From: Mesorhizobium sp. M1D.F.Ca.ET.043.01.1.1
GTDB taxonomy: Bacteria; Pseudomonadota; Alphaproteobacteria; Rhizobiales; Rhizobiaceae
Assembly: GCF_003952385.1 (NCBI RefSeq)
Contig: NZ_CP034444.1
Location: 4,911,001-4,975,000, forward strand
Direction: 5' to 3'
DNA: 64,000 nucleotides
Part shown: one piece after another, positions 1 to 64,000 of the stretch
How positions within the stretch are numbered: the first letter of the stretch is position 1
How the letters are laid out: each line of letters begins with the position of its first letter
Program-made: the position numbers and the translations under genes
Notes under the pieces: generated by a model
Seen by the model: the letters and a program-made list of their open reading frames with translations, nothing else
The model's database searches: none
Told to the model about the DNA's origin: nothing

Positions 1-424
1 AGGGGATGATGTCGCCGGTTTCGACCAGCACGACGTCGCCGACCTTCAGGCTGGTGCCGGGCACGAGCTTGAACTTCGAGCGATCCTCGCCGTTGACGAG
101 CAGCTTGGCCTGGGTCTCGGTGCGCGCCTTGCGCAGCGAGTCGGCCTGCGCCTTGCCGCGGCCTTCGGCAACCGCCTCGGCGAAGTTGGCGAACAGCACG
201 GTGAACCAGAGCCAGACGATGATCTGCAGGGTGAAGCCGAGATCGCCGCTGCCGGCCACCAGGTCGCGGACGAACAGCACGGTGGTGAGCAGCGAGACGA
301 CCGCGACGACGAACATCACCGGATTGCGGATCAGCGTGCGCGGATCGAGCTTGCGGAAGGCGCCGCCTATGGCGGGCACCAGGATGCGGGCATCCAGAAT
401 GCTCGCGGATTTGGACTGGCTCAT
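1..424 (-). CDS. kdpB: Potassium-transporting P-type ATPase subunit B (partial, N-terminus only)
   Basis: The 141 N-terminal codons are present and the gene runs off the left edge. KdpB is the ATP-hydrolysing P-type subunit of the KdpFABC high-affinity K+ pump in the inner membrane. Seen: an N-terminus beginning MSQSKSASILDARIL, two hydrophobic segments near residues 33-50 and 63-80, then a hydrophilic stretch entering the actuator domain (KLVPGTSLKVGDVVLVETGD), as in KdpB. The ATG overlaps the stop of the preceding small ORF (ATGA), which suggests translational coupling. The phosphorylation motif and kdpC would lie outside the window. Confidence 0.95.
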   Translation of the reverse strand, partial: MSQSKSASILDARILVPAIGGAFRKLDPRTLIRNPVMFVVAVVSLLTTVLFVRDLVAGSGDLGFTLQIIVWLWFTVLFANFAEAVAEGRGKAQADSLRKARTETQAKLLVNGEDRSKFKLVPGTSLKVGDVVLVETGDIIP

Positions 425-657
425 TTTTGGGCTCCAGTATCGGTTATGTTGGACGGCGCCGGGCGTTCGGTCTTCCGAAAGAGGTGCGGAAGACCGGAAG
501 CCAGCAGCCACAGCACGAACAGCACGGCCGCCATGCCGAGAAAGGTTGAAAGCGTCGGGAAAGGACGAGGCTTCTCGTCCCTTCCGTTGTCGGGCGCTCC
601 GTCACCGGTCTGGTGACCGTCGTGCCGACGTACTTGGTTGAATCCGGGCATGGTCAT
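421..657 (-). CDS. Small single-pass membrane protein between kdpA and kdpB
   Basis: About 78 residues. The N-terminal half is hydrophilic and charged (GDGAPDNGRDEKPRPF). It is followed by one clear transmembrane segment (LGMAAVLFVLWLLASGL) and a short basic tail. It starts 1 nt after the kdpA stop, and its TGA overlaps the kdpB ATG, so it is embedded in the operon and probably co-translated. ATG codons at 651, 657 and 675 are all possible; I chose 657 because it lies just outside kdpA. The standard kdpFABC order has no gene here. The function is unknown; an accessory or assembly role for the Kdp complex is inference from position only. Confidence 0.75.
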   Translation of the reverse strand: MTMPGFNQVRRHDGHQTGDGAPDNGRDEKPRPFPTLSTFLGMAAVLFVLWLLASGLPHLFRKTERPAPSNITDTGAQK

Positions 658-658
658 C

Positions 659-2362
659 TCAGAAGGTCTGTCCATGGATCATCGCCAGATGCTCGACGAT
701 CGGGCCGACGGCGAGCGACGGGAAGAAGGTGAGGCCGCCGACGATGATGATGACGCCGACCAGCAGGCCGACGAACAGCATGCCGTCGGTCGGGAAGGTG
801 CCGGCCGAAGCGGGCACGGTCTTCTTCGCCGCCAGCGAGCCGGCAATGGCGAGAGCCGGGATGATGACCAGGAAGCGGCCCATCAGCATGCCGATGGCAC
901 CCGTGAGGTTGAACCAGGGCGTGTTGCCGGTGAGCCCGGCGAAGGCCGAGCCGTTGTTCGCGGCGGCCGAGGTATAGGCATAGAGCACCTCGGAGAAGCC
1001 GTGCGGGCCGCCATTGGCGATCGAGGCGACGGCGCTCGGAAGGACAACGGCGATCGCGGTGAAGATCAGCATCGCCAGCGGCAGACACAGGATGGCGAGC
1101 ATCGCCATCTTGACCTCCCTGGCCTCGATCTTCTTGCCGAGATATTCCGGCGTGCGGCCGACCATGAGACCGGCGACGAAAACGGCGATGACGACGAACA
1201 TCAGGATGCCGTAGAAACCGGCGCCGACGCCGCCGACGATGACTTCGCCGAGCTGCATGTTGACGATCGGGATCATGCCGCCAAGCGCGGTGAAACTGTC
1301 ATGCATGGCGTTGACGGCGCCACAGGAAGCGGCCGTGGTGATGACCGCGAACAGCGCCGACAGGGCGATGCCGAAGCGCGTCTCCTTGCCTTCCATGTTG
1401 CCGCCGTCGATGCCGAGCGCATGGACCAGCGGGTTGCCGGCGGCTTCGGCCCAGTAGCAGACGACGACGCCGGCGAGGAACAGCACGCCCATCGAGGCGA
1501 GGATCGCCCAGCCCTGGCGCTGGTTGCCGACCATGCGGCCGAAGACGTTGGTGAGGCCGGCGCCGAGGGCGAAGATCGACAGCATCTGGATGAGGTTGGA
1601 GATCGCATCCGGGTTCTCGAACGGATGCGCGGCATTGGCGTTGAAGAAGCCGCCGCCATTGGTGCCGAGCATCTTGATGGCGACCTGCGAGGCGACCGGC
1701 CCAAGCGCGATGGTCTGCTTGGCGCCTTCCAGCGTGGTCGCATCGACGTACGGGCCGAGGGTCTGCGGCATGCCCAGCCAGACATAGACGAGCGTCAGCA
1801 CGACGCAGAGCGGCAAGAGGACGTAGAGCGTGCTGCGGGTGAGATCGACCCAGAAATTGCCGATCGATCTGCCGGAAGCGCGGGCAAAGCCGCGGATCAA
1901 GGCGATCGCGATGGCAATGCCGGTGGCGGCCGAGACGAAGTTCTGGACGGTGAGGCCGGCCATCTGCACGAGGTAGGACATCGTGCTTTCGCCGCCGTAG
2001 TTCTGCCAGTTGGTGTTGGTGATGAAGCTCGCCGCGGTGTTGAAGGCAAGCTGCGGATCGACCGCGGTCATTCCCGCGGGATTGTAGGGCAGCACGCCCT
2101 GCAGCCGCTGCAGCGCGTAGAGAACCAGCAGGCCGGCGAGGTTGAAGACCAGCATGCCGGTTGCGTAGACGGCCCAGTGCTGTTCTTCCTTCTCGCCCGT
2201 TCCGGCGAGACGGTAGAGACCGCGCTCGATCGGAACCAGCACCGGCGACAGCAAAGTCCGGTCGCCGTTGAAGACCCGGAACATGTAGCCGCCGAGCGGC
2301 TTCACGAGCAAAAGCAGGATCCCGCAATAGACGAGGATCTGTATCCAGCCATTGAGTGTCAT
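659..2362 (-). CDS. kdpA: Potassium-transporting ATPase subunit A (K+ channel-like subunit)
   Basis: 567 aa, normal length for KdpA, which provides the K+-selective pore of KdpFABC in the inner membrane. Seen: about ten hydrophobic segments and the repeated filter-like loops, including [41 protein letters not shown] and [12 protein letters not shown]. The start MTLNGWIQ matches the family's short N-terminus; upstream in-frame codons would overlap kdpF. It sits 19 nt after kdpF and just before the small membrane ORF. Kdp is usually induced by K+ limitation through KdpDE, which is not visible here. Confidence 0.97.
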
Positions 2363-2381
2363 GATGAGCTCCGCGTGCCGG

Positions 2382-2471
2382 TCAGAAGCGCTCTGGGCGG
2401 ATGAGCGCGTAGGTGAGATAGGCAAGCAGGAACAAGGTCGCCGCGCCGCCGAGTATGTAGTCTAGAAGCAT
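2382..2471 (-). CDS. kdpF: KdpF small stabilising subunit
   Basis: 29 codons encoding one hydrophobic helix flanked by MLLDYILGG and YALIRPERF. The closing L-x-RPE-RF is the usual KdpF signature. KdpF is a single-span peptide that stabilises the KdpABC complex. A good ribosome site (GGAAGG) lies about 9 nt upstream. It lies directly upstream of kdpA. Confidence 0.9.
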
Positions 2472-2487
2472 GATCCGGCCCTTCCGC

Positions 2488-2568
2488 TCAGATTCTGTCG
2501 CAGGCTTTGACGTAGGCTAAGGACAGGGCGAAGAACAAAATCCCGATCCCGAGAACTATGAGGTCCAT
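2488..2568 (-). CDS. 26-aa hydrophobic peptide at the head of the kdp operon
   Basis: ATG to TGA encodes MDLIVLGIGILFFALSLAYV followed by KACDRI. It is a single membrane helix with a short polar tail containing one cysteine. An AAGGA ribosome site precedes the ATG by about 9 nt. It ends 16 nt before kdpF and is probably the first gene of the kdp transcript. From general recollection, short ORFs ending in a similar Y-x-x-AC-x-R tail occur next to kdp in other bacteria; their role is not established. Confidence rests on the ribosome site, operon position and clean transmembrane helix. Confidence 0.7.
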   Translation of the reverse strand: MDLIVLGIGILFFALSLAYVKACDRI

Positions 2569-3089
2569 GGTTGCATTCCTTGCTTTCGCTCGTGCTTTCC
2601 CGCCTGGCGCAGGCAGGATCAAAACTGCATGCGATCACACGTCATCTTGGTGACGACGGCGGTCAAAACTTCTTTTCGGAACGGAATATGGACCCGGCCG
2701 CCATAAAGGTTCGAGACGGGGCGGGGAGAAAAGATATAGGAATTTTATAGGCGTTTTGGCGGTGTTCTTGGGTTGGCGTAGCCGACGATCCTCATCGACA
2801 ATGCTTCCACGCCGGCTGTTCCAGCATTCGAGCGAAGCAAAGCCGCCTCGAGGTCATGACGGTCAACGAGCTGCAGCAGCGCAGTCCGCAAATCAATCTG
2901 TGGCTATCTTACTTGCTATGCTACTTTCCTGGACGGCGGCTGGGGCGGGTCGCAAACGATGGCGTGCAAGCACGTGACTTGGACGCACGAAGGCGAAGCC
3001 GGCCAGCGGGCGGCAGGGAAGGACTGGCCGATGACCGAAGCCGACAGTCATGCGGCTATGACCTGCGTAATCCAGGGGAACGAAGAAGA
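2569..3089. promoter_or_regulatory. Divergent intergenic region between kdp and the flavin monooxygenase
   Basis: 520 bp without a supportable gene. It must hold the kdp promoter on the minus strand and the monooxygenase promoter on the plus strand. The stretch 2690-2760 is locally A+T richer than its surroundings. Open frames here lack ribosome sites and coding character. I did not find a convincing KdpE box. Confidence 0.5.
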
Positions 3090-4880
3090 ATGCTCGATAT
3101 CGCACCATCGCAACAGGCGGCAACCTGGCTCGGCACCTTCGGCCGTGCGCTCGAGGCCGGCGACATCGAGGCGGCGACCAACCTTTTCATCGAGGATTGC
3201 TACTGGCGCGATTTGCTTGCCTTCACCTGGAACATAAAAACCATGGAAGGGCCGGCGGCGATCCGCGAGATGCTGGGGGCGACGCTGTCTATGGCGCAGC
3301 CCTTGCATTGGCGCCTGTCCGGTGAAGCAAGCGTCGATGACGGCGTCATCGAGGCCTGGTTCACTTTCGAGACGGTGGTGGCGCGAGGCGAGGGCATCCT
3401 GCGGCTCAGGGACGGCCGCTGCCGCACGCTGTTCACGGCGATGAGCGAGCTCAAGGGCTTCGAGGAGCAGAAGGGACCGGCCCGTCCGCTCGGCATCCGC
3501 CACAAGGCCGATCCCGAGCGTGAGACCTGGGCGGAGAAGAGGGCGCGCGAGGCGCGCGAGCTTGGCGTGCACGAGCAGCCCTATTGCCTGGTGATCGGCG
3601 GCGGCCAGGGCGGCATCATGCTCGGCGCCCGGCTGCGACAGCTCGGCGTTCCGACGCTGATCGTCGAGAAGAATGCGCGCGCGGGCGATTCCTGGCGCAA
3701 CCGCTACCGTTCGCTCGTGCTGCACGATCCGGTCTGGTACGACCATCTGCCCTACATTCCGTTCCCGGAGAACTGGCCGGTCTTCACGCCCAAGGACAAG
3801 ATGGGCGACTGGCTTGAAATGTATGCCCGCGTCATGGAGCTGAACTACTGGGTCGCCACCAAATGCGTCAGCGCCGCCTATGACGAGGCCGAAAAGGTCT
3901 GGACGGTGGTGGTCGACCGCGTCGGCCAGCGCATCACGCTGAAACCGAAGCATATCGTCTTCGCCACCGGCGCCTACGGGCCGCCGCGTCAGATCGATCT
4001 CCCCGGCGCGGACAGCTTCACGGGCGAGCTCCTCCATTCCAGCCAGTATTCCACCGGCGAGAAGTTCCGCGGCAAGCGCGTCGCGGTGATCGGCGCGGCA
4101 AGTTCGGGCCATGATGTCAGCGTCGATCTCTGGGAGGCAGGCGCCAAGATCACCATAGTGCAGCGCTCGCCGACGACGGTGGTGAAGTCCGACACGCTGA
4201 TGGAAGTCGGCTTCGAGATTTTTTCGGAGAAGGCGCTGGCGCGCGGCATCACCACCGACAAGGCCGACATGATCGTCGCCTCGACGCCGTTCGCGCTGGT
4301 GCCGAAAGGTCAGCGCGCACTCTACGATATCATCCGTGAGCGCGACGCGGAGTTCTACGAGCGCCTCAGCGCCAGCGGCTTCGCCATCGACTTCGGCGAG
4401 GACGAGACCGGGCTTTTGATGAAGGCCTATCGCACCGGTTCAGGTTTCTACATCGATGTCGGCGCCTGCGAGCTGATCCTGAACGGCGAGATCGCGGTGA
4501 AGAGCGGCGTCGGCATCAAGTCGCTGACGCCGAGCGGCATCCTGTTCGAGGACGGCAGCGAACTTGCCGTCGACGCGATCATCTCCTGCACCGGCTACCA
4601 GTCGATGAACGAGACGGTGGCGGGGATCGTCTCGCGCGAGGTTGCCGACAAGGTCGGCCCGTGCTGGGGCCTTGGCTCCGGCGTCAAGGGCGACCCCGGC
4701 CCGTGGCAGGGCGAGTTGCGCAACATGTGGAAGCCGACGGCGCAGGCGGCGCTGTGGTTCCACGGCGGCAACCTGGCGCTGTCGCGCTTCTATTCGAAGT
4801 TCGTGGCGATGCAGCTCAAGGCGCGCATGGAAGGGATTGCGACGCCGGTTTACGGCGAGCCGAGCAATTCGCGAACCTAG
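3090..4880 (+). CDS. Flavin-containing monooxygenase-type FAD/NAD(P)-dependent oxidoreductase with N-terminal NTF2-like domain
   Basis: 596 aa. Residues ~1-150 resemble an NTF2/SnoaL-like fold. The rest is a two-dinucleotide flavoprotein: the FAD motif VIGGGQGGIMLGARL near residue 167, the FMO-type fingerprint FTGELLHSSQY near 309 and the NADPH motif VIGAASSGHDV near 331. The family inserts one oxygen atom into N, S or carbonyl substrates; the substrate here is unknown. The start at 3090 is set by an AGGGGAACGAAGAAG ribosome-site region; an in-frame upstream extension to 2856 has no such signal and odd composition. It stands alone on its strand and converges on an amidohydrolase across an inverted repeat pair. 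Confidence 0.88.
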   Translation: MLDIAPSQQAATWLGTFGRALEAGDIEAATNLFIEDCYWRDLLAFTWNIKTMEGPAAIREMLGATLSMAQPLHWRLSGEASVDDGVIEAWFTFETVVARGEGILRLRDGRCRTLFTAMSELKGFEEQKGPARPLGIRHKADPERETWAEKRAREARELGVHEQPYCLVIGGGQGGIMLGARLRQLGVPTLIVEKNARAGDSWRNRYRSLVLHDPVWYDHLPYIPFPENWPVFTPKDKMGDWLEMYARVMELNYWVATKCVSAAYDEAEKVWTVVVDRVGQRITLKPKHIVFATGAYGPPRQIDLPGADSFTGELLHSSQYSTGEKFRGKRVAVIGAASSGHDVSVDLWEAGAKITIVQRSPTTVVKSDTLMEVGFEIFSEKALARGITTDKADMIVASTPFALVPKGQRALYDIIRERDAEFYERLSASGFAIDFGEDETGLLMKAYRTGSGFYIDVGACELILNGEIAVKSGVGIKSLTPSGILFEDGSELAVDAIISCTGYQSMNETVAGIVSREVADKVGPCWGLGSGVKGDPGPWQGELRNMWKPTAQAALWFHGGNLALSRFYSKFVAMQLKARMEGIATPVYGEPSNSRT

Positions 4881-4884
4881 CGTT

Positions 4885-4946
4885 CGTCATTCTAGGGCGG
4901 AGCAAGGAGCGAAGCGACGCGCGAAGGCCCTAGAATCCATGCCATG
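4885..4946 (+). repeat. Intergenic palindromic repeat, family A copy 1
   Basis: About 62 bp bounded by GTCATTCTAGGGCGGAGC at the left and CCCTAGAATCCATGCC at the right. The ATTCTAGGG and CCCTAGAAT ends pair. It lies 5 nt after the monooxygenase stop. An inverted second copy is at 5041-5099. Confidence 0.85.
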
Positions 4947-5040
4947 ACATTTGTGGCGTACGCAAGCGGACCAGAACGGGCTTCTTTCACGGGATCGGCG
5001 CAAGCCTCATTCTGCACCGCCGCATTCTTCGGCGATAGTC

Positions 5041-5099
5041 ACGGCATGGATTCTAGGGTCTGCGCTCCGCTTCGCGTCGCTCCGCCCTAGAATGACGAC
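5041..5099 (-). repeat. Intergenic palindromic repeat, family A copy 2 (inverted)
   Basis: Reverse-complement relative of the copy at 4885. The outer ends GCTCCGCCCTAGAATGAC and GTCATTCTAGGGCGGAGC can pair with each other across about 210 bp. It supplies the last codons and the TAG stop of the amidohydrolase gene, so it overlaps that CDS. Confidence 0.85.
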
Positions 5100-6322
5100 G
5101 AGGGGCCAAAATGCCTGGCCGCAACCTCGACATGCGTATGATGCGCGTGCGCTTCGAAGCGCTCGGTCTCGTTGCGGTCGGGCGCTTCGTTCGGCCACCA
5201 TTTGCCGCCGATGACGATGCCGTTGGAGACCAGCCGTTGGTCCGCGACCAGCGAGGCGCCGACCGCGTCGACGAAGGTGAAGCGACCCGGCTGCAATTTG
5301 AGCACCGCGACATCGCCGATGCCGCCAACCTTCAGCGTGCCGAGCTCCGGCCTCGCGATTGCCTCCGCCGGGCGCTGCGTCGCGGCGCGCAGCACCTCGA
5401 CCAGCGGCATGCCGAGCGCCATGAGCTTAGACATGCAGACGAGGATGTCGAAGGCCGGGCCGTCGACGCAGTAAAGATGCACGTCGCTCGAGATGACGTC
5501 GGGCGCCAGGCCTTCGGCGAGCATCGCCTTCGCAACCTCGAAGTCGAAGGAGCCCATGCCGTGGCCGATGTCGAAGATGACGCCGCGCTCGCGGGCGAGG
5601 CGCATGTCCGGCCGTACCGCGCCCGAAGCGAAGACCGGCGCGTTGGGAAACGGTCGGAAGCAGTGGGTGAGGATATCGCCGCGGCGCAGCCTGGGCAGCA
5701 CTTCCGAGCGGCCGGGCGGCGGCTCGTCGATATGTGCCATCAGCGGCAGGCCGACCTTGTCGGCGGCCTCGAGCGCGAGGTCGACCGGCGCGATGCCGCT
5801 GGTGCCGCCGGCATGCCTGCCGGAACGCACCTTGACGCCGACGACGACGTCGGCGTGCTCGCGCACCGCCGCCACCGTCTCGCGCGGCTCGCAGAGCCTG
5901 AGATCGGAACATTCGCCGACGGAAACGGTCTCGGCGAAGCCGAAGATGCCGGCGAAGGAGATGTTGACGTAGGCGAGGATGCGGACCTTCGAACGCTCGA
6001 TGACATGGCGGCGAAAGCCCAGGAAATTGCCGGCTCCGGCGCTGCCGGCGTCGATGAAGGTGGTGGTGCCGCTCTTGGCGGCGAGCCCGTCGGCGTCGAC
6101 GCCGAGCGAGGTGCCGCCCCAATAGACATGGCTGTGCAGGTCGACGAGCCCCGGCGTGACGATGCAGTCCCTGGCGTCGACGACCTCACCGGCGGCCTCG
6201 GCATCGATCGCCGCGTCGATGGCGGCGACGCGGCCATCGGCGATGGCGACGTCGCGTGATGCGTCGAGGCCTGACGCCGGATCAATCACACGACCGCCCT
6301 TGATCAGCAGATCGAACTGCAT
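5087..6322 (-). CDS. Amidohydrolase/deacetylase family metallohydrolase
   Basis: 411 aa, dihydroorotase-like amidohydrolase. Metal-site features are visible: VDLHSHVYWG (HxH) after the first strand, GVKVR as a possible carbamylated-lysine region, LMAHIDEPP, ILTHCFRPF and the closing ISSDVH aspartate. Family members hydrolyse cyclic or linear amide bonds in the cytoplasm; the substrate is unknown. It follows the RidA gene by 27 nt on the same strand, so they are probably co-transcribed. The final residues (SSSF) and the TAG stop are encoded inside repeat copy 2, so the C-terminus appears reshaped by the repeat. Confidence 0.88.
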   Translation of the reverse strand: MQFDLLIKGGRVIDPASGLDASRDVAIADGRVAAIDAAIDAEAAGEVVDARDCIVTPGLVDLHSHVYWGGTSLGVDADGLAAKSGTTTFIDAGSAGAGNFLGFRRHVIERSKVRILAYVNISFAGIFGFAETVSVGECSDLRLCEPRETVAAVREHADVVVGVKVRSGRHAGGTSGIAPVDLALEAADKVGLPLMAHIDEPPPGRSEVLPRLRRGDILTHCFRPFPNAPVFASGAVRPDMRLARERGVIFDIGHGMGSFDFEVAKAMLAEGLAPDVISSDVHLYCVDGPAFDILVCMSKLMALGMPLVEVLRAATQRPAEAIARPELGTLKVGGIGDVAVLKLQPGRFTFVDAVGASLVADQRLVSNGIVIGGKWWPNEAPDRNETERFEAHAHHTHVEVAARHFGPSSSF

Positions 6323-6349
6323 CGGCGCTTCCTCGCTATCGTTCCGTGA

Positions 6350-6715
6350 TCAGGCCGGCCGGTAAGCTACAGCTTCGACCTCGATCTTGATGTCGATCAT
6401 TAGGCGCGACTCGACGGTGGTGCGCGCCGGCGGGTCGTTCGGGAAATGCCTGGCATAGACCGTGTTGAAGGCGCCGAAATCGCGGGCGTCCTCAAGCCAG
6501 ACGGTGGTCTTGACCACATCGTCCATGGTGCAGCCGGCAAGCGCCAGCGCGGCCTTGACGTTCTGCAGCACCTGCTCGGCCTGCTCTGTGATCCCACCCT
6601 TGACCACGAGGCCGTCGCTTCCCACCGGCACCTGGCCGGAGACATAGACGAAATCGCCGGCGCGCACGGCTGGCGAGAGCGGGACATGCGACTTTCCAAA
6701 GCATTGCTTGGACAA
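6350..6715 (-). CDS. RidA/YjgF family enamine/imine deaminase
   Basis: 121 aa. Seen: SPAVRAGDFVYVSGQVPV, the TEQAEQVLQNVKAALALAG helix and PARTTVESRL with the conserved arginine of RidA. RidA proteins hydrolyse reactive enamine/imine intermediates from PLP enzymes. The start is a TTG with a strong AGGAGG ribosome site 5 nt upstream; an in-frame ATG further upstream would add about 53 residues of unrelated sequence. It probably leads a two-gene operon with the amidohydrolase and is divergent from the NTF2-like gene. Confidence 0.88.
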   Translation of the reverse strand: MSKQCFGKSHVPLSPAVRAGDFVYVSGQVPVGSDGLVVKGGITEQAEQVLQNVKAALALAGCTMDDVVKTTVWLEDARDFGAFNTVYARHFPNDPPARTTVESRLMIDIKIEVEAVAYRPA

Positions 6716-6899
6716 ATGAGCCTCCTGTTGTCGACCGGGTGGGCCGCTCTTATAGCCGTCTACGCTTATCGGCGTGCCCCCCATAGAGCAATGTCGGAAA
6801 GCAACATTTTTTCGAAAAATCCATGTTGCTTTATTACAAAAGCCTGAGCATCCTGCGCCCTCCAAGCCGGCCAATCACGCATGAGAGAGGGGTGATCCG

Positions 6900-7385
6900 A
6901 TGACCTTCGACAAGAATCCGTTTCCGGAAGGCGATGCCGACCGCCATGCGCTGTGGGAAATGCTGGTGCGGCGCGACATCGATGCCTTCCTCGGCCAGGA
7001 CTGGTCGATGGTCGAGGACGATTTCATTGCCGAAAGCTTCTTCGGCATGCATGCGCATTTCCTTGCCAATGCCGACGCTTGGCGGCTGCAGTTCCCCAGG
7101 CTGGAAATCTACCGCGACGAATGGCTGCGGCAGGCCAAGGAAACGGCCGCGACGAGATTCGCCGAGCCGCTGCGCGAAGCGCTGTTCCGCCTCACCAACA
7201 TGCGCGACATCGACGTCGACGGCGACCGGGCGGTGCTGCACAAGAAGTTCGACGGTTCGGTCGCCAGGGCCGACGGCAGCGTCGACCGCCTCAAATGGCA
7301 GACGCTCTACTTCTGCCGCAAGGTCGGCGGCCGCTGGAAGATCGCCGGCTTCGTCGGCTATATGCCGCATCCGCTGGGAGGCTAA
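6900..7385 (+). CDS. NTF2-like (SnoaL-type) protein of unknown function
   Basis: 161 aa. It has N-terminal helices followed by alternating strands typical of the cone-shaped NTF2 fold, ending RWKIAGFVGYMPHPLGG, the usual last strand pair. There is no signal peptide. A purine-rich GAGAGAGGGGTG site precedes the ATG. It is divergent from ridA, so the two may share regulation. Members of this fold range from isomerases to ligand-binding proteins; nothing here fixes a substrate. Confidence 0.75.
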   Translation: MTFDKNPFPEGDADRHALWEMLVRRDIDAFLGQDWSMVEDDFIAESFFGMHAHFLANADAWRLQFPRLEIYRDEWLRQAKETAATRFAEPLREALFRLTNMRDIDVDGDRAVLHKKFDGSVARADGSVDRLKWQTLYFCRKVGGRWKIAGFVGYMPHPLGG

Positions 7386-7501
7386 AGCATGTCTCCCGAA
7401 AGTGGGAACCGGTTTCGGGATAAAGACATGCGTAAAATCAAAAAGCATGTCTCCCGAAAGTGGGAACCGGTTTCGGGATAAAGACATGCGTAGAATCAAA
7501 A
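7386..7501 (+). repeat. Two tandem copies of a 58-bp palindromic repeat (family B)
   Basis: Each copy contains GCATGTCTCCCGAAAGTGGG, then AACCGGTTTCGGG and GACATGCG. Outer GCATGTC/GACATGC and inner CCCGAAA/TTTCGGG arms pair, giving a stem-loop. The copies start at 7387 and 7445 and are almost identical. They lie directly after the NTF2-like gene stop. Confidence 0.9.
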
Positions 7502-7567
7502 CCCAAGGTGCATGGAGCGGATCTGAAAAGATCGCAACGCGCTTCAGGGGCCGTTCTTCGGGGTCTC

Positions 7568-7822
7568 CTAGGACAGGCGCGCCAGCCGCTCATCGGGCGA
7601 GCGATGATCGAAGACGATGCCCATGGTCTTACCAACGGCGGCCATGACGATCAGTTCGACCAGGTGGTCGTCGCTGTCCTCGCAGGCGGGGTCCGACTGG
7701 CGGATGACGTCGAGCATCGCGCGGGTCGAGATGGTGTCGCCGGCGCGAAATTTCGAAAGGGCAAACGAAACAAGATCTTGCACCGTCGGATCCATGACGG
7801 GCACTTCCGAAGCGACGTTCAT
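7568..7822 (-). CDS. Small conserved-looking hypothetical protein
   Basis: 84 aa, mostly helical, soluble, acidic in the centre (DPACEDSDDHLVELIVMAAVG). I do not recognise a family. Support for it being real: a strong GGAGGAGG ribosome site 4-5 nt upstream of the ATG, good codon use and no better frame over the stretch. It lies alone between the family B repeats and the HerA-like gene on the opposite strand. Confidence 0.65.
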   Translation of the reverse strand: MNVASEVPVMDPTVQDLVSFALSKFRAGDTISTRAMLDVIRQSDPACEDSDDHLVELIVMAAVGKTMGIVFDHRSPDERLARLS

Positions 7823-8039
7823 CGGCCTCCTCCTGCCATGAACCTTCCCTGACAGGATGATACGCCAATGGCGGGATTGCGCCAGCGAAATGGTGGTAGG
7901 ACCAGAGCGGCTGGCGACAGCCTGCCGCCATTCGCCCGTTAGATGTGGAACACTGCGCCGACGGCCATGGCCCGTGCTCGACGCATCACGTTCCGGTTGC
8001 TAAGCCCCTTGCGCGCAGGGAGACTATTCGAGTCGAGAG

Positions 8040-9533
8040 ATGACGGTTGCAATCGAGATGGGGCAGACGACGGCGGGCGCGCCGGCGGCCCTCGACCTTG
8101 AGGAACTGCTGGCAACCCGCCTGCTGGTGCAGGGCAATTCGGGCTCCGGCAAGTCGCACTTGCTGCGCCGTCTGCTGGAGCAGAGCGCGCCCTGGGTGCA
8201 GCAGACCATCGTCGACCCCGAAGGCGACTTCGTCTCGCTCGGCGAGCGCTACGGCCATCTGGTGATCGATGCCGAGGAGCATACCGAGCGCGGCCTGCAG
8301 GCGGCCGGCGAGCGGGCGCGCATTCATCGCGTCTCGACGGTGCTCAACCTCGAAGGGCTCGATGCCGAGAACCAGATGCGGCGCGCCGCCGCCTTCCTCG
8401 GCGGCCTGTTCGAAGTCGCGCGCGACCATTGGTACCCGATGCTGGTGGTGGTCGACGAAGCCCAGCTCTTCGCGCCGGCCGCCGCCGGCGAGGTTTCCGA
8501 CGAGGCGCGCAAGCTTTCGCTCGGCGCCATGACCAATCTGATGTGCCGCGGCCGCAAGCGCGGGCTTGCCGGCATCATCGCCACGCAGCGGCTGGCAAAG
8601 CTCGCCAAGAACGTCGCGGCGGAAGCCTCCAACTTCCTGATGGGCCGGACCTTCCTCGACATCGACATGGCGCGCGCGGCCGACCTGCTCGGCATGGAGC
8701 GCCGGCAGGCGGAGGCGTTTCGCGACCTGGAACGCGGCCATTTCATGGCGCTCGGGCCCGCATTGTCGCGCCGCCCGCTGAGCCTGCGGATCGGCTCGAC
8801 GGAGACGAGCCCGCGCAACGGCACGCCGCGGCTGATGCCGCTGCCGGAAGCAACGCTCGAGGATGCGCGCTCGGTCATCCTGGCGGCGCCGCCGCCGGAG
8901 ACGGTACGGCCGCAGCGCCGGCCCTCGCCGGACCTGCTCGACCAGCTGATGGCGGCCAAGGCCGCGCCGCTGGACATCCGTCCGGAACCGGCCGAGCCGC
9001 AACCGAGCGCCGAAGACCTCGCCGAGCGGCGCGAGCGGATGGACCGAATCCTGCGCGCCATCCTGGCCGAGCCCGACGCCGGTTTCCGCGTCATCGGCGT
9101 GCTTTACCAGGAGTTCGTGGTTCGCTGCCGCATCGAGGGCCTCGCGTCGGTCGTGCCCGACCTTTCGGAGTTCCGCCGCATGCTGACGCGCGCCCGCGCC
9201 GGCGTCGGCTCCGACATGGCCGAGGACGATGCCTGGCGGGACGTTTCGGTGCGGGCGTCGCTGCTGCCCGAGGATATGCAGGGCGTGTTCATGATGATCG
9301 CCCGCGCGGCAAAGGAAGGCTGGCCCTGCCCGAGCGACGCGGCGATCGCGCGGGCCTATGGATCTCACTCCTTGCGCCGTGCCCGGCGGCTGCTCGATTA
9401 CATCGAGGAACAGGGCCTCATCGTCTGCCAGATCGACGGCGCCGGCCGGCGCACGGTGACGCTGGTCGAGCTCGCCTGGGCGACGGCGCCGGGCGATCCG
9501 AATGCCGAAGGGCAGGACAGCTCGGCGGCGTGA
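8040..9533 (+). CDS. HerA-like ATP-binding protein (DUF87/FtsK-HerA class)
   Basis: 497 aa. The Walker A GNSGSGKSH is at residues ~32-40 and the Walker B MLVVVDEAQLF near 134-144, followed by a FRGRKRG-like region (MCRGRKRGLAGIIATQRL) typical of HerA-type motors. The C-terminal ~200 residues are proline-rich, then helical with a possible winged-helix (SLRRARRLLDYIEEQGLI). HerA relatives pump or remodel DNA, often with a NurA nuclease, but no nuclease partner is adjacent. It is a free-standing gene transcribed away from the small orphan and converging on fnrN. Confidence 0.85.
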   Translation: MTVAIEMGQTTAGAPAALDLEELLATRLLVQGNSGSGKSHLLRRLLEQSAPWVQQTIVDPEGDFVSLGERYGHLVIDAEEHTERGLQAAGERARIHRVSTVLNLEGLDAENQMRRAAAFLGGLFEVARDHWYPMLVVVDEAQLFAPAAAGEVSDEARKLSLGAMTNLMCRGRKRGLAGIIATQRLAKLAKNVAAEASNFLMGRTFLDIDMARAADLLGMERRQAEAFRDLERGHFMALGPALSRRPLSLRIGSTETSPRNGTPRLMPLPEATLEDARSVILAAPPPETVRPQRRPSPDLLDQLMAAKAAPLDIRPEPAEPQPSAEDLAERRERMDRILRAILAEPDAGFRVIGVLYQEFVVRCRIEGLASVVPDLSEFRRMLTRARAGVGSDMAEDDAWRDVSVRASLLPEDMQGVFMMIARAAKEGWPCPSDAAIARAYGSHSLRRARRLLDYIEEQGLIVCQIDGAGRRTVTLVELAWATAPGDPNAEGQDSSAA

Positions 9534-9590
9534 CAGCCGGGCCGATGCACGAATCCGGCGGATCGTCGCCATCGGGGGCAGCGCCAGGGA

Positions 9591-10313
9591 TCAGTCGCCG
9601 GCCCGTGCCGCGAGACGCTGGATGTCGTCGACCATGACGCGACGGTTGTTCTCGACGCGGATCACATTCTCGCCGCGCAGGCGGGTGATCTGCCGGCTCA
9701 CCGTCTCCACGGTGAGCCCCAGGAAATCCGCGATTTCCGCGCGCGTCAGCGGCAGGTCGAAAGACGCGCCGCGGCGCTCGGGACCTGCGGCGGGATCGAT
9801 GTTGCGCGCGATCATCAGAAGGAAGCTGGCGATCTTCTCGGCGGCGGTCTTGCGGCCGAGCGCCACCATCCAGTCGCGCGACTGGTCGAGCTCGCGCAGC
9901 TTTTGTTCGAGCAGGCGATGCTCGAGGTCCGGCTGCTCCTTCATCATGCGCTCCAGCGTCTGGCGCGGGAACGAGCACAGCTCGACGTCGGTCGCGGCCT
10001 CGGCGGTCAGCGTGCTCTCGGTCTGGAAGGGTCTGCCGAGGAAGTCGGGGGCGAACTGGAGGCCGACGATCTGCTGGCGGCCATCGGAAAGCGTCTTGGT
10101 CAGCTTCACGACACCCGAAAGCACGTTGGAGAAGCGATCAACGCTTCCGACATCGCTGACCAGTTCCCTGCCGGCTTCGGCCTTGTGCCGTTTCGTCGAC
10201 TTGGAAAGCGTCACCAATTGATCGGGGCTGAGCGCGCCGCATATGCCGCGATGCCGCGCTTCGCATGAAACGCAGAGGACCGGGATGCCTTTCGTATGAA
10301 TGTCTTCGCGCAC
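9591..10313 (-). CDS. fnrN: Crp/Fnr-type oxygen-responsive transcription regulator (FnrN-like)
   Basis: 240 aa. An N-terminal cysteine cluster (C14, C17, C25) plus C113 matches the four ligands of the oxygen-labile [4Fe-4S] cluster in FNR/FnrN proteins. A cyclic-nucleotide-like beta-barrel follows, and the HTH (LTRAEIADFLGLTVETVSRQ) carries the E-SR recognition signature. In rhizobia FnrN activates micro-oxic genes such as fixNOQP. The start is a GTG without an obvious ribosome site, so the exact N-terminus is the weakest part. I saw no TTGAT-N4-ATCAA box immediately upstream. Confidence 0.88.
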   Translation of the reverse strand: MREDIHTKGIPVLCVSCEARHRGICGALSPDQLVTLSKSTKRHKAEAGRELVSDVGSVDRFSNVLSGVVKLTKTLSDGRQQIVGLQFAPDFLGRPFQTESTLTAEAATDVELCSFPRQTLERMMKEQPDLEHRLLEQKLRELDQSRDWMVALGRKTAAEKIASFLLMIARNIDPAAGPERRGASFDLPLTRAEIADFLGLTVETVSRQITRLRGENVIRVENNRRVMVDDIQRLAARAGD

Positions 10314-10401
10314 GGTGGAACACCTATAGTGTTCCCGCTGCCCGCCAGCAACGCATGGCAGGGGGCGATGGCGTCGCAGCCGGCACCCGCCTCCTGATTT
10401 C

Positions 10402-11388
10402 CTACCGGTCCTCGATGATCCTCAGATAGGCCGCGGTCACGAACAGGACGATGAAGCCGAAGAGGATGCGGCGGCCGCCTTCGGGCATGTGCAGGATGGT
10501 GAGCAGCGTCGTCAGCACGGTCAGGATCAGCGCGCCGACGATGGTGCCCATATAGCCGCCGCGGCCGCCGAAGATCGAGGTGCCGCCGATGACGGCGGCC
10601 GCCACCGAAGGCAGCACGAGGGGCTCGGCGAGCGAGAGCGACGGCGCCTTGATCAGGCCGATATAGAGCAGGCCGGTGATGCCGGCGAGCAGGCTGGAGA
10701 TGACGTAGAGCGCGGTGATCACCTGCCAGTAGCGGACACCGGAAAGCCTCGCCGCGCGCTCGTTGTCGCCGACGGCATAGAGCAGGCGGCCGAAGCCGGT
10801 GCGATTGAGCGTGAAGACGACCAGCGCCGCCACCGGCACGAACAGGAAGAGCGCGTTGGGGAAGCCATAGGTGAGGCCGGTGCCCAGCCAGTTGAGGAAG
10901 TCCGGAATCCTGGCGCCGGAGGCGATCACGGTGCGCTGGTAGACCTGCAGGAAGCCGGTGCCGATCAGGCTGGTGCCAAGCGTCATGATCAGCGGATGGA
11001 CGCGGAAGACGCCGACGCCGATGCCGTTGACGAGGCCGATCAGCACCGCCGGCAGCATGGCGAGGACAAACGCCACCGCCGGATCCTGGTTGACGATCTG
11101 GGTGGCCATGATGAAGGCGCTCATCGTCGCCACCGTGCCGACGGAAAGGTCGATGCCGCCGGTCAGCATGGTCATGGTCTGGCAGCCGGCGAGGATCGCC
11201 AGCGGAATGGCGAACTTCGCCGTGTTGGCGATCCAGCGCTCGTTGACGATGCCGGGGCGCAGGAGCTGCAGGAACACGACAAGGATGACGAGCAGTATGA
11301 CCAGCGGAATGAGCGGGCGGTCCGCCATGAAGCGCTTCAGTCGGCGGCCGAACGATACCGGTTGGGGCATGGTCGCGCTTGAGCTCAT
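10402..11388 (-). CDS. Ribose-type sugar ABC transporter permease (second of two)
   Basis: 328 aa, about ten hydrophobic segments, RbsC/BPD_transp_2 family. The landmark TMLTGGIDLSVGTVATMSA is the conserved permease loop, and the C-terminus FVTAAYLRIIEDR is typical. It forms the membrane channel with the neighbouring permease and takes sugar or polyol delivered by the binding protein. Its ATG overlaps the stop of the upstream permease (ATGA), indicating coupling. It is the last gene of the long minus-strand operon. Confidence 0.92.
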   Translation of the reverse strand: MSSSATMPQPVSFGRRLKRFMADRPLIPLVILLVILVVFLQLLRPGIVNERWIANTAKFAIPLAILAGCQTMTMLTGGIDLSVGTVATMSAFIMATQIVNQDPAVAFVLAMLPAVLIGLVNGIGVGVFRVHPLIMTLGTSLIGTGFLQVYQRTVIASGARIPDFLNWLGTGLTYGFPNALFLFVPVAALVVFTLNRTGFGRLLYAVGDNERAARLSGVRYWQVITALYVISSLLAGITGLLYIGLIKAPSLSLAEPLVLPSVAAAVIGGTSIFGGRGGYMGTIVGALILTVLTTLLTILHMPEGGRRILFGFIVLFVTAAYLRIIEDR

Positions 11389-12371
11389 GGCGTTGCTCCT
11401 GCCGGGCGGCCGCGGATGGTGATGAAGGCGCCGAACATCACCACGGCCACCATGATGGCGCCCTCGATGATGGCGGTGACATTGGGGTCAATGGCTAAAA
11501 GCGTGAGGTCGGTGCGCACCAGCCTGAGCACGAAGACGGCGATGATCGGCCCGAGCAGCCCGCCCTTGCCGCCGCCGAGCGCGACGCCGCCCAGCACCAC
11601 CGCGGCGACGCTGGCGAGCAGATAAGGGCCTGGAATCGGCGCGCCGATGCCGGTGCTGATGGTGAGCGACAGCCCGCCAAGCGCTGCGAACAGGCCGGAG
11701 AGCGCATAGGCGACGATCCTGGTGCGCGCCACCGGCACGCCGCTGCGGAAGGCGGCGAGTTCGTCGCTGCCGATGGCGTAGATGGAAAGGCCGAGGCGCG
11801 AGCGCCTGAGCGGGATCCAGATGACGAAAAGGCAGACGAGCAGCAGCACCAGCGCCTTCGGCACCCAGGCATCAATATTGTCAGGCACGTTCGGTATCGG
11901 CATGGTGCCGACGACGGTTGCCTTCAGCCAGTCGGCGGCGGCGCCGCCGGGCGCGTCGAGCACCAGCAGCGCCGCCCCCTGCAGCACGAACAGCGTGGCC
12001 AAGGTGACGACGATATCCGGCACGCGGGTGACGACGATGAGCAAGCCGTTCAGCGCGCCGAGCACCAGCCCCATGGCCAGCACGAAGGGCACGACGAAGA
12101 AGGCATATTCCTCGCTGGCGCCGCTCATCATCGAGGCGGCGGTGACGCTGGTCAGCGCCATCATGGCGGCGACGGAGAGGTCGATGCCGCCGGCGATGAC
12201 GACGACGGTCTGCGCGGCAACTGCAAAGGCGTAGGGCAGAACTGCCCGCGCCAGCGAGCCGAAGTCGCCGCTGCCGTAGCCCGGCTGGATCAGCCTGGTG
12301 ATGACGAACAGGAAGATGAGCAAGGCGAGCAGGCCGGCGACCCAGCCCTGGCGGCGCAGGAAGCGCATCAT
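11385..12371 (-). CDS. Ribose-type sugar ABC transporter permease (first of two)
   Basis: 328 aa, beginning MMRFLRRQGWVAG. RbsC family with the conserved VVIAGGIDLSVAAMMALTS loop and about ten membrane spans. It overlaps both neighbours by 4 nt (ATGA at each end), so ATPase and both permeases are translationally coupled. A long in-frame upstream extension overlaps the ATPase gene and was rejected. It pairs with the downstream permease of equal length as a heterodimer. Confidence 0.92.
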   Translation of the reverse strand: MMRFLRRQGWVAGLLALLIFLFVITRLIQPGYGSGDFGSLARAVLPYAFAVAAQTVVVIAGGIDLSVAAMMALTSVTAASMMSGASEEYAFFVVPFVLAMGLVLGALNGLLIVVTRVPDIVVTLATLFVLQGAALLVLDAPGGAAADWLKATVVGTMPIPNVPDNIDAWVPKALVLLLVCLFVIWIPLRRSRLGLSIYAIGSDELAAFRSGVPVARTRIVAYALSGLFAALGGLSLTISTGIGAPIPGPYLLASVAAVVLGGVALGGGKGGLLGPIIAVFVLRLVRTDLTLLAIDPNVTAIIEGAIMVAVVMFGAFITIRGRPAGATP

Positions 12372-13915
12372 GGCGCGGCCTCCGTATCGGAAGCGGGCCT
12401 GACATCGGCAAGGATGCCGACATCCTCCCTGGCGCCGCGCGGCAGGCCGTAGGCCGCCCGCATCAGCGCCGGCTCGTCGGCCAGCTCGACTGGGAAAGTG
12501 TCGACGACGCGACCGCCGAAGATGACGATGACGCGGTCGCAGACCCGCTGCACCTCCTCCAGCTCGGATGTGTAGAAGAGGACCGACTTGCCGAGGCCGG
12601 CAAGCTCGCGCAGTAATTTGTAGATCTCCTGCTTGGTGCCGACATCGATGCCGCGCGTCGGGTCGAAGCAGAGGATGGTGCGGGCATCCGCCGCGATCCA
12701 GCGGGCGATGGTCACCTTCTGCTGGTTGCCGCCGGAAAGCCGCTGTACCTCGCCCTGCGCACGGGTGTCGATCTGCAGCCGGCCGATGGCGCTGGAAACC
12801 ACCATGCGTTCCCGCTGCACCCGGATCGGCCCCCATTTGCGGAGCGCCGCGCTGAAGGGCAGCGCGATGTTCTCGCGCACCGAGCGCTGCATGGCTAAAG
12901 CCTCGGTGCGGTCGCCCGGGACATAGGCGATGCCGGCTTGGATAGCGTCGCTCGGATGCGAAAACTTCATCGGCGCGCCGTCGACCTCGATCGTGCCGTC
13001 GGCCGGCCGGATCGAGCCGGCAAGCGCGGCGAAGAGCTCGTCCTGGCCCTGGCCCTCGAGCGCAACGACGCCCGCCACCTCACCATTGGCGAGATCGAAG
13101 GAGACGTCGTTGAGCTTGGTGCCGAGCCGAAGGTTGCGCACGACAAGCCGAGGATGGCTGTGCTGCAGGGATGACGCCTCGCTTGCCATCCTGGCGGCGG
13201 CGACGCTGGTCTTTTCGATGCGGGCGCCGAGCATCATCTCGACGATCTTTTCCTCGATGCCCGGCTCGATGTCGACGACGCCGACGGTGGCGCCGTCGCG
13301 CAGCACCGTGGCGCGGTCGCAGAGCGCGGAAATCTCGACGAAGCGGTGCGAGATGAAGATGACCGAGCGGCCGCTGTCGCCCTGGCGGCGCACGACTTCC
13401 AGCACCTTTTCGGCGAGGTTGGCGGGGAGCGCCGCCGTCATCTCGTCGAGCAGCAGCACGTCGGGTTCGACGGCGAGCGCGCGCGCCAGATCGAGCACGC
13501 GCAGCACGGCCAGCGGAATGTCACGCGCGGTCTCGCGAATATCGAGATTGGGGATGCCGAGCTCGCGCACCCAGCCGCGGAACGGCTCGACCGGCGTGCC
13601 GGTCAGCCGCAGGTTGGAAAGCACATCGAGGTCGGGGATCAGCGCCGGCTCCTGATAGACCGGCAGCAGCCCGGCACGGCGGGCGGCGGCGGGCGAGCGC
13701 ACGTCGCGGACCTCGCCGCGGATCAGGATGCGGCCGGCGTCCGAGCGGATGGCGCCGGTCAGAATCTTCACCAGCGTCGACTTGCCGGCCCCGTTGGCGC
13801 CCATCAATGCGTGAACTTCGCCCGGCAGCACCGACAGCGACGCATTGCGCAGCGCGGCCACCGCGCCATAATTTTTCGCGACGCCGGTGGCGTCGAGGAG
13901 AGGGTTGACGGTCAA
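12368..13915 (-). CDS. Sugar ABC transporter ATP-binding protein, double-domain (RbsA/MglA type)
   Basis: About 515 aa with two nucleotide-binding domains. The first has a full Walker A (GANGAGKST) and Walker B (LLLDEMTA). The second has the signature LSGGNQQK and a D-P-T-R-G-I-D segment (CFDPTRGIDVGTK), as usual for this family. It energises import through the two permeases. The start is uncertain: the TTG at 13915 has GAGAACG close upstream and gives MTVNPLLDATGVAKNYG, while a TTG at 13939 would add eight residues and lacks a ribosome site. A stem-loop at 13966-13991 lies before it. Confidence 0.9.
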   Translation of the reverse strand: MTVNPLLDATGVAKNYGAVAALRNASLSVLPGEVHALMGANGAGKSTLVKILTGAIRSDAGRILIRGEVRDVRSPAAARRAGLLPVYQEPALIPDLDVLSNLRLTGTPVEPFRGWVRELGIPNLDIRETARDIPLAVLRVLDLARALAVEPDVLLLDEMTAALPANLAEKVLEVVRRQGDSGRSVIFISHRFVEISALCDRATVLRDGATVGVVDIEPGIEEKIVEMMLGARIEKTSVAAARMASEASSLQHSHPRLVVRNLRLGTKLNDVSFDLANGEVAGVVALEGQGQDELFAALAGSIRPADGTIEVDGAPMKFSHPSDAIQAGIAYVPGDRTEALAMQRSVRENIALPFSAALRKWGPIRVQRERMVVSSAIGRLQIDTRAQGEVQRLSGGNQQKVTIARWIAADARTILCFDPTRGIDVGTKQEIYKLLRELAGLGKSVLFYTSELEEVQRVCDRVIVIFGGRVVDTFPVELADEPALMRAAYGLPRGAREDVGILADVRPASDTEAAP

Positions 13916-13965
13916 AACGTTCTCGGTCCAACGGCTCAAATTATGCGTGCCAAATCAAATGGCAA

Positions 13966-13991
13966 GGACGCCAGACCTTAGTCCGGCGCCC
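13966..13991 (-). terminator. Intercistronic stem-loop after the binding-protein gene
   Basis: On the minus strand GGGCGCCGGAC and GTCTGGCGTCC pair over 11 bp (two G-U) around a TAAG loop. It sits between the binding-protein and ATPase genes, without a strong T tract. Such stem-loops often stabilise the abundant binding-protein mRNA and limit read-through; that role is inferred. Confidence 0.5.
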
Positions 13992-14017
13992 TCGCGCTTC
14001 CGTTTCAGATCAGGCGT

Positions 14018-15067
14018 TTATTCGCCCGGGCCCTTGCAGGCGACGATCTGGTCCTTGGTGTAAGTGGTCCAATCCGGGATCGAGATTGAGACCGGCCACT
14101 CGGGGCTGAGCGACGGATCGGCGGCGGCCTTCAGCTTGGCCTTGCCCTCGTCGGTGGCGTTCTCCCAGAGCTGCGGCTCGACCAGAACGGTCTGCTGCGC
14201 CGGCTTCTTGCCGTCCAGGATCTGCAGCGCCAGCGTGATGCCGGCGCCGCCTATCGAGCCGGGGTTGGTGACGGCCGCGCCGACCAGGTCCTTGACCGAG
14301 TTCAGCTGGCCGACAAAGCCGGCGTTGTCGGCGCCGACAACCGGCACCATCGGCGCCTGCTGCTCGACCAGCGCGTCGACGATGACGTTGTCGATGCCGG
14401 AGGTCCAGATGCCGTTGATCGGCGCTCCCGTGGCGAGGAAGGACAGGATCTGCTGCTTGCCTTGATCCTGCTGCCAGCCGGTGAACACCTCCTGCGCGAC
14501 CTTGACATCCGGGAATTCGGCCAGCGCCTTCTTGAAGCCCTTGTCGCGGTCGCTGTCGGCCGAGGCGCCGGCGGCGCCGCGCATGTAAAGCACCTCGCCC
14601 TTGCCGCCCATCTGCTGGAACAGCCACTTGGCGCCGAGATAGGCATATTGCTCCTGGTTGTTGGAGATGATGTAGGCGGACGGCTCGGTCACCGCCTGGT
14701 CGACGGCGACGACGACGATGCCGGCCTTGGTGGCTTCCTCCAGGCCGGCCTTGATGCCCGCCGGGTCGGCCGGGTTGACGACGATGGCGTTGACCTTGGC
14801 GCTGATCAGGTTGCGGATGTCCTCGAGCTGACCGGCGGCGTCGGTATTGCGGTGGGCGATGTTGAGCTTCGCCACCTCGCCAGAGGCAAGCGCCTGCGCC
14901 TTCATGGCGCAGATCATCTCCTCGCGCCAGCCATTGCCCTGCACGGTGTTGGAAATGCCGATCGTGTATTTGCCTTCGGCGGACGAGACGCCCACCGAGG
15001 CAAGCAAGGCAGCACCTGCAAGTAGTGGAATCATGGGTAGCGGGCCCATGGTCAGGTATTTCTTCAT
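14018..15067 (-). CDS. Periplasmic sugar-binding protein of ribose-type ABC transporter
   Basis: 349 aa. The N-terminal signal peptide (LLAGAALLASVGVSSAEG) has a likely cleavage near residue 30. The mature part is a peripla_BP_4 fold starting YTIGISNTVQGNGW, with NAIVVNPADPAGIKAGLEEA in the first lobe. It captures the substrate in the periplasm for the double-domain ATPase and two permeases downstream. A strong GGAGGAG ribosome site lies 7-8 nt before the ATG. The gene context (polyol-type dehydrogenase, isomerase) suggests a sugar, polyol or sugar acid. Confidence 0.93.
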   Translation of the reverse strand: MKKYLTMGPLPMIPLLAGAALLASVGVSSAEGKYTIGISNTVQGNGWREEMICAMKAQALASGEVAKLNIAHRNTDAAGQLEDIRNLISAKVNAIVVNPADPAGIKAGLEEATKAGIVVVAVDQAVTEPSAYIISNNQEQYAYLGAKWLFQQMGGKGEVLYMRGAAGASADSDRDKGFKKALAEFPDVKVAQEVFTGWQQDQGKQQILSFLATGAPINGIWTSGIDNVIVDALVEQQAPMVPVVGADNAGFVGQLNSVKDLVGAAVTNPGSIGGAGITLALQILDGKKPAQQTVLVEPQLWENATDEGKAKLKAAADPSLSPEWPVSISIPDWTTYTKDQIVACKGPGE

Positions 15068-15139
15068 ATCAGTACTCCTCCACAGTGACTGTCAGTTGCA
15101 GTTCAACGGCTCCAACGCGATCGGAGCCAAGCCGTCATT

Positions 15140-16051
15140 TCATTTGACGAAGGGACGCAGCACGTCGCGGGCTAGCAGAAAACCGCGCTTCACCTTGTCG
15201 TCGCTCCCCTCGAACCGGCGGTCCTCGTGCTCGATGATCACCGGCCCGTCATATCCAGCCCTATAGAGACCCGAAAAGATGGTGCTCCAGTTGATATCGC
15301 CCAGCCCCGGCATGCGCGGCACCTGCCAGCCTATGCCGGCCGAAAGGATTCCGCGCTCGTACAAACCATCATGATCAATCATCAGGTCCTTGGCGTGGAC
15401 ATGCAGCATGTGCGGGCCGAACTCGCGGATGAAGCGCTCCTTGTCGATCATCTGCCAGACGAGATGCGAGGGGTCGAAATTCATGCCGACATCGCCGCCC
15501 CAGGCCTCCAGGATACGGCGCCAGACATAGGGCGAGTAGGCGATGTTGTGCCCGCCCGGCCACTCGTCATAGCTGAAGATCATCGGGCAGTTCTCGAAGG
15601 CGAGTTTCACGCCGTGCTCGCGGGCGTGAGCGATGATTTCAGGCCAGACCTTTTGCGCCTCTTCCCAATTGGCGTCGACGGTCTTCGAGGCGTCGCCACC
15701 ACAGAAAGTGTTGACCAGCGAGACGCCCATGCGGCTCGCCAGCACGATCACCTTCTTCAGGTGATCGATCACCGCCTCGCGATGCGCCTGATCGGGATGC
15801 AGCGGATTGGGGTAGAAGCCGAGGCCGGAGATCGTCAGGCCCTTGCCGACGAGCTCGGCGGCGATGTCCTTGGCCTCAGCGGCCGGGATGTCCACATCGA
15901 TATGGCTGGTGCCGGCGTAGCGGCGGCTGGCGCCGGAGGCCTTCGGCCAGCAGGCGACCTCGAGCGCCTCGAAGCCGGCCGAACGCGCCCAGTCGGCGAC
16001 CTCGCCGAGCGGCGCATCCGGAAACGGCGCGGTGAGCAGTCCAAGCTTCAT
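15140..16051 (-). CDS. Sugar phosphate isomerase/epimerase (xylose-isomerase-like TIM barrel)
   Basis: 303 aa, AP_endonuc_2/IolE-like TIM barrel. Metal and active-site strands are visible: VKLAFENCP, GMNFDPSHLVWQ, MLHVHAKDL and PVIIEHEDRRFEG. The family isomerises or epimerises sugars and inositol derivatives with a divalent metal. A GGGAGG ribosome site precedes the ATG. It lies between the mannitol-dehydrogenase-family gene and the ABC transporter genes, so it probably handles an intermediate of the imported substrate. Confidence 0.88.
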   Translation of the reverse strand: MKLGLLTAPFPDAPLGEVADWARSAGFEALEVACWPKASGASRRYAGTSHIDVDIPAAEAKDIAAELVGKGLTISGLGFYPNPLHPDQAHREAVIDHLKKVIVLASRMGVSLVNTFCGGDASKTVDANWEEAQKVWPEIIAHAREHGVKLAFENCPMIFSYDEWPGGHNIAYSPYVWRRILEAWGGDVGMNFDPSHLVWQMIDKERFIREFGPHMLHVHAKDLMIDHDGLYERGILSAGIGWQVPRMPGLGDINWSTIFSGLYRAGYDGPVIIEHEDRRFEGSDDKVKRGFLLARDVLRPFVK

Positions 16052-16070
16052 GGTCCCTCCCGGCTCCTAA

Positions 16071-17600
16071 CTATGCAGATCGCGCCGGCTGCTTCAACCG
16101 CGCATCTGTTGGCACAATGCAGGCTTGTCCGACAAAGCCCATCGCATCGTTCGAAAGCAGGCCCTCGAGGCCGGCGATGACGTGCGCGCGGAACTCGCTG
16201 CTGGCGGCTAAGGCAGGATCGAAGATGGCGTCGATGGCGAGGATCGCATCGGCAAGAGCCTGGCTGTCCGAACCGACGCGGTCGGCGATGGCCGCGATCC
16301 TTTCGGCAAAGGGATCGCACACCCGCCAGGCGCGGCCGAAGCGCGCGGAAGCCTTGACCAGGTAGGCCATCCAGCCGGCGACGGGCACCGAGAGAAGGGC
16401 GATGCTCTCGCCCTTGGCCAGGCGGTCGCGGATCGGGTTGAGCAGGCGCTGCACGACCTTCTGCGAGCCGTCGGTGGCGATCTGGTGGTTGCGGTGGCGG
16501 ATCGCCGTGTTGGTAAGGCGGGCAAGGCTTTGCTCGACATAGGCCGGCGGCGAGATGCCGGGGACCGGCATCAGCGTCGGCAGCGTCTCTTCGCTCAGCA
16601 TGCGGCGGACGAAAGCGGCAAGAACCGGATCGGCCATGGCGTCCGATGTATGCTCGAAGCCGCCGAGCACGCCGAGATGGGCAAGCGTCGTCTGGGCCCC
16701 GTTCAGCACCCGCATCTTGAGATGCTCGAACGGGGTGACGTCGTCGACGAAGACGGCGCCGACACGGTCCCAGCGCGGCGCGCGGCCGGCGAAGCGGTTC
16801 TCGATCACCCATTGGCGGAACCGCTCGCCGACGACGACGGCGCTGTCGCGATAGCCGAAACGCTCTTCGACCGTGTCGATATCGGCCCCGGTCGTGGCGG
16901 GCGCGATACGGTCGACCATGGCCGACGGGAAGGCGACATTGGCGGCGATCCAGTCCGCCAGCCCGCTGCCGCGCCGCTCGGCGATTGCACGTACGACATT
17001 GCCGAGAATGATGCCGTTGGCCGGGATGTTGTCGCAGGACAGCAGCGTCATCGGCCGGCCATGCGAGGCCATGCGCAGCTCAAGCGCCCGTGCCAGGATG
17101 CCGGGCACGCTGCGCGGCGCTTGCGGGTTGGCTAGATCGTGGACGATGTCGGGGTGGTCGAGGTCGAGCGCGCCGCTCGACGGGATGTGGCAATAGCCCT
17201 TCTCGGTCACCGTCATGGTGACCATTTCGATCTCGGGCGAGGAAAGCACTTCGAGCGCCGGCGCCGCACTTTCCTGGCTGTCGACTACACGCACGATGCC
17301 GCCGATGACGCGCGCCTCGACCTCGTCGTTCTGGCGGATCAGCCGCGTGTAGAGACCGCCTTGCCGGCCAAGCGTCTGGCCAAGCAAAGGCGGGCGGATG
17401 TTGATGCCGACAAGTCCCCAGCGGTCGAAATCCTTCGCCAGAAGATCGTCGGTGTATTCGGCCTGATGGCAGCGATGGAATGCGCCGACGCCGATATGCG
17501 CGATGCCTGGACGCAGCGCCGAGCGATCGTAAGCCGGCTTTCTTACCTCCGACGGCAAGCGGCCGAGCAGGGCTGGTCCAAGGCTCTCGGCAGCGCTCAC
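16071..17600 (-). CDS. Mannitol dehydrogenase family oxidoreductase (polyol/hexuronate type)
   Basis: 509 aa. The long-chain polyol dehydrogenase Rossmann start IAHIGVGAFHRCHQAEY and the catalytic block KMRVLNGAQTTLAHLG are visible. The lysine and asparagine of the K-x4-N-x2-H motif are present, but the histidine position reads Q, which may indicate altered chemistry. It would interconvert a polyol or sugar acid and the keto-sugar with NAD(P). The GTG start at 17600 is preferred: it has GGAG 7 nt upstream and overlaps the restored stop of the SDR gene by 4 nt. An ATG at 17621 is the alternative. Confidence 0.85.
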   Translation of the reverse strand: MSAAESLGPALLGRLPSEVRKPAYDRSALRPGIAHIGVGAFHRCHQAEYTDDLLAKDFDRWGLVGINIRPPLLGQTLGRQGGLYTRLIRQNDEVEARVIGGIVRVVDSQESAAPALEVLSSPEIEMVTMTVTEKGYCHIPSSGALDLDHPDIVHDLANPQAPRSVPGILARALELRMASHGRPMTLLSCDNIPANGIILGNVVRAIAERRGSGLADWIAANVAFPSAMVDRIAPATTGADIDTVEERFGYRDSAVVVGERFRQWVIENRFAGRAPRWDRVGAVFVDDVTPFEHLKMRVLNGAQTTLAHLGVLGGFEHTSDAMADPVLAAFVRRMLSEETLPTLMPVPGISPPAYVEQSLARLTNTAIRHRNHQIATDGSQKVVQRLLNPIRDRLAKGESIALLSVPVAGWMAYLVKASARFGRAWRVCDPFAERIAAIADRVGSDSQALADAILAIDAIFDPALAASSEFRAHVIAGLEGLLSNDAMGFVGQACIVPTDARLKQPARSA

Positions 17601-18378
17601 CGGTTCGCTCCGATCACCCATTGCTCCTGGTCGATCAGCGCGCCTGTCATCGGGCCGGCGGCATCGGAGAGCAGGAAGACGGCGAGGCTGCGATGTCGTT
17701 GACCGAGAACAGCCTGCCGAAGGGTTGCGTCGCGTTGGCGGCGTCGAGCCAGCCCGGGCCATGGCCCAGCGTCTCGGCCTGCATGACGCGTTCGGCCGGG
17801 GTGTCGGTCCAGCCGACATTGATGCCGTTGACGCGGATGCGGTCGAAGCGATGCGCGTTGGCGGCGTTCTTGGTCAGCGTCGCCAGCGCGCCCTTGGTGG
17901 CGGAATAGACGGCGAGCTCCGGCGCGCCGCAATGCGCGTTGATCGACAGGATGTTGACGATGGCGCCGCCTTCGCCGCGCTTCCGCATGTCGGCGATGGC
18001 CGCCTGCATCAGGAAAAAGGGCGCGCGTGCGTTGACGGCGAATAATGGTTCCCAATCGTCGAGGCCGGCGTCGACGAAGGAGGCGCGGTCGGTCAGAGCC
18101 CCTGCGTTGACCAGGCCGTCGATGCGGCCGAAACGCTCGATACAGGTCCGGGCGAGCTGCGCCGGGGTCTCCGGGTCGCCGAGGTCGGCGGCGACGAACG
18201 CGGCAGGCGTGCCCAGGGCCGCCAGTTCGGCCGCGACAGCGTCGCCACGTTGCTGGTTGCGGCCGGTGACCAGCAGACCTTCCGCGCCCGAACGCGCGGC
18301 AATCTCGGCGATCGCGCGGCCAATGCCTTGCGTCGCGCCGGTGACCAGCACCACCTTGCCGGCGAGCCGAACCTCCAT
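17597..18378 (-). pseudogene. Short-chain dehydrogenase/reductase with a single-base frameshift
   Basis: The frame starts MEVRLAGKVVLVTGATQGIG (NAD-binding TGxxxGIG) and has the active-site Y-x3-K (AVYSATKGA). Near 17693 it shifts: after FSVNDIA the reading continues SPSSCSPMPP, whereas the neighbouring frame gives the expected C-terminus SLAVFLLSDAAGPMTGALI and ends WVIGANR at 17597. One base appears missing. The restored stop overlaps the next gene's GTG by 4 nt, so the intact form is ancestral. It could be a real mutation or a sequencing error. GGGAGGAGG precedes the ATG. Confidence 0.8.
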
Positions 18379-18449
18379 TCCTCCTCCCGGAATAAAGTTT
18401 CTATTTTTTCAAATATGGAACGATAGTTCCCGGTAGTCAATCGCGGCCG

Positions 18450-19340
18450 TCAGCCTGTCCGGCGGGTGACGACGCCGTGGACCAAGGCCATGCCGACGGC
18501 GAGCGTCGCGGCCAGCGAACGGAAGCCGGCGAAATCCTGTTCCACCACTTCCAGCCAGGTGTCGGAGAGCTTCACCAGTGGCGAGAAAGTGCTGTCGGTG
18601 ATGGTGACGATGCGCGCCTTGCGCTCATGCGCGACGGCGACCAGGTCCGGCGTGATCGAATTGTAGGGGCTGAAGGAGACGGCAAGCACCGCGTCGCGGG
18701 GACCGATGCAGCCGACCTGGTCGAGCGCGGTCGAGCCGACATTGTCGACCAGCACGTTGCGCACGCCCTGCTGCGACAGCGTCAGCGACAGATAGGTGGT
18801 GACGGGGAAGGCGCGCTTGCTGCCGATGACATAGATCAGCTCGGCTCTTGCAAGCAGGTCGGCCATTTTCTCGAAGCTGTCGATGTCGAAGCCGCTGCCG
18901 ATGCGGCCGAGCGAGGTCTGCGAGGCGCCGACCATGCCGTTGAGGAAATGCAGGTCGGCATTGGGTTCTGCCGGGCGTTCGGCGTCCGTGCGTTCCGGCC
19001 AGGAGCCTTTCATATGATCCTTGAACAGGCCCTGAAAATCGGAAAAGCCGGCATAGCCGAAGATCTGTGCGAAGCGCACCAGGGTCGAGGGCTGCACGCC
19101 GGCCTGGTCGGCCACCTGGGCGATGGTGCCAAGCGCCACGGCGCTCGGATGCTGCCACAGGAAGATAGCGACCTGGCGCAGCCGCTTCGGGAAATATACG
19201 GTTCCGGAAGAGAGCACGGCGCGCAGCTCCTCATAGGTCTGCGGCTTGGTGTAGCCAAGCGCCGCGAGCGAGCGGCCCTGTTTGCGGGGAGCGCTGTCGC
19301 CGGCACCGGCCCGGCCAGATGAAATGCGCGCGCCGCTCAT
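18450..19340 (-). CDS. MurR/RpiR family transcriptional regulator
   Basis: 296 aa. The N-terminal HTH_6 domain (LGTIAQVADQAGVQPSTLVRFAQIFG) is followed by a SIS sugar-phosphate-binding domain (LIYVIGSKRAFPVTTYLSLTL and AVLAVSFSPYN). Such regulators sense a phosphosugar and repress or activate the adjacent operon. The start at 19340 (MSGARISSG) was chosen over an upstream in-frame codon because the extension does not look coding; its ribosome site is weak. It is the first gene of the long catabolic operon and divergent from the Gfo/Idh/MocA gene. Confidence 0.88.
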   Translation of the reverse strand: MSGARISSGRAGAGDSAPRKQGRSLAALGYTKPQTYEELRAVLSSGTVYFPKRLRQVAIFLWQHPSAVALGTIAQVADQAGVQPSTLVRFAQIFGYAGFSDFQGLFKDHMKGSWPERTDAERPAEPNADLHFLNGMVGASQTSLGRIGSGFDIDSFEKMADLLARAELIYVIGSKRAFPVTTYLSLTLSQQGVRNVLVDNVGSTALDQVGCIGPRDAVLAVSFSPYNSITPDLVAVAHERKARIVTITDSTFSPLVKLSDTWLEVVEQDFAGFRSLAATLAVGMALVHGVVTRRTG

Positions 19341-19512
19341 GGGATGGGCCGGGTTTGAGCCACGGCGTATGAAGGCAACCCAATTTGTAGCGGAGACCAC
19401 CTTTCGTTGAAGCCGACGCCCGGAAAAAGGGGCGAGTTCAAAACCTGAAACGATTGTCCTGCTTCCATTGCCCAAAACCTCGGTTTTCGCGCAAGGCTAG
19501 TGCGGCACGATC

Positions 19513-19524
19513 GTTTTACAAAAC
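19513..19524. promoter_or_regulatory. Candidate operator in the RpiR/oxidoreductase divergent region
   Basis: Perfect small inverted repeat GTTTT-AC-AAAAC inside an A+T-rich segment between the divergent starts. RpiR proteins often bind such A/T-rich palindromes. This is position-based inference. Confidence 0.3.
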
Positions 19525-19610
19525 AAAATTTGGAAAATCTGTTCGAAACCGGCGAGGAGCCTCCTATAGTCCTGCGCTGCCAATCACAGCCATCCGGGAG
19601 GAATCGAAAC

Positions 19611-20795
19611 ATGGTCTACGCAACGGCTGACGGATCGACGCGCAAACGCCTGACAGTCGGCATGGTCGGCGGCGGCCGCAACGCCTTTATCGGCGCCGTG
19701 CATCGCCTCGCCATGCGGCTCGACGACCAGATCGCGCTGGTGGCCGGAGCGCTTTCCTCGGATCCGGAAAACGCCGCGACATCCGCTGCCGAGATCGGCA
19801 TCGCGCCGGAGCGCAGCTATGCCGACTACCGCGTCATGGCAAAGGCGGAAGCGGCTCGCCCCGACGGCATCGAGGCGGTGGTCATCGTCACGCCCAACCA
19901 CCTGCACGCGCTGATCGCAACCGCCTTCCTCGAAGCCGGCATCGACGTCATCTGCGACAAGCCGCTGTCGACGACGCTTGCCGAGGCCGAGGCGCTGGTG
20001 GCGCTGACAGAAGCGAAGAAGCGTCGCTTCGTCGTCACGCTCAACAACACCGGCTACGCCATGGTGCGGCAGGCGCGCGAGATGGTGGCGGCGGGCGAAC
20101 TCGGCCGCGTCGTTTCGGTGCATGGCGCCTATATCCAGGACTGGCTGACGCAGCCGATCGACGCGCAAGGACAGAAGCAGGCCGAATGGCGCACCGATCC
20201 GGCGCGCGCCGGGCAATCGGCGGTGCTGGCCGATATCGGCGTCCATGCCTTCAACCTGGCGAGCTTCATTTCCGGCTCAGAGGCCGAGGCGGTTTCGGCC
20301 GACCTTTTCACCGCCGTGCCAGGACGGCGGCTCGACGACAACGCGCATGTCCTGGTGCGCTGGATGGGCGGCGCGCGCGGCACCATCCTCGCCAGCCAGA
20401 CCTCGCCCGGCCACTATAACGACCTTTCGGTGCGCATCTATGGCGACAAGGCCGGGCTCGAGTGGTCGGGCGCGCGGCCGGAGGAGCTGCGCTTCTCGCC
20501 CTATGGCGAGGAGACGCGCATACTGGTGCGCGGCGGCCACGGCTCGACAGCGGAAGCCCGGCGCGTGTCGCGCATGCCGGCCGCACATCCGGAAGGCTAT
20601 ATCGAGGCCTTCGCCAATTTCTACCGCGACGCTGCCGACATCATCCGCGCGCATCGCTCGGGCGGAACGGTCGATGTCGCGCGCGCGGCGCAGGTGCCCG
20701 ACGTGGTCGCCGGCGCGCGCGGCGTTAAGTTCGTGGCGGCGGCGGTGGAATCGAACGCGGCAGGCGGCGCTTGGACGGCTGCGCGGTTTGCGTGA
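19611..20795 (+). CDS. Gfo/Idh/MocA family NAD(P)-dependent oxidoreductase
   Basis: 394 aa. The Rossmann motif VGMVGGGRNAFIG is followed by the family's substrate-pocket lysine region (IDVICDKPLSTTLAEAEAL) and later HAFNLASFISG. Members oxidise sugars or inositols, for example inositol dehydrogenase or glucose-fructose oxidoreductase. A GGGAGGAA ribosome site precedes the ATG at 19611; the upstream in-frame extension covers the promoter region. It is divergent from the RpiR regulator and probably co-regulated with the ABC/isomerase operon. Confidence 0.9.
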   Translation: MVYATADGSTRKRLTVGMVGGGRNAFIGAVHRLAMRLDDQIALVAGALSSDPENAATSAAEIGIAPERSYADYRVMAKAEAARPDGIEAVVIVTPNHLHALIATAFLEAGIDVICDKPLSTTLAEAEALVALTEAKKRRFVVTLNNTGYAMVRQAREMVAAGELGRVVSVHGAYIQDWLTQPIDAQGQKQAEWRTDPARAGQSAVLADIGVHAFNLASFISGSEAEAVSADLFTAVPGRRLDDNAHVLVRWMGGARGTILASQTSPGHYNDLSVRIYGDKAGLEWSGARPEELRFSPYGEETRILVRGGHGSTAEARRVSRMPAAHPEGYIEAFANFYRDAADIIRAHRSGGTVDVARAAQVPDVVAGARGVKFVAAAVESNAAGGAWTAARFA

Positions 20796-20832
20796 GCGCA
20801 GTCGGCGCGGAGTTTCTTGAGGTCGATCAATC

Positions 20833-21447
20833 TCAATCGCGACTTGCAGCGGGGCGATCCGCTGGCACGCGCTTGCGACCGATCGAGGGTGAAAGCCCGT
20901 CGAGCACCAGGCTCCGGAACACGGCGTCGACCTGGGACGGCAACAGTTTCGGCTTGCGCTCGAACCACCAGTTCAGCGCCGTAAGAAAGGCGCCGACGAT
21001 GAATTGCACGACGAAGTCGCGCGGGACGTCGCCGTGAAGGGTAGAGGGCAGTTCCTGCCGCACCATTTCCGACAGGATCAGGCGGATCTCGTTCTCCGTC
21101 ACCGCACCGCCTCGTCCGCCGATCATCGTCCGGTAGTGGTCGGCATACCGGGCCGCATGGTCGAACATGGCCTTGCTGAAGCCAAGCGGATCGTCGCCTG
21201 ATGCCTCGGCTCCCGCGCGTGCCGCGGACGCCTCGTTGAGCTCCTGTCGAAGCATCTGGAAACCACTGCGCAGGAGATCCTCCTTGCCGGTATAATGCGC
21301 ATAGAAGGTCGAGCGACCGACATCGGCTTCATCGATGATGTCCTGCACGGAAAGGGCCTCGTAGCCCTTGCGCAGCATCAGCGCCAGCAGCGCCTGATGA
21401 AGGGCTCTGCGGGTACGGGCGGCTCGCCGATCGATCTCCCGAGGCAT
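20833..21447 (-). CDS. TetR family transcriptional repressor
   Basis: 204 aa. The N-terminal HTH (LSVQDIIDEADVGRSTFYAHY) is canonical TetR, and the C-terminal ligand-binding part is helical (FVVQFIVGAFLTALNWWFE). It is divergent from a SAM methyltransferase, with candidate palindromic operators in the shared 243-bp gap, so it probably represses that gene and itself. The effector is unknown. Confidence 0.88.
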   Translation of the reverse strand: MPREIDRRAARTRRALHQALLALMLRKGYEALSVQDIIDEADVGRSTFYAHYTGKEDLLRSGFQMLRQELNEASAARAGAEASGDDPLGFSKAMFDHAARYADHYRTMIGGRGGAVTENEIRLILSEMVRQELPSTLHGDVPRDFVVQFIVGAFLTALNWWFERKPKLLPSQVDAVFRSLVLDGLSPSIGRKRVPADRPAASRD

Positions 21448-21522
21448 AAATCACTCCTTCTTCGCTTCACACTGTTGGAGCGCTATTTCCGGCGCGCCTT
21501 TTCCAGAACGGCAGGCATGGAT

Positions 21523-21538
21523 TGTCCACTAACGGACA
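21523..21538. promoter_or_regulatory. Candidate TetR operator 1
   Basis: Inverted repeat TGTCC-N6-GGACA in the gap between tetR and the methyltransferase. It uses the same half-sites as operator 2 but in opposite arrangement. Confidence 0.45.
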
Positions 21539-21566
21539 TTTTGCCTGCATCGTCTGTCGAAATTCC

Positions 21567-21587
21567 GGACAGCCTGTCCATTATAAT
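21567..21587 (+). promoter_or_regulatory. Candidate TetR operator 2 overlapping the methyltransferase promoter
   Basis: Perfect palindrome GGACA-GCC-TGTCC at 21567-21579, immediately followed by a consensus -10 TATAAT at 21582-21587. A repressor bound here would block the promoter reading toward the methyltransferase. The -35 is not clear. Confidence 0.5.
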
Positions 21588-21690
21588 ACTGACTGTTTCG
21601 AACCTTCACCAGCCGACAGCCACTGTGCCGATGCTCGCGGGCTCTGGCGTCGTTGGAGATTGGCGCTGTTGAAGAAAGGATGTGACGAAC

Positions 21691-22350
21691 ATGCACCATA
21701 TGCGAAGCGAAGCGCGTAGTGCCGGGGCGCCGATCGGCCCGGATGCCAACAAGGGCATCGGCTTTCCGCGTCTCTACGACCTGCTGGTCCTCATGCTGAC
21801 CCGCGGGCGCGACCGGGCTTATCGCGAGGCTGTGCTCGATCTGGCCGGCCTGGCGCCGGGCTTCCACCTGCTGGACGTCGGATGCGGCACCGGCACGCAG
21901 GCGATTTCCGCCTGGCATCGCGTGCAGCCCGGCGGATCGGTGGTTGGCGTCGACGTCTCAGAAAAGATGCTTGCGGCCGCTCGCCGCAAGGCTGGCCGGG
22001 CGGGCCTCGACATCGCGTTTCACCATGCCGATGCGGCCGAGCTGCCGTTCGCGGACGGGCGCTACGACGTTGTGACTTTCACGACGGTTTTGCACATGGT
22101 GCCGGAAGCAAGGCGCGGCCTTTGCCTGCGCGAGGCCGCGCGCGTTCTGCCCCCCGGCGGACGGCTGTTGCTGATCGACTATGCCGGCCCTTTGAGCGAG
22201 CGCGGGCACATGTCGGCAAAGCACGGCATGCATGGCCAGTTCGATCTGCATCGCCTCCGCGAACCGCTGGCGGCCGCCGGTTTCGAGCGCATCGAAGGCG
22301 GTCCGCTCGACTGGCTCGGCCTGCATTACCTCAGTGCCGTCAGACTATGA
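21691..22350 (+). CDS. Class I SAM-dependent methyltransferase
   Basis: 219 aa, UbiE/Methyltransf_11 type. Motif I LLDVGCGTGTQAIS binds SAM, followed by VVGVDVSEKML, the acidic ELPFADGRYDVV and LREAARVLPPGGRLLLIDY. The substrate is unknown. The ATG at 21691 has AAGGA 10 nt upstream; a GTG at 21682 is too close to that site. It is divergent from tetR and probably under its control. Confidence 0.85.
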   Translation: MHHMRSEARSAGAPIGPDANKGIGFPRLYDLLVLMLTRGRDRAYREAVLDLAGLAPGFHLLDVGCGTGTQAISAWHRVQPGGSVVGVDVSEKMLAAARRKAGRAGLDIAFHHADAAELPFADGRYDVVTFTTVLHMVPEARRGLCLREAARVLPPGGRLLLIDYAGPLSERGHMSAKHGMHGQFDLHRLREPLAAAGFERIEGGPLDWLGLHYLSAVRL

Positions 22351-22376
22351 AGATCGCGATCACGTCGCCATGCGGT

Positions 22377-22565
22377 CTATGGCGCTGCGCGAAGCGGACC
22401 TGCCCTCGAGTGCATCGGCGGCACGTCGTTCTCATCCGGATTGGGGACGGGTTCCTCGTCCGGCAGCCTCTCCGGATCGGGTTCGCGCATCGGCTTCGGA
22501 TCGGGAAACGGCGGCGGCGTGGGAACCGGCGTTGGCGTCGGATCGGGATTGGGGAGAATGGCCAT
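22377..22565 (-). CDS. Small proline-rich protein
   Basis: 62 aa, dominated by P-x-P and D-P repeats (MAILPNPDPTPTPVPTPPPF, then EPDPERLPDEEPVPNPDEND). No membrane segment or known domain. The ATG has GAGAG about 9 nt upstream. It converges on the methyltransferase. Short proline-rich proteins of this look are frequent in rhizobia, but I cannot assign a function. The complementary glycine-rich plus-strand frame is a shadow. Confidence 0.5.
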   Translation of the reverse strand: MAILPNPDPTPTPVPTPPPFPDPKPMREPDPERLPDEEPVPNPDENDVPPMHSRAGPLRAAP

Positions 22566-22880
22566 GAAGTGATTTCTCTCGTTGCGCTGGCGGGCCGTCG
22601 GCGTGACGCGGTTCCGGCAACCGGATATCTGCCGACCAGAACATGATGGATTGGCTGCCGCATCTGGCGCTTCATCGAAACCTGATTGGCCGGCGGCTGA
22701 CGCTTGGCAGAACGGTCGCGACCGGGGATGGTTCCACATCGATCTCGCCGCGTTTCGGCGGCGCCGGGCATGAATGCCGATCAAATGATTTCCCGCCGCC
22801 CATTTCGCCCTTGCCGGCGCCATGCAGCGCCTTAGTTCCGTTGCGGGGCGGGTGATCATCTGCCGACATAGGAGGCGGCC
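22566..22880. other. Intergenic region without recognised features
   Basis: About 315 bp between the proline-rich ORF and the 144-aa orphan. Only the AGGAGG ribosome site of the downstream gene (near 22870-22875) stands out. Short frames here have no ribosome sites or family resemblance. Confidence 0.4.
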
Positions 22881-23315
22881 TTGAAGCACCAAACTGTTGA
22901 CCAACTCAATGCCGTTGCCGACGTTCATGCTGAAGCAGCGGTTCTCATCGCCAGTCGAGGCCAGCGCCTCGAACGCTGGGCGCAACTTCTCGAGCAAGAT
23001 CCCGGCCGGCGCCTCATGGCGCTTGCGGGCACCGAATACGCCACTCCAGAAGTACGTCAAAGAATGCGTTCCGCCGGATCGCCAATCACTGTCGCCTTCG
23101 AAGACCCGATCTTTCGGGCACAGGGTTTAAAGGACGACACTTACGGCGAAGCGAAACGCTTCTTCGAGCTCAGCGACTGGCAGCTGCACGAGGTCGTCTG
23201 CCATTGCCATGTCGGCGCCAATCTGCCGGCACGCTGGGCGGCGTCCCGCGTCCGCGCGGCGATCTCGCCGGGCTCAGGCATTCTTGCCTGGCTGAGATCG
23301 GTGTTCATGCACTGA
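22881..23315 (+). CDS. Hypothetical protein, 144 aa
   Basis: TTG start with AGGAGG 5 nt upstream. Mostly helical and soluble, with a Cys/His cluster near the C-terminus (LHEVVCHCHVGANLPARW) that could bind a metal. I do not recognise the family. It stands alone and converges on the nuoD paralogue across a repeat remnant. Confidence 0.6.
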   Translation: MKHQTVDQLNAVADVHAEAAVLIASRGQRLERWAQLLEQDPGRRLMALAGTEYATPEVRQRMRSAGSPITVAFEDPIFRAQGLKDDTYGEAKRFFELSDWQLHEVVCHCHVGANLPARWAASRVRAAISPGSGILAWLRSVFMH

Positions 23316-23456
23316 GCAGATCCGCGCGGTTCGCGAACCGCGCGGAAGTCTTCAATATCGGACTTGCCGGAGGCGGAGGGGAGCTGCCCGCTCTCTCCCG
23401 TCGGCCGGTAGGGTAAAGCTTCGCAGCCTGGCGCCACCAGGGCCGTTCAGCGTTTG

Positions 23457-23486
23457 GCATTTGTTTTGCGCAATTCCGAACGGCTT
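23457..23486. repeat. Fragment of family C intergenic repeat
   Basis: TTTGTTTTGCGCAATTCCG followed by AACGG matches the central part of the larger family C elements at 35438 and 42224. It lies a few bases from the nuoD paralogue stop. Confidence 0.6.
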
Positions 23487-23489
23487 CAG

Positions 23490-24680
23490 TCAGCGATCGA
23501 TCTCGCCGAACACGATATCCAGCGATCCTATGATGGCCGCGACGTCGGCGATCATGTGTCCGCGCGACAGGTGATCCATCGCCTGGAGGTGGGCGAAAGA
23601 CGGCGCGCGTATCTTGCAGCGGTAGGGAACATTGCTGCCGTCCGAGACCAGATAGACGCCGAACTCCCCTTTCGGCGCTTCCACCGCGGCATAGACCTCG
23701 CCGGGCGGCACGCGGTGCCCTTCGGTGTAGAGCTTGAAATGCTGGATCGTGGCCTCCATCGAGCGCTTCATGGTGGCGCGAGGCGGCGGCGTGATCTTCC
23801 GGTTCGCCACCGCGACCGGTCCCGCGCCGTCGGCCGAGCGCAGTTTTTCCAGGCACTGCCGCATGATCCGCACCGACTGGCGCATCTCTTCCATGCGCAC
23901 GAGATAGCGGTCGTAGCAGTCGCCGTTCTTGCCGACGGGAATGTCGAAATCCATCTCGGGGTAGCATTCATAAGGCTGCGCCTTGCGCAGATCCCAGGCG
24001 GCACCCGAGCCGCGCACCATCGGGCCGGAGAACCCCCACGCCCACGCGTCGTCCAGTCCGATTACGCCGACATCGACATTGCGCTGTTTGAAGATGCGGT
24101 TTTCTGTCAAGAGTTCATCGAGATTGCTCAACGCCTTGAGGAACGGGTCGCAGAAGTCCCAGATGTCGTCGAGCAACTTTCCCGGCAGGTCCTGATGCAC
24201 GCCGCCGACCCTGAAGTAGTTGGCATGCATGCGGGCGCCGGATGCGCGCTCATAGAACACCATCAGCTTCTCGCGCTCGGCGAAGCCCCAGAGCGGCGGC
24301 GTCAGCGCGCCGATATCCATCGCCTGCGTGGTGACGTTGAGCAGATGCGACAGCAGCCGGCCGATTTCGCAGAACAGGACGCGGATGAGCTGCCCACGCC
24401 GGGGAACCGATATTTCGAGCAGCTTCTCGGCGGCGAGGCAGAAGGCATGCTCCTGGTTCATCGGCGCCACATAGTCGAGCCGGTCGAAATAGGGCAGGGC
24501 CTGCAGGTAGTTCTTGTATTCGATCAACTTCTCGGTGCCGCGGTGCAGCAGGCCGATATGCGGATCGGCGCGATCGACGATCTCGCCGTCCAACTCGAGC
24601 ACCAGCCGGAGCACACCGTGCGCCGACGGGTGCTGCGGTCCGAAGTTGAGCGTGAAGTTGCGGACGGCGGTTTGGGCCAT
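23490..24680 (-). CDS. nuoD2: Solitary NADH:quinone oxidoreductase subunit D (49-kDa) paralogue
   Basis: 396 aa, full length for NuoD, the complex I subunit that forms the quinone pocket with NuoB. Quinone-site landmarks are intact: [12 protein letters not shown] with the conserved histidine, and [17 protein letters not shown] with the tyrosine. The C-terminus ends [11 protein letters not shown] as usual. No other nuo gene is nearby, so this is a stand-alone copy presumably beside a complete nuo operon elsewhere. Strong conservation suggests it is functional, either replacing NuoD or serving a variant complex. Confidence 0.9.
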
Positions 24681-24757
24681 GGCGGCGCCTCCGCGAAATC
24701 TGGTTGCTTTAGCGGGTACCGCCCGGCTTCGCGGTCAGCCCTGCGCTACGGCGCCAA

Positions 24758-25153
24758 TCATGTCGTCGTCTGGATGATCAGCGTGAGGGTACCGTCGCCA
24801 TCGATGTTGGCAGCGACGACTTGCGATGAATTCAAGCCGTTCGCGCGCAGGACCGATACCGCCTCGGGCGAGTCGTCGACCGACTTCTGCAGCTTCGCCA
24901 GGTCGTTCGCGGTCGTCCTGGTGACGACGGCTTCCGCCTGTGTCTTCACTTCAGCGGGCAGATCCTCCATCGCCACCACCACAACGTTGGTGAAGCGCTG
25001 ACCGGGATTTTCCGGATCGGGTTGTGCCTGGCCGGGCGCGGGTTCCTGCGCCGGAGGCAAGGCCTGCGGCGATTGCGGATCCGCGCGTTGGGCGCAAACC
25101 GGCTGCGCAAGTGCCAGGGCCGAAAGCGTGAGGACCATCGTCAATGTCCGCAT
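24758..25153 (-). CDS. Secreted hypothetical protein, 131 aa
   Basis: The N-terminal signal peptide (MRTLTMVLTLSALALAQPVC, then AQ) could be cut after AQ; the cysteine also leaves a lipoprotein possibility open. A Pro/Gln-rich linker (PPAQEPAPGQAQPDPENPG) follows, then a compact C-terminal domain with NDLAKLQKSVDDSPEAVSV and ANIDGDGTLTLII. GGAAGGAAAG precedes the ATG. Function unknown; likely periplasmic. Confidence 0.7.
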   Translation of the reverse strand: MRTLTMVLTLSALALAQPVCAQRADPQSPQALPPAQEPAPGQAQPDPENPGQRFTNVVVVAMEDLPAEVKTQAEAVVTRTTANDLAKLQKSVDDSPEAVSVLRANGLNSSQVVAANIDGDGTLTLIIQTTT

Positions 25154-25269
25154 CGTCTTTCCTTCCATGTCTCGAAGTCTGACGACACAACCCCTGCGCG
25201 GGGCGATGGTTCCCGGCGGCGGCCGCAAACTGGCAGCGAAGGCCGGCCGTTCCGCCGGCCAAGCGGAGA

Positions 25270-26880
25270 TCACACAACCAGCACCGACAGCGCCGCGGCC
25301 TGCAGGCGCTCGAACGCCGCGAAGCGCCTGTCGTGCCAGGCGGCAAGCGAGGCGGTGGGCGAATAGACCTCGCCCACCTCCGACATCGCCGCCATGGCCG
25401 CGGGAAGGTCGGGGTGGCGGCCGGCGGCGACGGCGCTGAGCATCGCCGAACCGAGAAGCACCGGCTCGGGAGAGGTCGGCGCGTAGACCATCTTCCCGGT
25501 GGTGTCGGCGATGAGCTGCCGCACCAGCGGGCTCTGCCCCGCGCCGCCGCTGATGGCGATCGTGTCGATCCCGATGCCGCAGGCGCGCATGGCCTCCAGG
25601 ATCTGGCGCGCGCCGTAGCCCAGGCCGCAGAGGCCGGCGAGATAGAGCGCGACGAGGCTGTCGGCGCCGGTCGCCATGTCCAAGCCGGCGATCAGCGCGC
25701 GCGCTTCGGGATTGGCCAAGGGCGCTCGATTGCCGAGAAATTCGGGAACGACGTGCAGGCCGCCGATGAGCCTGTCCGCCCTGGCCGCGCCGCCATGCCG
25801 CTCGGCCTCCTGCGCCAGCCATTGGCTGAGGCTCTTGCCGCTTCGCGCCGCGATGCCGGCAAGCTCGACGGCGGCGGGATGCATGCCGACCAGGCGGTCG
25901 ATGGCGGCGCCCGCGGCCGACTGGCCGCCTTCGTTGAGCCACAAACCCGGCACCATCGCGGAGAAGTAAGGACCCCACACGCCCGGCACGAAGGCCGCCT
26001 GCCAGGTCGTCGTCATGGTGCAGGCGGAGGTGCCGAAGACATAGGCCATGCGCGTCGTCACATCGCCGGCGCCGCCGCGCGCGCCGACCGAGCCGATGCC
26101 GCCGGCATGGGCATCGATCATGCCGGCCGCCACCGGCGTTCCAGGCAGAAGGCCAAGCTCGGCCGCCGCCCCCTTCGTCAAGCCGCCGGAGAGCGCGCTG
26201 CCGGGTGCGACGATCTCGGTGCCGATGCGCGCGAAGCTCTCATCCGCAAGCGCGCCCAGGCCGATTTTGCGAAAATATGCGTCATCCCAGCGCGCCTCAT
26301 GCGCGAGATAGGTCCATTTGCAGGTCACCGTGCAGGTCGAGCGGGCCAGGCTGCCGGTCGCCCGCCAGGTGAGGAAATCGGCGAGGTCCATGAACTGCCA
26401 TGCCGTGGCGAAGGTCCGCGGCATGGTCTCGGCGAGCCACAGGAGTTTCGGCGTCTCCATCTCGGGCGAGATCGTGCCGCCGACATAGCGCAGCACGTCC
26501 TCGCCGGTGTCGTTGATCCTGCGCGCCTGCTCGGTGGCGCGATGATCCATCCAGACGATGATGTTGCGCTCCGGGTCGCCCGACGGGCTGACCGTGATCG
26601 GCTTGCCCTCCGGCCCCAGAACGACAAGCGAGCAGGTCGCGTCGAAGCCGATGCCGTGCACCGATTGCGCCGAGATGCCGGCGAGCGCCACGGCCTCTCG
26701 GACAGTGGCCGCGACGGCGCGCCAGATGTCGTTGCTCGATTGCTCGACGATGTGGCCCTCGGCGTGCCAAACAGCGATGTCGGCCTTGGCGGACGCAAGC
26801 ATGGCGCCGGCTTCGTCAAAGACGCCCGCGCGGGCGCTCCCCGTTCCGATGTCGATGCCGATGAAGTGGCTGCTCATCAT
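25270..26880 (-). CDS. FGGY-family pentulose kinase (D-ribulokinase-like)
   Basis: 536 aa. FGGY landmarks: FIGIDIGTGSARAGVFD (phosphate loop), HGIGFDATCSLVVL, the catalytic region GMIDAHAGGIGSVGARG and the C-terminal adenosine motif ISGGAGQSPLVRQLIADTTG. The FDATCS block is typical of the pentulose-kinase branch, which phosphorylates ribulose or related ketoses with ATP. GGAG lies 4 nt before the first ATG and 7 nt before the second. It follows the AraC regulator by 57 nt on the same strand and is probably its target. Confidence 0.88.
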   Translation of the reverse strand: MMSSHFIGIDIGTGSARAGVFDEAGAMLASAKADIAVWHAEGHIVEQSSNDIWRAVAATVREAVALAGISAQSVHGIGFDATCSLVVLGPEGKPITVSPSGDPERNIIVWMDHRATEQARRINDTGEDVLRYVGGTISPEMETPKLLWLAETMPRTFATAWQFMDLADFLTWRATGSLARSTCTVTCKWTYLAHEARWDDAYFRKIGLGALADESFARIGTEIVAPGSALSGGLTKGAAAELGLLPGTPVAAGMIDAHAGGIGSVGARGGAGDVTTRMAYVFGTSACTMTTTWQAAFVPGVWGPYFSAMVPGLWLNEGGQSAAGAAIDRLVGMHPAAVELAGIAARSGKSLSQWLAQEAERHGGAARADRLIGGLHVVPEFLGNRAPLANPEARALIAGLDMATGADSLVALYLAGLCGLGYGARQILEAMRACGIGIDTIAISGGAGQSPLVRQLIADTTGKMVYAPTSPEPVLLGSAMLSAVAAGRHPDLPAAMAAMSEVGEVYSPTASLAAWHDRRFAAFERLQAAALSVLVV

Positions 26881-26937
26881 TCAACTCCGCGGCCGGTTGT
26901 GCCGGTTTCCATCGTTTCGATGCCGCTGTCTGTCGTG

Positions 26938-27822
26938 CTAGGCCGCTTTCGCCAGGCTGATGTTATGCAGTGTCAACCGCCGGAAGTGCGAGGGCGTCAT
27001 GCCCTTTTCGGCGAGGAACTGCCGGTTGAAGTTTGAAAGGGTGTTGTAGCCGACCTCGAAGCAGATGTTGGTGATCGACGCCTGCTCGTCGCTCATCAGC
27101 ATCTGGCAGGCCAGGTTGATGCGCAGCCGCTTCACGTACTGCACCAGCGTCATGCCGGTGTGCTGGCGGAAGGAGCGGGAAAAGACGCTGGGCGACTGGC
27201 CGGCAATGGCGGCCAGATCCGTCTCGCTGAAGGGCTGGGTCAGGTTCTCGCGCAGATAGGCGAGCGCCTTGTTGATGCCGGCCGACATGTAGCCCGACGG
27301 GTCCGGCAGGTAGCTCGCGCTGGCCAGCATCCGCGCGTCTTCGGCGCGGCTGAGCAGGCCCATCATCATCATGAACAGCTCGATGCGGCGCACGCCCTGC
27401 GAATTCATGATCTCTTCCATCAGCGGTGCGAGCTGACGGCTGGTCTGCCGGCTGAACAGCACACCGCGGCGCGAGGCTTCGAGCACCGGCGTCAGCGCCG
27501 CGAGTTCCGGGAAAGTGTTGATGGCGCCGTCGATGAAGCCCTCGTTGAACTGGATGATGCGGCAGCGCAGCGGCACCGTCGCATCCTTCGGTACATCGCT
27601 CACCCAGTTGTGCGGCAGGTTGGGGCCCGTCAGCACCAGGTTGCCCGGCTCGAACTCGCCGATGAAATCGCCGACGAAATAGCGGCCGCGGGTGGCGACG
27701 ATGAGATGCAGCTCGTATTCGGGATGGAAATGCCAGCGCACGGTGCGGAACGGATAGCCGTGCGACCAGGCGGTGAACGACTCGCCCGGCCTGATCTGCA
27801 CAACCTCGAGATCAGGTTTCAT
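26938..27822 (-). CDS. AraC family transcriptional regulator
   Basis: 294 aa. The N-terminal cupin-like sensor (RWHFHPEYELHLIVATRGRY, FEPGNLVLTGPNLPHNW) is followed by a double HTH (SETDLAAIAGQSPSVFSRSF and ITNICFEVGYNTLSNFNRQF). A GGAGGAA ribosome site lies before the ATG. It lies directly upstream of the pentulose kinase, so it likely activates that gene in response to the sugar. Confidence 0.9.
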   Translation of the reverse strand: MKPDLEVVQIRPGESFTAWSHGYPFRTVRWHFHPEYELHLIVATRGRYFVGDFIGEFEPGNLVLTGPNLPHNWVSDVPKDATVPLRCRIIQFNEGFIDGAINTFPELAALTPVLEASRRGVLFSRQTSRQLAPLMEEIMNSQGVRRIELFMMMMGLLSRAEDARMLASASYLPDPSGYMSAGINKALAYLRENLTQPFSETDLAAIAGQSPSVFSRSFRQHTGMTLVQYVKRLRINLACQMLMSDEQASITNICFEVGYNTLSNFNRQFLAEKGMTPSHFRRLTLHNISLAKAA

Positions 27823-28210
27823 CGCTGTTCCTCCACTATGAAGGCCTCGTGCGCGATCGCCCCGTCGACGCGCCTTCTCCCATCGGCCTCATGCCATCCA
27901 AACTACCGAGCCGACAAAATCGGCGCCACCATGTTCCCGTCGCATCATTGGTACTTTTTTGACTATTCTGAGCCTCCACGATACCCGCTCGTTCCTTCAA
28001 ACGACGCCGCGCTCCTCGCTTCTGATGCGGAAGGCATCGACGGCGATGGCCAGCAGGATCATCGCGCCGCCGATCATCTGGATGTACGCCGAGATGACCA
28101 AGGTGTTCGAGAGCGCGTTCGAGCGCTTGCTCGCAGCCTAGCAAGGCAAGCCAGTTTCAGATTGATGGCGGGGAGCGTTATGGTTCAGGTTCCGCCTCCG
28201 TCCCGGCCGA
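27823..28210. other. Intergenic region with a gene remnant
   Basis: 388 bp between araC and the dapA-like gene. Apart from the permease remnant at 27997-28110, no coding frame or clear promoter is visible. The part at 27940-27970 is A+T richer and may carry the araC promoter. Confidence 0.45.
27997..28110 (-). pseudogene. C-terminal remnant of a ribose-type ABC permease
   Basis: In one minus-strand frame the sequence reads SAYIQMIGGAMILLAIAVDA followed by FRIRSEERGVV and a stop. This resembles the last membrane span and tail of RbsC-type permeases. There is no start or upstream body, so an ABC gene was probably deleted here next to the kinase/AraC pair. Confidence 0.5.
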
Positions 28211-29170
28211 TCAGGCCGCGTATCTCGCCATGACGGGTTGCCTCGACCACTGGGCATACCAGGCGTCGAACAGCTTGAGCTGCTGCTCGGCATAGCCGCG
28301 CTGGCTGTCGCTCAGCGCGTCCGTCTCGTTGAAGTGCAGCCGGTATTCGGGGTTACCCTTGAGCACCATCATGTGCTTGAAATAGAGCACCAGGTCCGGA
28401 CCCTCGTCGAAGGAAGAGAGCACGGCGAGCGCGGCGTCCAGCTCCAGCGCCAGCCGGCGCGCTTCGGCATCGCCCTTGGCCGCCGCCTGGCTGAGACCCA
28501 CCAGATGCAGCACTTCCTTGGGCAGCACGTTGCCGATGCCGGTGATGGCGCCCGAAGCGCCGCAATTGACGAAACCGTGGAAGACAGCGGTGTCGACGCC
28601 GACCATCAGGGCAACTTCATCGTCGCGGCTGGTGATGTTTTCCGCCGCATAGCGCAGATCCGCCGGACCGCCGAACTCCTTGAAGCCGACCAGGTTCGGA
28701 TGTTCGGCGCGCAGCGCGAAGAACAGATCGGCGCGCGTGGCAAAACCATAATAGGGGCTGTTGTAGATGACCGCGGGCAGGTCGGGGGCGGCGGCAAGGA
28801 TCGCCTTGAAGTGGTGGCGCTGCGCCGTCACCGACGGTCCGCGCGACAGGACGCGCGGGATGACCATCAGGCCGCGGGCGCCGACCTTCTGGGCATGCGC
28901 GGCGTGCGCCACGGCGCTGGCGGTGTTGACCGCGCCGGTGCCGACGATCACCGGCACGCCGGCCTTCACCAGGCGCTCGACGCCTTCCATCCTCTGCGCG
29001 TCGCTCAGCAGCGGCCAGTCGCCCATCGAGCCGCAATAGACGACCGCCGACATGCCGGCGGCGATCAGCTCGCGTCCCTTGCGCGCCAGCGCGTCGAAGT
29101 CGGGAAGGCGGTCGTTGGTGCAAGGCGTCATCAGCGCCGGCATACAGCCGGAAAAGACATTGGCGTTCAT
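28211..29170 (-). CDS. Dihydrodipicolinate synthase family aldolase/lyase
   Basis: 319 aa TIM barrel of the DapA/NAL superfamily. Seen: N-terminal MPALMTPCTND, the YCGSMGDWPLL phosphate/carboxylate loop, LPAVIYNSPYYGF with the catalytic tyrosine, and LVGFKEFGGPADLRYA with the Schiff-base lysine. In sugar-acid loci such enzymes act on 2-keto-3-deoxy acids or on hydroxyproline intermediates. The ATG at 29170 has AAGGAG at good spacing. It is divergent from the proline-racemase-family gene, so the two probably belong to one pathway. Confidence 0.9.
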   Translation of the reverse strand: MNANVFSGCMPALMTPCTNDRLPDFDALARKGRELIAAGMSAVVYCGSMGDWPLLSDAQRMEGVERLVKAGVPVIVGTGAVNTASAVAHAAHAQKVGARGLMVIPRVLSRGPSVTAQRHHFKAILAAAPDLPAVIYNSPYYGFATRADLFFALRAEHPNLVGFKEFGGPADLRYAAENITSRDDEVALMVGVDTAVFHGFVNCGASGAITGIGNVLPKEVLHLVGLSQAAAKGDAEARRLALELDAALAVLSSFDEGPDLVLYFKHMMVLKGNPEYRLHFNETDALSDSQRGYAEQQLKLFDAWYAQWSRQPVMARYAA

Positions 29171-29265
29171 TCGGATTCTCCTTGAGGCTGGCACGCGGAT
29201 TGGTCAGTTTGTCCCGGAGTGATAGCGCTTGCCAAGCGGATAGTCGTGGACGACAGGGAGAAACA

Positions 29266-30306
29266 ATGCGTACCAGATCCAGCATTCGCGTCGTCGGCTG
29301 CCATGCCGAAGGCGAGATCGGCGACGTCATCGTCGGCGGCGTGCTGCCGCCGGCGGGCCGCACGATGATGGAAAAGATGATCACGATGGAGCGCGATCAC
29401 GACCATATAAGGCGCATGCTGATCTGCGAGCCGCGCGGCAGCGTTGCCCGGCACGTCAATCTCCTGGTCCCCTCGACGCGCGAGGATTGCGTCGCAGGCG
29501 CCATCATCATGGAGCCGACGGAATACCCGCCGATGTCCGGCTCCAACACGATCTGCGTCGCCACCGTGCTGCTCGAGACCGGCATGGTGCCGATGAACGA
29601 GCCCGAGACGCGCTTCAAGCTCGACATGCCTGGCGGCGTCATCGAGGTGCGCGCCGAATGCCGCGACGGCAAATGCCTGTCGATAACCTTCCGCAACGCG
29701 CCCGCCTTCGCCGAACGCCTCGATGCCAGTATCGAGGTGGAGGGGGTCGGCACGCTGAAGGTCGATATCGCCTACGGCGGCATGTTCTACGCGATTGTCG
29801 ATGCGGCCGCGCTCGGCTTCTCGGTCACGCCCGACGAGGCGCGCGAACTGGCCGTCATCGGCGAGAAGGTGCGACACGCAGCGCGCGAGCAACTCGATGT
29901 CGCGCATCCGGAATTCGACAATGTGCGCGGCGTGTCGATCGTGCAGTTCGCCATGCCGTTCCAGGGGCCGGGCAACGTCACGCGCAACACCTGCATCGTG
30001 TCGCCCGGACGCTCCGACCGCAGCCCGACGGGAACCGGCACATCGGCCCGCATGGCCGTGCTGCAGGCGAGGGGCCTGATGAAGGCCGGCGATGTACTGA
30101 TCCATGAATCGATCATCGGCTCCCGCTTCACCGGCAGAATCCTCGAACTGACCGAAATCGCCGGGCGCAAGGCGATCGTGCCGCAGATCACCGGTCGCGC
30201 CTGGATCACGGGCGAGCACAACTACTACCTCGACCCGACGGATCCTTATCCGCAGGGCTATGTGCTGTCGGACACGTGGGGCACGTCGACCTCGGTGACG
30301 CAGTAG
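29266..30306 (+). CDS. Proline racemase family protein with atypical active site (Ser/Thr)
   Basis: 346 aa. The fold matches proline racemase/hydroxyproline epimerase/trans-3-hydroxyproline dehydratase. The two acid-base positions read MSGSN (Ser for the usual MCGH cysteine) and DRSPTGTG (Thr for the second cysteine). Threonine at the second site is the dehydratase-type hallmark; serine at the first is less usual. A racemase activity is therefore unlikely; a dehydratase or other lyase is possible. The start at 29266 has GGGAGAAAC upstream. It is divergent from the DapA-like gene. Confidence 0.85.
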   Translation: MRTRSSIRVVGCHAEGEIGDVIVGGVLPPAGRTMMEKMITMERDHDHIRRMLICEPRGSVARHVNLLVPSTREDCVAGAIIMEPTEYPPMSGSNTICVATVLLETGMVPMNEPETRFKLDMPGGVIEVRAECRDGKCLSITFRNAPAFAERLDASIEVEGVGTLKVDIAYGGMFYAIVDAAALGFSVTPDEARELAVIGEKVRHAAREQLDVAHPEFDNVRGVSIVQFAMPFQGPGNVTRNTCIVSPGRSDRSPTGTGTSARMAVLQARGLMKAGDVLIHESIIGSRFTGRILELTEIAGRKAIVPQITGRAWITGEHNYYLDPTDPYPQGYVLSDTWGTSTSVTQ

Positions 30307-30420
30307 CGACCGGCGATGCCGCCAGACCGGCCGGGCGGACCGGCCGAGCGCGACGTCGGCGGAGGTTGCCCGATGGCGAGTTTCGTCTTTCGCGATCCCC
30401 GCCAGAAGCGCTGCCATCCG

Positions 30421-30463
30421 CTAGGGCGGTTTAGCGTTTCACGGAATCGCTGAACCGCTCTAG
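30421..30463. repeat. Half-length family C palindromic repeat
   Basis: CTAGGGCGGTTTAGCG and CGCTGAACCGCTCTAG form a near-perfect hairpin bounded by CTAG. The right-hand CTAG contains the TAG stop (minus strand) of the RraA-like gene. It may also act as a transcription stop. Confidence 0.85.
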
Positions 30464-31194
30464 CGCCTTGTCTTGCGCCACTCTTCGTATTCCCCGCGGG
30501 CATCGTCATGCAGCGGATAGTAGCGTTGCAGCGGCGCGCCCTGCATGAGCTTCTCGCGCGAAAACTCTTCCCAATCGTGATGCTTCTTTGCTTCCTCGAT
30601 GACCTGGGGGGCCATGGCGACCGGAACCACCACCGCCCCGTCATCGTCGGCGACGATGATGTCGCCTGGGATCACCGTGACGCCGCCGCAGGCGATCGGA
30701 ACGTTGACGGCGTTGGGATAGATGCCGGTCTGGACATGATAGTTGGGCGTCCAGCCGCGCAGCCACAGGGGCAGATCGAGCTTCTCGACATTGGGCCGGT
30801 CGCGCATGCAGCCGTCGATGACGATGCCCGCGCCGCCCCTGCCCTTGAAATAGGTCGACATCATATCGCCGAAGACGCCCGAGCTCATGTCGCCGCGCGC
30901 GTCGACCACGACCACATCGCCCTCCTGCGCGTGATAGAGCACGTGCCGGTGCAGCTGCGTCTCCGGGTCGGCATATTCTCCCTCGTTGAAGAGGTCCGGC
31001 CGCTGCGGCAGGAATTGCAGCGTAAGCGCCGGCCCGACGATCGACTTGCCATGGTTCTGCGCCACCGGGCCGACCATGTGCGGGCTGCGGAAACCCATGT
31101 GGCCAAGCGTGCCGGCAACGGTCGCGGCGCCGATCTCCCTTAGCCCGTCGATCAGCTCTTTGGGCGGCCGCGTGATGTCGGGAGTATGCGTCAT
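30460..31194 (-). CDS. RraA family protein (HMG/CHA aldolase-like or regulator fold)
   Basis: 244 aa. The family signature G-x20-R-D is visible around FGDMMSTYFKGRGGAGIVID to GCMRDRPNVE, followed by VPIACGGVTVIPGDIIVADD. Class II pyruvate aldolases of this fold split 4-hydroxy-4-methyl-2-oxoglutarate-like acids; RraA itself inhibits RNase E. In this sugar-acid locus an aldolase or decarboxylase role is more likely. GGAG precedes the ATG by 6 nt. It lies just after the DgoD-like dehydratase, and its stop codon comes from the repeat. Confidence 0.85.
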   Translation of the reverse strand: MTHTPDITRPPKELIDGLREIGAATVAGTLGHMGFRSPHMVGPVAQNHGKSIVGPALTLQFLPQRPDLFNEGEYADPETQLHRHVLYHAQEGDVVVVDARGDMSSGVFGDMMSTYFKGRGGAGIVIDGCMRDRPNVEKLDLPLWLRGWTPNYHVQTGIYPNAVNVPIACGGVTVIPGDIIVADDDGAVVVPVAMAPQVIEEAKKHHDWEEFSREKLMQGAPLQRYYPLHDDARGEYEEWRKTRR

Positions 31195-31215
31195 TGTGGA
31201 CTCCGTTGAATGGAA

Positions 31216-32379
31216 CTACCAGTTGGTGACAGAGCCGTCGCGCCGCTTGAGGTGAGGCGCTTCCCAGAAACGGAAACTCTGCGCCTGGATCGCCGCCTCG
31301 TTGACCTCGACACCCAGCCCCGGCAGGTCGCCGACCGGATAATCGGTACCGTCGAGCCGTGGTTGCACGGGGAAGAACTCGGAATTGTCGAAGCCCAGCT
31401 TCCTTTCGGGCGCCCTGGTCTCGAGCCACGCGAAGTTGGGCACCGCGGCGGCGAGATGCACAGTCGCGGCCGTGCACACCGGACCGAGCGGATTGTGCGG
31501 CATCAGGTCCACATAATGCGCCTCGCTCCAGCCGGCGACCTTCATCGCCTCGGTGAGGCCGCCGACATTGCAGACGTCGAGCCGGTTGAACTGATGGATG
31601 CCGCGCTCGATGTAGGGCAGGAACTGCCACTTGCTGGCGAATTCCTCGCCGATGGCGAACGGGATGTCGGTCATCCTGCGCAGGGATTCGTAGGCCTCCG
31701 GCGCCTCGTCCCGAATGGGCTCCTCGAGGAAATCGAGCACGCCGCGACCGAGCTTGCTGCAGAAGCTCGCCGCCTCGGCCACTGACAGCCGATGATGATA
31801 GTCGATGCCAAGGACGACGCCGTCGCCCAGCGCCTCGCGCGCCTTGTTCAGCATGCCGGCGGTCGCGCCTATCGACTCGCGCGGCTCGAAGATGTCCCTG
31901 CTGCTTTGCCCGACGGGAAAGAAGCGGATCGCCTGCCATCCCTGCGCGTGCAGCTCGCCGGCTCGTTCGATGGCTGCATCGCCCTCGGCCTCGTCTCCGG
32001 TCGAGGCGAAGGTGGGGACGCGGTCGCGCTGCTTGCCGCCGAGCAGCTCGTAGACCGGCACCCCCAGCGCCTTGCCCTTGATGTCGTGAAGGGCGATGTC
32101 GATGGCGGAAATCGCCGCCTGCAGAACGCGCCCGCCTTCGAAGTACTGGCTGCGATAAACCTCCTGCCAGATCCGGCCGATCTGCATCGGGTCGCGGCCG
32201 ATGAGAAACTCGCGATAGTGCTCGATCGCGCCTGCGACGGCCTTCTCGCGGCCGCTCAAGCCGCTCTCGCCCCAGCCGGAGATGCCCTGGTCGGTCTCGA
32301 CCTTGACGAGCATCTGATTGCGGGTTCCCACCCACACTGGATAGGGCCTTATCGCGGTGATCTTAAGCTTCGTTGTCAT
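31216..32379 (-). CDS. Enolase-superfamily sugar-acid dehydratase (galactonate/mannonate dehydratase-like)
   Basis: 387 aa, MR/MLE family. Metal ligands lie in GIDYHHRLS, FLEEPI and AIGEEF. LDVCNVGGLTEA and the base LMPHNPLGP follow the DgoD/RspA pattern. The second-strand site reads WQAIRFF instead of KxK, as in the mannonate/galactonate branch. Such enzymes dehydrate an aldonate to a 2-keto-3-deoxy acid. It is embedded between the ABC ATPase and the RraA-like gene, 22 nt from each, consistent with one operon. Confidence 0.87.
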   Translation of the reverse strand: MTTKLKITAIRPYPVWVGTRNQMLVKVETDQGISGWGESGLSGREKAVAGAIEHYREFLIGRDPMQIGRIWQEVYRSQYFEGGRVLQAAISAIDIALHDIKGKALGVPVYELLGGKQRDRVPTFASTGDEAEGDAAIERAGELHAQGWQAIRFFPVGQSSRDIFEPRESIGATAGMLNKAREALGDGVVLGIDYHHRLSVAEAASFCSKLGRGVLDFLEEPIRDEAPEAYESLRRMTDIPFAIGEEFASKWQFLPYIERGIHQFNRLDVCNVGGLTEAMKVAGWSEAHYVDLMPHNPLGPVCTAATVHLAAAVPNFAWLETRAPERKLGFDNSEFFPVQPRLDGTDYPVGDLPGLGVEVNEAAIQAQSFRFWEAPHLKRRDGSVTNW

Positions 32380-32401
32380 CCACGCCCACGTTCCGCCTGC
32401 G

Positions 32402-33499
32402 TCAGTTGGCCCTGAGCGCCATCTCAGTTTCGCCGTCGAACAGGTGCATGCGCTCCTGGTCGAACTCGAGCCAGATCTGCTCGTCAGGTGCGACGGCGAT
32501 GTTGGGGGAGACGCTGATGTTGACGATGGCGCCGGAGAGGAACGCCTGCACGAAGGTGATGTCTCCGGTTGGTTCTACCGTATAGGCCTTGGCCGGAATG
32601 GCGCCGGGCACCGCGCTCTTGTGCAGCTTGATCGTCGAATGTCGCGCTCCGAGGACGACCTTCCTGGTGGTCGCCCCCTGGACCTTGCGCACGTTGGGTT
32701 GCGACAGCGCGAGGCTCCAGCCTTCCGCGCTCGTCAGAACGGTGTCGCCGTTTGCCGTCGATGCCTCCAGCGGGATAAGGCTCATCGCCGGGCTGCCGAC
32801 GAAGCTCGCGACGAACATGTTTACCGGATGGGCGAAAACCTGCGCCGGTGAATCATATTGCTGCAGGTAGCCGCCGTTCATCACCGCCATCCTGTCCGCC
32901 ATGGTCACGGCCTCGAGCTGGTCATGGGTCACATAGATGATCGTTGCCTTCAAATCCTGGTGGAAACGCTTGATCTCCGACCGCATCTGCACGCGCAGCT
33001 TTGCGTCGAGATTGGACAGCGGTTCGTCCATTAGGAAAACCGCCGGATCTCGAACGAGAGCGCGGCCCAGGGCCACGCGCTGCTGCTGACCGCCCGAAAG
33101 CTCGCGCGGCTTGCGCTCGAGCAACTGCGTCATGTCGAGCACCCGCGCCGCTTCCCTGACCTTCCTGTCGATCTCGTCCCTGGGCAGCTTGCGCATCTGC
33201 AGCGGGAAGGCGAGGTTCATATAGACCGACTTTTGCGGATAGAGCGCGTAGTTCTGGAACACCATCGCGATGTCCCGGTCCTTGGGGTCGAGGTCGTTGA
33301 CCACCCGTTCGCCTATGAATATGTCGCCCGACGTGGCCGTGATCAGGCCGGCGACCAGATTGAGCGTGGTTGTCTTGCCGCAGCCCGAAGGACCGACCAG
33401 CGCGACGAACTCGCCGTCATTGACCGTCAGCGAAACCTCGTTGACGGCTTTGAAGCTGCCGTAGGACTTGACGAGATCTTTGAGGACCACGTGGGCCAT
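32402..33499 (-). CDS. Sugar ABC transporter ATP-binding protein (MalK/UgpC type)
   Basis: 365 aa. Walker A GPSGCGKTT, signature LSGGQQQR, Walker B VFLMDEPLSNLDAKLR and switch VTHDQ are present. A C-terminal TOBE/OB regulatory domain follows (KVVLGARHS, DEQIWLEFDQERMHLFD). It powers import through the MalFG-like permeases upstream in the same operon. The start at 33499 (MAHVVLKDLVKSYG) is conventional; the long in-frame extension reads through the permease gene and was rejected. Confidence 0.94.
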   Translation of the reverse strand: MAHVVLKDLVKSYGSFKAVNEVSLTVNDGEFVALVGPSGCGKTTTLNLVAGLITATSGDIFIGERVVNDLDPKDRDIAMVFQNYALYPQKSVYMNLAFPLQMRKLPRDEIDRKVREAARVLDMTQLLERKPRELSGGQQQRVALGRALVRDPAVFLMDEPLSNLDAKLRVQMRSEIKRFHQDLKATIIYVTHDQLEAVTMADRMAVMNGGYLQQYDSPAQVFAHPVNMFVASFVGSPAMSLIPLEASTANGDTVLTSAEGWSLALSQPNVRKVQGATTRKVVLGARHSTIKLHKSAVPGAIPAKAYTVEPTGDITFVQAFLSGAIVNISVSPNIAVAPDEQIWLEFDQERMHLFDGETEMALRAN

Positions 33500-33513
33500 C
33501 GGCAAAAAACTCC

Positions 33514-34404
33514 CTAGTGCTTGACCGCGCCTTCCGTGAGGGCGCGTACGAAGTATCGTTGCAGAACGAGGAACAGCACCACGACGGGCACGCTCATCAT
33601 GAAGCTGGCCGCCATCAGGCCCGGAAAATCCGTCGTATTTTCCGAAAAGAAGCGCTGGATGCCGACCGGCAACGTCAGCTGCTCGTTCTTGGAGAGGAAG
33701 GTGTAGGCGTAGATGTACTCGTTCCACGCGCCGATGAAGGAATAGATCGCCGTGGCGATGATGCCAGGCGCCGAAAGCGGCATCACGATCAGGATGAAGG
33801 CCTGGAACCGCGTCGCTCCGTCGATGCGCGCCGCCTGCTCGAGCTGGATCGGGATGTTGTCGTAGAAGCCCTTGAGCAGCCAGATCGCCAGCGGCAGTCC
33901 GAAAGTCAGGTAGGTGAGCACAAGCGACCCATGCGTGTTCACCAGCCCGATCGCGCGCATCAGGATGAAGAGCGGCACGAGAAAGATCACCGCCGGGAAC
34001 ATGTTGCGCAGCAGCACGGCGAAGAACAGGAAGTTCCGGCCGGGGAACCTGAAGCGCGAAAACGCGTAGGCCGCAGGCACCGCCACGATCACCGAAAGGA
34101 TCGTCGTGGCGGTCGAAACGACGAGGCTGTTCCAGAAGAAGCGCAGGAAGTCCTGGCCGACGCTGTTCTGCGGATCGAGCAGCTTCTGGTAACTGGCAAG
34201 GGTAGGCTGGTCGGGCCACCATTGCGGCGGGAACTGCATCGCCGCAAAGCCGGACTTGATCGAGGTGAGCAGCATCCAGACCATCGGCAACGCCGTGTAG
34301 AGCAGCATGAAGACCAGGAACACCCGCCCGCCCCACCGCCATCCGTCGACGCGCATGCGGCGACTGGTCCGGCCCCGAGTGACTGTCTCGGCAATCGTGC
34401 TCAT
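33514..34404 (-). CDS. Sugar ABC transporter permease, MalG type
   Basis: 296 aa, six membrane spans. The cytoplasmic EAA loop reads EQAARIDGATRFQAF followed by LPLSAPG-like IVMPLSAPGI. It forms the channel with the adjacent MalF-type permease and docks the MalK-type ATPase. Its ATG overlaps the stop of that permease (ATGA). The gene ends 14 nt before the ATPase start. Confidence 0.93.
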   Translation of the reverse strand: MSTIAETVTRGRTSRRMRVDGWRWGGRVFLVFMLLYTALPMVWMLLTSIKSGFAAMQFPPQWWPDQPTLASYQKLLDPQNSVGQDFLRFFWNSLVVSTATTILSVIVAVPAAYAFSRFRFPGRNFLFFAVLLRNMFPAVIFLVPLFILMRAIGLVNTHGSLVLTYLTFGLPLAIWLLKGFYDNIPIQLEQAARIDGATRFQAFILIVMPLSAPGIIATAIYSFIGAWNEYIYAYTFLSKNEQLTLPVGIQRFFSENTTDFPGLMAASFMMSVPVVVLFLVLQRYFVRALTEGAVKH

Positions 34405-35360
34405 GCGTTCCCATCCTTCCGCTCGTTGCCGCTCAGCGCACGGACGTAGAAGTAGCCGAGCGTCATCAGGATGAGGAACAGAAGCACCGAATAGGCCGAT
34501 GCCACCCCCCAGCGCTGACGGCCGAAAGCAAGCTCGTAAATGTGGGTGATCCAGATATGCGATGCGTTCGACGGGCCGCCGCCGGTCATGATCCAGGGGA
34601 TGATGAAGGAATTGAAGTTGGCCACCGCCAACAGCAGGATCGTCACCGTCGAGACGTTTCTCAAATGCGGGAAAGTGACGTGCCAGAAGCGCTGCCAGGC
34701 ATTGGCTCCGTCGACCTTTGCGGCGCGCAGCAACTGGTCGGGAACCGTCTGCAGGCCGGCCATCATCATGATCATGGCGAAGGGAAACTCGCGCCAGATA
34801 TTGACGACGATCAGGGAGGGCAGCACCGTGCCGACGCTGTCGATGAAGTTTGGCGGCCGGTCGGCCAGTCCGAACTCGACCAGCACCGCGCCAACGATGC
34901 CGAAATCCGAATGGTAGATCCACTTCCAGATATAGGAGGCGGCGACCGCGCTGATGACCCAGGGAATGATCAGGACGGCGCGCAGGACGCCGCGGCCGAT
35001 AAACTCGCGATGCAGCGCCAGCGCGGTGGCAAAGCCCAGGACAAAGGAGACGAAGGTGGAGCCAAATGTCCAGACGAGCGTGTTCCAGGTGACCTTCCAG
35101 AACACCTCGCTGGTGAGGATGGCCTTGTAGTTATCGAGGCCGACGAAGATCTTGTCCCGGAGCTGCAGGCCAGGCGGCGTGGTGAAGAACGACAGCTCGA
35201 TCGTGTAGTAGATCGGATAGGCGATGACGATGAGCATCACGACGATCGCCGGCAGGACATACGCGTAGTCGGCGCGATGCTCCCAGATATTGCGCAGCGC
35301 GCCGGACCTGTCGGGTTGCAATGTTCGGCGAGCCTCGGTCTGGCCGGTCACGATCGTCAC
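34401..35360 (-). CDS. Sugar ABC transporter permease, MalF/UgpA type
   Basis: About 319 aa with six spans; the first is YVLPAIVVMLIVIAYPIYY. The EAA loop reads LLRAAKVDGANAWQRFWHV. The GTG at 35360 was chosen because AAGGG lies about 8 nt upstream; a GTG at 35399 would add 13 charged residues. It couples to the MalG-type gene by a 4-nt overlap. A family C repeat (35438-35543) separates it from the binding-protein gene. Confidence 0.9.
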   Translation of the reverse strand: MTIVTGQTEARRTLQPDRSGALRNIWEHRADYAYVLPAIVVMLIVIAYPIYYTIELSFFTTPPGLQLRDKIFVGLDNYKAILTSEVFWKVTWNTLVWTFGSTFVSFVLGFATALALHREFIGRGVLRAVLIIPWVISAVAASYIWKWIYHSDFGIVGAVLVEFGLADRPPNFIDSVGTVLPSLIVVNIWREFPFAMIMMMAGLQTVPDQLLRAAKVDGANAWQRFWHVTFPHLRNVSTVTILLLAVANFNSFIIPWIMTGGGPSNASHIWITHIYELAFGRQRWGVASAYSVLLFLILMTLGYFYVRALSGNERKDGNA

Positions 35361-35437
35361 TTTGGCGTGCCCTTGTTCTTCGGAGCGAACCGGCCGCACT
35401 TTCGGCGCAGCCGGTCGGATCGCAGGTCAGGCTTCGG

Positions 35438-35543
35438 CTAGAGCGGTTCACCGTTTCACGGAAACGTCGAACCGCTCTATCTCTTTGTTTTTACGCAATT
35501 CCGGACGGAAAACCGTTACACACTTTTCCTGGAATTGCTCTAG
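35438..35543. repeat. Full-length family C intergenic repeat
   Basis: 106 bp bounded by CTAG on both sides. One half, CTAGAGCGGTTCACCG to ACCGCTCTA, is a hairpin. The other half holds CGCAATTCCGGACGG and TTTTCCTGGAATTGCTCTAG. On the minus strand the right CTAG provides the TAG stop of the binding-protein gene. It separates the binding-protein gene from the two permeases and may reduce read-through. Confidence 0.88.
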
Positions 35544-37021
35544 AGTCCGCCGCCCATCAGGTCTTTCACCTTCTTGGCCGCGTCGTCGGCTGCCTGGTCG
35601 ACGGTCATCGCTCCGGTCAGCGCATTCTGCAGCATGTCCGGGACGATGATGTTCATGATCTCGGGCGACTGCGGCAGCGCCGGGAAGGGGATGCCGTATG
35701 GCAGCATCGAGGTCGTGACATCGAGGAACTTGATGTTGTCCAGGCGTTCCTTCATCCACTTGGTCTTGAAGCCGTTGAGGTTGCCCGGGTTCGAGCCGGC
35801 GTAGGCCATCTTCAGCGACCATTCGGGGCTCGTCCACATGCAGATGATGGCCTTTGCCGCCGGCTCGTCCACCTTGCCGCCCTCGACATATTCGGGCTTC
35901 AGGATGTGAATGTTCGAGCCGCCGAACACGACGGCGCGCTTGCCGTCCGGACCGGTCGGAATGAGGCCGTAGCGCATGTTGTCGATGACCGTCTGCGCCT
36001 TGTCCTTGTCGGTGCCCGTCGCCTTCTTCTGCAGGTCGAGCATGACGTTGTAGTCGGACGGGTGCGAGATCATCATGCCGAGCTGGCCGGCCAGGAACAG
36101 GGGCTGGTTGTCGGCCTGCTGGTTGGTGAGCGCCGAAACCGGAACCGACTTGTCCCGGACATACATGTCGTAGGAGGCCTGCAGCGCCGCCTTGCTCTGC
36201 GGACTGTTGAGCTCGATCTCCTTATAGGTCGGGTTCGTCTTGGCTTCGTCGAAGACGCCGCCGCCATAGGCCCACAGCTGCGGCATGAAGCGGTAGGGCG
36301 TGTTGCCGGCGTTCTTGCGCGCCACGAGGCCATAGCCGGCAATGCCGAGCTTGTCGTGGATCTGCTTGGAATATTTGACGACGTCGTCCCAGGTTGCCGG
36401 AGGCTTGTTCGGATCGAGGCCCGCGCGCTTGAAGATGTCGGCGTTCCAGATGAACGCCATCGTCTCGTTGTTGGTCGGGATACCGTAGGTCACGCCATCC
36501 CAGGTGACGGCCTTCAAGGCGCCGGGCCAGAAATCCTCGGTCGAATACCCCACATCCTCGGGCTTGAGCGGCTGCAGATAGCCCTTCGAGGCGAACTCGG
36601 TGCCACCCAGGATCTGCAGGCGGACCGCCATCGGCGCCGCATTGCCAAGGAGCGCCGTGCGGAACTTGTCGAGGAGATCGTTATAGGTGAGGGCTTGTTC
36701 CTCGAGCTGGATGTTCGGATAGGTCTTTCGGAAGGTCTCGAAGAAGTCCTTGTAGTACTGGCGCAGGAGGTCGGGGTCGCCCTCGAACACGCCCTGATAC
36801 CAGAAAGTCAATCGCCCCTTGTAGTCGAGTGGGGTGACCTTGGCGCAATCGCCCGCCGTGTCAAAATCCTGCGTGCCCGCAATCGAGCGCACATACTCCG
36901 GCGACCACTTGCTCAAGTCGACCGGCGGTGCGGCCAGCGCCGGCGCCGACATCAACGATGCCATTAAAGCAGTCGAAACAGTGCCGCGCAGGACGGCACC
37001 GCCGAGTGTAATCCTCGTCAT
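35540..37021 (-). CDS. Extracellular solute-binding protein of MalFGK-type ABC transporter
   Basis: 493 aa. The signal peptide VSTALMASLMSAPALAA has cleavage near residue 30. The SBP_bac_1 fold follows, with RLTFWYQGVFEGDPDLLRQ, YGIPTNNETMAFIWNADIF and NPGNLNGF. At 493 aa it is longer than typical members (~420). GGAGG lies 6 nt before the ATG. It is the first gene of a minus-strand operon that continues with permeases, ATPase, dehydratase and RraA-like protein. It is divergent from the GntR regulator. Confidence 0.93.
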   Translation of the reverse strand: MTRITLGGAVLRGTVSTALMASLMSAPALAAPPVDLSKWSPEYVRSIAGTQDFDTAGDCAKVTPLDYKGRLTFWYQGVFEGDPDLLRQYYKDFFETFRKTYPNIQLEEQALTYNDLLDKFRTALLGNAAPMAVRLQILGGTEFASKGYLQPLKPEDVGYSTEDFWPGALKAVTWDGVTYGIPTNNETMAFIWNADIFKRAGLDPNKPPATWDDVVKYSKQIHDKLGIAGYGLVARKNAGNTPYRFMPQLWAYGGGVFDEAKTNPTYKEIELNSPQSKAALQASYDMYVRDKSVPVSALTNQQADNQPLFLAGQLGMMISHPSDYNVMLDLQKKATGTDKDKAQTVIDNMRYGLIPTGPDGKRAVVFGGSNIHILKPEYVEGGKVDEPAAKAIICMWTSPEWSLKMAYAGSNPGNLNGFKTKWMKERLDNIKFLDVTTSMLPYGIPFPALPQSPEIMNIIVPDMLQNALTGAMTVDQAADDAAKKVKDLMGGGL

Positions 37022-37133
37022 AGGTATCCTCCAGGTTCTCTCCCACGCCGCTTCGCTTCGGGGCAAGCGGTCCTCGCTCGTTCGACCGCGGGCATCTGCT
37101 TCGTGTATCCCATCGGCCATCTTGTACGTTTTC

Positions 37134-37179
37134 AGATCGTGAATTGTCTGTCAACGCGCCAGATCGTACATTGTTTATC
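37134..37179. promoter_or_regulatory. Direct repeats in the binding-protein/gntR divergent region
   Basis: AGATCGT-N2-ATTGT-N-T-R-TC occurs twice, at 37134 and 37161, 27 bp apart. It lies between the divergent starts and could be the GntR binding site. The spacing (about two and a half helix turns) is unusual and the assignment is tentative. Confidence 0.4.
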
Positions 37180-37233
37180 GAAACTTTGCGTGATAATCGG
37201 ATAATGTGTGTATTAATCTAGGGGGAACCGGCC

Positions 37234-37944
37234 TTGGCCGAAGCAAGCGATTTCAAAGCCAAGCCACCTGCGGGGATCGATCCCCTAGGGGCCTCCAGCG
37301 AGGGCGCCTCGCTTTATGAACTGATCAGGGAAGACATCATCGAGGGACGGCTCGCCGCCAACGAACGGCTTGTGGTCACCGATCTCGCCCGGCGTCACGG
37401 CACTTCGACCAATCCTGTGCGCGAGGCCCTTCAACTGCTGCGCGGCGAGGGCTTTGTCATCTTTGCCCCCAACCGGGGCGCGCGCGTGCGACCCATCGAT
37501 CAGGAATTTGTCCGCGATATTTACGAGATCGGCGTTCTCATCGAGCCGGCCCTGACCAGGTGGTTCGTGAACATGGCTACCGGCGAGGACATCGCCGAAC
37601 TCGAACGCATCCAGGGCCTGATCGAAGAGAACAACTTTTCCGATACGTTGAGGCACAGCGAGCTCGATACCGCCTTCCACACCGTGATGTACCAGCGGCA
37701 CTACAACCGCCATGCCGCCGAGCTTTGGTGGAAGCATCGCGAAGTGCTGCGAGCCGTGAGCCGGCGTTTCGATTTCACCCTCGCGCGACGCGCCGCGATC
37801 ATTCGCGAGCACCGCGAGCTCATCGCGCTCGTAAAGGCGGGAGAAGGCGACAAGGCGGCCGAGCTCGTTGCCCGCCATGTCGAGGGTTCCGGCCGGCACA
37901 TCCTCGAACATATGCGGGCCCGCAACGCCGCACGGGCCGGATAG
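37234..37944 (+). CDS. GntR family transcriptional regulator (FCD/FadR subfamily)
   Basis: 236 aa. The N-terminal winged HTH (LVVTDLARRHGTSTNPVREALQ) is followed by a helical FCD ligand domain with HSELDTAFHTVMYQR and REHRELIALVKAGEG, which hold the usual Asp/His metal ligands. TTG start with GGGGGAA upstream. It leads a plus-strand gene run (three enolase-superfamily enzymes and NIPSNAP) and is divergent from the ABC operon. It probably represses both until a sugar acid binds. Confidence 0.9.
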   Translation: MAEASDFKAKPPAGIDPLGASSEGASLYELIREDIIEGRLAANERLVVTDLARRHGTSTNPVREALQLLRGEGFVIFAPNRGARVRPIDQEFVRDIYEIGVLIEPALTRWFVNMATGEDIAELERIQGLIEENNFSDTLRHSELDTAFHTVMYQRHYNRHAAELWWKHREVLRAVSRRFDFTLARRAAIIREHRELIALVKAGEGDKAAELVARHVEGSGRHILEHMRARNAARAG

Positions 37945-37999
37945 GACACACCCGGTCTGGAACGTCGTCAGCCAGACCATTCAGACAAAGGTAGCTGAC

Positions 38000-39166
38000 A
38001 TGAAAATCACGAGCATACGGCCGTGGCTGATCAAGTCCGGCGGTTCTTACTGGGGAGAGTACCTGTTCGTCGAAGTGACGACCGACGAGGGCGTGAGCGG
38101 ATGGGGGGAAATCACCACCACGACGAAGCTGGCCAATCGCGCTCTCTGCACGATCCTGCGGCAGATCGGCGCCGCCATGGCAGGTGAGGATCCCGCGCGC
38201 ATCGAATATCTCTGGCACAAGATCTTCCGCAGCTTCACCTACATGGGCAGCCGCGGCGCCGCCGTCGAATGCGTCAGCGCCATCGACATAGCCCTCTGGG
38301 ATATCCGCGGCAAAGTCCTCGGCAAGCCGATCTACGAGCTGCTGGGCGGACCAGTGCGCGATGAAATTGCCCTCTACACCCACCCCAACCAGGCCAAGTT
38401 TACCAGCAAGGAGGCTGTGGTCCGTGAAATTCGGGATATCGTCGAGTCCGGACATACCGGGCTCAAGTTCGACCCTTTCCCCCATCAGGGGCCCAGCGTC
38501 GATGGCCTGCCCCGCGAAAGGCGGGACGGCTACCTCGACGGCGGCATGACCCGCAAGGACGAGCGCGAAGCGGCCGAGCTTACGGCCCTGATCCGCGAAA
38601 CAGCGGGGCCCGATGTCGACATCCTCATCGATGCGCATGGCCGCTTCGACGTTCCCACCGCCATCCGCCTCTGTCGCAGCCTCGAGGAGGCCGGCCAGAT
38701 CGACTGGTTCGAGGAACCGTGCCCGCCCGAAAGCCTCAACGCGCTCAAGCAGGTGCGCGAGAAGGTCAGCGCCGCCATCTCGTGGGGCGAGCGCGGCCAC
38801 ACGAAGTGGGATTTCGTGCCGGTGCTCGAGAACAAGCTCGCCGACTACATCATGCCCGACGTCACCTGGACCGGCGGCATTACCGAGCTCAAGAAGATTT
38901 CCGCCCTGTGCGAAGCCTATTACGTCCCGGTCTCGCCGCACGACGCTGCGGGGCCGATCAACGTGGTCGCGGGAGCGCAGGTGATGATGACCGTTCCCAA
39001 CTTCTACAAGCTGGAGACGTCGGAGTGGAATCTCGGCAAATACGATCACCTCATCGACAGGCCGCTCGACGTTTCGAACGGCAGCCTCAAGCTGACGTCG
39101 AAGCCCGGTCTCGGTGTCGAGATGAACCGCGACTATCTGCAGGCCCACGAAATCGAGCTGGCCTAG
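38000..39166 (+). CDS. Enolase-superfamily dehydratase 1 (mandelate racemase/muconate lactonizing family)
   Basis: 388 aa. N-terminal capping domain (YLFVEVTTDEGVSGWGE), then barrel residues LKFDPF (KxD), ILIDAHGRF, WFEEP, SWGERGH and PVSPHDAAGP with the general-base histidine. This pattern fits acid-sugar dehydratases. It starts 55 nt after gntR. The substrate is unknown but presumably the same class as imported by the divergent ABC transporter. Confidence 0.88.
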   Translation: MKITSIRPWLIKSGGSYWGEYLFVEVTTDEGVSGWGEITTTTKLANRALCTILRQIGAAMAGEDPARIEYLWHKIFRSFTYMGSRGAAVECVSAIDIALWDIRGKVLGKPIYELLGGPVRDEIALYTHPNQAKFTSKEAVVREIRDIVESGHTGLKFDPFPHQGPSVDGLPRERRDGYLDGGMTRKDEREAAELTALIRETAGPDVDILIDAHGRFDVPTAIRLCRSLEEAGQIDWFEEPCPPESLNALKQVREKVSAAISWGERGHTKWDFVPVLENKLADYIMPDVTWTGGITELKKISALCEAYYVPVSPHDAAGPINVVAGAQVMMTVPNFYKLETSEWNLGKYDHLIDRPLDVSNGSLKLTSKPGLGVEMNRDYLQAHEIELA

Positions 39167-39228
39167 CGACCTTCCATGCCGGCCAGCATGTGGGCAACAA
39201 GCCCCGCCAAACAGAACGAGGATAGGCC

Positions 39229-40587
39229 ATGCCAAAAACCGATGGAGCCGACGAGGCCCTCAATCGGGTCAACCCGAATTCCAGGCCGTCCGACCTTCGC
39301 ATCACCGACATGCGGGTGGCTGAGATCGTCGGCGCGCCTTTCACCTCGGCGCTGCTCAAGATCTACACCAACCAGGGCATCGTCGGGCTTGGCGAGGTGC
39401 GCGACGGCGCCAGTGCCACCTTCGCGCTGATGCTGAAGAGCCGGCTGCTTGGCGAGAACCCTTGCGACATCGACCGCCTGTTCCGCCGCATCAAGCAATT
39501 CGGCGGGCACGGCCGGCAAGGCGGCGGCGTCTCGGCGGTCGAAATCGCGTTGTGGGACCTCGCCGGCAAGGCCTATGGCGTCCCGATCTACCAGATGCTG
39601 GGCGGCAAGTTTCGCGATCAGGTGCGCGTCTACTGCGACACCGACGCCGAGAAACCCAGCGGCACCGAAACCGGCAAGCGCCTCAAGGCGCGCATGGACC
39701 GCGGGTTCACCTTCCTCAAGATGGACCTGGGCTTGATGCAGATCGCCCATATACCGGGCGCCGTCGTCGCGCCCGCCGGTGCGCTCGAAGGGTTTCACGG
39801 CAATCCGCGCGGCCGCGGCGGCACGCTCGAGGAGCGCAAGGCCCGCAATCTCGCCTACGATGCGCAGAACGTGCAGCACCCGTTCACGGGCCTGCATTTC
39901 ACCGAAAAGGGGATCGACCTGCTCGAGCAGTACATCCACGAGGTTCGCGAGGTCATCGGCTATGAGATCCCGTTAGCCATCGATCATGTCGGCCACATCT
40001 CGCTGCAGGACGGCATACGCCTGTCGCGCCGTATCGAGAAATACGTGCCGGCCTGGCTCGAGGACGTGATTCCCTGGCAGTACACCGAGCAATACCGGCG
40101 GTTGCAGGAGGCCACCGCGGTGCCGATCTGCACGGGCGAGGACATCTACCTCAAGGAGGCCTTCGAGCCTCTGCTGAAGAGCGGCGGCCTCTCGGTCATC
40201 CACCCGGACCTGCTGACCAGCGGAGGCATCCTCGAGACCAAGAAGATCGGCGACATGGCGCAGGACCACGGCGTCACCATGGCCATCCACATGGCCGAAA
40301 GTCCGATCGCGGCGATGGCCGCGGCACATGTCGCGACCGCGACCGAGAACTTCTTGGCGCTCGAATACCACTCCGCCGATGTCGACTGGTGGGACGATAT
40401 CGTCACCGGCCTGCCCAAGCCGCTCGTCAAGGACGGCTTCATCACCGTCCCGGACAAGCCGGGCCTGGGGATCGACGACGTGGTCGACGAGGTAATCTCG
40501 CTGCACCTGCAACCGGGTGTCACGGGGATGTGGCAATCCACCGAGCGCTGGGACAATGAATATAGCTGGGACCGGACCTGGAGTTAG
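39229..40587 (+). CDS. Enolase-superfamily dehydratase 2
   Basis: 452 aa, longer than most family members because of an insertion around residues 175-230. Key sites: FLKMDLG (KxD), [33 protein letters not shown] and MAIHMAESP. The DHVGH and GED forms differ from its neighbours, so it likely has a different substrate or step. GAGGATAGG precedes the ATG. Same strand and likely transcript as gntR and enzyme 1. Confidence 0.86.
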
Positions 40588-40689
40588 CCCAGATCCTTCC
40601 CTCATTCCCCCAGACTCACAGGGCCAACGACCGACCATTCGTGTCGACCTCTCCCAAAGGAGAGGCGAAGAAAGAAAACGGACGAAACC

Positions 40690-41016
40690 ATGATCTACGA
40701 ACTGCGAATCTATGACTGCCTGCCGGGCAGGCTGCCGGCTTTGCTCAAGCGCTTTTCCGACCAGACGCTGGCCATCTGGGAGAGGCATGGCATCCGCCAA
40801 GCCGGGTTTTTCACCACGGCGATCGGCGAAAACAGCAATCGCCTCACCTACTTCCTCGCCTGGGAATCGCTGGCCGAGCGTGAGGTGAAGTGGGCGGCTT
40901 TCGTCACCGATCCGGCATGGCACAGGGCTCGGGACGAGTCTGAGCGCGACGGGCAGATCATTGCCAATATCAGCAGCCAGCTGCTCACGCCGACAGCTTT
41001 CTCGTCTGTGAAATAG
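40690..41016 (+). CDS. NIPSNAP family protein
   Basis: 108 aa, dimeric alpha/beta-barrel (ferredoxin-like) fold. MIYELRIYDCLPGRLPALLK opens the domain and WAAFVTDPAWHRARDESE closes it. NIPSNAP proteins frequently accompany catabolic operons in rhizobia without an established reaction. It lies between enolase-superfamily enzymes 2 and 3, only 11 nt before the latter. Confidence 0.88.
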   Translation: MIYELRIYDCLPGRLPALLKRFSDQTLAIWERHGIRQAGFFTTAIGENSNRLTYFLAWESLAEREVKWAAFVTDPAWHRARDESERDGQIIANISSQLLTPTAFSSVK

Positions 41017-41027
41017 GACTGCGAGCC

Positions 41028-42227
41028 ATGAAGATCACCGACCTGCGCTGTGCCGTCATCGGCAAGCACCCCATAGTGCGCATCGTTACCGATGAGGGCC
41101 TCTATGGCCTTGGCGAGGTCGAATACACAAAGACCTATCTCAAGCCCTTCGTGCTGCATTTCCGCGAGGCGCTGATCGGCGAGGATCCGACCGACGTCGA
41201 GCGGGTGATGCTGAAGATCCGCCAACGTGGCTCTTTCAAGCCCCACGGCGCGGCGGTGAGCGCCATCGAACATGCGCTGTGGGACATAGCCGGCAAGGCC
41301 GCGGGCGTGCCGGCCTACAAGCTGCTCGGCGGCAAGGTGCGCGACAAGGTGCGGGTCTACAACGGCTCGATCCGCCGCAAGCGCACGGGCGACCGGCCGG
41401 AAGACTACGCCGCCGACGTCAAATGGATGATGGAGCAGCCGCAGAACTTCTTCATGATCAAGCAGGGCATCTCGTTCCACTCCAACATGAAGGACACGAT
41501 AGAAGGCTTCCACTACGGCGTGACGCAGAAGAAAGCCGGCTATCACGGCGCCATGGATCAGGGCGTGATCAGCGAGCGCGGCTTCAATCATATGCTCGAC
41601 TGCGTCGTCGCGATGAAGGAAGTGCTGGGCGACAAGGTCAGCCTGGCGCTCGACTGCGGACCGGGCTGGATGCTGCCCGATGCGATCAGGTTCGCCCGCG
41701 CGGTCGAGAAGTACAATCTGATGTGGCTCGAGGACATGCTGACCGGCGACTACGTGCCGTGGGTCAATCCGCAGGCCTATCGCGAGCTGACCACCTCCAC
41801 CTCGACGCCGATCCACACCGGCGAGCAGATCTACCTCCGGCACAATTTCAAGGAGTTGATCGAGACGCAGGCGGTGCGCGTGATCGGCCCCGATCCTGCC
41901 GATATCGGGGGCATTGCCGAGCTCAAATGGGTCGCCGAGCACGCCTACATGCACTCGATCCTGATGGCGCCGCACGGCACCGCCAACGGCCTGCTTGGCC
42001 TCGGCGCGCTGATCAATGTCTGTGCCACCTTGCCCGCCAATTACATCGCCTTCGAATATCCGAGCGCCTCCGATCCCTGGTGGGAGGACCTCGTCATCGG
42101 GCTGCCGCCGCAGATCGTGAAGGACAGCATGGTGGACCTGCTGGAAGCGCCGGGGCTGGGCCTCGATATCGACGCCGAAGCGGCCAGGAAGTATCTCAGG
42201 GAAGAGGATGCGGGCTTCTTCGACTAG
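41028..42227 (+). CDS. Enolase-superfamily dehydratase 3
   Basis: 399 aa. Barrel sites: FMIKQGISF (K without the second acid/base), SLALDCGPGW, WLEDMLTG, HTGEQIY, GPDPADIGGI and MAPHGTANG. The metal-ligand pattern D/E/E is retained in altered contexts. The last gene of the GntR-led run; its TAG stop overlaps the left border of a family C repeat. Confidence 0.86.
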   Translation: MKITDLRCAVIGKHPIVRIVTDEGLYGLGEVEYTKTYLKPFVLHFREALIGEDPTDVERVMLKIRQRGSFKPHGAAVSAIEHALWDIAGKAAGVPAYKLLGGKVRDKVRVYNGSIRRKRTGDRPEDYAADVKWMMEQPQNFFMIKQGISFHSNMKDTIEGFHYGVTQKKAGYHGAMDQGVISERGFNHMLDCVVAMKEVLGDKVSLALDCGPGWMLPDAIRFARAVEKYNLMWLEDMLTGDYVPWVNPQAYRELTTSTSTPIHTGEQIYLRHNFKELIETQAVRVIGPDPADIGGIAELKWVAEHAYMHSILMAPHGTANGLLGLGALINVCATLPANYIAFEYPSASDPWWEDLVIGLPPQIVKDSMVDLLEAPGLGLDIDAEAARKYLREEDAGFFD

Positions 42228-42329
42228 ATCAATTCCAGGAAAGTGCGTGGCGGTTTCCCGTCCGGAATTGCGCAAAAACAAATGCTTGGAGCGGATCAGC
42301 GATTCTGTGAAAGGTGAACCCGCTCCAGG
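42224..42329. repeat. Family C intergenic repeat, diverged copy
   Basis: Starts CTAGATCAATTCCAGGAAAG, has CCGTCCGGAATTGCG and AAAAACAAATGC in the middle, and ends near GGTGAACCCGCTCCAGG. It is the same element as 35438-35543 in opposite orientation. Its left border supplies the TAG stop of dehydratase 3. Confidence 0.8.
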
Positions 42330-42474
42330 CCACGCTTCCTTCGTTGTGGCCAGCCAGCTTCGTACCTAGCCGCGGGCGGGGCTCTGCCGTACGGGTCATG
42401 GCGCCGTGAAGCTGTTGGGCGCGGGCATGAACGATGAAGATCCCGCATCGTGCGTCCCGATCCGGCCGAAATGG

Positions 42475-42951
42475 TCATTTTCCGGATGCCGAAAAGATCC
42501 GTTCAGCGATGCGGTCGAGCGAGAGCGAGCCGGCGCCACGCGTCAGCACAATGAGCAGCAAGGATGCCCACAAGAGGTGCTCCGCCCAGTTTTCCGGATA
42601 GACGAAGATCTGGATGACGGACACGACGCCGAGCAGCATCAGCGCGGCGGGGCGCGAGAACAGTCCGAAGAAGATCAGCACCGAGCCCGTCAGCTCGGCG
42701 GCCGTCGCGAGCGGCGCGGCGATCGAGGGATCGATGAACGGCAGGTTGTATTCGTCGGCGAACAACTGCAGCGTCACCGGCCAGGATGCGAGCTTCGACT
42801 GCGCCGATTGCCAGAAGACATGTGCGACCGCCACGCGTGCGGCGAGCTGGACCAGCGAAAACGGGATGTGCTCGGGCAGCTTGATGATGCGCCTGTAGAG
42901 GCCGACAAGACCGGCCGGGTTGGACGAAGATTGCTCTGAAATTGCGGTCAT
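42475..42951 (-). CDS. DoxX family membrane protein of the bufferin operon
   Basis: 158 aa with four hydrophobic segments (VQLAARVAVAHVFW, AAPLATAAELTGSVLIFFGLF, ALMLLGVVSVIQIFV, LLWASLLLIVLT), the DoxX pattern. DoxX proteins often close bufferin (DUF2282/DUF692/DUF2063) operons; the exact role is unknown. GGAG lies 6 nt before the ATG. It starts 11 nt after the DUF2063 gene, indicating one operon. Confidence 0.88.
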   Translation of the reverse strand: MTAISEQSSSNPAGLVGLYRRIIKLPEHIPFSLVQLAARVAVAHVFWQSAQSKLASWPVTLQLFADEYNLPFIDPSIAAPLATAAELTGSVLIFFGLFSRPAALMLLGVVSVIQIFVYPENWAEHLLWASLLLIVLTRGAGSLSLDRIAERIFSASGK

Positions 42952-42962
42952 GACCGTCTCCA

Positions 42963-43748
42963 TCAGTTTGAGGGGGAATTCGCGGCGACCCGCACATTGG
43001 TGACGAGCCTGTCGCGAAACAGACGCACAAGGGCGGAAACCAGGTCGAAGGCGGGGTCGAGCGCCAGGGCACGGCCAGTGGCATGCTCGAGGCCGAGACC
43101 GTGCTTCAACGAATGCCAAAAGGCGAAGCTCGCGCGGTCGAGCAGAAAGAGCCGGACGTAGTTCCCCGATCGCCACAACGCCACGCGTTCGGGGCGCCTT
43201 GCCCAGGTGCTGTTTTGGTCGACCGCCGTCTCCTGTTGATGCGCCATCCATACCGACAGGATCGACCAGTGCGAGATGATCAGTCGCAGTGAGGGCTGGA
43301 GCAAGATATCCGGCGAGAGCCCAAGGTCGGTGTTGCCGTATTCCGCGAGGCTGCGGGGTGGCAGCGAAGCCGTATCGAGCGCCTCCGCGATGGCCCATTC
43401 GAGCCGCGCCGTTTCGGCGACGATTGGCATGTCGGACAGCGTGTCGATCGATTTCAGGAAGCGCGGGAAGCCGGCGCCATAACGTGCCAGACGCGACTCC
43501 ACTGGCGGATGCCGTCGAATGAATTCGCTGGCCGCAAAGCGGAAGAAGCGCTCGTCGACGAGGCGGACGGTCACAGGAAACACCGCCATCAGCGCCGCGG
43601 TCAGCGAGCTGCGCGTGTTGTTCTGGTAGATGCGCAGGCGGGCCAGCGGATCGGCCTTGCCGGCGGTCAGCATGTTTGCGGCGACCACTGGCTCCATGGC
43701 CAGCACCGAGCGCGCCATGGTGGTCTGCAGGTGTTCAAGCGGCAGCAT
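42963..43748 (-). CDS. bufC: DUF2063 / BufC-type partner of the MNIO enzyme
   Basis: 261 aa. The N-terminal DUF2063 domain includes RLRIYQNNTRSSLTAALMAVFPVTVRLV, and a winged C-terminal part follows. In bufferin systems this protein recognises the precursor and delivers it to the DUF692 oxygenase. It overlaps the DUF692 gene by 14 nt, and a GAGGAGG ribosome site lies 6 nt before the ATG. The start at 43748 (MLPLEHLQ) was chosen on that basis. Confidence 0.9.
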   Translation of the reverse strand: MLPLEHLQTTMARSVLAMEPVVAANMLTAGKADPLARLRIYQNNTRSSLTAALMAVFPVTVRLVDERFFRFAASEFIRRHPPVESRLARYGAGFPRFLKSIDTLSDMPIVAETARLEWAIAEALDTASLPPRSLAEYGNTDLGLSPDILLQPSLRLIISHWSILSVWMAHQQETAVDQNSTWARRPERVALWRSGNYVRLFLLDRASFAFWHSLKHGLGLEHATGRALALDPAFDLVSALVRLFRDRLVTNVRVAANSPSN

Positions 43749-44769
43749 GGTATTCCTCCTCGATTGAGACCAGCGCCGCAGACATGGACGGCCTGGCGCG
43801 CCTGGCGGCGGCAAAAGCGGCAAGCACCGGCATGCTGGTCGTCGTTTCGCCTTCGACAGGAAGGCAGATGGGCGTCGGTCGCGCTTCGGTCGTTTGCTTG
43901 CGTATCGCGGCTTGCCTGCGGTTGAACAGGATCGACGCGGTCAGCATGTCGGCCCACATCGCTTCGCCAAGCAGCACATCAAGAACCGGAACGTCGGTGT
44001 CCCATTCGATCAATGTCGGGCGTGGCCCGAGCCGGTCTATGGCATGCTGGTAGAGCGCCCAGACGACCGGGGGCACACGCGAGCCATGGTCGTCGATGAG
44101 CACGGTGTCGGCTCCGACCTGGTTGGTCGCATGCCCAGCGAGATGGATCTCGCCGATTGCCCCGGCCGGCAGCGCATCGATGAAGGCTTTGGCGTCGTAT
44201 TGCAGATTATGGGCCGAGACCTGGACGTTGTTGACGTCGAGCAGCAGGCCGCAGCCGGTCCGCGCCACGAGCTCGGCCAGGAACTCGGCCTCGCTCATCA
44301 AGGAATCCGCGAAGGCCAGATAGGCCGACAGGTTCTCGATCAGCACGCGCCGTTTCAGCGTGTCCTGGACGGTCTCGACATTGCGGGCGACGATCGCTAG
44401 CGCCTCTTCGTCATAGCGCAGCGGCAGCAGATCGTTGAGGTAGGCGCCGTCGGCGACGCTCCAGGCGAGATGCTCGGAGACCAGGTCGGGCTGGAAGCGC
44501 TCGCAGACCTTGCGCAGCCTTTCCAGATGGTCGCGATCCAGGCCGCCTGCGCTGCCCAGGGACAAGCCTACGCCGTGCACGGACAGCGGGTAGATCCGGC
44601 GCAGTTTTTCCAGCGCCTCGACGCCGGCGCCATCGCCCATGTAGTTCTCGGCGTGGACCTCGAGCCAGCCGGCGGAGGGCCGCCGCGTCAGCATTTCCGC
44701 GACGTGCGGCGAGCGAAGACCGATGCCCGCCGATGCTGGGATTGCGAGTGGTGAAAACATGGTGGACAT
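43735..44769 (-). CDS. bufB: DUF692 multinuclear non-heme iron oxidative enzyme (MNIO), BufB-type
   Basis: 344 aa. It has the TIM-barrel metal motifs of DUF692: EVHAENYMG, YPLSVHGVGLSLGS, LVSEHLAWS, LIENLSAY, LLLDVNNVQVSAHN, EIHLAGHA and TLIEWDTDVP. MNIO enzymes use two or three iron ions and O2 to modify cysteines in RiPP precursors; in bufferins they make copper-binding heterocycles. AGGAGG precedes the ATG. The C-terminal ~70 residues past EWDTDVP form a basic helical tail. It lies 43 nt after the precursor gene. Confidence 0.93.
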   Translation of the reverse strand: MSTMFSPLAIPASAGIGLRSPHVAEMLTRRPSAGWLEVHAENYMGDGAGVEALEKLRRIYPLSVHGVGLSLGSAGGLDRDHLERLRKVCERFQPDLVSEHLAWSVADGAYLNDLLPLRYDEEALAIVARNVETVQDTLKRRVLIENLSAYLAFADSLMSEAEFLAELVARTGCGLLLDVNNVQVSAHNLQYDAKAFIDALPAGAIGEIHLAGHATNQVGADTVLIDDHGSRVPPVVWALYQHAIDRLGPRPTLIEWDTDVPVLDVLLGEAMWADMLTASILFNRRQAAIRKQTTEARPTPICLPVEGETTTSMPVLAAFAAARRARPSMSAALVSIEEEYHAAA

Positions 44770-44812
44770 CGGTCTCCTCCTTTTGGTCTGGTCGCTCGAG
44801 GTGGAAAGTCGG

Positions 44813-45082
44813 CTACGCTTTCGGCTTGTCGCTGCCGCCCGTGATCTTGGCGCAGCTGCCGGCAGGCACGTAGAGCCAGGAATCCGGCTGGTTGTCGGCG
44901 GTCGAAGTGCCGGCGCAGGAATGCGTCGCGGTCTGGCAGTCGTTCTGGCCTGCCTTAACGACGCCGTAGCATTTCTCAAAGGCGAAGCCGGGCTTGGCGG
45001 CGGGGCCGCTGTAGGCCGCCGTCGCGGCGAGCGAGGTGGCGGCTGCAAGGGCCGATCCGATAAGGGTCTTGGTGCTGATCAC
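44813..45082 (-). CDS. bufA: DUF2282 bufferin-type RiPP precursor
   Basis: 89 aa. An N-terminal signal peptide ([17 protein letters not shown]) is followed by a small core with four cysteines (C38, C49, C56, C77). [14 protein letters not shown] and THSCAGTS are the DUF2282/BufA1 hallmarks. The family is exported after BufB/BufC convert cysteines, then binds copper in the periplasm. It is the first gene of a bufA-bufB-bufC-doxX operon. The short region upstream (45083-45230) should hold its promoter. I saw no obvious copper-regulator box. Confidence 0.93.
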
Positions 45083-45225
45083 AGACTTGTCTCCTGGTTG
45101 GCGTTTCGAGAGAAAGACCGGCCTCTAGGCCCGTCTGGTGATCAGTGTCTCCGATCGTCGGGCCGAGCTGAAATGCTGTCTCGGCATCGAATTGATACGC
45201 AGCCACTATGTCCCCGGAAGCGACG

Positions 45226-45259
45226 CGAAAAAGCCCTCCGGCGGGGCACCGGAGGGCTT
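45226..45259 (-). terminator. Rho-independent terminator after the patatin-like gene
   Basis: Perfect 11-bp arms AAGCCCTCCGG and CCGGAGGGCTT around a 7-nt loop, followed on the minus strand by a run of five T. It lies 57 nt past the patatin-like stop and isolates it from the bufferin operon. Confidence 0.85.
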
Positions 45260-45316
45260 GGCGCCTGCATTCGGGAGTATGCGAAGCAGGCGCGGCTAGG
45301 CGGGAGGGAGGCGCGC

Positions 45317-46177
45317 CTAGGTGTATCGTCTTTCGCAATTCATGGCGGCGGTTTCGTCGGTGCGCAGAGGACCGGCGGCAAGCCAGTCCGCTGCACGCTG
45401 CCGCCCTCTGTCGCGCATGCCTGTCAACTCGCCCCAGTCGATCCAGGGTCTCACGAAGAACGCAGCCCCAGCTCGGTACTGGCTGTCGAAGATGGTGTGA
45501 ACCGGCGCGCATTTGGTCGCGCATTGGGTGGCGGCGACGCTGCGATCCGGACACGGTGCCACGAACAGTGAGGGCCTGCCCGCGATGACAAGGCGATGGC
45601 CGGCTTTCGGCGACCGGGGAGGCGGCAGCTGCGAGAGCTCGCCGTCGCCCCAATAAATATCGCCGTCGATCTCGACGGGCGCGGAGATGAACGGGACGGT
45701 GGCTGCCGCCACGATCGCGTTGATCGACAACTGCTCGCCGGAGAACATCTTCACGGCGTCGGTGCGGGCGTTGACGGCCAGGACGCCCAGTTTCACCGGG
45801 CAGCGTTCATCGCGGATTTGCTCGATGTCGATTGACTGTTCCAGGATCGATCGAAGCAGGCCCGCTCTGTCGACGGCGAACATCGAGGCGTGGCTGACGC
45901 GCCGCCAGAAATTGGCGAGCGCCGTCCGCGCGCCGCGTCGTCCGCCGAGGCTCAGGCCATAGGCAAAGACCGCCGCTTCCACCGCTCCGAAACCAGAGGC
46001 GGTTATGGCCTCGAAGGTGAAGGTCGGCTCGTCCAGCAGGCGGTCGAGCACACCCCAGACGAAGGCGCCATTCGCGTCGCTTGCAAGGACAATATCGACC
46101 GACAGGACACCCTCCAGCCCGGAAGTCGTTCCGCAAATGATGGCCCGGTCAGTTCGCGTTTCGGACTGGACGTGCAT
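45317..46177 (-). CDS. Degenerate patatin-like protein without the catalytic serine
   Basis: 286 aa with a patatin-like outline. The glycine-rich oxyanion loop is replaced by LASDANGAFVWGVLD. The nucleophile elbow reads ASGFGA (Gly62 where GxSxG has Ser). The second catalytic region WGDGELSQLPP keeps Asp178. Lipase activity is therefore doubtful, unless Ser61 substitutes. The ATG at 46177 has GGAG 8 nt upstream. It is upstream of and on the same strand as the bufferin genes, but a terminator separates them. Confidence 0.72.
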   Translation of the reverse strand: MHVQSETRTDRAIICGTTSGLEGVLSVDIVLASDANGAFVWGVLDRLLDEPTFTFEAITASGFGAVEAAVFAYGLSLGGRRGARTALANFWRRVSHASMFAVDRAGLLRSILEQSIDIEQIRDERCPVKLGVLAVNARTDAVKMFSGEQLSINAIVAAATVPFISAPVEIDGDIYWGDGELSQLPPPRSPKAGHRLVIAGRPSLFVAPCPDRSVAATQCATKCAPVHTIFDSQYRAGAAFFVRPWIDWGELTGMRDRGRQRAADWLAAGPLRTDETAAMNCERRYT

Positions 46178-46381
46178 TTGTCTGTCTCCATCCCAAAGCC
46201 GCCGACAGGGCGACTGGTGAAAAGACTGCCGCATCTTCTTCCTTGGCCGAAATGCCAAGGCGGCATGAAGTCGATAGGCAGATTGCATTGGCTGCCGGTC
46301 TGCGCGCGTCGCAGTCTCGACCAGGCCGGGTGATGCGATGCGTGTCGCCAGCTCCGGTACCGTTGTCGGAACAGGAGATGA

Positions 46382-46660
46382 ATGATGAGAAGACAACTCG
46401 CCTGCGTGGCCACACTTGCAATCGGTATCGGTGTGAGCCCGGCGTCAGCCAACCCGTTCAGCGACCTCGCCGCATTGCCGACATTCTATACGGACGCCAC
46501 GATGAAGACGATGAAACCGATGGCCGGGTTCAAGAAGGCTTGGTTCGCCCTGTCAAAGCATGACCGGATCAAGATGACGAAGGCTTGCAACGATCCGGCG
46601 ATGAGCAAGCCTCACGCCCAGTTCTGCGCCAACGTCCTGGCTTTGGGCGGAGCCAACTAG
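46382..46660 (+). CDS. Small secreted protein, tandem paralogue 1
   Basis: 92 aa. The signal peptide (VATLAIGIGVSPASA) has cleavage near residue 23. The mature part contains FYTDATMKTMKP and CNDPAMSKPHAQFC, in which two cysteines 13 residues apart could form a disulfide or bind metal. It is clearly related to the next gene. AGGAG precedes the ATG pair (46382/46385). Unknown function; probably periplasmic. Confidence 0.75.
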   Translation: MMRRQLACVATLAIGIGVSPASANPFSDLAALPTFYTDATMKTMKPMAGFKKAWFALSKHDRIKMTKACNDPAMSKPHAQFCANVLALGGAN

Positions 46661-46848
46661 CGACTGTGCCGGTAAGCATCCGTGAGATGCCGAGCCGGCA
46701 TAGCCTTCATACGCAGGTGGCATTGTCCAGTTGGCAGGCGGTTGCAGCAAAGTTCATACCGGCAAGGAGGAACCAGTAATTCCGAATTGCTGTCGATCAA
46801 TTCAACGGTTGTCCACAGGATGACTACCCAGCCAAAGAAGGACTTAAA

Positions 46849-47124
46849 ATGAATCTCAAAGCTATCTGCCTCGGCGCTTTTGCCCTTACCGTTCTTGGCG
46901 GCGTCGCTTTCGCCGGCGCCCTTGACGAACCGTCCAACATGCAGCCCTTCTTCACCGATTTCGGCATGAAGACGATGAAGCCGAGTGTCGATTTCGAAAC
47001 CGCGTGGAAGGCGACGCCGAAATCGACGCAGAATGCGATGATGAAGGAATGCAACGACGCCGCCATGAGCAAGCCGCACGCGCAGTTCTGCGCCCAGCTC
47101 TTTGCCCTGGGCCATCACAGCTGA
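46849..47124 (+). CDS. Small secreted protein, tandem paralogue 2
   Basis: 91 aa. The signal peptide (ICLGAFALTVLGGVAFA) is followed by FFTDFGMKTMKP and CNDAAMSKPHAQFC. It shares the whole mature architecture with paralogue 1 at 46382, while signal peptide and linker differ. AAGGAC precedes the ATG. A strong hairpin lies 32 nt downstream. I do not know this family; the shared K-T-M-K-P and paired-cysteine blocks suggest a conserved periplasmic role. Confidence 0.78.
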   Translation: MNLKAICLGAFALTVLGGVAFAGALDEPSNMQPFFTDFGMKTMKPSVDFETAWKATPKSTQNAMMKECNDAAMSKPHAQFCAQLFALGHHS

Positions 47125-47155
47125 CACTGCGGACGGCGACCAGATCCTGGACGCT

Positions 47156-47183
47156 CAGTTGGCGGGCCTTGGCCCGCCAACTG
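47156..47183. terminator. Perfect 13-bp hairpin after the secreted paralogue pair
   Basis: CAGTTGGCGGGCC and GGCCCGCCAACTG around a TT loop, 32 nt after the stop of paralogue 2. There is no T tract on either side, so it may be a rho-dependent or mRNA-protecting structure. Confidence 0.6.
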
Positions 47184-47293
47184 CCATGACGAAAGGCTAT
47201 CGACTTAATAGCCCCCCTGCATTGGCGCGATGGAACGCTTTGCGGCACGGTTCGAGCCTGCACTTTCATCTCTGCAGCTGAGGGACGATCCGC

Positions 47294-48208
47294 ATGGACA
47301 TTCATCACATCCGCTATTTCCTGGCCGTGTGCGAAACGCGGAACTTCACGCGCGCCGGCGAAAGATGCAACGTGACCCAGCCGGCGTTGTCGCGCGCCAT
47401 ACAGCAGCTGGAGGACGAGGTCGGCGGCCTGCTGTTTCGCCGCGAACGGAACCTGACCCATCTTACCGATCTGGGCGCATTGCTTCGCCCGCGGTTCCAG
47501 CAGATCCTCGATGAGGTGACCGGCGTGCGCCAGGAGGCGTCGAGATTCCTCTGCCTGGAGAACGCCAATCTCAAGGTCGGCGTCATGTGCACCATCGGTC
47601 CGCGCCGCTTCACCGGCCTGCTGACCGATTTCAACAGGCGGCAGCAGGGCATCCAGCTGCAGCTGGTGGAGGGTGTGCCGGCCTCGCTGTCGCAACTGCT
47701 CGAAGCGGGTGAGATCGACGTCGCCATCATGGCGTCCAGCAACGCTTTTCCGGAGCGCTTCGACGTCACGCCGCTCTATCGCGAGCGGTTCGTCCTGGCG
47801 TTCCCGAATGGCCATCGGCTGGCCCGCAACGACAATGTCGCCATTTCCGAGCTCGACGGCGAGAACTACCTGAGGCGGCTGAACTGCGAGTATCGCGATC
47901 ACCTCGCCGGTCTCTGCAACGATCGCGGCGTGAAACTCAGGATCTCCTACGCCAGCGAGCGGGAAGACTGGATCCAGAACATGGTTTCCGGCGGGCTTGG
48001 CATCTGCTTCATCCCCGAGTTCAGCGCCGTCATCCCAGGCTTGCAGATCAGGCCCGTCATCGATCCGGAAGTCTGGCGCGAGGTCTCGCTGGTCGTGGTG
48101 GCCGGGCGCCGCTTCTCGCCGGCGACATCGACGTTCGTGAACAGCGTCAAGGCGCACAGCTGGCCGGAAAGCGGCATCGACCTGTCGGTCAGGAAAACGG
48201 CCGCGTAG
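47294..48208 (+). CDS. LysR family transcriptional regulator 1
   Basis: 304 aa. The N-terminal HTH (YFLAVCETRNFTRAGERCNV, then TQPALSRAIQQLE) is followed by a LysR substrate domain. A GAGGGACGAT site lies before the ATG. It follows the secreted paralogue pair and precedes the cupin gene on the same strand. It is a close relative of the two other LysR genes at 50762 and 56359, all carrying C-N-V-T-Q-P in the recognition helix. Confidence 0.9.
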   Translation: MDIHHIRYFLAVCETRNFTRAGERCNVTQPALSRAIQQLEDEVGGLLFRRERNLTHLTDLGALLRPRFQQILDEVTGVRQEASRFLCLENANLKVGVMCTIGPRRFTGLLTDFNRRQQGIQLQLVEGVPASLSQLLEAGEIDVAIMASSNAFPERFDVTPLYRERFVLAFPNGHRLARNDNVAISELDGENYLRRLNCEYRDHLAGLCNDRGVKLRISYASEREDWIQNMVSGGLGICFIPEFSAVIPGLQIRPVIDPEVWREVSLVVVAGRRFSPATSTFVNSVKAHSWPESGIDLSVRKTAA

Positions 48209-48396
48209 CAAATCGAAGTGAAAGCCTGACGCGGTGATGAATGTCATGGCGGAGATGGCTTGTTGGCGCGATGATCCACCATAGTTTTCAGGTATCGATT
48301 TAAGAGCCAGTCAGCATTTCTCTTTCTTCGAAGCTGCCGTCACTCTCCTGTCATGCCCCGCTTCCGCGATTGGGCACCGACAAAGGAGAACTAGAC

Positions 48397-48897
48397 ATGG
48401 CTTCCAAGACTATTGCATTGCGGGTGCCGCTGAAGCTGGCGCTGACGCTCGGACTTCTTACCGCAACCGCCGCGTTTTCCGTGGCCCCGGTCTTCGCAGG
48501 CGAGTGCCCTGCCGGCCAGGCCGCCACGACCGACATCCAGGAACATCCCAGCAAGCCGGTCGGCGTGACCGACACGGTTCTCGCGGCGATCGACCTGAGC
48601 AGCAAGGGCGAGGCCTGGAAGGGCAACATGCTGCGCCTGCGCAAGCTGGTCGTTCAGCCCGGCGGCGTCGTGCCGTGGCATGAGCACAATGTCCGCCCGG
48701 CCAACATTATCGTCGTCGAAGGCTCGATCACCGAATACGCCAGCACCTGCAAGGTCGGCATCGAGCATCCGGCCGGCGACGTGACGGCCGAGTTCGGCCA
48801 GCTCGCGCACTGGTGGAAGAACAACGGCAAGGTTCCGGCCGTCCTCTACTCGGCCGACGTCCTGCCGCCGGCCATGCACGACGACCACATGATGTGA
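48397..48897 (+). CDS. Secreted cupin-domain protein
   Basis: 166 aa. The signal peptide (LTLGLLTATAAFSVAPVFA) ends before GECPAGQ. One cupin barrel follows, with VVPWHEHNVRPANIIVVEG (H-x-H metal ligands) and a distal HWWKNNG histidine. A histidine/methionine-rich end (MHDDHMM) could bind metal. AAAGGAG precedes the ATG. Periplasmic metal-binding or sensing is plausible; substrate unknown. Confidence 0.82.
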   Translation: MASKTIALRVPLKLALTLGLLTATAAFSVAPVFAGECPAGQAATTDIQEHPSKPVGVTDTVLAAIDLSSKGEAWKGNMLRLRKLVVQPGGVVPWHEHNVRPANIIVVEGSITEYASTCKVGIEHPAGDVTAEFGQLAHWWKNNGKVPAVLYSADVLPPAMHDDHMM

Positions 48898-48984
48898 GCC
48901 GCTCGTCGCAGTGAGCCGATCCCAGCAACCAAAAAGCGCGTCCTCGGGCGACGACCCGGGGACGTGTCACCCACGGAGCCTGTC

Positions 48985-50187
48985 ATGACGACCAGTGACC
49001 ATACCGAACCGACGCGGCTCCGCATGGTGGCCGCGGACAGCTGGCGCTTCGGCCTGATTGCGCTGATCGCGTTCCTGACGCTGGTCGATCTGTTCGCCGC
49101 CCAGGCCATCCTGCCTTCGCTGGTGACACGATTTGGCGTCAGCCGCGCGACCATGGGCTTCGCCGTCAATGCCAGCACGTTCGGCATGGCGGTGGCCGGC
49201 ATCGCGGTCGCGCTCTTCGGGCGCGGCATCGATCGCCGCAACGGCATCTGGATCAGCCTGGCCATCCTGGCGATCCCGACGACGCTGCTTTCGCAGACCG
49301 ACAGCATCGTCGCCTTCGCCCTGCTGCGCGTGGCGCAAGGCCTGTGCATGTCGACCGCCTTCACGCTGACGATGGCCTACCTCGCCGAGCATTTTTCCGC
49401 GCGGCAGACGACGAGCGCGCTCGCGGCCTATGTGACGGGCAACGTCGCCAGCAACTTCTTCGGCCGGCTGATGTCGGCGGCAGTCGCCGATACGTTCGGC
49501 ATCTCCACCAACTTCCTGACCTTCGCCGCCCTCAACCTTGCCGGCGCCGCCCTTGTCTGGTTCACGCTGCAGAAGACCTCGGCAATGATGCGCGCCGGCG
49601 CGACCGGCGGGGTCGCCCGCGCGGCCTGGAAGGCGCCGCTGCAGAATCCCGAGCTGCGCGCCTGTTTCGCGATCGGCTTCCTGATCCTTTTCGTCTTCAT
49701 CGGCACCTTCACCTATGTGAATTTTCAGCTCGTCGCGCCACCGCTGTCGCTGACGCCGATGGCTCTGGGCACGGTCTATTTCGTCTTCCTGCCGTCGATG
49801 CTGACGACGCCGCTTGCCGGGCGCGTCGCGGCAGGTCTCGGTGCGCGCGGAGGGATCGGAGCGACGCTCGGGCTGGCGATCGCCGGGCTGCTCCTGCTGC
49901 TTGCCGCCAGCCTTCCGGTCGTTCTTGTCGGGATGGCTTTGGTTGCCATCGGCACCTTCCTGGCGCAGGCAATCGCCACTGGGCATGTGAGCCGGACGGC
50001 CTCCCGCGACCGCGCCGCCGCGAGCGGCATCTACCTTGCGTCCTATTATGCGGGCGGGCTCGCCGGAAGCTTCATCATCGGGCAGCTCTACGACCATATC
50101 GGGTGGACGGCATGCGTGGGCGTGCTCGCCGCGGTTCTCGCCGGCGCCATCGCGGTCGCGCGCGTGCTGCAAACGCCAAGGACGTGA
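48985..50187 (+). CDS. Major facilitator superfamily transporter
   Basis: 400 aa, twelve predicted hydrophobic segments. The 2-3 loop reads GRGIDRRNGIW (MFS motif A-like) and LLRVAQGLCMSTAFTLTMAYLAE follows. It resembles arabinose-efflux/YnfM-type exporters. GGAG lies 6 nt before the ATG at 48985. It is downstream of the cupin gene by 88 nt and upstream of the DUF302 gene by 45 nt, so one transcript is possible. Confidence 0.88.
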   Translation: MTTSDHTEPTRLRMVAADSWRFGLIALIAFLTLVDLFAAQAILPSLVTRFGVSRATMGFAVNASTFGMAVAGIAVALFGRGIDRRNGIWISLAILAIPTTLLSQTDSIVAFALLRVAQGLCMSTAFTLTMAYLAEHFSARQTTSALAAYVTGNVASNFFGRLMSAAVADTFGISTNFLTFAALNLAGAALVWFTLQKTSAMMRAGATGGVARAAWKAPLQNPELRACFAIGFLILFVFIGTFTYVNFQLVAPPLSLTPMALGTVYFVFLPSMLTTPLAGRVAAGLGARGGIGATLGLAIAGLLLLLAASLPVVLVGMALVAIGTFLAQAIATGHVSRTASRDRAAASGIYLASYYAGGLAGSFIIGQLYDHIGWTACVGVLAAVLAGAIAVARVLQTPRT

Positions 50188-50232
50188 CATTTTCGAAACC
50201 GACACCTTCGCCATCCAACAAAGGAGACTGAC

Positions 50233-50697
50233 ATGACAAACCACCTGAAAACCCTTGTTGCCGGCACCGCCATGCTGATGGCGGTTGTCCTCCCGGCCGC
50301 CGCATCCGACGGCGTCGTCACGGTCAAGAGCGACTATTCCGTCGCCGAGACCGTCGCCCGCATCAAGAAGGACGTGCTGAAGAAGGGCATCATGTTCTTC
50401 GGCGTGATCGACCAGGCGAGGCTCGGCAACAAGGCCGGCAACGACGTCAGGCCGTCGCGGCTGGTGATGTTCGGCAATCCGGCGCTCGGCACGACCTTCA
50501 TCACGTCCAATCCCGAGGCCGGGCTGGACTGGCCGGTGCGGGTTCTGGTCTACCAGACCGCGGACGGTTCGGTTTACGCCGCCTACAGCGATTTCGACTG
50601 GATCGCCAAACGGCACGGCATCACCGACCGCACCGCGCAGTTCAAGATGGCGACGGAGGTCATCCAGTCCGTGACCACGACGGTGAGAAAGAACTGA
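50233..50697 (+). CDS. Secreted DUF302 domain protein
   Basis: 154 aa. The signal peptide (TLVAGTAMLMAVVLPAAA) is followed by the DUF302 fold: VKSDYSVAETVARIKKDVLK, MFFGVIDQARLG, LVMFGNPALGTTFI and GLDWPVRVLVYQTADGSVYA. The family's biochemistry is unknown; members are found in periplasmic and stress contexts. AAAGGAG precedes the ATG. Confidence 0.88.
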   Translation: MTNHLKTLVAGTAMLMAVVLPAAASDGVVTVKSDYSVAETVARIKKDVLKKGIMFFGVIDQARLGNKAGNDVRPSRLVMFGNPALGTTFITSNPEAGLDWPVRVLVYQTADGSVYAAYSDFDWIAKRHGITDRTAQFKMATEVIQSVTTTVRKN

Positions 50698-50761
50698 GCG
50701 CACGTGCGGCGGAGATCCGCTGCCTGGGCATTCGGGGAAGGCGCGCCTCGCGCTGCGAAAA

Positions 50762-51678
50762 CTACTCGGCGGCGGCGGCGGACAAAGCCTTCGCCCGCTC
50801 CCCGAACCATTTCTTCTGCGTGGCCTCGCGCACCAGCGCGCCGACCGCGGGCGAATGCCGGCGGCCGCGCACAGTGACGAGATTGACCTCGCGCCAGAAT
50901 TCCGGCTCGGTGATCGGCAAGGCCACCACGCCGGGATGCTTGGCGGTGTGCTCGGGCATGAATCCGAAACCGAGTCCGGCGGCGATCATGGCCAGCGTCC
51001 AGTCGTCGCGATCGCTCCAGTAGACGGGGCTGACCGTGACGCCCTGCTCGGCGAGGATCGCATCCGCATAGCCGGCAAACTCGCAGTTGTTGCGGTGGAT
51101 GTAGCTTTGTTGCTCATATCCTTCACCCGCACCACGCTCTGGTTGGCGAGGCGGTGGGCCATGTGAACAGCCATCACCATCTGTTCTTGAAACAGGTGCA
51201 GGGAATGCACTTCTTCGTCGGGGACATTCGACGGCAGCGCATAGATGGCGGCCTCGAGGTTGCCTTCCAGCAACCTTCGCCTCAGGCTCACGGCGTCTGA
51301 ATCACAAAGGTGAAGCTCCACGCCGGGGTGATGTCCGCGGACGGCCGCGATGAGCTCGATGATCTCGTCCGGGGCGATCGTGCTCATGATGCCGACCCTC
51401 AGTGGCATCTTTTTCAGATTCACATACTGCTCGGCGATCTGCTTTGCCTGGCGCGAGTTCGCGAAGACGCCCTCGAGATAGGTCTCGACCATGCGGCCGA
51501 GCTCGGTGAGGTGGGTGAAGCGGCGCTCGCGGTGGAAGAGCGCGCCGCCGAATTCATCCTCCAGCAGCTTGATGGCGCGCGACAGCGCCGGCTGCGTCAC
51601 ATTGCACTGCTCGGCCGCACGAGTGAAATTCAACTCCTTGGCGACTGCCAAGAAGTATCTGACCTGGCTGATCTCCAC
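50762..51678 (-). pseudogene. LysR family transcriptional regulator 2, frameshifted
   Basis: The N-terminal ~200 residues are a normal LysR (YFLAVAKELNFTRAAEQCNV, then TQPALSR). Near 51107, after VVRVKDMSN, the frame shifts. The expected continuation QSYIHRNNCEFAGYADAI lies in another frame and runs to SAAAAE at 50762. One base appears lost in an AACAAAGC stretch. Translation in the first frame ends as a scrambled 230-aa protein at 50986. It may be a true inactivation or a sequencing error. It is divergent from the 3-hydroxybutyrate dehydrogenase gene, its probable former target. Confidence 0.82.
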
Positions 51679-51933
51679 TGCACGCTTCCCTCACCGGCCG
51701 CGCATACGGCACGACCCCGCGTTGCCGGACGATCTTACTAGCTGCCCTTACGTCAAACAACCCGATCGACATCCAGTCGCGGCGCGACGGTCTGACCGTC
51801 GGCTATCGAATCCATGTCTCAACGGCATTTCCGCGGTTTCGGGCAGCTAGCCATACTGATCCGCAGATCAAGAGCCGGGCGCTGCCCGTCGCTCGCAGAC
51901 GCCGGGCCTGCGGCCCAAACAGAGGGAAAACCA

Positions 51934-52716
51934 ATGCTTAGTGGCAAGACAGCACTCATCACCGGTTCGACCAGCGGCATCGGCCAGGGTATCGCGGAAG
52001 CCTTCGCGGCCAAGGGCTGCAACATCGTTCTGAACGGTTTCGGAAATGCCGGCGAGATCGAGTTGCTGCGGGCGAAACTGGCCGCCGACCACGGCGTGAC
52101 CGTCCGCTATGACGGCGCCGACATGAGCAAGAGCGACGCCGTCACGGCGATGATGGACAAGGCCATCGCGGAATTCGGCGCCGTCGACATCCTGGTCAAC
52201 AATGCCGGCATTCAGCACGTCGCGCCGATCGACGACTTCCCGATCGAGAAATGGGAAGCGGTCGTTGCGATCGATCTGATGTCGTCCTTCTACACGATCC
52301 GCCGCGCCCTGCAGGCGATGAAGGCCCGCAAATGGGGCCGCATCATCAACGTCGCCTCGGCGCACGCGCTGGTCGCCTCGCCCTACAAATCCGCCTATGT
52401 CGCGGCCAAGCACGGCGTCGCCGGCCTGACCAAGACCGTCGCGCTGGAAGTCGCCGAGCAGGGCATCACCGTCAACGCGGTCTGCCCCGGCTACGTGCTC
52501 ACCCCGCTGGTCGAGAAGCAGATACCGGACACGGCCAAGGCCCGCGGCATCACCGAACAGCAGGTGATCAAGGATGTGCTGCTGGCCGCGCAGCCGACCA
52601 AGCAGTTCGTCACCGTGGAGCAGGTCGCAGCGCTCTGCCTGTTCCTCGCCTCCGACGAAGCGGCCTCGATCACCGGCGCCGTCATGCCGATCGAAGGCGG
52701 CTGGACCGCTCACTAG
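51934..52716 (+). CDS. bdhA: 3-hydroxybutyrate dehydrogenase (SDR family)
   Basis: 260 aa. The NAD motif ITGSTSGIGQGIAEAFA, NNAG (VNNAGIQHVAPIDDF) and the Tyr/Lys dyad in SAYVAAKHG are present. The substrate segment HVAPIDDFPIEKW and ending GAVMPIEGGWTAH match D-3-hydroxybutyrate dehydrogenases. It oxidises D-3-hydroxybutyrate from PHB breakdown to acetoacetate. An AGAGGG ribosome site precedes the ATG. It is followed 23 nt later by a patatin, a pairing often seen in Rhizobiales. Confidence 0.9.
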   Translation: MLSGKTALITGSTSGIGQGIAEAFAAKGCNIVLNGFGNAGEIELLRAKLAADHGVTVRYDGADMSKSDAVTAMMDKAIAEFGAVDILVNNAGIQHVAPIDDFPIEKWEAVVAIDLMSSFYTIRRALQAMKARKWGRIINVASAHALVASPYKSAYVAAKHGVAGLTKTVALEVAEQGITVNAVCPGYVLTPLVEKQIPDTAKARGITEQQVIKDVLLAAQPTKQFVTVEQVAALCLFLASDEAASITGAVMPIEGGWTAH

Positions 52717-52739
52717 ATCCGGCACGAGGAGCCAAAGCC

Positions 52740-53891
52740 ATGAACAAGTTCACGCGAAATCCGCCCGTCTCCGAGCCGGCGGTCGAAGTCAGCCATCAAG
52801 GCGAGGCCAGACGCCAGACTGTCCTTGTCCTGCAAGGCGGCGGCGCGCTTGGCGCCTACCAGGCCGGCGTCTACCAGGCGCTCGTCGAAGGCGGCGTTGA
52901 ACCGGATTGGGTGATCGGCACCTCTATCGGCGCCATAAACGCCGCGCTGATTGCCGGAAACGAGCCCAGGGATCGCCTGCCGAGGCTCCAGGAGTTCTGG
53001 GAAGGGGTTAGCCGGAGCAGCCCGCTCGACGAGTTCTTCCGGATGATGGTTCCGAGCAACATCTTCGCCAATATGGGCACTGTGATGCGCGGCATCCCGG
53101 GGTTCTTCGAGCCCAACCCAAGCGCCATGTTCGGGGTCAATCGCGAGGTCGGCGTCGAGAATGCGTCCTATTACACCACCGATCCGCTCAAGAGGACGCT
53201 GGGCAATCTGATCGACTTCAACTACCTCAACGGCCGCCACACGCGGCTGACGGTCGGCGCGGTCAACGTCAACAGCAGCGAGCTCAAATATTTCGACACG
53301 CGCGAGATGACGCTGTCGGTGGCGCATGTCATGGCATCTGGCGCCCTGCCGCCGGCATTTCCGGCCGTCTGCATCGACGGCGAGCCCTACTGGGATGGCG
53401 GCATCTATTCGAACACGCCGATCGAGGTCGTGCTGGACGAGCGTCCGCGGCGCGACGCGCTGATCTTTGCCGTCAATATGTGGCAGCCCCGTGCCACCGA
53501 GCCGAAATCGATCTGGCAGGTCATGGGGCGGCAGAAGGACCTTCAATACGCCAGCCGCGGCAAGAGCCATGTCGCCCGCCAGGAGCAGTTGCACCGGCTG
53601 CGCCATGTGGTGCGCGAGATGGGAAAGCTGGTGCCGGAGGACCGGCGCGAGGATCCGATGTTCAAGGAACTCGCCTCCTATGGCTGCCCGTCTGTCATGC
53701 ATCTCGTTCGGCTGCTTTCGCCGCGCCTCGACGGCGAGGACCACACCAAGGACATCGACTTCACCCGCTCGGGCATCCGCACCCGCTGGCAGGCGGGATA
53801 CGAGCATGGCCGGCGTGTGCTGACGGACAAGCCCTGGGAATGCGAAGTCGACATGCTGCAGGGCATCGTCATCCACGAATCGCAAGAATGA
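52740..53891 (+). CDS. Patatin-like phospholipase, DUF3734 type
   Basis: 383 aa with complete catalytic set: oxyanion loop QGGGALGAYQAG near residue 32, elbow GTSIGAINA with Ser62, and WDGGIYSNTPIE with Asp219. A C-terminal DUF3734 region follows (KSIWQVMGRQKDLQYASRGK). It likely hydrolyses acyl esters. Co-transcribed with the 3-hydroxybutyrate dehydrogenase (23-nt gap), suggesting a role around PHB or lipid turnover. Confidence 0.9.
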   Translation: MNKFTRNPPVSEPAVEVSHQGEARRQTVLVLQGGGALGAYQAGVYQALVEGGVEPDWVIGTSIGAINAALIAGNEPRDRLPRLQEFWEGVSRSSPLDEFFRMMVPSNIFANMGTVMRGIPGFFEPNPSAMFGVNREVGVENASYYTTDPLKRTLGNLIDFNYLNGRHTRLTVGAVNVNSSELKYFDTREMTLSVAHVMASGALPPAFPAVCIDGEPYWDGGIYSNTPIEVVLDERPRRDALIFAVNMWQPRATEPKSIWQVMGRQKDLQYASRGKSHVARQEQLHRLRHVVREMGKLVPEDRREDPMFKELASYGCPSVMHLVRLLSPRLDGEDHTKDIDFTRSGIRTRWQAGYEHGRRVLTDKPWECEVDMLQGIVIHESQE

Positions 53892-53936
53892 TGGGCTCAG
53901 GTGCCCTGGCGCCGAGCAAACAGACGGAGACCACCG

Positions 53937-55331
53937 ATGCAGATCATCGCTCCCGGCATGCGGTTGATCCCGGAAGCCGTGCTTGCCAACAACGCCGCGC
54001 TCTTCCGTACGATCCCGGAGACACCTTCCCATGCGGACAAGTCACTGCATCGCGTGGTCATCGTCGGCGGCGGCGCGGGCGGACTGGAACTGGCGACGCG
54101 CCTCGGCCGCAAGTTCGGCAGGCGGCGAGCCTCCATCACGCTTGTCGACCGCAACCGCACCCATATCTGGAAGCCGCTCCTGCATGAGGTGGCATCCGGC
54201 GCGCTGAACGCGTCGCACGATGCCGTCGAATACATCGCTCATGCCAGCCGGCACCACTATCGCTACCGCATCGGCGAGGTCGTCGGCATCGACCGTGCCA
54301 AGCGCCAGGTCTTTGTTGCTCCCAGCTTCGATGATGACGGCAGGCAGGTCATACCGCCGCGGGTGCTGGGCTATGACACGCTGGTGCTCGCCGTCGGCAG
54401 CATCAGCAACGATTTCGGCACGCCGGGCGCTGCGCGCCATGCCTTTTCGCTCGATACGGCCGAGCAGGCCGCCCGCTTCAACAAGCGCATGATAGACGCA
54501 TGCCTGCGCGCCAATGCGCAATACGAGCAGCTGTCGCCCGGTCAACTCCATTGCGTCATTGTCGGCGCTGGCGCCACCGGCGTCGAGCTGGCGGCCGAAC
54601 TGCACAAGTCGATGCGGGAAATTGCGTCGCACAATCTCGACAACATCGATTTCGAGAGGTTGATCCGCATCACCATCGTCGAGGCCGGGCCGCGCATCCT
54701 GCCGGCACTGCCGGAACACATGGCGCGCGCTTCGGCGCAACTGCTCGTCAAGCTGGGCGTGCAGATCCGCTGCGGGATCAAGGTCACCGAAGTGACCGAG
54801 GAAGGCATCCGGCTCGACGAGAAACTGTTTGTGCCGGCGGAGCTCGTCGTCTGGGCGGCCGGGATCAAGGCGCCAGATTTCCTGAAAAGTCTCGATGGCC
54901 TCGACACCGATCGCATCAACCGCCTGAAGGTGGACGAGACATTGCGTGCGGTCGGAGACGAGAACGTGTTCGCGATTGGAGACTGCGCGAACTGCGTCCT
55001 GCCGGGCGAAGACAATGCTTTGCCGCCCCGGGCGCAGACAGCGCATCAGCAGGCAGATCACCTGGTGAAGGTGGTCGCCGTGCGCCTCGCGGGACGGGCC
55101 GCGCCGGCCTTCCGCTACCGCGACTACGGCTCCCTCGTCTCCCTCGCCGACTACGGCGCGTTCGGCAGCCTGGTCGGTGGCCTGAGGATCGAAGGCCTGC
55201 TTGCCAGGCTTGCTTATCGCTCGCTCCACAAGATGCATCTCAGGGCGGTGCACGGCCTTGCAAAGACCGTGTTGAATTCGATCGGCGAGATGGTGATCAG
55301 GCGCACCAGGCCCCGGATCAAGCTTCACTAG
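53937..55331 (+). CDS. Type II NADH:quinone dehydrogenase-like flavoprotein (NDH-2)
   Basis: 464 aa. Two dinucleotide motifs: VVIVGGGAGGLELATRLG (FAD) near residue 40 and CVIVGAGATGVELAAELH (NADH) near 205. The FAD-closing VFAIGDCANC and the quinone-side AQTAHQQADHLVK are present. A C-terminal amphipathic helix region (IEGLLARLAYRSLHKMHL) would hold it on the membrane. It oxidises NADH without pumping. GGAG lies 8 nt before the ATG at 53937; 45 nt after the patatin stop. Confidence 0.9.
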   Translation: MQIIAPGMRLIPEAVLANNAALFRTIPETPSHADKSLHRVVIVGGGAGGLELATRLGRKFGRRRASITLVDRNRTHIWKPLLHEVASGALNASHDAVEYIAHASRHHYRYRIGEVVGIDRAKRQVFVAPSFDDDGRQVIPPRVLGYDTLVLAVGSISNDFGTPGAARHAFSLDTAEQAARFNKRMIDACLRANAQYEQLSPGQLHCVIVGAGATGVELAAELHKSMREIASHNLDNIDFERLIRITIVEAGPRILPALPEHMARASAQLLVKLGVQIRCGIKVTEVTEEGIRLDEKLFVPAELVVWAAGIKAPDFLKSLDGLDTDRINRLKVDETLRAVGDENVFAIGDCANCVLPGEDNALPPRAQTAHQQADHLVKVVAVRLAGRAAPAFRYRDYGSLVSLADYGAFGSLVGGLRIEGLLARLAYRSLHKMHLRAVHGLAKTVLNSIGEMVIRRTRPRIKLH

Positions 55332-55347
55332 CGGCGGCGGCGCTGCG

Positions 55348-55446
55348 ATGGAAAAGTATGATGTCGTGATCCTGGGCGGCGGCAACGCCGGAATGGGTGT
55401 CACCGTCGCGACCCTGCCGCGGGGGCTTTCTTCGCGCTCGCCATGA
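55348..55446 (+). pseudogene. N-terminal remnant of an FAD-dependent pyridine nucleotide-disulfide oxidoreductase
   Basis: 32 codons reading MEKYDVVILGGGNAGMGVT, then VATLPRGLSSRSP and a stop. The first 22 residues are a normal FAD-binding start of a lipoamide-dehydrogenase-like protein; after that the homology ends. The gene body is missing, so a deletion fused its start to unrelated sequence. It lies 16 nt after the NDH-2 stop. Confidence 0.7.
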
Positions 55447-55670
55447 AACACGCCATCATGGCATCGCAGCCTGCCGGCATGGTTCCACGGCTTCCCGACA
55501 TTTTCCGCCGATATCAGGAACATGTTGTAACGAACTGGGGTGATGCGGCGAACAGAATGCGAACCTCGTCCGCTTTGATGCGCGCAAGGCATCAAAACCA
55601 TGCAAGAAAAACATGGCCGTCGCAGAGGGGCTTCGATGATAGGCTGCTTCAGATCGATGAAAGTGCAGAA

Positions 55671-56375
55671 ATGGCCGCCGACGACCAGCCCATGACATTC
55701 GAACAGGCCGTCCAGGCAGCCGTCGAACTTGATGCGCCTCTCAACGAGCGGCTGGCGGTGATCGCTGCGGCGGTCCGACGGATCGACGGGAATTTCGCCG
55801 ATGCGGTAGACCGCCTGGTGGAACGCCTGGAGAAACAGGGAGCCGGAGCAGCGGCGCCAACTCCGGGCGATGTCATGCCACCGTTCCTGCTGCCCGACGA
55901 CGAGGGCAGGCTGGTTGGCCTTGCCGACATCCTGCTCAAGGGTCCCGCCGTTATCACTTTCCAGCGCGGGCATTGGTGCCCTTACTGCCGGCTGAACGCG
56001 ATCGGCATCGTCGAAGTCCAGCAGGAGATCGCTGCTTTGGGCGGGCAAATCGTGGCGATCATGCCCGAGCGAGGCAAGTTCGCCAGGGCGATGAAATCCG
56101 CGGTTGGCGCAAGCTTCCCCTTCCTGACCGACATGGACAACGGCTACGCCCTGTCTCTCAACCTGGCGATCTGGATCGGGGCGGAGATGGAGCGATTGAT
56201 GGGCGTTGCCTATGACCTGCCAAGCTACCAGGGCAACTCCAGTTGGTTCCTGCCGATCCCGGCGACCTTCATCGTCGGGACGGACGGCGTCATCATGGAT
56301 CGCTTTGTCGATCCCGATTACCGCCGGCGCATGGACATTGACGACCTGATCGCCGCGCTCAGGCGGGCTCGCTGA
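55671..56375 (+). CDS. AhpC/TSA-type peroxiredoxin-like protein
   Basis: 234 aa. An N-terminal helical region (~1-60) precedes a thioredoxin-like domain with GHWCPYCRLN as the redox centre and WFLPIPATFIVGTDGVIMD as the typical cis-Pro strand. Such CxxC peroxiredoxin-likes reduce peroxides or act as thiol reductases in the cytoplasm. The start is uncertain: ATG at 55671 or 55692; an upstream in-frame extension to 55443 has no ribosome site. The C-terminus overlaps the convergent LysR gene by 17 bp. Confidence 0.85.
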   Translation: MAADDQPMTFEQAVQAAVELDAPLNERLAVIAAAVRRIDGNFADAVDRLVERLEKQGAGAAAPTPGDVMPPFLLPDDEGRLVGLADILLKGPAVITFQRGHWCPYCRLNAIGIVEVQQEIAALGGQIVAIMPERGKFARAMKSAVGASFPFLTDMDNGYALSLNLAIWIGAEMERLMGVAYDLPSYQGNSSWFLPIPATFIVGTDGVIMDRFVDPDYRRRMDIDDLIAALRRAR

Positions 56376-57264
56376 CGCCGAAGGACGACCAGTCAGCCGA
56401 CCTCAGCAGGTTGAGCAAGGTCGTGGCGACCGCGGATCGATGCCTGCCGGCAACCGCGTAAACGGAGACGATCCGCGAAATGTCGAGGTCGCGAAGCTTC
56501 AGCCGGCGCGTGTTCGGCGACCGGGGTGCGGTCAGGGAGACGAATCCAACTCCGGCGTTGGCCTCGAGCAGCGCGAGAAGATCCTGGTCGGTCTCGACTT
56601 CGTGCGCGGTTCGAGGGGTAAGGCCTTTCTCGGAAAGACGGCGCGACAATTCCTCGCTGGTTTCCCAATCGATACGGCTTAGAACCGGTTCGGCGGCCAG
56701 CTGGGTCAAGGCGACATCGGCCTCGTTGCGCCGCGCCAGCGGATGATCGGAATTAACCGCGAGCTCTATCCCCTCCTGGAACAGCGGCCATGCGTCCAGG
56801 CGATCCCACGCCTGTCCCAGCGGGCCGGCAATCGCCAGCTCGACATCGCCACTCTTCAGCGCGTCGATGACGGCAGCCGGCGAGCCACGGTTGATCTTGA
56901 GGTGCGCGCCAGGATAGGCCCGGAACAGCTCCGTGAAGGGCGAGACCAGCAGGGCAGTATTGATACTGTTGGAAATGGTGACGTTGAGCGGCGCGACGTC
57001 GCTGCTTTGCACCGCCTTTGCCAGCGATTTGGCGGAAGTGGCGGCGTCGTAGCACTGTTGCAGCAGCGGCAGCATGCGACGCCCAAGCTCGGTCAGGTGA
57101 GAATGCTGGCGCTCGCGCCGAAGGAGCTCTCCACCCAGTTCCTCCTCGAGCGTCTTGATGGCACGGGTCAGCGCTGGCTGCGTGACATTGCATTCCTCGG
57201 CCGCCCTGGTGAAGTTCAGCGTGTTGGACAGGGCCAGGAAATAGCGGACCTGCTGCATCTCCAT
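56359..57264 (-). CDS. LysR family transcriptional regulator 3
   Basis: 301 aa. N-terminal HTH YFLALSNTLNFTRAAEECNV (then TQPALTR) and a full LysR substrate domain (ALLVSPFTELFRAYPGAHLK). GAGGGGGCG lies before the ATG at 57264; the upstream extension is not coding-like. It is convergent with the peroxiredoxin-like gene and divergent from the coiled-coil protein that opens the GTPase cluster, so either could be a target. Confidence 0.9.
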   Translation of the reverse strand: MEMQQVRYFLALSNTLNFTRAAEECNVTQPALTRAIKTLEEELGGELLRRERQHSHLTELGRRMLPLLQQCYDAATSAKSLAKAVQSSDVAPLNVTISNSINTALLVSPFTELFRAYPGAHLKINRGSPAAVIDALKSGDVELAIAGPLGQAWDRLDAWPLFQEGIELAVNSDHPLARRNEADVALTQLAAEPVLSRIDWETSEELSRRLSEKGLTPRTAHEVETDQDLLALLEANAGVGFVSLTAPRSPNTRRLKLRDLDISRIVSVYAVAGRHRSAVATTLLNLLRSADWSSFGVSEPA

Positions 57265-57469
57265 GTAATTTCGCCCCCTCAGCGAAAATGGTCCATCAGC
57301 GACCACGCATGTTGGCAGGCTAACGCAATCGAGCGATTTCGGCAAAGCATGGCCAGTCCGAAATGTGCCATGCAGCGGCCAGCCACCTGGAATCCAGCTT
57401 GCAGGCCGGGTATTTGTCTGACATGATTTAACACTTCCTAATGTTGCACTTGGCGATTGGGGCATAGTG

Positions 57470-58135
57470 ATGGCTAAGGAATCTTCGAGTGCCGCTGCTT
57501 CAGCAAGCAAAGCGGACGCAAATCTGATAGGTAATCCAGAGGGAAACGGACTGAACTTCATGGCCGCCCAGGCACGCGAGGGCGGGGCAGGCGGTGACGC
57601 TCCAGGTGTCGACAAGATACGCGATCTTTTGTTCGGCAACCAGATGCAGGACTATGATCGCCGCTTCTCCAAGCTTGAGGAGCGGTTCCTGCAGCGCTTC
57701 AAGGATGTCGAATCCGAAGCCAAGCGCAATCTTGAAACCTACGAGTCGAATGCGAAGAAGCAGGTTGACTCGCTGGCGACGCAGTTGCGCAACGAAAAAG
57801 ATGCGCGAGCCGAGGCTGACAAGGAGATCGACCGCAATCTTCGCGATCAGAATCAGGCGCTCGAAAAGCAGGTGCGCGCGTTGTCTGATCAATTGAGCGA
57901 GCTCGAGCGCGAAATAGCGGATCGCATGAACAGAAGCGACCATTTGCTGCGCGAGGAAATCAAGCAGAAGAACGAAAGCGCTCAATTGCTGATGGAGAAG
58001 ATTTTTTCCGATCTCAGCAACGTCAAGACCGACCGGAATCTTTTGGCCGGCCTGTTTGTCGAGGTCGCGAAGTGTCTCAATCAGGATCCCGTCGGCAGCA
58101 AGGGCAATTCGGAGCGTGGCTGGAAAGTGAGTTGA
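57470..58135 (+). CDS. Coiled-coil protein, first gene of the GTPase/OmpA/cyclase cluster
   Basis: 221 aa. The low-complexity N-terminus (SSSAAASASKADANL) is followed by a predicted long coiled coil from about residue 60 to 185, rich in E/K/R/Q heptads (RRFSKLEERFLQRFKDVESE, LEKQVRALSDQLSELEREIA). No signal or membrane segment. The ATG at 57470 is preferred over a GTG one codon earlier. It ends 7 nt before the OmpA-domain gene. A scaffold or adaptor role for the GTPase/membrane protein is inferred. Confidence 0.82.
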   Translation: MAKESSSAAASASKADANLIGNPEGNGLNFMAAQAREGGAGGDAPGVDKIRDLLFGNQMQDYDRRFSKLEERFLQRFKDVESEAKRNLETYESNAKKQVDSLATQLRNEKDARAEADKEIDRNLRDQNQALEKQVRALSDQLSELEREIADRMNRSDHLLREEIKQKNESAQLLMEKIFSDLSNVKTDRNLLAGLFVEVAKCLNQDPVGSKGNSERGWKVS

Positions 58136-58142
58136 TCGGAAC

Positions 58143-61100
58143 TTGACGTCGAGCGTCGAACCAATCAGCCTACCTCAAAGACGAGCTTCGAACGATACCG
58201 AGATTGATCGCGAGGCTTTGGCCCGCCTTTTGGTGGAAATTGCCCGGAACGTCGATCCGGACAACCATGCGCTTTACGAAGGAATTCCAGCCGCAGATCA
58301 TCAACTGGAAACGCTTCGCCAGTTGCTCGTCGGCGGCGAGATCTCGGAACTTTCACGGGTTACGCACCTGCTCGACGAACCCGAGCAGCTTGCGGCCGCG
58401 GTGGGGAACGTTCTCCCCGACGCTACCGCGCGCGCGTCTCATGAGCAACTCGGCGAGGCCCTCGCGCCGGCTGTCGAGAGGGCCGCGCAGCGGTCCATCC
58501 AGAAGAATCCGCACACGCTGACGGATATATTGTATCCGGTGTTTCTGCCGGCCATTCGCAAGTCGATCGGCGAAAAGATCGACCAGACCTTCCAGTCGCT
58601 GAATGAATCTTTAAGGCATATATTCACCTGGCACGGACTGAAGTGGAGATTTGAGGCCTGGCGCACCGGCACAAGCTTCTCCGAGGTCGTTCTCAATCAT
58701 TCTCTCGTCTACCGTGTTGAACATGTCTTTCTGATCAGCCGCAGTTCCGGGCTTCTGATCGCGCATGTAACGGCCGAAAACGCCACCAGCGAAGACCCTC
58801 AGCTCATTTCCTCGATGCTCAGCGCAATCCAGGATTTTGTGAGGGACTCGTTCAACGAGAAGGAACAGAGCGGCCTCGACACCATCCGGTTCGGGGAGCT
58901 TCGCCTCTGGTCGGAAGTCGGACCGTTCGCGACCTTGGTGGCGGTGATCCGGGGAAATCCGCCGGAGGAACTTCATGAAGTAATCCGCGATGCATTGCTT
59001 CGCATCCACGATGAATCCTCGCAGGCTTTGGAGCGGTTCGACGGTGACACGTCGCAGTTGCCCGGCGTGGAGACGCAGTTGCAGACCTGCGTCGAACTGC
59101 AGCATACGGATTCGAAAGAAGGATTTCCCTGGCTGGTGGTGACGGCGGCCCTGCTGATTTTGATAGCGGCAGGCGGCTGGTTCTTTCTCTCCTGGCAATC
59201 CGGACAGCGCTGGCAGGCCTATGTGTCGCGCCTGGCGGCCCAGCCTGGCATCGTCGTTGCCGAACAAAAGGTGCGCGGTGGCGAATTCTATATTGCCGGC
59301 CTGAGGGACCCGCTTGCCGCCGACCCGCAGTCGCTGTTGTCCGGAACTGAGGTCGATCCCGCGCGCGTTCACGCGAGCTGGCAATTCTACCAGAGCCTCG
59401 AGCCGGAGTTCGTGCTGAAGCGGCTGACGGCGTCACTGGCCCCGCCGGAGTCGGTGCGGCTTTCGGTCGTCGATGGCCGCATCGTCGCCGAGGGCGAGGC
59501 AACCACCGCGTGGATCAACCGGGCGCGAGCCGCCGCCCAGCAGCTTTCGGCAGGCGGACCGGTATTCGATATCGCCGGGGTCCGCGATGTGAGCCCCGAG
59601 GAGCGCTGGCAGGCCTATGTGTCGCGGCTGCAGACTCAGCCCGGCATCATCGTTGCCGAACAGAATGTGCGCGATGGCCAGTTCTATATTGCCGGCCTGA
59701 GGGACCCGCTCGCCGCCGACCCGCAGTCGCTGTTGTCCGGAACGCAGGTCGATCCCGCGCGCGTTCATTCAACCTGGCAGTTCTACCAGAGCCTTGAGCC
59801 GCAGTTCGTGCTGAAGCGGCTGACGGCGTCGCTGGCGCCGCCGGATTCTGTGCGGCTTTCAGTCGTCAATGGTCGCATCGTTGCCGCGGGTGAGGCCACC
59901 ACCGCGTGGATCAACCGGGCGCGGGCCGCCGCCCAGCAGCTTTCAGCCGGCGGACCGGTCTTCGACATCTCCGGGGTCCGTGACGTGAGTCCCGAGGAGC
60001 GCTGGCAGGCCTATGTGGCGCGTCTGCAGACTCAGCCCGGCATCATCGTCGCCCAGCAGAACGTGCGCGACGGCCAATTCTATATTGCCGGCCTGAGAGA
60101 CCCGCTTGCCGCCGACCCGCAGTCGCTGCTGTCGGGAACCGAGCTCGATCCCGCGCGCGTTCATTCAACCTGGCAGTTCTACCAGAGCCTTGAGCCGCAG
60201 TTCGTGCTGAAGCGGCTGACGGCGTCGCTGTATCCGCCGGATACAGTACGACTTTCGATCGTCAAGGACCGCATCGTTGCCGAGGGTGAGGCTCCCGACA
60301 CCTGGATAGATCGAGCGCGTGCAGCAGCTCGACAGCTTTCAGCAGGCGGACCGGAGTTCGACATCTCCAAGGTTCGTGATGTTAGCCCCGATGCACGCGC
60401 GGCGGAGCATTGGCAGTATTATGTGTCGCGACTTGAGGCCCAGCCGGGAATCATCGTCGCTCAACAAACGGCGAGGGGCGGACATTTCTACATTTCCGGT
60501 CTGAGAGACCCTCTTGCCGTCGACCCGCAAGCTCTGCTGTCCGGAACGCAGGTTGATCCTGCCCGCGTTCATTCACAGTGGCAATTCTATCAGAGTCTTG
60601 ATCCGAAGTTCGTGGTGAAGCGGCTGACGGCGTCGCTATCCCCGCCGAAATCGGTTCGGCTGTCGATCATCCAGGGCCGCATCGTTGTCGTGGGCGAGGC
60701 TCCTGCCGGCTGGATCGGCCGGGCGCAGGCCGCCGCCGAACAACTTTCGGCGGACGGAGTGGTTCTTGATGTCTCGCAGCTGCGCGAGCTGAACCTTGCA
60801 GAACTTAATCATTTGAGAGATTCCATCCAGACGACCGATATTTTCTTCTCTTCCGGGAGAGTTGTCCCGGGACCGGAGCAGACGCCGGCGCTCGACAGAT
60901 TGGCTGATCAATTGAAGGAATTCGCCGAAAATGCCCGCAAGGCAGGCGTGACAGCGCGGTTTATGTTGACCGGCCATTCGGACACGACGGGCCGTGAGAC
61001 GGCCAACGCGTCGATCAGCGCCGCCCGCGCCGAGACGGTTCGCGCGCTTCTCAACAAGCGCGGCGTCGCTCCGGAACTGCTGCTGGTTCGAGGCGCTGGC

Positions 61101-61190
61101 ACCTTTGAGCCAGCGGTGCCCGAAAATGAAAATAGTCGAACTGGGAACTCCACCAATCGCCGGGTTTCGGTTACGGTGAACTTGGAGTAG
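58143..61190 (+). CDS. Large inner-membrane protein with four ~132-aa repeats and C-terminal OmpA domain
   Basis: 1015 aa. The cytoplasmic part (~1-325) holds a mixed alpha/beta region around 185-290 (EHVFLISRSSGLLIAHVTAE, LRLWSEVGPFATLVAVIRG) reminiscent of roadblock/longin folds. One membrane span, WLVVTAALLILIAAGGWFFL, lies near 331-350. Four periplasmic repeats start near residues 356, 488, 620 and 756, each with a QPGI-V core and YIAGLRDPLAADPQSLLSG. The OmpA peptidoglycan-binding domain is at ~895-1015 (MLTGHSDTTGRE, NRRVSVTVNLE). TTG start; the ribosome site is weak, so the first codons are uncertain. It is 13 nt before the GTPase gene. Confidence 0.88.
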   Translation: MTSSVEPISLPQRRASNDTEIDREALARLLVEIARNVDPDNHALYEGIPAADHQLETLRQLLVGGEISELSRVTHLLDEPEQLAAAVGNVLPDATARASHEQLGEALAPAVERAAQRSIQKNPHTLTDILYPVFLPAIRKSIGEKIDQTFQSLNESLRHIFTWHGLKWRFEAWRTGTSFSEVVLNHSLVYRVEHVFLISRSSGLLIAHVTAENATSEDPQLISSMLSAIQDFVRDSFNEKEQSGLDTIRFGELRLWSEVGPFATLVAVIRGNPPEELHEVIRDALLRIHDESSQALERFDGDTSQLPGVETQLQTCVELQHTDSKEGFPWLVVTAALLILIAAGGWFFLSWQSGQRWQAYVSRLAAQPGIVVAEQKVRGGEFYIAGLRDPLAADPQSLLSGTEVDPARVHASWQFYQSLEPEFVLKRLTASLAPPESVRLSVVDGRIVAEGEATTAWINRARAAAQQLSAGGPVFDIAGVRDVSPEERWQAYVSRLQTQPGIIVAEQNVRDGQFYIAGLRDPLAADPQSLLSGTQVDPARVHSTWQFYQSLEPQFVLKRLTASLAPPDSVRLSVVNGRIVAAGEATTAWINRARAAAQQLSAGGPVFDISGVRDVSPEERWQAYVARLQTQPGIIVAQQNVRDGQFYIAGLRDPLAADPQSLLSGTELDPARVHSTWQFYQSLEPQFVLKRLTASLYPPDTVRLSIVKDRIVAEGEAPDTWIDRARAAARQLSAGGPEFDISKVRDVSPDARAAEHWQYYVSRLEAQPGIIVAQQTARGGHFYISGLRDPLAVDPQALLSGTQVDPARVHSQWQFYQSLDPKFVVKRLTASLSPPKSVRLSIIQGRIVVVGEAPAGWIGRAQAAAEQLSADGVVLDVSQLRELNLAELNHLRDSIQTTDIFFSSGRVVPGPEQTPALDRLADQLKEFAENARKAGVTARFMLTGHSDTTGRETANASISAARAETVRALLNKRGVAPELLLVRGAGTFEPAVPENENSRTGNSTNRRVSVTVNLE
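59208..60800 (+). repeat. Four tandem in-frame repeats inside the OmpA-domain gene
   Basis: Unit starts at 59208, 59604, 60000 and 60408; units 1-3 are exactly 396 bp, unit 3 to 4 is 408 bp. Units 2 and 3 are nearly identical over long DNA stretches (CTATATTGCCGGCCTGAG and CGCGCGTTCATTCAACCTGG recur), which points to recent duplication. Unit 4 is the most diverged. Confidence 0.9.
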
Positions 61191-61203
61191 TGCGGGGCCC
61201 AGG

Positions 61204-61698
61204 ATGCTGCAAAAAAAGATCTGCATGTTGGGCGGGTTTGCTGTCGGCAAGACGAGCCTGGTGCGCAGGTTCGTCCAAAGCATCTTTTCAGATACCTACT
61301 TGACCACGGTGGGCGTGAAAATCGACAAGAAAAGCGTCGCGTTTCCGGACAAGACAGTGGACCTGATTTTGTGGGATCTGGCCGGCGAAGACGATATCGG
61401 CTCATTCCGCGTCAGCTATGTGCGCGGTGCGGCCGGGCTCGTGCTTGTCGTCGATGGAACCCGGCCCGCCACTCTCGCCGTGGCGCTCACGCTGCGTGAG
61501 CGGGCCGAGGCCGAATTCGGCACCATGCCGTTCGTATTGCTATTCAACAAATCCGATCTGGCCGATCGGTGGGCGATATCGGATGGCGAGATCGACGAAC
61601 TGAAGCAACGTGGCTGGCAGATCTATCTGACAAGCGCGCTTTCGGGCGTACATGTCGACGATGCGTTTCGTCAGCTTGCTTCGATGGTCGCCAAGTAG
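61204..61698 (+). CDS. Rab/Ras-like small GTPase
   Basis: 164 aa, a single G domain. G1 GGFAVGKTS (10-18), switch I TYLTTVGVKID with Thr34/35, G3 WDLAGED (57-63, Glu62 where Ras has Gln61), G4 NKSD (115-118) and G5 TSA (143-145) are all present. There is no lipid-tail cysteine. The TYLTTVGV and WDLAGE blocks are closest to the Rab/Roc style of bacterial small GTPases. The Glu at the catalytic position may slow hydrolysis and imply a GAP-like partner. It is encoded directly between the OmpA-repeat membrane protein and the cyclase. Confidence 0.92.
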   Translation: MLQKKICMLGGFAVGKTSLVRRFVQSIFSDTYLTTVGVKIDKKSVAFPDKTVDLILWDLAGEDDIGSFRVSYVRGAAGLVLVVDGTRPATLAVALTLRERAEAEFGTMPFVLLFNKSDLADRWAISDGEIDELKQRGWQIYLTSALSGVHVDDAFRQLASMVAK

Positions 61699-61701
61699 AC
61701 C

Positions 61702-62772
61702 ATGGCCAGCGTGCCGAAAGAAGTCAGAAGCTGGATATACGATTTCTTCTATAATGAGCGTTCTGCCGCATATCTGAAAATTGACGCCCGGCAATGCATA
61801 GCCGCGAAGGGCGGCAACATTGAACATTACGGACTCTCGTCGCTTCGCGTCGGCAAGCCCGTCTCCGACCAGCTTGAGTTCATGGAAGGGCTGCTCCCTT
61901 GCCCGGAACTTCCATTTCACATGCCTATGATGGAACTGCCCGGCGGGCGTGTCGCGGACCTCCATCTCTTTGGCGACGGCAGCTCGGTGTGGCTGCTCTT
62001 TCTCGACGCCACTCCCGAACGCGACCACCAGCAGCGTCTTCAACAGAAGGCTTATGAAATGACGCTCCTGCAAGAGAGGGAGCGTCAACTCAATGCGAAA
62101 CTGCAATCGACGAACGAGGCGTTGAGGGAGAGCCAGGAGGGTTTGTCGCGCGAATACAGGCGCGCCGAATCCCTTCTCCTCAACATTCTTCCGGCGTCGA
62201 TCGCGGAGCGGTTGAAAGCGGACGAACAGATTGCGGACAGCCACGCAGAGGTGAGCGTGCTTTTTGCCGACATCGTCGGTTTTACGGAAAGGGCGCGCAA
62301 CGTCGGAGCCGCGACGACGCTCGCTATCTTGAACTACTTCTTCAAGGCGGCGGATCTGCTCTCGGAACAATATGGTTGCGAAAAGATCAAGACCATCGGC
62401 GATTGTGTCATGGCGGTCGCCGGCCTGCCCGTCGCGCGATCCGATCATGCGGAAGCCCTTGCGCACTATGCGCTTGAGCTGCGGGAGACGGCGAGGCGCG
62501 AGCGCTTCGCAGGCGAACCGCTAAGCCTCAGGATTGGAATCCACTCCGGACCGATCGTGGCGGGCGTGATAGGCAAAAGGCGGTTTGTCTATGACCTGTG
62601 GGGCGACACCGTCAATCTCGCCGCGCGGATTCAAAAGGCCGCGGAGCCCGATGAAATCCGCATTTCGGATGCGACCCACGAATTGCTCGGCGCGGATTTT
62701 TCTTGCGACCCACTCGGGGAAACCGAATTGCGTGGAACAGGCCGCGTGCGAATGTGGCGGCTCCGGGCCTGA
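61702..62772 (+). CDS. Class III adenylate cyclase with N-terminal sensor domain
   Basis: 356 aa. An N-terminal PAS-like domain (~1-105) is joined by a coiled-coil linker (110-160) to a cyclase catalytic domain (180-356). Metal aspartates Asp190 (FADIVGFTERA) and Asp234 (KTIGDCVMA), transition-state Asn305 and Arg309 (DTVNLAARI), and the adenine-selecting pair Lys230/Asp298 are present, pointing to ATP rather than GTP. It has no membrane span. It starts 3 nt after the GTPase stop, so coupling is very likely. Confidence 0.93.
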   Translation: MASVPKEVRSWIYDFFYNERSAAYLKIDARQCIAAKGGNIEHYGLSSLRVGKPVSDQLEFMEGLLPCPELPFHMPMMELPGGRVADLHLFGDGSSVWLLFLDATPERDHQQRLQQKAYEMTLLQERERQLNAKLQSTNEALRESQEGLSREYRRAESLLLNILPASIAERLKADEQIADSHAEVSVLFADIVGFTERARNVGAATTLAILNYFFKAADLLSEQYGCEKIKTIGDCVMAVAGLPVARSDHAEALAHYALELRETARRERFAGEPLSLRIGIHSGPIVAGVIGKRRFVYDLWGDTVNLAARIQKAAEPDEIRISDATHELLGADFSCDPLGETELRGTGRVRMWRLRA

Positions 62773-62847
62773 CTTGGCGCCTGAAGCGCGTCGCGATCTT
62801 CAGATTCGCTGCATGCAAGCCACGCCCGACGCGGCGAATTCGCAACC

Positions 62848-64000
62848 TTACTCGGCGGCCGTCTCCGATGGCGCCTCTGCCGGCCCCGAAGGCTCGGCCT
62901 CGGCACCCGGCTTGCGCCATGAAAACAGCGACCTGAGCGTGACGTAGAACACGGGCGTCAGGAACAGGCCGACGAAGGTGACGCCGAGCATGCCGGAGAA
63001 CACCGCGGTGCCGAGCGACTGGCGCATTTCTGCGCCCGGGCCCGTCGCGATCAGCAGCGGCACGACGCCGAGGATGAACGAGAAGGCGGTCATCAGAATC
63101 GGCCGCAGCCTGAGCCGGCAGGCTTCGACGGCAGCCTCGGCGGCCGACAGGCCGCGTTCCTGCGCCTGCCGCGCGAATTCGACGATCAGGATCGCGTTCT
63201 TGGCAGCAAGCCCGATCAGCACGATGAGGCCGATCTGCACGAGGATGTTGTTGTCGAGCCCCCGGAAAGACACGCCGAGCAACGCCGCGAGCACGCCGAG
63301 CGGCACCACAAGCACAATGGCGAACGGCAGCACCAAGCTCTCATATTGCGCCGCCAGCGCCAGGAACACGAACAGCACCGACAGTCCGAAGATATAGACA
63401 GCGGCATTGCCGGTGTTGCGCTCCTGATAGGCGAGCTCGGTCCATTCATAGGAGGTACCGTCCGGCAGCGTCTTTGCCGTGATCCCTTCCATCAATGCCA
63501 GCGCGTCGCCCGTGGAAACGCCGGGCGCGGCGTTGCCCTGCAGCGGCACCGAGACGTACATGTTGTAGCGCTGGACCAGTGCCGGGCCGGTGACGTCGCG
63601 GATCTCGATCAACGTGCCGAGCGGAACCAGCGCGCCGGCCGCCGAGCGCACCTTCAGTTTCAAGATATCGGCGCGATCGAGGCGGAACGCCTGGTCGGCC
63701 TGCGCCCGCACCTGGTAGACGCGCCCGAAAGCGTTGAAGTCGTTGACGTAGGCGGTGCCCAAATTGATCGACAGCGTCTCGAAGATGTTGGGGATCGGCA
63801 CGTTCAGGATGCGCGCCTTGTCGCGATCGATCGCCAGGAAGAATTGCGGGCTCGACGCGGAGAATGTGGTGAACACGCCCGTCAGCCCCGGCGTCTTGTT
63901 GGCCTTGCCGGCGATTTCGTTGGCAAGCGCCAGGATCTGCCGCATGTCGGCGCTGTTGCGCTCCTGGATCTGCAGCTTGAAGCCGCCGGCATTGCCGACG
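62848..64000 (-). CDS. RND multidrug efflux permease (partial, C-terminal part)
   Basis: About 384 codons, open at the right window edge. It resembles the C-terminal half of AcrB/MexF-type inner-membrane pumps: porter-domain FFLAIDRDKARILNVPI and FNAFGRVYQVRAQADQ, then the spans FGLSVLFVFLALAAQYESLV and LVPLGVLAALLGVSF-like segments, GLAAKNAILIVEFARQAQ, and LRPILMTAFSFILGVVPLLI. It exports toxic compounds using protons through a tripartite outer-membrane complex. The C-terminal tail is Ala/Pro/Glu-rich. It converges on the cyclase. Confidence 0.93.
   Translation of the reverse strand, partial: VGNAGGFKLQIQERNSADMRQILALANEIAGKANKTPGLTGVFTTFSASSPQFFLAIDRDKARILNVPIPNIFETLSINLGTAYVNDFNAFGRVYQVRAQADQAFRLDRADILKLKVRSAAGALVPLGTLIEIRDVTGPALVQRYNMYVSVPLQGNAAPGVSTGDALALMEGITAKTLPDGTSYEWTELAYQERNTGNAAVYIFGLSVLFVFLALAAQYESLVLPFAIVLVVPLGVLAALLGVSFRGLDNNILVQIGLIVLIGLAAKNAILIVEFARQAQERGLSAAEAAVEACRLRLRPILMTAFSFILGVVPLLIATGPGAEMRQSLGTAVFSGMLGVTFVGLFLTPVFYVTLRSLFSWRKPGAEAEPSGPAEAPSETAAE

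Follow-up and report, generated by a model that had tools for sequence, protein, structure and literature searches.

Sequence and model analysis of a Group 1 Rup GTPase cassette with a putative adenylate cyclase output and a predicted longin/roadblock receptor domain

Genes of the cassette and their products

The window, that is, the whole stretch of 64,000 nucleotides that was analysed, contains a cassette of four plus-strand open reading frames separated by gaps of 7, 13 and 3 nt (Table 1), the same arrangement that had been noticed in an earlier, sequence-only reading. The cassette is flanked by a minus-strand LysR-type gene on one side and a minus-strand RND transporter gene on the other, and its host genome measures 7.13 Mb. 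The closest named relatives, as judged with the GTPase profile in the named genome collection, are Mesorhizobium, and the NCBI annotation of one relative reads hypothetical protein, OmpA family protein, Rab family GTPase and adenylate/guanylate cyclase domain-containing protein. A scan for sigma-70 promoters returned 1 site against 1.3 expected and is uninformative.

Table 1. Positions of the genes and features of the cassette in the window
Feature	Position	Strand	Details
Coiled-coil protein	57467-58135	+	222 aa from GTG; ATG immediately after, at 57470
Inner-membrane receptor	58143-61190	+	1015 aa, TTG start; inferred topology, N to C: cytoplasmic domain, transmembrane helix, periplasmic repeats, OmpA domain
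Predicted longin/roadblock-like domain of receptor	58713-59033	+	AlphaFold2 model; limits from secondary structure
Likely transmembrane helix of receptor	59127-59195	+	residues about 329-351, by eye
Putative periplasmic repeats of receptor	59205-60797	+	four of about 132 aa: 59205-59600, 59601-59996, 59997-60392, 60405-60797
OmpA-type peptidoglycan-binding domain	60873-61136	+	Pfam PF00691, residues 911-998, E 5.7e-11
Rup-type small GTPase	61204-61698	+	164 aa
Class III adenylate cyclase with adapter and helical linker	61702-62772	+	356 aa
N-terminal PAS-like output adapter of cyclase	61702-62010	+	residues 1-103; model
Q115 codon, adapter/linker junction	62044-62046	+	
Catalytic cyclase domain	62236-62763	+	residues 179-354; PF00211, E 3.8e-49

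The product of the second gene had been read as an OmpA-domain protein that spans the inner membrane, and this is consistent with the Pfam match to OmpA together with a membrane helix and a periplasmic side read by eye. The four DNA copies of its repeat, compared over 300 nt, follow each other at spacings of 396, 396 and 408 nt and are 78-89% identical to the reference copy. Among 73 receptors, that of the window included, the number of repeat matches was four in 28, three in 26, two in 6, one in 12 and five in a single protein, some of the low counts belonging to proteins cut by assembly gaps; distant relatives, e.g., L108, L111 and L120, have the repeat domain once or twice. The variable repeat number goes beyond the description of this receptor type by Wuichet and Sogaard-Andersen (2014; PMC4316618). 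An identity of the repeats with the BON domain was rejected, the first repeat scoring 14.1 bits (cut-off 27), the fourth giving no match and the whole receptor protein reaching 17.5 bits, which is under the Pfam cut-off.

The third gene encodes a GTPase of the Ras family (Pfam, E 3.7e-27), the best solved relatives of which are Rab23 and Rab6. It carries GGFAVGKTS, T35, DLAGE, NKSD and TSA, which we take to be motifs G1 to G5, respectively. All five G motifs expected from the earlier reading are hence in place, though the G3 motif has a glutamate at the position of the catalytic glutamine of Ras and Rab proteins. The protein lacks a C-terminal cysteine.

The fourth protein is, as judged from its sequence, a class III adenylate cyclase and putatively forms cAMP. 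The six catalytic residues D190, K230, D234, D298, N305 and R309 are all present, in agreement with the intact ATP-type site that had been read from the sequence; by comparison with the mammalian cyclase, D190 and D234 are presumably the metal-binding aspartates, K230 and D298 the adenine-selecting residues, and N305 and R309 the residues that act on the transition state. Full cyclase motifs were found in 67 of 68 rhizobial relatives, the exception being L047 with DIVSFT for DIVGFT. The structural model of the cyclase (pLDDT 81.4, pTM 0.50) consists of a five-stranded PAS-like domain, a 59-residue helix and the cyclase domain. The five strands lie within residues 23-102, and a PAS-like fold is therewith predicted for the N-terminal output adapter, for which a sequence search gave no credible solved relatives. 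Q115 is located near the start of the long helix. In a Foldseek search the best match of the model was a bacterial adenylyl cyclase (44% identity). Alignments with soluble guanylate cyclase extended up to 424 columns at an rmsd of 22-30 A, and the agreement is therefore in domain order only, not in domain placement; the PAS-helix-cyclase order is shared by both, whereas the cassette cyclase has no H-NOX domain. Of 24 matches to class III cyclases in the host genome (G000), the Rup adapter profile matches the cyclase of the cassette only. Several Mesorhizobium genomes (L041, L043-L046, L048, L052 and L106) have a further class III cyclase of about 480 aa on the other strand, no more than about 2.2 kb downstream of their cassette.

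On these gene features, the four-gene set is a Group 1 Rup cassette with a cyclase output. Hence, the statement of the earlier reading that no named pathway has this set does not stand, as a Group 1 Rup system with these neighbours was described, and proposed to be a membrane-signalling system, in PMC4316618, which also names a Group 1 member in Mesorhizobium loti; our assignment is based on the gene features and that M. loti member. The shared features are a single-domain Ras-superfamily GTPase without the G3 glutamine, a neighbouring cytoplasmic protein of predicted coiled-coil type, a neighbour with a conserved domain, a membrane helix (read by eye here) and an OmpA domain, and a signalling output with an invariant glutamine in its N-terminal region (Q115 here). 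The cassette differs in its output, a class III cyclase and not the GGDEF/EAL or histidine kinase outputs that the paper gives as typical, though not defining, for Group 1, and in the longin/roadblock fold predicted for the receptor domain. The main text of PMC4316618 gave 0 matches for 'adenylate cyclase', and among the matches listed in a search of the open-access literature no paper dealt with a cyclase as output of a Group 1 Rup receptor. PMC4316618 further states that no Rup protein had been experimentally characterised at that time.

Conservation of the gene set and variety of its outputs

The GTPase profile search of the named genome collection revealed 448 relatives, and the best 80 of the 448 loci, which lean to Mesorhizobium, were examined. 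The gene order of the cassette, with all four genes on one strand, is kept in 69 of these best 80 loci, where the fourth gene, recognised via its N-terminal adapter, encodes a cyclase in 63 cases, a SpoIIE phosphatase in 5 and a protein cut after the adapter in 1. Eight of the 11 remaining loci start near a contig end and retain the GTPase-cyclase pair, and two, from Desulfobacterales, combine the first three genes with an output of histidine kinase or HD-GYP type; in L113 (SpoIIE), the apparent change of order stems from an ORF start that was placed too early. Furthermore, the GTPase (E <= 1e-3) and the receptor cytoplasmic domain (E <= 1e-10) were detected in the same 16 genomes among 150 sampled from the order. 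The earlier reading had allowed that the genes might rarely co-occur or that their order might be an isolated accident, and both searches point instead to strong co-occurrence across genomes. The adapter type of the window was found in 3 of the 150 order genomes, once in each and every time beside the GTPase; no match was obtained in the other 13 GTPase-bearing genomes sampled.

A wider comparison covered 65 GTPase loci, chosen for the most part among the sampled genomes. They come from a set of 66 (15 from the order search, 13 named, 35 hand-picked regions and 3 plasmid loci), with L182 (E 9e-16) left out by the limit of E <= 1e-20; 17 of the 65 represent one family (f231). The receptor domain lies at most 1 kb from the GTPase in 63 of these loci, the exceptions being L162, where the contig ends, and L164, which has no such end. 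L164 combines the GTPase with an HD-GYP output and has no receptor domain within the stretch analysed, and its genome carries a second cassette (L165) with receptor and cyclase. In L158, two receptor-domain genes (225-2882 and 3435-5108) precede a single GTPase. L029, L036, L037 and L171 are GTPase-receptor pairs with no recognisable output adjoining the GTPase, and the output may be encoded elsewhere. Plasmid records with the GTPase were four in number (two Rhizobium, one Mesorhizobium, one Nostoc); the neighbour genes were present in all three plasmid loci examined, and the Nostoc plasmid has a histidine kinase output. At E 1e-60 or better, the cyclase was found in 80 of 146 Mesorhizobium genomes and is not essential to the genus, because the other 66 gave no match at this threshold.

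The outputs at the 65 GTPase loci comprise 26 class III cyclases (6 of the window type and 20 of another type, typed by motif), 12 histidine kinases, 6 SpoIIE, 4 GGDEF-EAL, 3 HD-GYP and 3 LuxR-type proteins, and 11 that are without class or cut. These classes come from a Pfam scan for 20 outputs (19 classed, L154 with none) and from motif or similarity for the remainder, and two of the three LuxR-type outputs (L032 and L033) were classed solely by likeness to L034. The adapter is common to cyclase, SpoIIE, histidine kinase, HD-GYP and GGDEF-EAL outputs, and Q115 is the sole invariant column when 32 outputs with these five catalytic domain types are aligned; a glutamine also stands at this position in 68 of 68 rhizobial cyclases. 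A match to the adapter profile is missing in 18 of the 65 next genes, 6 of which (L160, L161, L176, L177, L181 and L188) are nonetheless in the 32-output alignment. The profile was trained partly on proteins that it then found, and the independent check is a profile comparison of divergent adapters. The divergent set (seven histidine kinases, one LuxR-type protein and one without class) matched the first set with E 8.6e-10 and a probability of 96.5%. The matching column holds a glutamine in seven of these nine adapters. In L030 the residue lies one place before that column, and it is missing from the LuxR-type L034, as it is from L032 and L033. Two weak adapter matches away from the GTPase (L031 and L166) both lack the glutamine.

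In a GTPase tree with 68 rows, which was made by a quick method, carries a long-branch warning and leaves some branchings unsettled, the cyclase type of the window forms one group (SH-aLRT 98), and the output labels need at least 11 changes, a count in which the two cyclase types and one unclassed output are separate labels. Outputs therefore seem to have been exchanged repeatedly among Rup cassettes.

Predicted fold of the receptor cytoplasmic domain

An AlphaFold2 model of the cytoplasmic segment of the receptor, built with 49 sequences, reached a mean pLDDT of 77.9 and a pTM of 0.53, and residues 168-274 of the modelled segment form a beta-beta-alpha-beta-beta-beta-alpha arrangement. Foldseek returned 1171 matches to this model at E <= 10 and 14 at E <= 0.001. 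The best among the 50 matches listed was Mon1-Ccz1 with Ypt7 (E 1.3e-4), with GATOR1-Rag, Sec22b, AP sigma, MglB with MglA (6.8e-4) and TRAPP among the further leaders and Fuzzy-Inturned:Rab23 lower in the same 50. We take nearly all of the 50 listed matches to be proteins of longin or roadblock type, many of which have small GTPases as partners. A longin/roadblock fold is thus predicted for the receptor cytoplasmic domain, at modest Foldseek E-values.

Sequence comparison gives no more than a hint of this fold. In a Pfam scan of 49 receptor domains, Fuz_longin_1 matched one (E 0.0032) and Robl_LC7 one (E 0.06), and the profile comparison with roadblock domains gave E 0.016 and a probability of 2.9%, with four control comparisons of unrelated profiles at E 0.062 to 0.7. 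By sequence, membership of the domain in the MglB family is not significant. The Robl_LC7 model had zero matches in the host genome at E 1e-3, and no credible solved relatives of the domain were found by sequence search.

The receptor domain is termed 'of unknown function' in the account of Group 1 in PMC4316618, and among the open-access matches listed there was no paper on a longin or roadblock domain in a Group 1 Rup receptor. PMC3521125 argues that longin domains arose from roadblock-type domains of prokaryotes and that the two have a common mode of GTPase interaction. The predicted domain is a concrete candidate for the regulator of Rup and bears on the origin of Rab-longin pairs.

A possible relay from the cell wall to cAMP

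The chain proposed in the sequence-only reading, from periplasmic sensing via the GTPase to cAMP, is plausible and partly supported, because the conserved gene set, the predicted longin/roadblock fold, the common output adapter and the intact cyclase fit it; in the open-access literature, no paper was found that tests any of its steps. On balance, we consider it probable that the Group 1 Rup system forms a relay, with a wall-anchored receptor that controls the state of the GTPase and a GTPase that in turn switches the cyclase via the adapter. The OmpA domain would anchor the receptor to peptidoglycan, and the longin domain would receive from the repeats, through the inner membrane, information on a state of the wall or periplasm. 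The longin domain would bind Rup and set its GDP/GTP state, either in a GEF-like manner, comparable to Mon1-Ccz1 and TRAPP with Rabs, or in a GAP-like manner, comparable to MglB with MglA. Rup-GTP would then bind the adapter, and the helix that follows Q115 could shift the alignment of the cyclase dimer and so change the output of cAMP.

The invariant glutamine can also be read in another way. In its discussion of Group 1 outputs, PMC4316618 proposes that this residue may complete GTP hydrolysis in trans, and the output could then be mainly a GAP for Rup, the cyclase reporting or timing hydrolysis and not being activated by Rup-GTP. Such a role would suit a Rup protein without the G3 glutamine and an adapter in which Q115 is the only invariant column. 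However, the position of the glutamine near the start of the long helix means that its conservation could as well serve signal transmission, it is missing in L032-L034 and one place off in L030, and a GAP role is compatible with an effector role; a mainly GAP function of the output is in our view unlikely. A system for positioning and not for switching, comparable to MglA/MglB, appears quite improbable: Rup and the receptor would place the enzyme at a pole or wall site, and cAMP would change only locally. The predicted longin/roadblock-like fold, the OmpA wall anchor and the exchangeable outputs would all agree with positioning, but among the four products no known polarity protein was recognised with Pfam and NCBIfam, and the conserved layout of adapter, helix and catalytic domain would be needless for positioning alone. 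An accident of gene order without common function is contradicted by the finding that the genes occur together and in order in alphaproteobacteria, Variovorax and Desulfobacterales and on a Nostoc plasmid, and has been dismissed as next to impossible.

The proposed relay has several partial counterparts. The Mon1-Ccz1/Ypt7, TRAPP/Ypt1 and Fuzzy-Inturned/Rab23 systems likewise have a Rab-like GTPase alongside a longin-fold protein (predicted here), whereas the putative exchange factor of the cassette is bacterial and a single transmembrane, wall-anchored protein. In yeast, the small GTPase Ras2 controls the cyclase Cyr1, which resembles the relay proposed for the cassette, with a coupling that may not be homologous. 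MglA/MglB also consists of a bacterial Ras-family GTPase and a regulator of roadblock fold, here a predicted one, and differs in that Robl_LC7 matches the receptor domain in just the one case given above; Table 1 of PMC4316618 lists no MglB coupling for Rup. In the RdcA/RdcB-DgcE system of E. coli, as presented in PMC6510439, a second-messenger enzyme with a PAS domain is the direct target of a GTPase and is activated by it, which is what we propose here; its own features are a dynamin-like GTPase, c-di-GMP and an input via the MASE1 membrane domain.

Quite possibly, though we put this forward tentatively, the cassette is a bacterial plug-and-play counterpart of the Rab/longin-GEF pair, in which a peptidoglycan-anchored longin receptor switches a Rab-like GTPase that drives any adapter-bearing enzyme. 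If so, Mesorhizobium would have wired a Rab/longin-like module to cAMP and its relatives would have wired it to c-di-GMP, phosphatase, kinase and transcription outputs, and the bacterial Rab-longin pairing could be older than, or parallel to, the Rab regulators of eukaryotes. Compared with the description of 2014, the additions are the cyclase output, the exchangeable adapter and the predicted longin/roadblock fold, which make the system testable. The adapter defines an effector interface that is open to testing, and the cAMP version in Mesorhizobium would offer a direct read-out in a plant symbiont.

The first protein of the cassette probably serves as a scaffold for the receptor and the GTPase. 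It matched no Pfam or NCBIfam family above the cut-off, and its designation as a coiled-coil protein is based on weak matches to families of coiled-coil type and on a reading of the sequence. In 55 of 66 loci, the profile of this protein, trained on some of the same sequences, matches a gene that adjoins the receptor gene or overlaps its start, and R52 and G57 are invariant among 21 aligned homologues. A short motif is common to the coiled-coil protein (VDKIRDLLFG, 57608-57637) and the receptor N-terminus (LETLRQLLVG, 58305-58334) and recurs among homologues of both; it is perhaps a common docking or pairing element.
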